DNA of 24,650 bases, taken from IMG/VR virus record IMGVR_UViG_3300035034_004496, positions 1-24,650 of that record, one strand, 5' to 3'. Positions 1 to 24,650 of this stretch are shown in pieces. The translations under genes were made by a program, and so were the position numbers. The stretch's first letter is position 1; each line of letters starts with the position of its first letter. Below the pieces are notes generated by a model, which was not told the origin of the DNA, did not search any database, and worked only from the letters and a program-made list of their open reading frames with translations. This DNA comes from a virus.

Positions 1-540
1 TCATTTCCAGCCCTCGATCTCGACACACGCATCCAGCAGCGCCTGAAAACACACGCGTGCGGCCTCTACGCAATCGGCGCGGTGGCGAAGCTGGTTGAGG
101 TACGCCATCTCAGAGGGACGGTCACTGTAACCCAGCGATGCGCGCGGCAGATCAGTGCGTAGGCTCTTTGCAATTACGGCCCCCCCCATCAGGTTACCGC
201 CGACGATGACGTAGATCGTGCCGGTGATGCGGCGCTCATGCTCTGAGCGGGTCAGCCCCTCTGCGCCCATCCATGCGACATGATCCTTGATTGCAACAGG
301 CAGGCGCGGTGGAATAGCAAGCTCGGCAATGTCAGCCTGATATTCATCGTGGCGGTCAGACGCGGGCAGCAGATGAGTGCGAATTGCATCGTACATCGCG
401 GCCTTCATAGCGCACCATCCCATGTACCAGAGGTCTGTTGGATCGCCGTCCGACATGGCGCGCCCCACCACCGTCCGCTCAACGGCGTGATGCAGATCGA
501 GAGTTGCAGCGTGCAGCGGGCCGAGATACCTGCCCATCAT
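1..540 (-). CDS. Heme oxygenase-like protein (179 aa)
   Basis: The N-terminus carries the heme oxygenase proximal-histidine signature A-T-x-x-x-H-x-x-x-E (A12, T13, H17, E21). The same spacing surrounds the heme-ligating His of mammalian and bacterial heme oxygenases. Residues 107-124 read G-T-I-Y-V-I-V-G-G-N-L-M-G-G-A-V-I-A. This fits the Gly-rich distal helix (GxxYVxxGSxLGG) that covers the heme, with G115, G119 and G120 in place and the usual Ser replaced by Asn. The C-terminal helix (about 155-176) has the usual A-x-x-x-F pattern. Length is near that of small bacterial heme oxygenases (about 180-200 aa). Heme oxygenases open heme to biliverdin, CO and Fe2+ using electrons from a reductase. 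The start (ATG at 540) overlaps the stop of the upstream gene by 4 nt (ATGA), so translation is coupled to a late tail gene. Family membership is read from motifs. Enzyme activity is inference; a non-enzymatic use of the fold is possible. Confidence 0.72.
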   Translation of the reverse strand: MMGRYLGPLHAATLDLHHAVERTVVGRAMSDGDPTDLWYMGWCAMKAAMYDAIRTHLLPASDRHDEYQADIAELAIPPRLPVAIKDHVAWMGAEGLTRSEHERRITGTIYVIVGGNLMGGAVIAKSLRTDLPRASLGYSDRPSEMAYLNQLRHRADCVEAARVCFQALLDACVEIEGWK

Positions 541-1154
541 GCTGCCCGTCGCCTATAGCCGAACAACGTATCCACGTCTGCAGTCGGCATAGAAAGCCAA
601 GACGCCAGCGACAGGACAAAGGTGTTGTTGCGCTCAATAATGCTGGCGGTTGCCCATTCGATCTGAGCTTGCAGCCCCTGCTGTTCGTCTAAAAAAGACA
701 GAAACGCATCCATCGACAGAGGCCAGTCGCCCTTACCCACCGAAACGGCGTCTGCTAAGGGCAGCACTCCAGCCGCGACCAGCCCGAGGCAAAACTCGCG
801 CCGGGTCAGTACCGCAGTCTCGCGCCACTCCAGCAGATCGTAGTCCACCACCACAGGCACCGGCGCATCGGAATCAACCCACGGCACCAGCCCCATATCG
901 GCAATCGCGTCCTGCGCGTCCAGATCAAGGCGCACCATGGCCGGGGCTTGCCACGCCCCCAGCGCCTCTGCCGTTGCCACCTCAAACAGGCCACTGCACA
1001 CAGCAAGGCCCGTCTCGGCGTCCTTCGTCAGCGCCCATTCCAGCGCGCGGAACGTCTGCGCGTCGGCAGGGCTGCCCGTGATCTGCGCCATCGCAGCGTT
1101 GGCATCATCCATCTGCGCGGCAGGCACGGCGATGGTCACAAGGGTGTGTGTCAT
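537..1154 (-). CDS. Conserved phage protein of unknown function (205 aa)
   Basis: I recognise no named domain. The N-terminal half (about 1-95) alternates beta-like and helical stretches and resembles a small alpha/beta domain. The C-terminal half (about 110-205) is mostly helical and holds a segment L-T-R-R-E-F-C-L-G-L followed by A-A-G-V-L, a style I associate with hypothetical proteins next to tail fibres in Rhodobacteraceae phages. An upstream ATG at 1166 overlaps the stop of the receptor-binding gene (TGATG). I prefer ATG 1154 because GGAG (1161-1164) sits 6 nt before it. The gene lies directly after the probable receptor-binding protein and overlaps the heme oxygenase-like gene by 4 nt. 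Position suggests a fibre assembly or accessory role, but nothing in the sequence proves it. Confidence 0.8.
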   Translation of the reverse strand: MTHTLVTIAVPAAQMDDANAAMAQITGSPADAQTFRALEWALTKDAETGLAVCSGLFEVATAEALGAWQAPAMVRLDLDAQDAIADMGLVPWVDSDAPVPVVVDYDLLEWRETAVLTRREFCLGLVAAGVLPLADAVSVGKGDWPLSMDAFLSFLDEQQGLQAQIEWATASIIERNNTFVLSLASWLSMPTADVDTLFGYRRRAA

Positions 1155-1165
1155 AGTACGCTCCA

Positions 1166-2980
1166 TCAGTTTGTGTTCACGGTCCAGCCGCGCGCGATCA
1201 GGGCGTTCTTGGCCGTCAGGCCCGCGCCAGTGGGTGCAGCGGACGTACCGCCACTCATGCCAAGCAGACCGTTATTCAGACCGCGTGTGTCGGCCATTAG
1301 TGCAATGCTGATCAGGATGTTATTGACGCTTTGCTCTGTGAGCGCGCAGCCCCTGAATGCTTCATCAAACTGGACGCAGTTCGAGTTATCGAACGCATTT
1401 GCCGGATAATTAGCCAGCTTTGCGCTACCATTATGCGCTCTATGAAAGCCCCTGAACGATTGTACTGTGACTTGTTCAAGCCCGCTATAGTCAAGAGGGG
1501 GCCAATGGGTGGCCTCCAACATCTGCTGAAACGCCGCATAGCAGCTTTTTACCGTGCTGAACGGGATCAGGGGGAAGCTGTATGGCTCACCTCCGGTTGT
1601 GGGCGAGTTTGCACGGTTATTCAGTTTGTACGTCCCAGCCCAGCAGAGGTTACAGCTCTCCAGATTTATCGTGTTGATTGCACGGTAGTTTTTGATCTCA
1701 CGGTTATTTTGGTGCGTGCCATTCATGCTGACAGCGTTGGAGAAATCTATATCTGGCAGTGACCACCCCGTTTCGTTGCCGGGAGTTTTTCGGTTGTCGA
1801 GATCGGGATTCCCATCGAACACGCCGTCCCAATTTGTCACGTTGGGCCACTGAATGCTGGGGTTCAATGTCTCTAGCGAGCTACCATTCAATATACCTCT
1901 GATCGATGTTGCGTTGCGAAGATCGTATGCGGGCAATCCTTGCACCCCAGAGTTTCGGAACATTGTAGATGCATCTGTAACATTGGATGTGTCGATGTTT
2001 GGCCCAAAGGTCAGGGCAGGCGTTGAGTTAAACATGGACGAGGTATTCGTGGCACTTGACGTATCTGCTTGCACATCAGTAATTTTAACAGCCCCTTGGA
2101 AAGCTTGAAACCAGTCAGACACGTTTTGGGTGTTTTGCAGGTTAATAGAAACAAGATCAGTGCGGTCACGAAATTGCTCTCGCATAGAGGTAACCGTGCT
2201 GAATACATCGCGGATGCGCCCGCGCTCGACGGTCAAGAAACCCTTAAACGCCTGAATTTCGGATTGCGTCAGGTACTTGTCAAAGATCAGCACCTCCTCA
2301 ACCGCGAACCTCTCCCATCGGCCAAAGCTGTATGGCCCTGCCGGGATATCCACGGCCTGTGCGATAATGCCCTTGTCGGTGCATACGATCATCGTGCCGC
2401 GCACGCGAACAGGCATGTTGATGCTGAACTGCTGGCCGACACGGTTGAAAGTGATCTGGTTGAACGTGGTCGGCACCGCATTGAACGTGCGCGTCACCTG
2501 CCGCCACACAGGCCGCGACCCGCTTACCGCTTGCATCCAGTCGATGCGCGGCACACTGGCGTCCAGTGCCAGACCCACGGGCGCAGGGGGCAGGCCGACC
2601 TGAATGGCCCCCGCGCTGGTCTCAAACAGGTTGGCCTGAATTGGCAGCAGCCACGTCACAAGGCTTTCCTCGACATAGCCGAAGTCGAACAGGTTGGCGA
2701 TCACGCGACGGTTGGCAAAGTCGCCCTCCATCTTGCCGCTGATTTCAAACCAGCCTTCCGGCACGTCCACCCACGGCGGGATCATCATTTCCGTGCCGGG
2801 GGGCGCGAGGGGCACCCAATCCTCACCATTGGAGTAGTGCATCTGTCCCGCCTCGGTGACGCGGAACGCGCCCTTTTCATGATCGGCACTGGCGGTGATC
2901 GGGAAATCGCTGTCGGTCAGGCGCTGCGAGTGATCCGCCTCGCCCGAAAGAAACTCACGGCTGTTTGTAAAGCGGCTCAT
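1166..2980 (-). CDS. Probable receptor-binding tail protein with lectin-like and leucine-rich repeat regions (604 aa)
   Basis: Residues about 60-255 look like a beta-sandwich ending in V-E-E-V-L-I-F-D-K-Y-L-T, the typical end of LamG/concanavalin-like phage domains. Residues about 265-545 are Asn/Ser/Thr-rich degenerate repeats with D-T-S-N-V-T-x(4)-M-F and S-S-M-F motifs, like BspA-type (DUF285-like) leucine-rich repeats. The last 60 residues (A-L-T-E-Q-S-V-N-N-I-L, then M-S-G-G-T-S-A-A-P-x-G-A-G-L-T-A-K and a final R-G-W-T-V-N-T-N) match the end often seen on such repeat-bearing phage tail proteins. The repeat-coding DNA is AT-richer than its surroundings: 27/60 GC at 1861-1920 and 29/60 at 1921-1980, against 41/60 at 8401-8460. 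That suggests recent acquisition of the tip. The gene lies one base from the small connector gene upstream. The adhesion role is inferred from position and domain types. Confidence 0.82.
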   Translation of the reverse strand: MSRFTNSREFLSGEADHSQRLTDSDFPITASADHEKGAFRVTEAGQMHYSNGEDWVPLAPPGTEMMIPPWVDVPEGWFEISGKMEGDFANRRVIANLFDFGYVEESLVTWLLPIQANLFETSAGAIQVGLPPAPVGLALDASVPRIDWMQAVSGSRPVWRQVTRTFNAVPTTFNQITFNRVGQQFSINMPVRVRGTMIVCTDKGIIAQAVDIPAGPYSFGRWERFAVEEVLIFDKYLTQSEIQAFKGFLTVERGRIRDVFSTVTSMREQFRDRTDLVSINLQNTQNVSDWFQAFQGAVKITDVQADTSSATNTSSMFNSTPALTFGPNIDTSNVTDASTMFRNSGVQGLPAYDLRNATSIRGILNGSSLETLNPSIQWPNVTNWDGVFDGNPDLDNRKTPGNETGWSLPDIDFSNAVSMNGTHQNNREIKNYRAINTINLESCNLCWAGTYKLNNRANSPTTGGEPYSFPLIPFSTVKSCYAAFQQMLEATHWPPLDYSGLEQVTVQSFRGFHRAHNGSAKLANYPANAFDNSNCVQFDEAFRGCALTEQSVNNILISIALMADTRGLNNGLLGMSGGTSAAPTGAGLTAKNALIARGWTVNTN

Positions 2981-2981
2981 A

Positions 2982-3461
2982 TCAGGCTCCTACGGGCTGG
3001 TGCTGTTCGGCGCTGCCCTCTGCGGCGGCGCTGGTCAGGTGGATCACGCCAGCGGTCTGCGCGCGGATCTGGAGGCGGTCGCCGTTGGCGCTGGCAAGTG
3101 TCAGTTTCAGAAGCTGCTGGCCCGGTGCCGGGTGCAGATAGGTATCGCGTGCGGGGATCGTCACCCGAAGCTGTGAAACCTCGCCAGCCGGGGCGACCGC
3201 GCCCTCAACCAGCGTGCGGATCTCAACCCAGCAATCCGCGCCGCTGGTGTTGTGCAGCATCAGGGGCGCGAGGATTAGGGCATACCCCGGCTGGATACGG
3301 CGGTCTGCGTTGGCCGGGTCGCGCTCGGGCCAGTCGTTATTCGGGTCGGGCGCGCTAAAATCATTGGCCTCAAGGATGGTGGTCCATGCAGTGGGCACCC
3401 CCGCCACTGCTATGCGGATAGGCTTGGAGGTTGCGGGTTGAGCTGTGGTAATGCGTGCCAT
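2982..3461 (-). CDS. Small beta-rich tail protein, possible fibre connector (159 aa)
   Basis: The protein is a short, mostly beta-rich chain without a signal peptide or membrane segment. It has Gly/Ala-rich turns and an acidic Pro-rich stretch around residues 34-52. The start ATG shares one base with the stop of the upstream fibre gene (TAATG), so the two are translated in series. The receptor-binding gene begins one base after its stop. Being placed between a beta-helix fibre and a repeat-bearing tip protein suggests a connector or accessory fibre subunit. I do not recognise the family, and the role is inference from position only. Confidence 0.75.
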   Translation of the reverse strand: MARITTAQPATSKPIRIAVAGVPTAWTTILEANDFSAPDPNNDWPERDPANADRRIQPGYALILAPLMLHNTSGADCWVEIRTLVEGAVAPAGEVSQLRVTIPARDTYLHPAPGQQLLKLTLASANGDRLQIRAQTAGVIHLTSAAAEGSAEQHQPVGA

Positions 3462-5818
3462 TAGAACTGTCCTGCTGCTATGAGTGCGGCGCGGCGCGCC
3501 AATGGGTTGAACGTGCGGGGAACCGGGGGGCCTTCAAACTGCCCTGTTACGGGGTTCACCGAAGCCCCACCCGGCAGGAACATCTCCCCGCGACCATCGA
3601 GGCCGGAGAATTGCACCTGCCCCAGATTGCGCTGAATGATGCTGTCCTTAACGGCGCGGAAAGGCCGGACGAAGGCCCGCGCGTTGACGCCGCCGAATGG
3701 CTTTTCAAACTGCGTTTGGTGTGCCCGGATGATCGACGGAACTTTCTGAAACGCCGGATTTGTCACAGTGGCGTTGAGCGCAGCAATCTGCGCGGTGACC
3801 TGCGCCTGCGCTCCTGCCGAGATCCCCAGCCCGTTGATGGCGTTGCGCATGGCCGTGAACGACGCCACGAAGGGCGCGGCGGCTGGCGCAACAAATACCC
3901 CGTGCGGAAACAACCCCTGAGTGAAAATCATCAGGCTTTCTTGCGTACCGCCGATCAGGTCAAACTGGATCGCGTCCACAAGTATGCCCGCGTCCCGCGC
4001 TGTTTTAGTGGCATCGGACCCCGGCGCAGCGGCAACAGCGGCAGCAACTATCGCGGCCTTGTTCGCGGCCACAACCGCAGCCGCAGCAGGGTTCTTTGCC
4101 AGGGTGCCGGAAACGGCCGCCAGCCGTACCTGATTGCGGAACCCGTCCGACCACAGCGTGTAATCGCCCATCTGCGTCGAACAGTTGTTCAGCAGCGCCT
4201 GCCCGCCCTCCAGCGCCATGACGTGCTTGTGCGACCAGAGCATCACAGCGTTGATCAGGTTTACAAACGCCTCGCCCTTAACCACACAGCCGACACCGTT
4301 GGGCGCGCTGTTCGTGCTGGCCTCAACCATGATCTGTGCGAAAGGTGAGTATCCGCTTGCCACATTGCCATCCGCCAGCACCAGCCCCGGCCCGCGCGGT
4401 ATGCCGGGGTTTCCGTTCAGGGGATCAAGCGGGGGCGGCATAAGCGTCGGCTGCATGGCGCGGTAGTTGACGCAGTGGTCCATGTAGAGCGCGCGGTAGA
4501 TCACGGCACCGGGCCGGAATGACATCAGGAAGCCCTCAGTCGGGTTGTCAAAGTCATCGACCTGCCAGCCCTGCGCCGACATATTCCGCAGCATGAAGCC
4601 GCTCCCGCCCCGGAACACGTTCTTTTCCTCATTGCCCGACGTGGGCGCGACCACCACAGAGCGCTGGCCCATGATGCCCACGACCTCGGTGCAGTTGTCG
4701 GACACGTCGATGTGCCCGCTTGTCTCGTACCTGCCGGGGTAAACGACGATGGAAGCCGGATCACCGCTGGCCTCGACCAGATCTCGGGCTTTCTCGATAG
4801 ACCTCACCGGACGCCGCAGGCTCTCGCCATTGTTGCTGTCGCTGCCGCCTTCAGAGACGTAGAACGTGCGCGCCACGGTGAAGTCAGGGATGTTCTCGGG
4901 ATCGAATTTGAAGTCCCTGGGATAGATGATGTTCGGGGCAGGCACAGTCGCCGCCTGCGGCTGGCGATCCAGCAGCAGCACATCACATTCACTGACATGA
5001 TCAGTGCCAAAAAAGCGGATCCATGGCCGGACATAAAGAGTGCCTTCCGGCGCGAGCACGTCGTCATCCAGAGCAGCACTATGGGCGAGGGCGCGTGCAA
5101 CGATCTTACGGCCTTCCGAGGCGACCAGTGTAGTATCTGTCGTGAAGGTGATCCCCGAGATAAACGAGCGGTCCTTGTCGAAGAAATCGACACCAGTAGT
5201 GACGCCGTCATTGGCCGGATCGATGCTGTTTGTCGTGCGGTAATACGAAGCGATGAACTCCAGCCGCTCGCCCTGCTCCATGGGCACAAGTGACAGCGTC
5301 GAGACCGTCAGAGGATCTGCAGCCCGCACGGCCTGACCATGGGGCCCCGCCACTATGACTGCGCCGCCCAGAGAGAACCGCTCTGGCACATCACCGGGCC
5401 TGTGGCGCAGAGCGATCTCCTGATCCACCAGCGCCTGACCCGCCTTTGAGATCCAGTCCCAGCGGCCCCATGCGTCGTTCCAGCTGTACCGGCCCGCGTT
5501 GGGAACAGTTGCCCCGTCATATCCTGTTGCTGTTGCGTCGAGGTGCTCACCCGTATCGCTGAGCGGCACCTCAGCACCCGTGCCGTCCGCACCGCCATCC
5601 AGATCCAGCAATTCAGCCCATGTGCCGCGCACGAGAAGACCCGCTGTAATCTGGCCGCGCAGGCCCTCAAGCGCCGCCGCAATGGCCCCGCTTCCCACCA
5701 GCTGAACGCCCAGATTGCCGATGGACTGGCGCGCCGTTGATCCGTCCCTGTTGCCCAACACGCTGTCGAGCGTCGGGGCATTCGGCAGACTGGTCGTTTT
5801 AACGCCGTTTTCAGCCAT
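3461..5818 (-). CDS. Tail fibre / tailspike-like protein with parallel beta-helix (785 aa)
   Basis: An N-terminal region (1-60) that may anchor to the tail is followed by a beta-rich part (about 60-300). A right-handed parallel beta-helix begins at R-T-F-Y-V-S-E-G-G-S-D-S-N-N-G (about 317-331), the usual entry of DUF1565/pectate-lyase-like phage fibres, and runs to about 570 with repeated short strands. Residues 575-600 are a nearly pure Ala/Val/Lys helix, and the tail end (700-785) is Arg- and Pro-rich. An ATG at 5848 is possible, but ATG 5818 is preferred: AGGAG at 5826-5830 lies 7 nt upstream, inside the stop region of the hub gene. No catalytic residues of a depolymerase can be assigned by eye. 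Binding or cleaving surface polysaccharide is plausible but unproven. Confidence 0.85.
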   Translation of the reverse strand: MAENGVKTTSLPNAPTLDSVLGNRDGSTARQSIGNLGVQLVGSGAIAAALEGLRGQITAGLLVRGTWAELLDLDGGADGTGAEVPLSDTGEHLDATATGYDGATVPNAGRYSWNDAWGRWDWISKAGQALVDQEIALRHRPGDVPERFSLGGAVIVAGPHGQAVRAADPLTVSTLSLVPMEQGERLEFIASYYRTTNSIDPANDGVTTGVDFFDKDRSFISGITFTTDTTLVASEGRKIVARALAHSAALDDDVLAPEGTLYVRPWIRFFGTDHVSECDVLLLDRQPQAATVPAPNIIYPRDFKFDPENIPDFTVARTFYVSEGGSDSNNGESLRRPVRSIEKARDLVEASGDPASIVVYPGRYETSGHIDVSDNCTEVVGIMGQRSVVVAPTSGNEEKNVFRGGSGFMLRNMSAQGWQVDDFDNPTEGFLMSFRPGAVIYRALYMDHCVNYRAMQPTLMPPPLDPLNGNPGIPRGPGLVLADGNVASGYSPFAQIMVEASTNSAPNGVGCVVKGEAFVNLINAVMLWSHKHVMALEGGQALLNNCSTQMGDYTLWSDGFRNQVRLAAVSGTLAKNPAAAAVVAANKAAIVAAAVAAAPGSDATKTARDAGILVDAIQFDLIGGTQESLMIFTQGLFPHGVFVAPAAAPFVASFTAMRNAINGLGISAGAQAQVTAQIAALNATVTNPAFQKVPSIIRAHQTQFEKPFGGVNARAFVRPFRAVKDSIIQRNLGQVQFSGLDGRGEMFLPGGASVNPVTGQFEGPPVPRTFNPLARRAALIAAGQF

Positions 5819-5825
5819 GGTTGAA

Positions 5826-5830
5826 CTCCT
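5826..5830 (-). promoter_or_regulatory. Ribosome binding site deciding the fibre start
   Basis: AGGAG lies 7 nt before ATG 5818 and overlaps the TAG stop of the hub gene (5829-5831). It supports the start at 5818 over the in-frame ATG at 5848, which would overlap the hub gene and shows no comparable site. Confidence 0.75.
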
Positions 5831-8800
5831 AGTAAATGGTGGTTGCAAAGGGGCCGGTCAGCGGCCCTGCGATGTCGTCGTCATTGATCGGCTCGACCCA
5901 GTACTGCCACGCGCCCTGATCAACGCTGGTGGGCGTCTCGGCGTACAGGGTGATGTCATCGACGGACCCGTCGAAGGCCGCGTCTGCGCTCAGGCCGAAG
6001 GATGTGTTGCCGCTCAGGGCAGTGAGGCGGGTAAAGGCGAGGCCGGTGCTGCTGATGGCGGTGCCGGTGACAGCGGTGCCGCCGGAGAGGCCAGCGGTGA
6101 CAGTGCCCGATGTGACACCGGAGACGATGACCGCAGCGCGGTATGTCCGCCCGGCCTCCAGTGCCACCGCCTGCGACAGCGCCCCTGCGGAGGGGCCCAT
6201 GTGGCTGGCCTTGCCCCCGGCGATGCTCCAGCCGTCGCCCAGCGTCCAACCGGTGGCACTGTCGAATGTGCCGTTGCCCAGCAGCGTGCTGCGGGTGCCG
6301 TCCCCGTCGGTGTAGGAGAGTACGGAACCCGGCGAGACCGGCAGCGGCGCCCCCAGTGCGTGAATGCTGCGGTCCAGAGGTACGCCAGCGGGTGCCCGGT
6401 AGATCCGGATCAGCGCCGGGGCGTCCGTGCCCGGAACGGAGACGGTGAGCACCGCATGGCCAAGCCCGCCGGTGATCGTGACTGAACCCGCATCAATCGC
6501 TGCGGGGACAGCCGCATCCTCTGCGCCGATGGTCACCTCAGCGGTGGCGGTGTACTCCCCCGGCGATGCCCCCGCGAAGGCCCGCGCGCGCAGCTCGACC
6601 GCGTTGCCTGCCACATACGCCGGGACCGACACGCCCGACGATGCTACGGGCACTGTCAGCACAGTCCAGAGGCTCGTCCCGGCCAGCCTGTGCTCCAGAG
6701 CATACGTGCTGACGACAGCTGTTGATCCGGTCCCAGGGCGCAGCAGCACCATCAGGCCATCAGGCGCGCCCGTGCCCGCGATCCCCGTGGCAATCGATGC
6801 AAACACCGGCGCAGCAGGCACACCAGCCGCAACATCGACTTCAGCGCCAACACGGCCATCCCAGGCGGGCGCCACCTCAGCGTCGGTCAGCCGGTCGATC
6901 TCCTCCGCCGCAGCCACCATGATCAGCCGCGAGGAAAAATCATCACCGGCCTCGATGCCGCGAATGCGCAGGGCAAGGCTCTCTGTCTGGATCGGACCGA
7001 TGTGCACCACGTCGCCCACCTGCGGCATCTCGCCGGTGCCAGTCAGCAACAGCGCGGTGGTCTCCTCAGCGGTGGCCACCAGACCTCGGACCATGGAAAC
7101 CCCGACCACGTCCTCGCCTTCCTCACCCTCCGCGAAGACCCGGAACCGGATGCCGTAGCCCTCGGGGATGACGGTGCTCTCGTCGATCTCGGCCAGACGG
7201 CCCATGACACTTTTGACCCGTGCCGCCAGCTGTGTTCGGCTCAGCACGTCAAAGCTGCCCATCACCAGATCGCCCCGCGTGGCCACCCGCGCGGTACCGG
7301 ACTGAATAACGCTGAAGTTGTCCGCCCGCAGCGTAAGCTCGTACATGCGCCGCCGCGCCTCGATCCAGATCTCGACCGGGTCCGTCTTGCCCGGCATATC
7401 GACACTTTCGGTCAGCCGGATATCGCCGGTATGTCCGATCCACGGCACGATGCGCTCGGCTTCCTCGTGATTGTTCGTCTCGTCGCGGAACCGGATGCGC
7501 AGGCCATCGGGCGGCTGGAAATAGTTCCGCGACCATTCGAACTGCTCCGAATTGCGCGGGTTGATATGATCGATCACCAGCGTCTGGGGCCGGTCGATGA
7601 CCACGCCCCAGCGCACCCCGTCATGATGCGGCGTGGCCCGCCCCGCACCGCAGATCGCGGCCAGCATATCGCCCAGACCCTCGGGCGCATCATGCACCCG
7701 GTCATATTTGAGGCCCTTTTCAGCGCACCACTCGTACCAGTCGGCGATCTGATCCATATCGATGCCGTCGAGCGTCACCGGATAGGGGTTCTGCGGGCCC
7801 ATCAGCGCGGACAGATAGGCGCTGGCCGGATTGCGGCTGTAGCCGGTGACCCACTGGCCGTCCTCACGGACGAGGCCCTCCCGCTCGAGCAGGCAGTTGA
7901 AACTGTCTAGGGTCCCGTTGAGCTGATAGGTCGCCCGGATGCGCACCGCGATCAGCGCCAGCGGCTTGTCCAGGTTGATCGGGTACTCAGGCCGGATCGA
8001 CTGGATCGCCGCCAGCATGACCGTGTCAGACACCTGCGCATTGGTGCTGTCGTCGTTCATCCGCGTGACTTCGATCTGCCAGCGCCCGCGCGTGGGCAAG
8101 GTCCAGCTGTGCTGGCGCAGCATGCTTTCCTGCCGCTTGCCGGTGATGTTCAGGACCGCGACATCGGTCCAGTCGCCGACGCCGTTGAGCCGCGCCCGGA
8201 TCCGCACGGTGACACCCTGCACCGCCAGACGGCCCTTGTCATCGATCCAGAACAGCCCGTTGGGAAAGCCCAGAATGACCGAGGCGCGGGCGGAGTTGCT
8301 GGCGGTGAACCGTACGGCAGGGGCCTCGACGCTTGGCGCACCCTCAATCACATTGCCATTGATGTCGCGCGGACGCTCGCGCACCAGCTGGACGCCCGCC
8401 CCCTCCTCGAGGACCTGTTCTGGATAAATCGTGACCGGCGCATCCCCGGGCCGACCCTCGCGCGTCTCGATGTCGATGTCGCGGTAATCGCTGACCGGCG
8501 TGTCCCCGATGCGCAGATCCGAGATCCGCACCGGACCGTAACCTGCACAAAACAGCGCCACGATGAACTGATCATCGCCCACAACCTCCGTATGGCTCTG
8601 TGCCGCAAAGGGCGGGGCATAGCGGTGCCTGCCCAGTGCAAACGGCACCGGCGCACCGGGCCGGATATCATTGCGCCAGCCGTCGATGCGGTAGACATCC
8701 CGCCGCTCGATGACGTCCGGCGTCTCGATGGGTATCAGCGCATTGATCAGCAGCGTCCCGAGGATCGACAAACCGGCCACGGCCAGCGCCAGCCCAAACG

Positions 8801-9146
8801 ATCCAGCCGCCAGCGCCGGAAACAGGACCGGCGCCAGCGCCGCCGCCGCAATCGTCACAACAGCCAGCAGCACAGTCCGCAGGGTGTCCTTGCCGGGAAT
8901 GCCACGGATCACGACTGTGGTCCCGGGCTTCGGGCGTACCTGCGGCCACAGGCGCTCCTCAATGACGGCGCTGCCCTGGGCAGTGGTCAGCGTGACCCGC
9001 AGATGACCGGCGGTGGGCTGCTGACCCGGTGCCACCCGCGCCACGATCTGCGCCAGCGTCAGGCCGCAGGGCAGATCCAGAGTGACCCGTGCAGCGCCGG
9101 GATCCAGCACCGGCGCAAAGATTACAGGGAGCGCAGAAGCGGTCAT
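5829..9146 (-). CDS. TipJ/J-like central tail hub, host specificity protein (1105 aa)
   Basis: The protein resembles the lambda J / TipJ family, which closes the tail tip, anchors the tape measure end and carries host-range parts. A hydrophobic segment at about 91-140 (two membrane-helix-like stretches) follows the short N-terminal domain, as is common in this family. The hub core, with its beta-barrel-like domains, spans about 145-770. Two fibronectin-III-like domains follow (about 776-875 and 877-950). The second seems to be interrupted by a jelly-roll-like insert (about 954-1069) containing N-G-T-F-D, G-W, G-G-K-A-S-H and a final S-V-D-D-I-T-L-Y, the pattern of CBM-like modules. The chain then resumes with Q-Y-W-V-E-P-I-N-D-D-D. 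The ATG overlaps the NlpC/P60 stop by 4 nt (ATGA). Family size is typically 1000-1300 aa. Confidence 0.9.
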   Translation of the reverse strand: MTASALPVIFAPVLDPGAARVTLDLPCGLTLAQIVARVAPGQQPTAGHLRVTLTTAQGSAVIEERLWPQVRPKPGTTVVIRGIPGKDTLRTVLLAVVTIAAAALAPVLFPALAAGSFGLALAVAGLSILGTLLINALIPIETPDVIERRDVYRIDGWRNDIRPGAPVPFALGRHRYAPPFAAQSHTEVVGDDQFIVALFCAGYGPVRISDLRIGDTPVSDYRDIDIETREGRPGDAPVTIYPEQVLEEGAGVQLVRERPRDINGNVIEGAPSVEAPAVRFTASNSARASVILGFPNGLFWIDDKGRLAVQGVTVRIRARLNGVGDWTDVAVLNITGKRQESMLRQHSWTLPTRGRWQIEVTRMNDDSTNAQVSDTVMLAAIQSIRPEYPINLDKPLALIAVRIRATYQLNGTLDSFNCLLEREGLVREDGQWVTGYSRNPASAYLSALMGPQNPYPVTLDGIDMDQIADWYEWCAEKGLKYDRVHDAPEGLGDMLAAICGAGRATPHHDGVRWGVVIDRPQTLVIDHINPRNSEQFEWSRNYFQPPDGLRIRFRDETNNHEEAERIVPWIGHTGDIRLTESVDMPGKTDPVEIWIEARRRMYELTLRADNFSVIQSGTARVATRGDLVMGSFDVLSRTQLAARVKSVMGRLAEIDESTVIPEGYGIRFRVFAEGEEGEDVVGVSMVRGLVATAEETTALLLTGTGEMPQVGDVVHIGPIQTESLALRIRGIEAGDDFSSRLIMVAAAEEIDRLTDAEVAPAWDGRVGAEVDVAAGVPAAPVFASIATGIAGTGAPDGLMVLLRPGTGSTAVVSTYALEHRLAGTSLWTVLTVPVASSGVSVPAYVAGNAVELRARAFAGASPGEYTATAEVTIGAEDAAVPAAIDAGSVTITGGLGHAVLTVSVPGTDAPALIRIYRAPAGVPLDRSIHALGAPLPVSPGSVLSYTDGDGTRSTLLGNGTFDSATGWTLGDGWSIAGGKASHMGPSAGALSQAVALEAGRTYRAAVIVSGVTSGTVTAGLSGGTAVTGTAISSTGLAFTRLTALSGNTSFGLSADAAFDGSVDDITLYAETPTSVDQGAWQYWVEPINDDDIAGPLTGPFATTIY

Positions 9147-9565
9147 GCAAACCCCCTTGAATGGCGCTCGGAATGCCGGAACCCGAACACGAAACGCGCC
9201 GACCAGCGGCCCTGGTCAAACCGCTCGACCTTCGACTGATCATCAGTGGCCATGTGCAGCATCAGATCAGGGGCGATGCAGATCCCGATATGGCTCTCGC
9301 GCCGTCCATGCCGAAACAGCAACAGATCGAATTCGGCAGGCTCCAGAACCCGCGACCACACACCGGCCTGCGTCTCCTGCCCGATCAGTGCTGCAACCTC
9401 CGCCTGCTCCTCGGCGCTGACATAGCCGCCCGCATAGTCCGGCAGCGTGATCGACAGGCAATCGGCATAGACCAGCCGCGCCAGCCCCCAGCAATCGCAC
9501 CCCAAGCGGTCGCGGCCCATATCGGCGTAGGGGATGCCGATGTAATCGTTCGACCAGCTCATCAT
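9143..9565 (-). CDS. NlpC/P60-family tail tip peptidoglycan hydrolase (140 aa)
   Basis: The catalytic Cys of NlpC/P60 peptidases is visible in L-G-C-D-C-W-G-L (C25), with the catalytic His in S-H-I-G-I-C (H92) and a likely third residue in M-L-H-M-A (H104). In siphovirus tails these proteins (lambda K C-terminal domain, GTA homologues) cleave peptide cross-links so the tail tube can pass the wall. An upstream ATG at 9610 is in frame, but ATG 9565 is chosen because AAGGA (9574-9578) stands 8 nt before it and the known family begins close to the Cys motif. The gene overlaps the hub gene by 4 nt. Its upstream neighbour in the operon should be DUF1833, but an insert of nearly 600 nt separates them. 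Confidence 0.9.
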   Translation of the reverse strand: MMSWSNDYIGIPYADMGRDRLGCDCWGLARLVYADCLSITLPDYAGGYVSAEEQAEVAALIGQETQAGVWSRVLEPAEFDLLLFRHGRRESHIGICIAPDLMLHMATDDQSKVERFDQGRWSARFVFGFRHSERHSRGFA

Positions 9566-9573
9566 ACAACCAG

Positions 9574-9578
9574 TCCTT
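9574..9578 (-). promoter_or_regulatory. Ribosome binding site of the NlpC/P60 gene
   Basis: AAGGA with 8 nt spacing to ATG 9565. It decides between this start and the longer in-frame ATG at 9610, which lies in the insert and lacks a good site. Confidence 0.6.
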
Positions 9579-9639
9579 GATATAAAACGTAGAATCGCTG
9601 TTTGATCCACCCTAGCCCAAGCAAAGAAAGCGAATTGAG

Positions 9640-10002
9640 ATGGATGATACGTGGCGCAAAGCTATTGGTACGAAGATTGCCACCGATGGATCTGCTATCA
9701 GGCTCTCGGTAAAAACTGTCGACGGGCGGGAGTTGGTTATCCAAATGGTGCCGGAAATGATCCCACATCTTGTCGCTGAACTGATGAATGCGAAAACCAG
9801 AGCAGAGCTTCTTGCAGCAGGCCCTGCTGACAGTGATGGGCCGATACAACCAACAAACATGCGACAGCCGATCAACGCGGTTAAGCTCGTTCGGACAAAT
9901 TACACTGAGCGGGGGAAAAGCCTCGTTCAGGTCCTTATGGCTGGTGGGGGTGTATTCGAGTTTCTTGTGCCGCTGGATGCCGGGGAAGACCGAACGGTGT
10001 AG
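9640..10002 (+). CDS. Opposite-strand accessory gene, unknown function (120 aa)
   Basis: This is the only convincing plus-strand gene in the window. The protein looks genuine: an alternating beta pattern (about 20-36), a helix P-H-L-V-A-E-L-M (about 42-56), a Pro/Asp linker, then further strands ending in V-F-E-F-L-V-P. There is no signal peptide or membrane segment. I recall small host proteins of similar pattern but can name no family. The DNA is AT-richer at its start (29/60 GC at 9661-9720) than the tail genes on both sides. AT-rich hexamers TATAAA (9580-9585) and TAGAAT (9590-9595) lie upstream, but no convincing full promoter is seen, and the ribosome site is weak. The gene sits antisense to the late transcript and converges with the 66-aa gene, overlapping its 3' end by 68 nt. 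A moron or lysogeny-expressed gene is the best guess. Confidence 0.65.
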   Translation: MDDTWRKAIGTKIATDGSAIRLSVKTVDGRELVIQMVPEMIPHLVAELMNAKTRAELLAAGPADSDGPIQPTNMRQPINAVKLVRTNYTERGKSLVQVLMAGGGVFEFLVPLDAGEDRTV

Positions 10003-10135
10003 CGCAGTTTTTCCACCCCGGCGGATCAGGCGGGAACACTGTATTTGCTGGAAATACTTCCTTCCATACGCCCAACGGAAGTTTGACGTCGGCAACCACA
10101 TTTTCAAAGCACTCATATGCGCCGTCTTCAAACAT
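9935..10135 (-). CDS. Small protein of unknown function (66 aa)
   Basis: The gene starts 16 nt after the DUF1833 stop with a good ribosome site: GAGAGGG at 10142-10148, 6 nt before ATG 10135. The first 35 residues look protein-like (acidic start M-F-E-D-G, then aromatic and Pro residues with P-P-D-P-P-G-W). The last 25, which overlap the plus-strand gene, are His/Pro-rich and less convincing. It may be a real late gene, or the front part of a gene whose end was changed when the plus-strand gene arrived. No family is recognised. Confidence 0.5.
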   Translation of the reverse strand: MFEDGAYECFENVVADVKLPLGVWKEVFPANTVFPPDPPGWKNCATPFGLPRHPAAQETRIHPHQP

Positions 10136-10151
10136 AACATTCCCTCTCTTT

Positions 10152-10676
10152 TCATCGGAACATCCCCGGAAATCTGTCCTTCGTGAACCGGTCCATCGGC
10201 ACGCTCTCCTCTTCGATCGGGGCGCGGCTGATCTCGAGCGTGATCTCATTGGCATTGCCCGACGCGCCGGTCATCACCATGCCGCGATACTCGACCTCCA
10301 TCAGATCCGGCGTGCTGGCCATCACCACGGCAAGGTGCACCGTGGGCCGGTCCGTGAAGGACCGCATCAGGGCGGCAATGTCGCTGTCCACATTCTCGAC
10401 GACGATGCTGGCAGAGGCGGGCGCATCCTCCAGATCGCTGGGCAGCTCGGCCTGTGCCAGCACGAACAGGAAAGGCTCATCCGCCGGATCGCTGCCCATC
10501 CATGTGCTCCGGGTGCCGTACATCAGCGGGTCCACAGACAGCCGCTCCGTCGGGTCCGTGGACAGGCGCAGCGGCGCATCCAGCGCCGGATGCTCGATCA
10601 TGATCAGCGCCACCTCGACCTCTGCCGAGCTGGCGGCATCAAAGGCCCTGCGCGCATTGAGCGAGACGCGCCTCAC
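10152..10676 (-). CDS. DUF1833-family tail protein (174 aa)
   Basis: The pattern fits DUF1833 throughout: an early hydrophobic strand followed by I-E-H-P-A-L and P-L-R-L-S-T-D, a central S-I-V-V-E-N-V-D-S-D-I, a strand L-A-V-V-M-A-S-T-P-D, and the ending M-D-R-F-T-K-D-R-F-P-G-M-F. Members sit beside tail tip genes in siphoviruses and Mu-like phages and are thought to be minor tail proteins. A longer reading from 10763 exists, but that extension is the shadow of the upstream gene. GTG 10676 is chosen because it overlaps the upstream stop (GTGA) and the family begins here. In related layouts NlpC/P60 would follow directly. Confidence 0.85.
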   Translation of the reverse strand: MRRVSLNARRAFDAASSAEVEVALIMIEHPALDAPLRLSTDPTERLSVDPLMYGTRSTWMGSDPADEPFLFVLAQAELPSDLEDAPASASIVVENVDSDIAALMRSFTDRPTVHLAVVMASTPDLMEVEYRGMVMTGASGNANEITLEISRAPIEEESVPMDRFTKDRFPGMFR

Positions 10677-11092
10677 GGCATCACCGCCACGGTGAAACTC
10701 ACCAGATAGCGCCCCCCCACCATACGCTCGTTCGGGACCGGCTCGCTGAACAGGCAGATCCACTCGGCGGACAGCAGGATGTGCTCCCCTGCCCCGGTCA
10801 GGAGTGGTCGGAACGCACCATCAAGCAGCAGTGTGCCATCGGTAGTCGGGTCCGGCATCCGGAACGGCAATGTGCCACCCGCCGTGACCTCATCATAGAA
10901 TATGTCAAAGACAGCCTTGCGCGCGCGGGTCAGCTCCAGCCCCAGCGTCACAAACCGCGCAGTGCTGGAAAACCGGCGGCGATATCCCGGAGGGCCACCC
11001 GCCGCTTTGCGCAGCCGCGCATCCTGACGGTCCTGATTGTAGGGCTCGCGCAGCGGACAGGGCAGCTCGGAGGGCCAGACGGCAATGCTCAT
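10673..11092 (-). CDS. Minor tail protein, probable distal tail component (139 aa)
   Basis: The gene follows the tape measure gene directly (4-nt ATGA overlap) and precedes DUF1833, the place of lambda gpM/distal-tail or DUF2460-type proteins. The sequence begins with V-W-P-S-E-L-P, has a basic stretch R-R-R-F-S-S-T-A-R-F, a helical part around 50-68, and a Gly/Pro turn P-F-R-M-P-D-P. This is a pattern seen in small tail-end proteins that bind the tail tube. No exact family is named here. The role rests on position and general pattern. Confidence 0.8.
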   Translation of the reverse strand: MSIAVWPSELPCPLREPYNQDRQDARLRKAAGGPPGYRRRFSSTARFVTLGLELTRARKAVFDIFYDEVTAGGTLPFRMPDPTTDGTLLLDGAFRPLLTGAGEHILLSAEWICLFSEPVPNERMVGGRYLVSFTVAVMP

Positions 11093-13791
11093 CGCTGGGC
11101 CCGCTTCGGCCTGAAGCCGCCCTGCTTGAGCGTCTTGCGCGCCCCGCCGCCGGGCTGGTTCATCGCGGCACCCACCTGATCGGCCAGCACCAGCTTGAAG
11201 CTGCGCCCGCCCTGCCCGTCGTTCTGCTCTTCCATCTCGCCCTGCACCGGCGTTGAGCTGTTGTTCTCGATCATGATCTTTGGCGCAAACACGACACCAC
11301 CCCCGCCGCCGCCATTGGCCGCTGCCTGTGCCAGCGCATCCACCACCGTGGCGCCATTGCCGATCTGCTCGGGCGTGAACACCCGCTGGCCCATTGTGGT
11401 GACCGTCAGCCGCTCATCGGCGCGCAGGGGCGATCCCGCGCCATAGCTGCGCCGCACACCGCCTGTGCCAATGGTGCTGCCCGCGTGGCTCTGGGTCAGC
11501 GGCGTTGAACCGGCGGCGCCGGGTAAGAGCCCACCTATAAAACCGGACAGCGCGTCGAAACCCGCATTGAGGCCCGGCTGAATTGCCTGCTGAAACGCCA
11601 TCCGCTGAAACTGCTCGAGGGTGTAATCCACCAGGCTGCCGACCTCGAACTTTCCGGTGCGGCCCATTTCGACAAAGGCATCTTCCAGACCACTCGACCA
11701 TTTGGTGACGATGTCCTCGCCCACATCCGCCCAGGTGCTCATGTCGTCGTTGATGTCCGCAAACGCCCGCTCGATTCCCGAGGCCCAGTCCGTGCGGCGG
11801 TCCAGATCCTTGCGGTAGGCCTCGGCAAGCCGCGCGTCGAAAATGGTCTCGACATCCAGCGCAAAGGCCTCATATCCCGCGCGCGCAGGATCGAGCGTGG
11901 AGAGCGCTGCGTCGCGCCAGTCCTCCAGCGCCGCCATGTCCCGCGCATAGCTGGGGGCAAGCCGGTCCATCTGGCGTGCGATATCCGCGAGGATCCGCTC
12001 CTCGTCCGACCGGCCCCGCCCGCCACCGCCGCCCCGGCCTGCGCCTGACGACGTGTTGGTGCTGCGTCCTGCCGCATTCTGCTCGCTGCGCCACTCCTGA
12101 AGGCTCAGGTTGTACCGCTCTGCCTCGACCCGAGCGCCGACGAAATCTTCACGCTCGCGGTTCAGGATCCGGAAATTTTCTTCCGTCTGCGGCCCAAATG
12201 TATCTATGGCGGTACGTCGGTCGAATTCAGCATTCGCCAAAGCCCCGGCCCGCCCCAGCGGATCATCCCGGAACTCATAATTGATCCGCGCACGGGTGAC
12301 CTCTTCGACGCCCTGATTTGCCAGGGCGGTGGCATTCGAGAGTGCGCGTCCCAGCTCGTCGGCCATGCGGCTCGCCTGATCAGCAGCGAGCGTGACATTG
12401 CCCGCCATGTCCACCGATGCGACGCCATTGGCCGCGTCCCATGCCGCAAGGACCTCGGCCTTATAGGCCTCACTCGCATCCAGCGTATCAATCTGCGCCG
12501 CCTGAAGCCGCCGCTCCGCACCGACCCGCAATTCGGCCACCTGAATACTGTCTTCGCCGTACACCCTGATGGCCTGGGCAATCGCGAATTCTTCCTGCAA
12601 CACCGTGATCATTTCTTTCGCAGCGAGCATGCCATCGGTCCGGCTCTTTGCCGCAGTCACCAGTTCGCCAACAGTCTCTTTGATGGCTTCCTTAATTCTG
12701 TCCTGGGCATCCTTAACTTCTTGCAAATTCCCCACTTCCTGCTCTCTGGCAGCGAGAACAGCCCTCAGCTCATCGGCTTCACCTTCAACCCGACCTGCGG
12801 TGCGGTTCAGACCCACCCGGATCCTCGGATCAGGCGCTGCCGATGCCCTGGCGCGCAGTCCTTCAGCCCGGGCCTCCAGCTCCTCAATCTGGCGGGTTAC
12901 TCCGAGCACCTCCGCGTTCGCCAGGCCGCTCAGCAAAACCTCGAGCTCCAAAGCGGCCTCGCTTGACTGTTCCTTCACAGCACTCAAGGCGTTTGCGAAC
13001 CGTTCTGCCTGCTCGTCAGCTTCATCGGCGGCCATCGCCCACTGCAGCAGTGCCGCACCGCCCGCGATGACACCGATCGTGACCAGTGAAACCGGACTGA
13101 GCAGCCCCAGCAGCGAACTTCTGATCGCCCGAAAAATCTCAAGGCCACTGCCCATGCTATCAAACACCTGAATGAGCTGGGTACCCTGCTGCAGCGCCAG
13201 CTGCAGGGGGTTCTGGCCCGCCGCCAGCATCACGCCGATATCGTTGAACTGCGCCGAGATATTGCCCAGCTGACCGGACGCACCGCCGCCCATCTGCGAC
13301 ATCCCGGCGGCAGCCCGGCCTGTCGCCAGATATTGCGTTTCTGCAAGGGCAAGGACGCGGTTGGCTTCCGCCTGCGTCGCAGCACCGGAAAGAACGGCAC
13401 GCTGGGTCTCCTGAAGCGCTGCCGAATACTGCATCGACGAGCGGTATACCGGATCAATTGAGCTGCGCAGCGCGTCAAACCTGAGCCGGGACAGGTCCAG
13501 CTCGACATTGAAGACAGAGGCACTTTGCCGCGCGCTCTGGTGCGAGGCGTCGATCCTCACCAGACTGTTGATGCGTCGCTGGAGTGCCGTCGTGGTCTGA
13601 TCCGCAGCACGGCCCAATTCACCTTCCTGCGCCGTAAATCTGCTCAGCTCAGAGGACACCCGGGTTGAAGCCGTACCCAGAGAGGCGGTGGCCGCATCCA
13701 GCCTCTTCAGACCGGCTTCGCCCTGCTGGGTGGCGACAATCAGCCCGCGCGCGTCGCCGGTCAGGATGAGGGAGGTTTCCAACTGGCTCAT
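11089..13791 (-). CDS. Tail tape measure protein (900 aa)
   Basis: The longest gene after the hub, placed after the tail assembly chaperones as expected. Residues 20-160 are Ala/Gln/Arg-rich helices typical of the coiled tape measure. L-G-N-I-S-A-Q-F-N-D-I-G-V-M-L-A-A-G (about 175-192) matches the conserved block of lambda-type tape measures. A hydrophobic segment at about 216-252 could insert in the inner membrane during DNA entry. Helices continue to a Gly/Arg-rich linker (about 580-590). The C-terminus has a G-Q-R-V-F-T-P-E-Q-like turn common at the end of these proteins. At roughly 1.5 angstrom per residue, 900 aa would set a tail of about 135 nm if most of it is extended; this is an estimate from the general rule. 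ATG 13791 overlaps the chaperone stop by 4 nt. Confidence 0.93.
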   Translation of the reverse strand: MSQLETSLILTGDARGLIVATQQGEAGLKRLDAATASLGTASTRVSSELSRFTAQEGELGRAADQTTTALQRRINSLVRIDASHQSARQSASVFNVELDLSRLRFDALRSSIDPVYRSSMQYSAALQETQRAVLSGAATQAEANRVLALAETQYLATGRAAAGMSQMGGGASGQLGNISAQFNDIGVMLAAGQNPLQLALQQGTQLIQVFDSMGSGLEIFRAIRSSLLGLLSPVSLVTIGVIAGGAALLQWAMAADEADEQAERFANALSAVKEQSSEAALELEVLLSGLANAEVLGVTRQIEELEARAEGLRARASAAPDPRIRVGLNRTAGRVEGEADELRAVLAAREQEVGNLQEVKDAQDRIKEAIKETVGELVTAAKSRTDGMLAAKEMITVLQEEFAIAQAIRVYGEDSIQVAELRVGAERRLQAAQIDTLDASEAYKAEVLAAWDAANGVASVDMAGNVTLAADQASRMADELGRALSNATALANQGVEEVTRARINYEFRDDPLGRAGALANAEFDRRTAIDTFGPQTEENFRILNREREDFVGARVEAERYNLSLQEWRSEQNAAGRSTNTSSGAGRGGGGGRGRSDEERILADIARQMDRLAPSYARDMAALEDWRDAALSTLDPARAGYEAFALDVETIFDARLAEAYRKDLDRRTDWASGIERAFADINDDMSTWADVGEDIVTKWSSGLEDAFVEMGRTGKFEVGSLVDYTLEQFQRMAFQQAIQPGLNAGFDALSGFIGGLLPGAAGSTPLTQSHAGSTIGTGGVRRSYGAGSPLRADERLTVTTMGQRVFTPEQIGNGATVVDALAQAAANGGGGGGVVFAPKIMIENNSSTPVQGEMEEQNDGQGGRSFKLVLADQVGAAMNQPGGGARKTLKQGGFRPKRAQR

Positions 13792-14102
13792 GCTGCGTCC
13801 CTCAGGATCCGCAGCCCCTCGGCTTGCAGCACCGCCAGATCGCGCGCGACCTGAGGCGTCACCTTGATCGCGTGCATCCGCGCCACCGCTTCAACCGCCG
13901 TCTGGTCAAACGAAAGATGCGCCAGAGCGCTCATGCCCGCGACGCTGCGCAGCTGATCATGGCTGTAAATGGCCAGCTCGATGGCAGGCCGGAATGTGAT
14001 CGGCAGCACCATCTCCGCCACCTGTGATCCCTCTATCGCCATTAGCTTCTCCCTCGCCTCATCCGGATCGACCCGCTTCAGGACCGCGTAATCGTTCACC
14101 AT
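13788..14102 (-). CDS. Tail assembly chaperone, downstream (GT-type) frame
   Basis: This is the second part of the chaperone pair between tail tube and tape measure genes, equivalent to lambda T. The 104-aa frame is helical and Ala-rich. Its own ATG at 14102 has GAGGAG directly against it, with no spacing, which is poor for initiation. The same frame is open upstream without a stop to the slippery site at 14153-14159, so it is probably made mainly as a -1 frameshift fusion with the upstream frame. The fusion would be about 242 aa (121 from the first frame, 17 from the joining stretch, 104 from here). Such fusions hold the tape measure during tail tube polymerisation and are absent from the virion. 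Confidence 0.8.
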   Translation of the reverse strand: MVNDYAVLKRVDPDEAREKLMAIEGSQVAEMVLPITFRPAIELAIYSHDQLRSVAGMSALAHLSFDQTAVEAVARMHAIKVTPQVARDLAVLQAEGLRILRDAA

Positions 14103-14113
14103 CTCCTCACTGA

Positions 14114-14159
14114 CCGCCGCGCGTCCCCAGATCAGGACGGCGGCGGCGCGGAGTTTTTT
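14114..14159 (-). promoter_or_regulatory. Programmed -1 ribosomal frameshift signal
   Basis: The in-frame heptamer A_AAA_AAC (14159 down to 14153), a classic X_XXY_YYZ site, lies six codons before the stop of the first chaperone frame. After a 6-nt spacer a GC-rich stem-loop follows: 14140-14146 pairs with 14114-14120 (7 bp) and 14135-14138 with 14123-14126 (GTCC/GGAC). A 1x2 internal bulge separates the two helices and an 8-nt loop closes the stem. The -1 frame is open from the site into the downstream chaperone frame. Frameshifting at this gene pair is conserved in long-tailed phages. Confidence 0.85.
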
Positions 14160-14515
14160 GCCCGGTATCCCTTTTTGGGTGAGAGGGCCTCGGAATAGGC
14201 GGCAGTGACAGCCAGCCGGGCGGGGCGGCTGCCCAGAAACCTGCGGATGTTGTCAGGTGTTGCTGGCAGTGGCGCGCTGTTCACATCCAGCACGTCCCCC
14301 TCCTTCCAGCCCTTGAACACTTCCATCAGCCGGGCGATCTCGAGATCAATTGACGCGCTCATGGACTGCACGTCCTCGCCGGGCGCAAAGAAATCGACGT
14401 CATCCATGGTCTCGAACCGGCCCGTGACCGTGATCTCGTCATGCCCGCCTGCTTTCGGCATGCAGATCATGACCGGCCAGTCGAATGCGTGGTTTTCAGT
14501 GAAGAGAAAGCTCAT
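14132..14515 (-). CDS. Tail assembly chaperone, upstream (G-type) frame (127 aa)
   Basis: Placed between the tail tube region and the tape measure gene, this is the lambda G equivalent. The N-terminus has beta strands, and a helical part follows from about 45. The end (S-P-K-K-G-Y-R-A-K-N, then a short Ser/Pro tail) covers the slippery heptamer. The start ATG 14515 is preceded by AAGGAG (14523-14528) at 7 nt, one of the strongest ribosome sites in the window. Most ribosomes would stop at 14132 and make this short form. A minority would shift to -1 and make the long fusion. Confidence 0.85.
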   Translation of the reverse strand: MSFLFTENHAFDWPVMICMPKAGGHDEITVTGRFETMDDVDFFAPGEDVQSMSASIDLEIARLMEVFKGWKEGDVLDVNSAPLPATPDNIRRFLGSRPARLAVTAAYSEALSPKKGYRAKNSAPPPS

Positions 14516-14532
14516 TTAGCAGCTCCTTAAGG

Positions 14533-14712
14533 CTAGTTTTCAGGGGTGTTTGGCAGTTGGGACAACCGGACTGACAGCGGCCATTCATCATCGGGATAAA
14601 CGCCGGAGAGAGGGCCACAGCAGCCAACCCTGAAACAGGTCGAAATACATTCATGGTGACAAGCTCCACCGTCCGGGCATCGGTTATCAGCTACAGGATC
14701 TGTCTTTCCCAT
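14533..14712 (-). CDS. Small Cys-rich protein (59 aa)
   Basis: Below the usual size cut-off but well supported. Its ATG overlaps the tail tube stop by one base (TGATG), and its stop is 17 nt before the next start. The sequence has C12, C18, H19, H20, C22, C26, C31 and C32 in the order C-P-D-G-G-A-C-H-H-E-C and F-R-V-G-C-C, then P-L-S-G-V-Y-P-D-D-E-W-P. I recall small phage proteins of the same pattern, Cys/His cluster plus PLSGVYP-x-D-x-WP, near tail genes. The cluster suggests metal (zinc) binding. The function is unknown. Confidence 0.78.
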   Translation of the reverse strand: MGKTDPVADNRCPDGGACHHECISTCFRVGCCGPLSGVYPDDEWPLSVRLSQLPNTPEN

Positions 14713-15644
14713 CAGCTGAACGTGACCGCGAACTCGTCGTCGCCCTGGTCGTAGGTAAAGACCAGATCAATCGCGATCCCCATCTCGCCGTTGATGTCCT
14801 GCTCGCCGCCGTATTTCAGCTGCACCGCCGGGGCTGCCACGCGCAGTGCACGTCCGGTGCCGTTGCCAATTTCCCAGACAATCGCCTGCTTGGCCCCGCT
14901 CTTGCACATCGCCATCAGGTCAATCGTGGCGGCGGTGACCATTTGGACGACCATCCGGCCCGTCACGTTGCGCGCCGTGATGTCCGTGCCGTCGCAGTTC
15001 ATGAACTTCGATCGCATGGGCGCGCGCCCGTCCGTGAAGGTAAAGCTCTGCAGGCACAGCGCGACCCCGTCCACGGTGAAGGCCCGCATGTTGCGCGGGG
15101 TACATTCCGGCGCATCCGGCCAGTCGGAGAAATCCTGTGACGTGGCAACGGTGGCCTGTCCGTCATAATGCTCGCCCATGAATTTGAAGCCGATCATCGG
15201 CGGTTTCTTGGTCTCTGCGGTAAAGCTCAGCGCACCGCGGGCCTTGTCGCTCACCTGCGAGGTCAGCGTGTCGACGTATTGAAACGCGATCTCGCCCTTG
15301 GGCGTGCCTTCGGGCGTCAGGGAATAGCTGACCGAGGTGCCCGCCGTGACGGTCTCTGTCAGCCCGCAGGCCTTCATCAGCTCGCCATAGAGCGGCGCGT
15401 CACCCGCGTCGGGCAATGAGGCATCGACCATGAAGTCCAGCCCCATGGAGACGTTATAGAGCCGGTCGCCCTGCGCGCCCTCAAAGCCCGAGACGAAGTT
15501 CTGGGCCTCATAATCGCCCTCAAGGCGGCGCACGGTCAGATCGCGCACCAGCATGTCGGTCGCCGTGGCAAAGGACGGGATGCCAGCCGTGACGGTGCGG
15601 GTGCCGGAAAGTGTGCGGATAAGGCGGGATTTGGTGCTTGCCAT
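14712..15644 (-). CDS. Phage tail tube protein (310 aa)
   Basis: The 310-aa protein is beta-rich and placed between the tail terminator and the chaperone pair. That is where the major tail tube protein of long-tailed phages lies. An early D-M-L-V-R-D-L-T-V-R-R-L-E block and a central P-P-M-I-G-F-K-F-M-G segment fit tail tube proteins of Mu-like siphoviruses. It polymerises around the tape measure into the non-contractile tube. No sheath gene is present next to it, which argues against a contractile tail. GAGGA is seen before ATG 15644. Confidence 0.87.
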   Translation of the reverse strand: MASTKSRLIRTLSGTRTVTAGIPSFATATDMLVRDLTVRRLEGDYEAQNFVSGFEGAQGDRLYNVSMGLDFMVDASLPDAGDAPLYGELMKACGLTETVTAGTSVSYSLTPEGTPKGEIAFQYVDTLTSQVSDKARGALSFTAETKKPPMIGFKFMGEHYDGQATVATSQDFSDWPDAPECTPRNMRAFTVDGVALCLQSFTFTDGRAPMRSKFMNCDGTDITARNVTGRMVVQMVTAATIDLMAMCKSGAKQAIVWEIGNGTGRALRVAAPAVQLKYGGEQDINGEMGIAIDLVFTYDQGDDEFAVTFS

Positions 15645-15655
15645 GATGATAATCC

Positions 15656-16105
15656 TCAGAGGGGAATGTGACGGTTGAGTGTGACGGTGAAATCGTCCTG
15701 CCAGAGCATCTGGCCGGTGCGGTCGATGGTGCTCACGAGCTTGCCCGAGACAGGCTCGCAGGCCGATTCCGCGTCCGGCGGCTCAATCCGGCAGATCGCC
15801 ATCAGGCCCGCCAGACGCACAGCCCGGATATCGCCGTTCGCGATGGAGCCTGTGCGGTCGCCGATGTCGCGCACGGCCCAGACCACGCCAAAGCGGGCAG
15901 AGACACGCTGGCTGAGGATCTTGCCGCTCTCATAGCGGTTGGGCCCGGGCGATTCCGCCAGCGGAATGATGTAGGCCGAGGGCCAGCGCATGGTCTCGCG
16001 GGTCAGCGCGCCAAAGGAACCGGCGGTGCCGACCTCGACCAGATCCGGCATGGCCACCCGCAGAGCAGCCGCAATCGGCGCGATATCGAGGATGCCCGCT
16101 TTCAT
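15656..16105 (-). CDS. Mu gp37-like / tail terminator protein (149 aa)
   Basis: The gene is in the tail terminator position between gpG and the tail tube gene. The 149-aa chain begins with a helical I-A-P-I-A-A-A-L-R and continues with beta strands, like gp37-type (DUF1834-like) and lambda U-type proteins. These cap the finished tube and join it to the head. The start ATG 16105 overlaps the upstream stop by 4 nt. Assignment rests on order and general pattern rather than on a signature motif. Confidence 0.78.
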   Translation of the reverse strand: MKAGILDIAPIAAALRVAMPDLVEVGTAGSFGALTRETMRWPSAYIIPLAESPGPNRYESGKILSQRVSARFGVVWAVRDIGDRTGSIANGDIRAVRLAGLMAICRIEPPDAESACEPVSGKLVSTIDRTGQMLWQDDFTVTLNRHIPL

Positions 16106-16599
16106 CGCGCCACCGCATCATCAAAGTAGTCCACAGCAGCTGATGTGATATTGTCCCGGTCCTGCTCGGAGATGCCGAGATAGGGGCGCGCCGGGATGCT
16201 CACATCCTCGACCACCGCAAAGCCACCGCCCGGAAAGGCGAAGGCCAGTGCATATCCGGCCTTGGCCGTGATGATCCCGCCGGTCTGATGGATGCCCGCG
16301 TAGATCACATTGGTGCCGACCTCGACTGAAACAGGCCCGGCGATATGGGTAATGCTGTCCGCCAGCCGCCCCGTGTCCCGCAGGATCTTGCCGCCATCAA
16401 AGACAGACCGGAACGAGGGCGACCACGGCACACCTTCCGGCGATACGTTGGTATCGCGCATGCGGTCCTTGGTCGATGTCTCCAGCAGCGCGCCGCACAT
16501 ATCCATCAGCGGTGTCAGATCTTCGCCCGCCTGAGTATAAGCGCCGATGACAGCCCGAAACCCTGTCAGATCCAGATCAGCGGTGAGGGTGACAGCCAT
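16102..16599 (-). CDS. Virion morphogenesis protein, Mu gpG-like (165 aa)
   Basis: The protein fits the phage virion morphogenesis family (PF05069). It has an early helical part, an S-T-K-D-R-M-R-D-T block, E-G-V-P-W-S-P-S, then I-L-R-D-T-G-R-L-A-D-S-I, Y-A-G-I-H-Q-T-G-G and finally I-P-A-R-P-Y-L-G-I-S. These are the family's usual landmarks in the usual order. Members act in head-tail joining or tail completion. The start is the ATG overlapping the gp36 stop (TGATG). In Mu, gpG lies directly after gpF, but here it stands between gp36 and gp37. Confidence 0.9.
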   Translation of the reverse strand: MAVTLTADLDLTGFRAVIGAYTQAGEDLTPLMDMCGALLETSTKDRMRDTNVSPEGVPWSPSFRSVFDGGKILRDTGRLADSITHIAGPVSVEVGTNVIYAGIHQTGGIITAKAGYALAFAFPGGGFAVVEDVSIPARPYLGISEQDRDNITSAAVDYFDDAVAR

Positions 16600-17030
16600 C
16601 AGAACCGCCTCAGGCTGTCGCGGGTCATCACACGGTCCGGGCCTTCAATGCTGACAGCGCCCTCGGAGGTCTGGACCTCGGCGCCGCCCTCCGCATCCCC
16701 GATCGACGCTTTGCCATCGCGCACCATTTTGAGGTAGGCAATCGCGGCCTCGCGCAGCTTGTCCTGTGTCTCGGTCACACGGCCCACATTTGCATAAAGC
16801 CGGTGCACCGCCAGATCACGGCACACCACGCGCAGCATGTCAGGCGGGTCTTCAAGGGGGAGTTTAACGGCCTTTGCAATGTAGCCGTTGATCTCGGCGG
16901 TAGCATCGCGCAGCGCTGCCTCAAGGCGCAGATCATCCACCGCACCCGCCGCCCCGTCCAGATCAGACAGCAGCTGCAGATCCCGCGCAGGGATCGTCGC
17001 TTTCAGATCGGTGATCAGGGCATAGGTCAC
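16599..17030 (-). CDS. gp36-like protein, DUF1320 (143 aa)
   Basis: The family pattern is clear: an early helix and A-R-D-L-Q-L-L-S-D-L-D-G, a helix with A-L-R-D-A-T-A-E-I-N-G-Y-I, P-D-M-L-R-V-V-C-R-D-L-A-V-H-R-L-Y, and A-I-A-Y-L-K-M-V-R-D-G-K. DUF1320 proteins (Mu gp36) are thought to be head-completion/connector components comparable to HK97 gp6. The start codon is GTG at 17030, with AGGA (17040-17043) 9 nt before it. A 133-nt gap to the gp35-like gene upstream shows no coding frame, only a small GC hairpin (GCGC-TGAA-GCGC) without a U-tract. Confidence 0.9.
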   Translation of the reverse strand: MTYALITDLKATIPARDLQLLSDLDGAAGAVDDLRLEAALRDATAEINGYIAKAVKLPLEDPPDMLRVVCRDLAVHRLYANVGRVTETQDKLREAAIAYLKMVRDGKASIGDAEGGAEVQTSEGAVSIEGPDRVMTRDSLRRF

Positions 17031-17163
17031 GGTGAAATATCCTAATAATTGGGAGCGTGCGCTTCAGCGCCTATCTACATGAGGTCCCCTGCGCCGGTTA
17101 AACGGCGGTCTATGGGTGCTGATGGACTTGCGGCCCAGACCAGACGCTCCCCTCTCTGGGGGG

Positions 17164-17544
17164 TTATTCTTCGGCTGGCGGTGTCACCTGAAGCAGCGGA
17201 TCGGCGAGCAGCTCGGCCAGCATCCCGTCTGTCATCTCCTCGGCAGACACATGCGTCACCCCACCGGGCCAGCGGCGACCGGCACGGCGGCGGCCTTCGG
17301 CCACGGCACACAGAACCGTGAACCCGCTTTCCCCGCCATCCTGCTCGCTTGCATCAGCGGTCTGGTCAGCCTCAGGGTTCTCGTCAGCCCCGGCGTCATC
17401 GCTCACAGCAGCGTCATCGCTCACACCGGCAGCCTCTTGCTGCGCGGCCTTCACACGTGCGGCCAGCTTCTTGTCGCCGATGTTCGGCGCAAATTCGACG
17501 CCAAGTGCGACGGCCTGCTTTTCCAGATCTTCTCGGTCAGACAT
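17164..17544 (-). CDS. gp35/HI1506-like protein (126 aa)
   Basis: The N-terminus (about 5-35) forms a small helical unit like a HeH/LEM fold (A-V-A-L-G-V-E-F-x(5)-D-K-K-L-A-A-R). An acidic Asp/Ala/Glu linker follows (about 40-72). The C-terminus has a basic R-R-R-A-G-R-R-W-P-G-G and a final helix M-L-A-E-L-L-A-D-P-L-L-Q-V, as in HI1506/gp35 proteins placed right after the capsid gene in Mu-like phages. Its role in assembly is not established. AGGAG precedes the ATG 17544. The gene lies just after a terminator, so its expression depends on read-through. Confidence 0.8.
   Translation of the reverse strand: MSDREDLEKQAVALGVEFAPNIGDKKLAARVKAAQQEAAGVSDDAAVSDDAGADENPEADQTADASEQDGGESGFTVLCAVAEGRRRAGRRWPGGVTHVSAEEMTDGMLAELLADPLLQVTPPAEE
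17393..17425 (-). repeat. Short tandem repeat in the gp35-like acidic linker
   Basis: A 15-bp unit (17393-17407 and 17411-17425) occurs twice with an 18-nt period. It encodes the repeated V-S-D-D-A of the acidic linker. The period keeps the frame, so copy number can vary without harm. Confidence 0.8.
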
Positions 17545-17570
17545 GATTTTCTCCTGTTGGATCGGTTGAC

Positions 17571-17598
17571 AAAAGCGGTCCGGTCCAGCCGGACCGCT
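17571..17598 (-). terminator. Intrinsic terminator after the major capsid gene
   Basis: A perfect 10-bp GC-rich stem (17574-17583 with 17589-17598), a 5-nt loop and, on the minus strand, a short T-run (CTTTTG) directly after it. It lies 19 nt beyond the capsid stop. The T-run is short, so partial read-through is likely. This fits a design in which capsid mRNA exceeds downstream mRNA. Confidence 0.8.
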
Positions 17599-17616
17599 CC
17601 TTCAGTCGACCCCTGC

Positions 17617-18510
17617 TCAGCGCAGACGGGTTTCCACATGCAGCTCGGCAGTGTTGCGCCACGAGTTGGTCGCACCGGCTGCATCGCGCTCATTGAGCAG
17701 GATCTCGCGGGCCGCACCCTCATTGGCAGGACTGACCACCAGCAGGTTCGGGCGCAGGTTCAGCTTGCGGCCCCGGTGGCCGCGCATTTCCAGCATTGCC
17801 TGACGTGCGGCTGCGTAGGTCGCGGGTGTCAGTGCCGATTTGGACGCATGCACGGTCTGCCACGCACCAAAGCCCGCAGCGCAGCGGCGCTTGGCGATCC
17901 ACATGAACTCATCCGCAAGGGCCACATTGGCATCAGACATATCGGTCAGCGCCTTGAAGGTCGGGGCCTGACGGTCCTGGAAGATCAGCGGCTTGATCAC
18001 GCGGCTGGTGTCGATCAGATACCACGCGGGGCCGGAACCGGCTGTCAGGTTGGATACCGACTGCTCGACACCGTCCGCGTCTTCGACCGGGTGGTCTGTG
18101 TCGAAGAAGTTCTGCCCGTCATAATGCGCGGTGGTGAAGCCTTCGGCCAGCTTGTCCCAGACCAGATCGTCCGGCAGCTCCGCCGCCGTCTGCCCAAAAT
18201 CAGCCGCCAGCGTCGCATACATGCCGACCTGATCGTCCTCGATATCATCAACCGACACCGCAATGGTGTTTTCGAACTTCCGGTTCGTAATCTGGAAGCC
18301 GTCGATCTGGAACCGGTTGATAACGCGGTCACCAATCCATTCACGCATGCCGGGGATTTCCGACAGCTTGGGATAGCTTTGCGTGCGTGTGGTCGAATTC
18401 ACCGTCATCGAAATGCGGTTATACGTGGTCTCCGCACCGAACAGCGTGGTGTTGAATGCAGTCGTAAATGCGAGATTGAGCGCCGCGACGCTGGCTGCAG
18501 TGGTTTGCAT
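17617..18510 (-). CDS. Major capsid protein, Mu gpT-like (297 aa)
   Basis: The protein matches the Mu gpT major head subunit family (PF10124). Landmarks are Y-P-K-L-S-E-I-P-G-M-R-E-W-I-G-D-R (about 46-62), F-E-N-T-I-A-V-S-V-D-D-I-E-D-D-Q-V-G, and F-F-D-T-D-H-P-V (about 134-141), with L-L-V-V-S-P near the end. It has the usual length (about 300 aa) and forms the HK97-fold shell. AAGGA precedes ATG 18510. The decoration gene ends 12 nt upstream, and a strong terminator follows the stop, as often found behind capsid genes. Confidence 0.93.
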   Translation of the reverse strand: MQTTAASVAALNLAFTTAFNTTLFGAETTYNRISMTVNSTTRTQSYPKLSEIPGMREWIGDRVINRFQIDGFQITNRKFENTIAVSVDDIEDDQVGMYATLAADFGQTAAELPDDLVWDKLAEGFTTAHYDGQNFFDTDHPVEDADGVEQSVSNLTAGSGPAWYLIDTSRVIKPLIFQDRQAPTFKALTDMSDANVALADEFMWIAKRRCAAGFGAWQTVHASKSALTPATYAAARQAMLEMRGHRGRKLNLRPNLLVVSPANEGAAREILLNERDAAGATNSWRNTAELHVETRLR

Positions 18511-18522
18511 CTGTGGGATCCT

Positions 18523-18912
18523 TTACAGAATTTCGACCCAGGCGCCCGCCGTCTCGATGTCGAGAAGCTTGCCTGCGATCAGTGTGCCGGTGGCGCCAAC
18601 CGTGTTGTCATCGACGACAAACACGGTCGTGCCGATACGCGCGCGGGTCAGCCCGGTCTGGGGAAACTGGAACACGCCGCGCTTGATCTCGACGGTTACA
18701 GCACCTGCTGCACCGCCGGTGTTGTCAGAGCCCGCGACAGCGACACCGCGCATCCGTGTGACAGCAGGGGCCGCGCGGACCGCATTGCCCGTGGCATCGA
18801 GGCCCACCATGGACCCCATGAAGATCTTGGCATTGGCCGCAAGTGGGTCGCGGAACGTCTTGCCACCCGATGCCAGCTCGGCAGTGACGCGGTCTTTGGT
18901 CAGGTTTGCCAT
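18523..18912 (-). CDS. Capsid decoration/cement-like protein (129 aa)
   Basis: A small beta-rich protein between protease/scaffold and major capsid genes, the place of lambda D or DUF2190-type cement proteins. The chain shows G-S-M-V-G-L-D-A-T-G, R-M-R-G-V-A-V-A-G and V-F-V-V-D-D-N-T-V, the turn pattern of DUF2190-like proteins that hold position-dependent contacts on the shell. The start ATG is 3 nt after the protease stop, with A-rich/G-rich AGAAGGGGG upstream. Which cement family it belongs to is not certain. Confidence 0.8.
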   Translation of the reverse strand: MANLTKDRVTAELASGGKTFRDPLAANAKIFMGSMVGLDATGNAVRAAPAVTRMRGVAVAGSDNTGGAAGAVTVEIKRGVFQFPQTGLTRARIGTTVFVVDDNTVGATGTLIAGKLLDIETAGAWVEIL

Positions 18913-18915
18913 GGA

Positions 18916-19500
18916 TCAGGCCCCCTTCTTTGCAGGGGCTTTGCCCAGCTTTGTTGCGAGAAACGCCTCCTGCGAGACGCCGGTGGCCGAGCACGCCATG
19001 ATCTCATCAGCAGTAAGACCCCCGTCTGCGATGACAGGTGCACCGGCAGGCGTTACTGCCGTGCCGTTCACGACCACGGGCGCGCTGGCGCACCAGGTCT
19101 CGAAGCCCGCCAGATCTGCAGAGGCGTACTGCACGGCCCAGTCTTTCAGCGCAGGCGTAACCTTGCCCGCCTGCATCGCAGCCGTCACGACCGCCTCCGC
19201 CTTGCCGCTGACAGAAGCAGCCGTGAGCACGGAAACCTGCTTTGACAGATCCTGAAACGCCGCCATCGGCACATATTTGGCAGGATCAGGATCGCCGGGC
19301 GTTGCCGACGCCGTGATCTTGGCGGTGATTGCGGTTGCTGCCGTCGCTGTCAGCGGACCGGTCAGACCGGCGGCGGTGACGATACTGGCGGCGTGCACCA
19401 CCTGATCCAGCGCCGCGTCGGCAGCTGCAGTAATCTTGGCCTCGTCCGTCTCGTCGGGCATCCCGAGCTTGGCGGCGAGTTTCTTCAGCCAGTCTGGCAT
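18916..19500 (-). CDS. Probable nested scaffold gene (gpZ-like, 194 aa) inside the protease gene
   Basis: An internal ATG at 19500 (residue M160 of the protease) is preceded by AGGAGAAA (AGGAG at 19510-19514), a far better ribosome site than that of the full gene. It begins exactly where the protease part ends and the Ala-rich helical scaffold part starts. Mu makes its scaffold gpZ from an internal start in gene I in the same manner, as lambda does with C/Nu3. Separate production is inferred, not shown. Confidence 0.65.
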   Translation of the reverse strand: MPDWLKKLAAKLGMPDETDEAKITAAADAALDQVVHAASIVTAAGLTGPLTATAATAITAKITASATPGDPDPAKYVPMAAFQDLSKQVSVLTAASVSGKAEAVVTAAMQAGKVTPALKDWAVQYASADLAGFETWCASAPVVVNGTAVTPAGAPVIADGGLTADEIMACSATGVSQEAFLATKLGKAPAKKGA

Positions 19501-19977
19501 GGTGTCTTTCTCCTGAGTTGATGCGACCATCGCAAGTTGAGGGAGCGCAGGGTTGTTGGTGAGACCGGCGCGCAAAATCAGCCCGACCTCATGGCTGTCC
19601 GGAAACCGGGTGAACGTGGGCGAGATGAAGCGGTAGACCTTGCCCTTGAGCGCCTCAGCGCCGTCGCTGGACCATTCGACAGACGCCATGATCCGGTCGC
19701 CCCTGATGGTCAGGCCAGTGATCCAGCCAGCGGCGCGCGTGTCAGACGTGCCCTGCCCGTCCATGCCGTGTGCAAAGTCGATTGGCAGGATGCCACCCTT
19801 GGCCGCAGCCATGGTCCGGACGATCAGCGCCTGCGCATCCGTGACCTGACCCACATGCCCGCGCTCATCGGCGAGGTGGAGCGGCCCGATGGGCATCATC
19901 TCGATAAGCGTAGGCAGCTCGCCACCCGTGAGAGTGAGGAGCTGGGCATCGCAGGTGAAGGTGTGCTGTTTGTTCAT
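18916..19977 (-). CDS. Prohead protease with scaffold domain, Mu gpI-like (353 aa)
   Basis: The N-terminal part (about 1-150) is the protease region of Mu-like I proteins (PF10123). Key blocks are I-D-F-A-H-G-M-D-G (H70), A-A-G-W-I, Y-R-F-I-S-P-T-F (S119) and the final T-N-N-P-A-L. The rest (about 160-353) is Ala-rich and helical and fits a scaffold, ending in a Lys-rich tail. The enzyme would ripen the prohead by cleaving scaffold. The start ATG 19977 is the only in-frame option, since a TGA lies 11 codons upstream with no GTG/TTG between. It sits directly behind a 5-bp hairpin and lacks a good ribosome site, so translation may be limited. The preceding 305 nt are non-coding. Confidence 0.9.
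   Translation of the reverse strand: MNKQHTFTCDAQLLTLTGGELPTLIEMMPIGPLHLADERGHVGQVTDAQALIVRTMAAAKGGILPIDFAHGMDGQGTSDTRAAGWITGLTIRGDRIMASVEWSSDGAEALKGKVYRFISPTFTRFPDSHEVGLILRAGLTNNPALPQLAMVASTQEKDTMPDWLKKLAAKLGMPDETDEAKITAAADAALDQVVHAASIVTAAGLTGPLTATAATAITAKITASATPGDPDPAKYVPMAAFQDLSKQVSVLTAASVSGKAEAVVTAAMQAGKVTPALKDWAVQYASADLAGFETWCASAPVVVNGTAVTPAGAPVIADGGLTADEIMACSATGVSQEAFLATKLGKAPAKKGA
19510..19514 (-). promoter_or_regulatory. Internal ribosome binding site for the nested scaffold
   Basis: AGGAG followed by AAA and 6 nt to ATG 19500. A site this strong in the middle of a coding frame at a domain boundary supports an internal start. Confidence 0.65.
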
Positions 19978-19978
19978 G

Positions 19979-19994
19979 CCCCGGAAATACGGGG
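19979..19994 (-). promoter_or_regulatory. Hairpin directly before the protease start
   Basis: CCCCG (19990-19994 on the minus strand) pairs with CGGGG (19979-19983) over a 6-nt loop. The stem ends 1 nt before ATG 19977. It would cover the initiation region of the protease gene and could lower its translation relative to the nested scaffold. Confidence 0.45.
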
Positions 19995-20039
19995 TCCACG
20001 GCGATCATATCAGGGTGAAGGAGTTCCGGCGCACCGCTT

Positions 20040-20074
20040 CACCGCACATCGCCCGGTGAGATGACAGTGCGGTG
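20040..20074. repeat. Inverted repeat, 8-bp arms
   Basis: CACCGCAC (20040-20047) and GTGCGGTG (20067-20074) are perfect complements with 19 nt between. It could be an RNA hairpin or a protein-binding site. Confidence 0.6.
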
Positions 20075-20113
20075 CCGCGCCGCCGAAATCAAGCCGCTGC
20101 CGCAGCATCCCGT

Positions 20114-20149
20114 AAATCGCGCCCTCCGCACCAAAACAGGACGCGATTT
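20114..20149. repeat. Inverted repeat, 8-bp arms
   Basis: AAATCGCG (20114-20121) and CGCGATTT (20142-20149) are perfect complements with 20 nt between. The spacing is almost equal to that of the second repeat in the same gap, but the arm sequence is different. Confidence 0.6.
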
Positions 20150-20282
20150 GAACACCACTTAAACGGGGTAGAAAGGCCCACCTCGCATTTTCACGACCAT
20201 CGGGGCGGGTTCACCCCTGAAGGCGCTCTACGGGCGATTTTTGAGGGGGGCCTGCCCGACACCTGATCGCCACACCGACAGC

Positions 20283-21656
20283 TCACCGGCCAAAGGCAAT
20301 CGAGATGAGCGTGCTGATCAGATCGGAGGCCAGCTCCAGCACAAAGGCAACCCGCCCCGATGGCGCCACCGCATATTGCACATCACCGGTTCCGGCGAGG
20401 GCCTGCGCCAGAGCATGGGCAATGATCAGCTCCAGATCTTCCGGCCCGATTCCGAGGCGGTCAGCCTGTCGGGTGGCCTCGGCTGTGATGCGCGCATGGC
20501 TGGCCGCGACGGTCTGGGACGCAGGGAAGACGCGACCAGCCACACGGCCAATCCGGAAGATTGATCCATCAGGGCTGGTCAGGGCGATCTGCGACAGACC
20601 AGGCTGACCGCCAAAGCGCTCCAGATCGGCCAGCGGGATTGCCCGGCCCGATGCCGCAGCCCTGAGCAACACCGCCGCCTCATCGGGCGCGGCCAGTGCC
20701 CGGTCCATTGCGGCATCGGGCATCGCTGGCTGAGTGCCGACCGCGCCACGCGTCATTCCAACGGGCTGGTCTGTTTCCTGACCGCGCAGCGAATAGACCA
20801 GGGCCACATCCCTCAAATCGCGCATTCGAAGGGCAGCCATTTCCCTCAGATAGCCGTGATCATACGCGGGAAAGGAGTCCGGCAGATCAAGACGGCTGGC
20901 CGCATGGCGCTCGCCGGTATCCAGCCATGCCGCACCGGGATTAGATGCAAAAGCCGGATCCAGGCCTTCCAGCAGATCTTCGGTCTCCCCGGTGCGCGGA
21001 TTGGTCCAGGGCGCGCTGGCAATCTCGGCCAGCTCCGCGTCCGTGGTCACCTGCTTGCCCTCACGCTCGAGCATGCGTTGGTTCACAGGGCGCACATAGC
21101 AGCCGCAGAACCAGCCGTTCGGCGGGAATATCTTGCCCCAGATCGGATGATCGATAGGGAGGATCAGCCCGTTGAACGGCTTGTGCGCATCGCGCGCGGT
21201 GGGCCGCGCCAGCTGGCGGTACTCCAGAAACGGCAAAAACGCCTTGGTCCTTTGCAACCGCGCCCACTGCCCCGCCGCATAGGAGGTGCGCATGTTGGTG
21301 TCGAAGATCACCTTCAGGCGGCGCATGGATCCCAGCTCGACGTCCCGGAGCTCTCCGGTCAGCGGGTCGCGCATCGTGCTGCGCCCCCACCAGCCCTGCG
21401 CGCGCAGCCTGGGCGCCAGATCATTCTGGAACGCCTCCAGTGTTGTGCCGTTGGAGAGCGCCTTGTCGAGCTCATCACGGATCAACGCCAGGACATCGTC
21501 CTGCATCGCCTTTGCAACGACGAAGGTGCGCGCATGCTCCTCGCGCCAATGATCGCGGTAATCAAACCGCTGCAACGCAGGCGCAAAGCCTTTCGAGCGG
21601 AAAAACTCGATAGCCTCGCGCGGTGCCAGCGGGTTGAGCTCGATGCGGTCCGCCAT
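20283..21656 (-). CDS. Phage head morphogenesis protein, Mu gpF-like (457 aa)
   Basis: Residues about 45-195 are the Mu F / SPP1 gp7 domain (PF04233). Landmarks are F-D-T-N-M-R-T-S-Y-A-A-G-Q-W (118-131), R-P-T-A-R-D-A-H, P-I-W-G-K-I-F-P-P-N-G-W-F-C-G-C (171-186) and the following basic stretch. Members bind the portal inside the procapsid and are needed for head assembly. Residues about 310-457 form an Ala-rich C-terminal part with beta strands (L-S-Q-I-A-L-T, S-I-F-R-I-G-R-V-A-G) that I cannot assign. Such C-terminal regions vary between phages and sometimes carry nuclease-like domains, but no catalytic motif is evident here. The ATG overlaps the portal stop (TGATG). Total length is near that of Mu gpF. 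Confidence 0.92.
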   Translation of the reverse strand: MADRIELNPLAPREAIEFFRSKGFAPALQRFDYRDHWREEHARTFVVAKAMQDDVLALIRDELDKALSNGTTLEAFQNDLAPRLRAQGWWGRSTMRDPLTGELRDVELGSMRRLKVIFDTNMRTSYAAGQWARLQRTKAFLPFLEYRQLARPTARDAHKPFNGLILPIDHPIWGKIFPPNGWFCGCYVRPVNQRMLEREGKQVTTDAELAEIASAPWTNPRTGETEDLLEGLDPAFASNPGAAWLDTGERHAASRLDLPDSFPAYDHGYLREMAALRMRDLRDVALVYSLRGQETDQPVGMTRGAVGTQPAMPDAAMDRALAAPDEAAVLLRAAASGRAIPLADLERFGGQPGLSQIALTSPDGSIFRIGRVAGRVFPASQTVAASHARITAEATRQADRLGIGPEDLELIIAHALAQALAGTGDVQYAVAPSGRVAFVLELASDLISTLISIAFGR

Positions 21657-23209
21657 CAGCTGATCTCCGCGCCGGTCTCGCCCGCCAGCCGCGCATTGAA
21701 CGTCAGACGCGCCAGCAGCTCGCGCAGCGTATCGTCGGGCGCGCCAGTCGCCGCCTCTGCAAGCATGTCGCGGATGTCCTCCAGACTGCGCGCCTGCTCG
21801 ATGGCCTCCACCAGACCGCCGAGCAGCACGTCCATTTCACCCTGCGCGCGGCCAGTCTCGACCATACGGTCAACCACAGCACCGATCTGCCCCTGCGCTG
21901 TGATCAGCGCCGAGGCCGCAATGGGCGGCAGTGTCTCTGCAGGCGCGCCCTCAGCCGTCTGCGCAGATCCCGAAAAATCCATAACTGCCTCGCCCTCCTC
22001 CGGCTCACGGATCCCAAAGGTATCCCGCACCATGCGCTCCGGGATCTTGAGGCCCAGCGGGCCAAATGTCTTGATCGCCAGCATGGTCAGGCGTGGATCG
22101 CGTTCTTCCTCGGCCTCGAACCGGATTTTGGGCGGCGTGGCACCCTCGCCGAAGTTCAGCACCGTCATCGGCAGGGCCAGATCTCGCTCCAGCGTCGAGG
22201 CCAGCTGGCCCGCATCGGAATCGCGGATGTCTTCGCGCACCAGGTTGTGCACCTTGCCCACCGCATGGCCGCCCGCAATCGCATCCGTCGTCGAGACCTG
22301 ACCCAGCACTGCCTTGGAGATCTGCTCATCCCAATAGCGTGCCGAAAACTCGAACATCTTGTCCGCGCCGGTCACGTTGCCGTTGACGATCTCGACTTCC
22401 ATCGACTTCGGGATGATCGCAGCCATGTCGATACCGATGCGACGCACAGCGCGCAGAAGTGTGGCGCGATCCTCAACCGTGGCATTGCCGTCATGACGGC
22501 CAATCCGCAGCGGGTGGCCGTACGCTTCCATGAAAATCGCCCAGTCCTTGAGCGTGTAATTCTTGAAGACATAGGCCCATGCCACCAGGCGGGCGAGACC
22601 GGACCGCATCGGCAGACCGGACTTGAGCCGCGCACAGTGAAACACATACCGGTACATCGGCAGCGGCACGTCACCCTCATTGGTGCGCAACAGCGGCGTG
22701 CGGCCGTCAATCTGATCGAAGCGGAACCAGCGCGGATCGCGGTGCTCAAGCCGTCCGATGGTCCAGGGCTTTTTGCTCACATCCCACATGATTTCCACGG
22801 CGGAGAACCCCTTGCCCAGAGCATCCAGCATGTCGATCATGTCGTCCATGATCGCAGACGAACCCATGGCCGCGCGCACCAGCTCCGCCGCCTTCTCGGA
22901 TGCATCGTCTTCGGCACCGGACTCAACAACGACCTTCAGCCGCCGGATCGCACGTTTGCGCACTCCCAGCACCGCCGCATAATGCAGATCCTTCTCTTCC
23001 ATCTGCTCGGCCAGCTCGAGATAGGAAGTCGCGTCGCCCGTCTCCGCCTCGCGCAACAACGCGCCCAGACGGTGCGGTGTGAGACCATCCGCCGGGTGAC
23101 CGGACTGGATCTGGCGCACACCGCCCATCATCGGCCCACCGGTCTCCTCGACCAGCGAGGCCTTCGGCGGGGCCTTGAGCGGTGCTCCGTTCAGATCGAC
23201 CAATGCCAT
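21656..23209 (-). CDS. Portal protein, DUF935 / Mu gp29-like (517 aa)
   Basis: The DUF935 pattern is clear: a Pro-rich N-terminus, L-T-P-H-R-L-G-A-L-L-R-E-A-E-T-G-D (about 43-59), M-E-E-K-D-L-H-Y-A-A-V-L-G-V-R-K-R-A (71-88), G-F-S-A-V-E-I-M-W, H-R-D-P-R-W-F-R-F-D, a Y-T-L-K-D-W-A-I-F-M-E-A-Y-G-H-P-L-R-I-G-R block and A-V-L-G-Q-V-S-T-T-D-A. The protein forms the dodecameric ring through which DNA enters and leaves the head. It follows the terminase and DUF6527 genes with a one-base overlap (TGATG). Length is normal for the family (about 500 aa). Confidence 0.95.
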   Translation of the reverse strand: MALVDLNGAPLKAPPKASLVEETGGPMMGGVRQIQSGHPADGLTPHRLGALLREAETGDATSYLELAEQMEEKDLHYAAVLGVRKRAIRRLKVVVESGAEDDASEKAAELVRAAMGSSAIMDDMIDMLDALGKGFSAVEIMWDVSKKPWTIGRLEHRDPRWFRFDQIDGRTPLLRTNEGDVPLPMYRYVFHCARLKSGLPMRSGLARLVAWAYVFKNYTLKDWAIFMEAYGHPLRIGRHDGNATVEDRATLLRAVRRIGIDMAAIIPKSMEVEIVNGNVTGADKMFEFSARYWDEQISKAVLGQVSTTDAIAGGHAVGKVHNLVREDIRDSDAGQLASTLERDLALPMTVLNFGEGATPPKIRFEAEEERDPRLTMLAIKTFGPLGLKIPERMVRDTFGIREPEEGEAVMDFSGSAQTAEGAPAETLPPIAASALITAQGQIGAVVDRMVETGRAQGEMDVLLGGLVEAIEQARSLEDIRDMLAEAATGAPDDTLRELLARLTFNARLAGETGAEIS

Positions 23210-23502
23210 CAGACTGTCTCCCAGTAGCCGTCGTTCAGATATCCATGCCAGTGATCGACGAGGTGCACTGACGGTTTCAGAGTGGGCTCAGTGGTTGAGC
23301 CGTTCCAGATCCAGCTGGGCCGGTCGCCGCCGGGCTTGTGGCCTTCGCCGACCAGCAGCTGGTTCTCGAAACCGCATCCGCAGGGGCAGATGAATTTGAG
23401 CTCATGCATACCAGCCACCTGTCGCGGCTCGACGATGAAGCTGCCCGGGTACCGCTTTACACGAAACTGATCCTTGTCGGAAAAATAGAGCGCCCGCACC
23501 AT
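23209..23502 (-). CDS. DUF6527-like small Cys-rich protein (97 aa)
   Basis: The core F-I-C-P-C-G-C-G-F (about 37-45) and the later P-S-W-I-W-N-G, T-L-K-P-S-V and final G-Y-W match the layout of DUF6527 proteins, which have C-P-C-G-C-G followed by W/F-x-x-D-G, S-L-x-P-S and a C-terminal H-Y-W-I. The Cys cluster suggests zinc binding. ATG 23502 shares its first base with the terminase stop (TAATG) and is preferred over GTG 23508. The function of the family is not known. The place between terminase and portal suggests a role in packaging, or simply a tolerated passenger. Confidence 0.75.
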   Translation of the reverse strand: MVRALYFSDKDQFRVKRYPGSFIVEPRQVAGMHELKFICPCGCGFENQLLVGEGHKPGGDRPSWIWNGSTTEPTLKPSVHLVDHWHGYLNDGYWETV

Positions 23503-24650
23503 TACCACGCCCCGCTGCCAAAACGGCCAACCGGCTCGTCATCATCATCCCCACCGCCACCGCCGCCGCCCGTGCGCCAGCGGTCATTGGTGTCCGCGCC
23601 CTCATAACCGAACTCCTCGACCTCCTGCCTGCTCGCATACCACGCCAGCGCGCCTGCGACAGCGCTGTCGCCGTGGCGGTCGAACCCGTCAGAGCCTTTG
23701 AACCGGAAGTCTTTCGGCACGCGGATCACGCCATCCACATATTGCAGGGACTGGTGGTCCTGAAGGACATCGGCATGACGGCACAGCACGATCGTGCCGT
23801 CGCCGAACGCTTCGATATAGGGAGGCATCTCCTGACGGTACCACTCCTGACTGAAGCTGACCTCAATGATCTTGTCGCCGTAGCGCAGGGCTGCCTTCTC
23901 GGCCAGATAGGCCCCGTTGCCGCCCTTATCCATTGCGCCTTTGGAGAAGCGCGGTATGCGGTCACAGACGTAGAACAGGATATCGCGCTGCTGGTCGAAG
24001 GGGATATTGCGCAGCTCGACGATCAGCTTTTGCCGCCGGACAAGATCTGTCCCCTCTTCGAGGATCACAAAATCCGTGGCATCGCCGGAGCGCGCAAAGT
24101 CCTCACCGAAGAAGTGGCGGCGGTTGGGGTTCAGAGACGCAAGGATCGGCTTGAGAACCTTTACGCACCAGTCCAGGGCATCGGCCTTGCGGATGTGATC
24201 AGGTGCGTTGCGGAAATCATCTTTCTGCGACCAGCGCTCGAACGGAATGCCGTCCTCCATGCGCGCCTCGATCTGGACACGGCTCAGCGCAGCACCCGCC
24301 GCCTCGGACGGGATCGCGTCCAGCTCTTGTTGCATCGCCGACGTGCGCACCCCGTAAGAGCCACGGATCAGCGCCTCCCACGCGTCCTGCGCCTCCTGCG
24401 ACCACGGCTTGCCCTTCATCATGCAGACCCGCTTGAACAGACCATTCTCAACCGCGAGGCCAAAGGGCATGAAGTGCACATTGAACGGGTTCTTGCCTGC
24501 CCGTGCTTCACGGATCAGCTCGTTGAAGGCGTTGAGCACGCCATTATGCGTCGAGATCACGCGCACCTTGCCACCCCAGATCAGCAGGGCGTTCACCGCG
24601 TCGATCACTTCGCGGACGTCACGGTGATAGGCAGCCTCATCAATGACCAC
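23502..24650 (-). CDS. Terminase large subunit, Mu gp28-like (C-terminal 382 aa, cut by window edge)
   Basis: The visible part begins inside the ATPase at the Walker B motif V-I-D-E-A-A-Y-H, so the N-terminal Walker A half lies beyond the window. The GTG at the edge is not a real start. The coupling motif I-S-T-H-N follows (residues 32-36 of the visible part). The nuclease domain of RNase H fold has its acidic residues in F-G-E-D-F-A-R-S-G-D (D184), A-M-D-K-G-G-N-G (D241) and R-H-G-D-S-A-V-A (D328). The C-terminus is a Gly/Asp-rich tail (about 361-371). The enzyme pumps DNA into the prohead and cuts it. In Mu-like phages packaging is headful and starts from the integrated copy. Confidence 0.95.
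   Translation of the reverse strand: MVIDEAAYHRDVREVIDAVNALLIWGGKVRVISTHNGVLNAFNELIREARAGKNPFNVHFMPFGLAVENGLFKRVCMMKGKPWSQEAQDAWEALIRGSYGVRTSAMQQELDAIPSEAAGAALSRVQIEARMEDGIPFERWSQKDDFRNAPDHIRKADALDWCVKVLKPILASLNPNRRHFFGEDFARSGDATDFVILEEGTDLVRRQKLIVELRNIPFDQQRDILFYVCDRIPRFSKGAMDKGGNGAYLAEKAALRYGDKIIEVSFSQEWYRQEMPPYIEAFGDGTIVLCRHADVLQDHQSLQYVDGVIRVPKDFRFKGSDGFDRHGDSAVAGALAWYASRQEVEEFGYEGADTNDRWRTGGGGGGGDDDDEPVGRFGSGAW

Follow-up and report, generated by a model that had tools for sequence, protein, structure and literature searches.

A divergent heme oxygenase superfamily protein encoded behind tail-fibre genes in a fragmentary phage genome

Heme oxygenases (HOs) of phages are already known from cyanophages and from some pelagic and freshwater phages, in which they often occur with bilin genes. 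Cyanophage Ho1 (e.g. that of P-SSM2) and the HemO of the pelagiphage Mosig carry the HO-1-type motif GDLSGG with its catalytic aspartate, and the Mosig hemO gene adjoins a gene for a PcyX-type bilin reductase. The vHemO of the freshwater phage CB_2, for which a non-cyanobacterial (Methylocystis) host is proposed, is biochemically active and was found with alaS and pcyA genes (PMC11480375). These other phage HemOs are proven enzymes, and iron supply for the infected cell has already been discussed for them (PMC11480375). Among cellular proteins, human HO-1 and HmuO are the solved structures closest, by profile and by fold, to the protein described here, and the BphO/HemO type includes pa-HO and nm-HO. 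The soybean enzyme GmHO-1, which is active, has Ala-His in place of the Gly-Asp pair of human HO-1 and another hydrogen-bond network, while the D140H substitution in the human enzyme strongly reduces its activity (PMC7948506).

The new protein, P0001, is encoded in the record IMGVR_UViG_3300035034_004496, a fragmentary phage genome of 24,650 bases that was analysed over its entire length and is called the window below. On its minus strand lie, in order, a truncated terminase, a portal, a Mu-F-like protein, a protease, a Mu-type major head protein and a lambda-type tail with tape measure and the central tail fibre J (1105 aa, 5829-9146, phrog_31 E=3.9e-102). Among cultured phages this J is nearest to those of the Rhodobacterales phages RcapMu, RS1, RC1, vB_ThpS-P1 and vB_PeaS-P1, with 42-47% identity. 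A 5.7-kb contig of metagenome 3300012037 (L002) is part of the same phage, its J fragment being 100% identical over 766 aa, and stops short of the HO gene.

J is followed on the same strand by a 795-aa tail fibre or baseplate-like protein (3461-5848) with PHROG tail matches, a 159-aa gene of the tail-fibre cassette (2982-3461), a 604-aa DUF285/BspA-like repeat protein (1166-2980, Pfam DUF285 E=8.3e-7), which is a putative tail fibre or receptor-binding protein, a 209-aa gene of the tail module (537-1166) that matches PHROG 14311 and PHROG 6034, both of unknown function, and finally the HO-like ORF of 179 aa (540 to 1, with ATG and TGA). The start codon of the latter (540-538) overlaps the TGA of the ORF 1166 to 537 by the four bases ATGA (537-540), so that its coupling to the last of the tail genes, noted in the preliminary description, can be read directly from the sequence. 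The GC content of the ORF (0.61) is in line with that of the window (0.63). Nothing downstream is visible, because the TGA of this ORF lies at bases 1-3 of the record.

The relationship of P0001 to heme oxygenases is too distant for direct searches. Against the Pfam model PF01126 it scores 11.7 bits (E=0.22), below the curated cut-off of 23; used alone it had no match in cultured phages, plasmids, NCBIfam, PDB sequences or IMG/VR, and no PHROG profile matched it at E<=0.1. The entry route was a weak match in a Rhizobium genome, which led to a 179-aa BphO-type HO and from there to a profile of 36 alphaproteobacterial BphO-type HOs. When applied to 25,361 ORFs from loci of related phages, this profile selected P0001 as the sole ORF (E=9.4e-4). 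When P0001 was searched against 397 genomes of one family, three good relatives emerged (E 6e-10 to 7e-15), and alignments seeded with these three added a further 49 IMG/VR contigs and two more genomes. PF01126 is matched by all 11 family members scanned (best E 6.1e-6; 21.7 bits for the member on contig L199), and to PHROGs the family members have only weak matches, with best E values of 0.075-0.34. Of the 27 matches that a profile of 12 phage members obtained among PDB sequences, 26 are HOs, with human HO-1 as the best (2.7e-5).

Structure prediction against known HO structures, which the preliminary description had suggested as a check, leads to the same superfamily. The AlphaFold2 model of P0001 built on a 12-sequence family alignment has a pLDDT of 95.5 and a pTM of 0.90, and the best 50 of its 56 Foldseek matches in the PDB (E<=0.001) are all HOs, with TM scores to 0.77 and probability 1.00; HO-like diiron oxygenases (HDO), TenA and PqqC do not occur among these 50 best of 56 matches. 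As the alignment consists of phage sequences only and no template was used, the fold is not copied from a known HO; as the model made without an alignment is unusable (pLDDT 41), the fold claim rests on that family alignment. In a viral structure library two good matches only were obtained, both from uncultured Caudovirales phages and named in UniProt Haem oxygenase-like and Heme oxygenase. The 179-aa ORF thus belongs, as a divergent member, to the heme oxygenase superfamily, as the preliminary description had supposed, and its placement of H17 on the proximal helix and of the glycine motif on the distal helix agrees with the family-profile alignment and the fold match. The helices in question span residues 8-21, with H17, and 98-126, which is kinked at its glycines and bears G114-G120; from these helix assignments and the fold match, H17 and the glycine motif are predicted to face each other.

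The two motifs of P0001 read L9-H-A-A-T13-L-D-L-H17-H-A-V-E21 and Y110-V-I-V-G114-G-N-L-M-G-G120. Among the 26 non-redundant family members, L9, T13, D15, H17, E21, W42, R63, D70, Y110, G114, G119, G120, R152, F165 and E174 are invariant. H17 (codon at 490-492, minus strand) aligns with the proximal ligand H25 of human HO-1, and E21 (codon at 478-480, minus strand) occupies the position of E29. Y110 and G115-x3-G119-G120 align without gaps with Y134 and G139-x3-G143-G144 of the human protein. The distal glycine motif GGNLMGG is encoded at 181-201 on the minus strand. Position 115 is Ala, Gly or Ser across the family, and position 116, which corresponds to human D140, is His, Asn, Thr or Tyr in every one of the 26 (His in 23). 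Most members thus have Ala-His at positions 115-116, as in GmHO-1 (PMC7948506), which was compared at these positions only, and the window copy has Gly-Asn. The distal network of D140 is therefore absent from the family, a feature that, given the Ala-His of the plant enzyme, does not define all HOs.

The window copy is an outlier in its own family. It has R14 changed to Leu, H23 to Thr, D54 to Arg, H116 to Asn and H135 to Ser, at positions that are 88-96% conserved, or 92-96% when position 116 is set aside, and its branch in the trees is long (1.25-1.36). R14 is kept in 24 of the 26 members. In HO-1 the heme propionates are bound by K18, K22 and R183, and it is unsure whether the invariant R152 is equivalent to R183. 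With its heme-contact positions conserved, the family looks fit for heme, and the window copy is less certain; with N116 and its other changes, the latter may be a slow enzyme, or a protein that binds heme without cutting it.

The reading preferred here, to which a probability of about 0.55 is given, is that P0001 is a phage-borne accessory protein of the heme oxygenase superfamily that would bind and probably degrade heme, and would be made late together with the tail-fibre genes. The substitutions at the D140 position, together with the activity lost by the human D140H mutant, are also what would be expected if proteins of this family no longer cut heme and instead sequester, shuttle or sense it, or act as a weak peroxidase. 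This alternative is unlikely, because an active plant HO has Ala-His at the same two positions, the HO glycines and the proximal histidine are invariant, and one relative adjoins a bacteriophytochrome gene (bphP), where biliverdin is needed.

Phylogenetic trees separate the phage clade from 34 BphO-type proteins of bacteria, with support of 100/99. Both groups have in common a proximal A-T-x3-H, D-L near residue 70, G-x-x-Y...G, and a Phe and an Ala in the last helix, but BphO proteins have the motif EGSxLG, at which the phage family is one residue longer and has no Glu. P0001 cannot therefore be counted as a member of the BphO subfamily. Membership in the clade of cyanophage and pelagiphage HOs is rejected as well: when Ho1 and Mosig HemO are added to the tree, these two form a clade of their own (100/99) and the new clade remains intact (97/92). 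Like the new clade, Ho1 and Mosig HemO are phage-encoded and have the HO fold, the same proximal helix and the distal motif G-x3-G-G, with no gap between the motifs in the alignment. In place of their GDLSGG, proteins of the new clade carry GAH or GGN; the clade is without a bilin reductase and is mostly located behind tail fibres. CB_2 vHemO is set beside the new clade by its published description. With human HO-1 and HmuO the family has in common the spacing Y-x4-[GAS]-x3-G-G, but the identity of the phage protein to them is 16-19%, D140 and R136 are replaced, and it is about 35 residues shorter. The deep placement of the clade is unsure, as its branches are long.

P0001 and its relatives are found in at least four types of phages, on contigs of siphovirus, podovirus and myovirus type, with the HO gene behind tail-fibre genes and often overlapping them by 1-4 nt. 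Besides the window, these are siphovirus modules with gp13-14-15 genes of the phiJL001/GTA type (L201, L205, L206, L218-L220 and L252-L256), podovirus-like contigs (L199, L200, L202 and L227) that encode a family A DNA polymerase or an internal virion protein and in which small membrane and endolysin genes usually come after the HO gene, and a phage with a contractile tail and Baseplate_J (L222). The order is reversed in one bacterial genome (L225), where the HO gene lies ahead of the fibre genes. DUF285-type proteins precede it in many of the loci, and the hosts, where they can be guessed, are largely alphaproteobacterial. A low-GC lineage (L229, L231, L232 and L236-L245) has the gene away from fibres, so the suggestion that it might be confined to tail loci holds for most relatives and fails for this lineage. 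A Dps/ferritin gene was found in four of the five low-GC contigs searched, which are the only such cases among the 29 family records; in the contigs with both genes mapped (L242:12088-12531 and L231:6158-6601), some 1.5-2 kb separate the HO gene from the Dps/ferritin gene downstream of it.

Two side observations concern genes next to the HO gene. A glycosyltransferase/TPR gene lies between the fibre genes ahead of it in one locus (L207:767-1831), and a PIN-like/helix-turn-helix gene pair that by eye resembles a toxin-antitoxin system is found immediately upstream of it in the bacterial genome mentioned above (L225:197-1260, G1057).

This recurrent slot in unrelated phages, with its gene overlaps, could also indicate that the helical HO fold is reused, without heme, in an assembly factor of tail fibres or in a virion component. 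The window and a prophage (L195) have homologous fibre genes at 3461-5848 (E=2.8e-167) and 2982-3461 (E=2.5e-30) in conserved order, the latter being also represented in cluster C3 in the same slot, which fits such a role. A conserved five-gene cassette was nevertheless rejected: gene order matches and homology covers these two fibre-side genes, but none was detected between the 209-aa gene of the window and its 195-aa counterpart in the prophage. A structural role is judged improbable, since the residues that never vary belong to the heme pocket and one phage lineage has the gene away from tail genes and near a Dps gene. The fibre genes in front, moreover, vary in kind while the HO remains constant, so no fixed client is seen. 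The gene is an accessory one, because no HO homologue was found in the J-containing loci of the relatives of the window phage (isolates, genomes and IMG/VR), for which reason the idea that it belongs to the regular gene set of this phage group was discarded.

A placement behind fibre genes recalls the Ferrojan-horse idea as well, according to which the HO would supply iron to iron-loaded tail fibres. Three large related fibres (L248, L249 and L251) have four HxH motifs each, against about 0.2 expected, and are candidate iron-binding fibres on this count. Within the window, however, HxH motifs are absent from the DUF285 protein and from J, and the 795-aa fibre has one; most of the 46 large ORFs adjacent to HO genes are without any. 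Iron loading of the adjacent fibres was consequently rejected, and this explanation of P0001 is hardly credible.

The possible use of biliverdin is of a different kind. Bacteriophytochromes have biliverdin as chromophore. One bacterial sequence (G381) falls inside the phage clade, and its gene is directly upstream of a bacteriophytochrome gene (PAS_2, L190:534-2004), an arrangement that points to a phage-type HO beside a receptor that uses biliverdin. The phytochrome gene ends early beside a transposase gene, so the locus may be decaying and gives a hint only. Biliverdin made by the phage HO could then charge a bacteriophytochrome of the host, or feed a bilin reductase, in agreement with the PcyX-type neighbour of Mosig hemO and with the charging of a phytochrome by phage HemO together with PcyA (PMC11480375). 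Such modulation of a bilin pathway is highly unlikely for P0001: a bilin reductase (PF05996) is found in none of the 29 family records, in line with the preliminary description, which had seen no obvious partner, and no phytochrome gene is present among the annotated ORFs of the window, which is a fragment. The missing bilin reductase also disfavours pigment synthesis.

If P0001 is the heme-binding and probably heme-degrading protein proposed above, this accessory gene behind the tail-fibre genes would be expressed late and alongside them. Heme of the infected cell would be held between helix 8-21, with H17 as axial ligand, and helix 98-126 with G114-G120. Electrons from a ferredoxin or flavodoxin of the host would permit its opening to biliverdin, CO and Fe2+. 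The useful outcome for the phage could be iron, biliverdin and CO, or plain heme removal, and it would not be a light-harvesting pigment. The uses named in the preliminary description (iron or bilin release, tuning of a host bacteriophytochrome, a structural use of the fold) were put forward there as inference, a standing that they keep here. The member beside bphP and the Dps/ferritin gene near the HO gene in one lineage count for an enzyme; the changes of the window copy, the loss of activity in human D140H, the missing bilin reductase and the few fibres with HxH count against it. A bolder version, which is rather doubtful, would make the family a phage-specific branch of the HO fold whose distal site is rewired, with His or Asn instead of the catalytic Asp, carried across unrelated phages as a standard transferable element of tail-fibre modules and acting on heme at host recognition, assembly or lysis in some way other than ordinary iron release.

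Among 199 genomes of the Ruegeria-containing family of the Rhodobacterales, just 3 have a match to the Pfam heme oxygenase model; a canonical HO may therefore be missing from most such hosts.

What is new here is a separate, phage-centred clade of HOs that is unlabelled in PHROGs, lacks bilin partners and recurs behind tail-fibre genes. A search conducted mostly outside subscription journals found no publication that describes HO genes in tail-fibre modules. The family includes a range of natural substitutions at the D140 position, which are of use for studies of HO chemistry. If active, it would represent a widespread and so far unlabelled route of phages to the heme of their hosts during lytic growth, a question that the prophages with the gene make directly testable.
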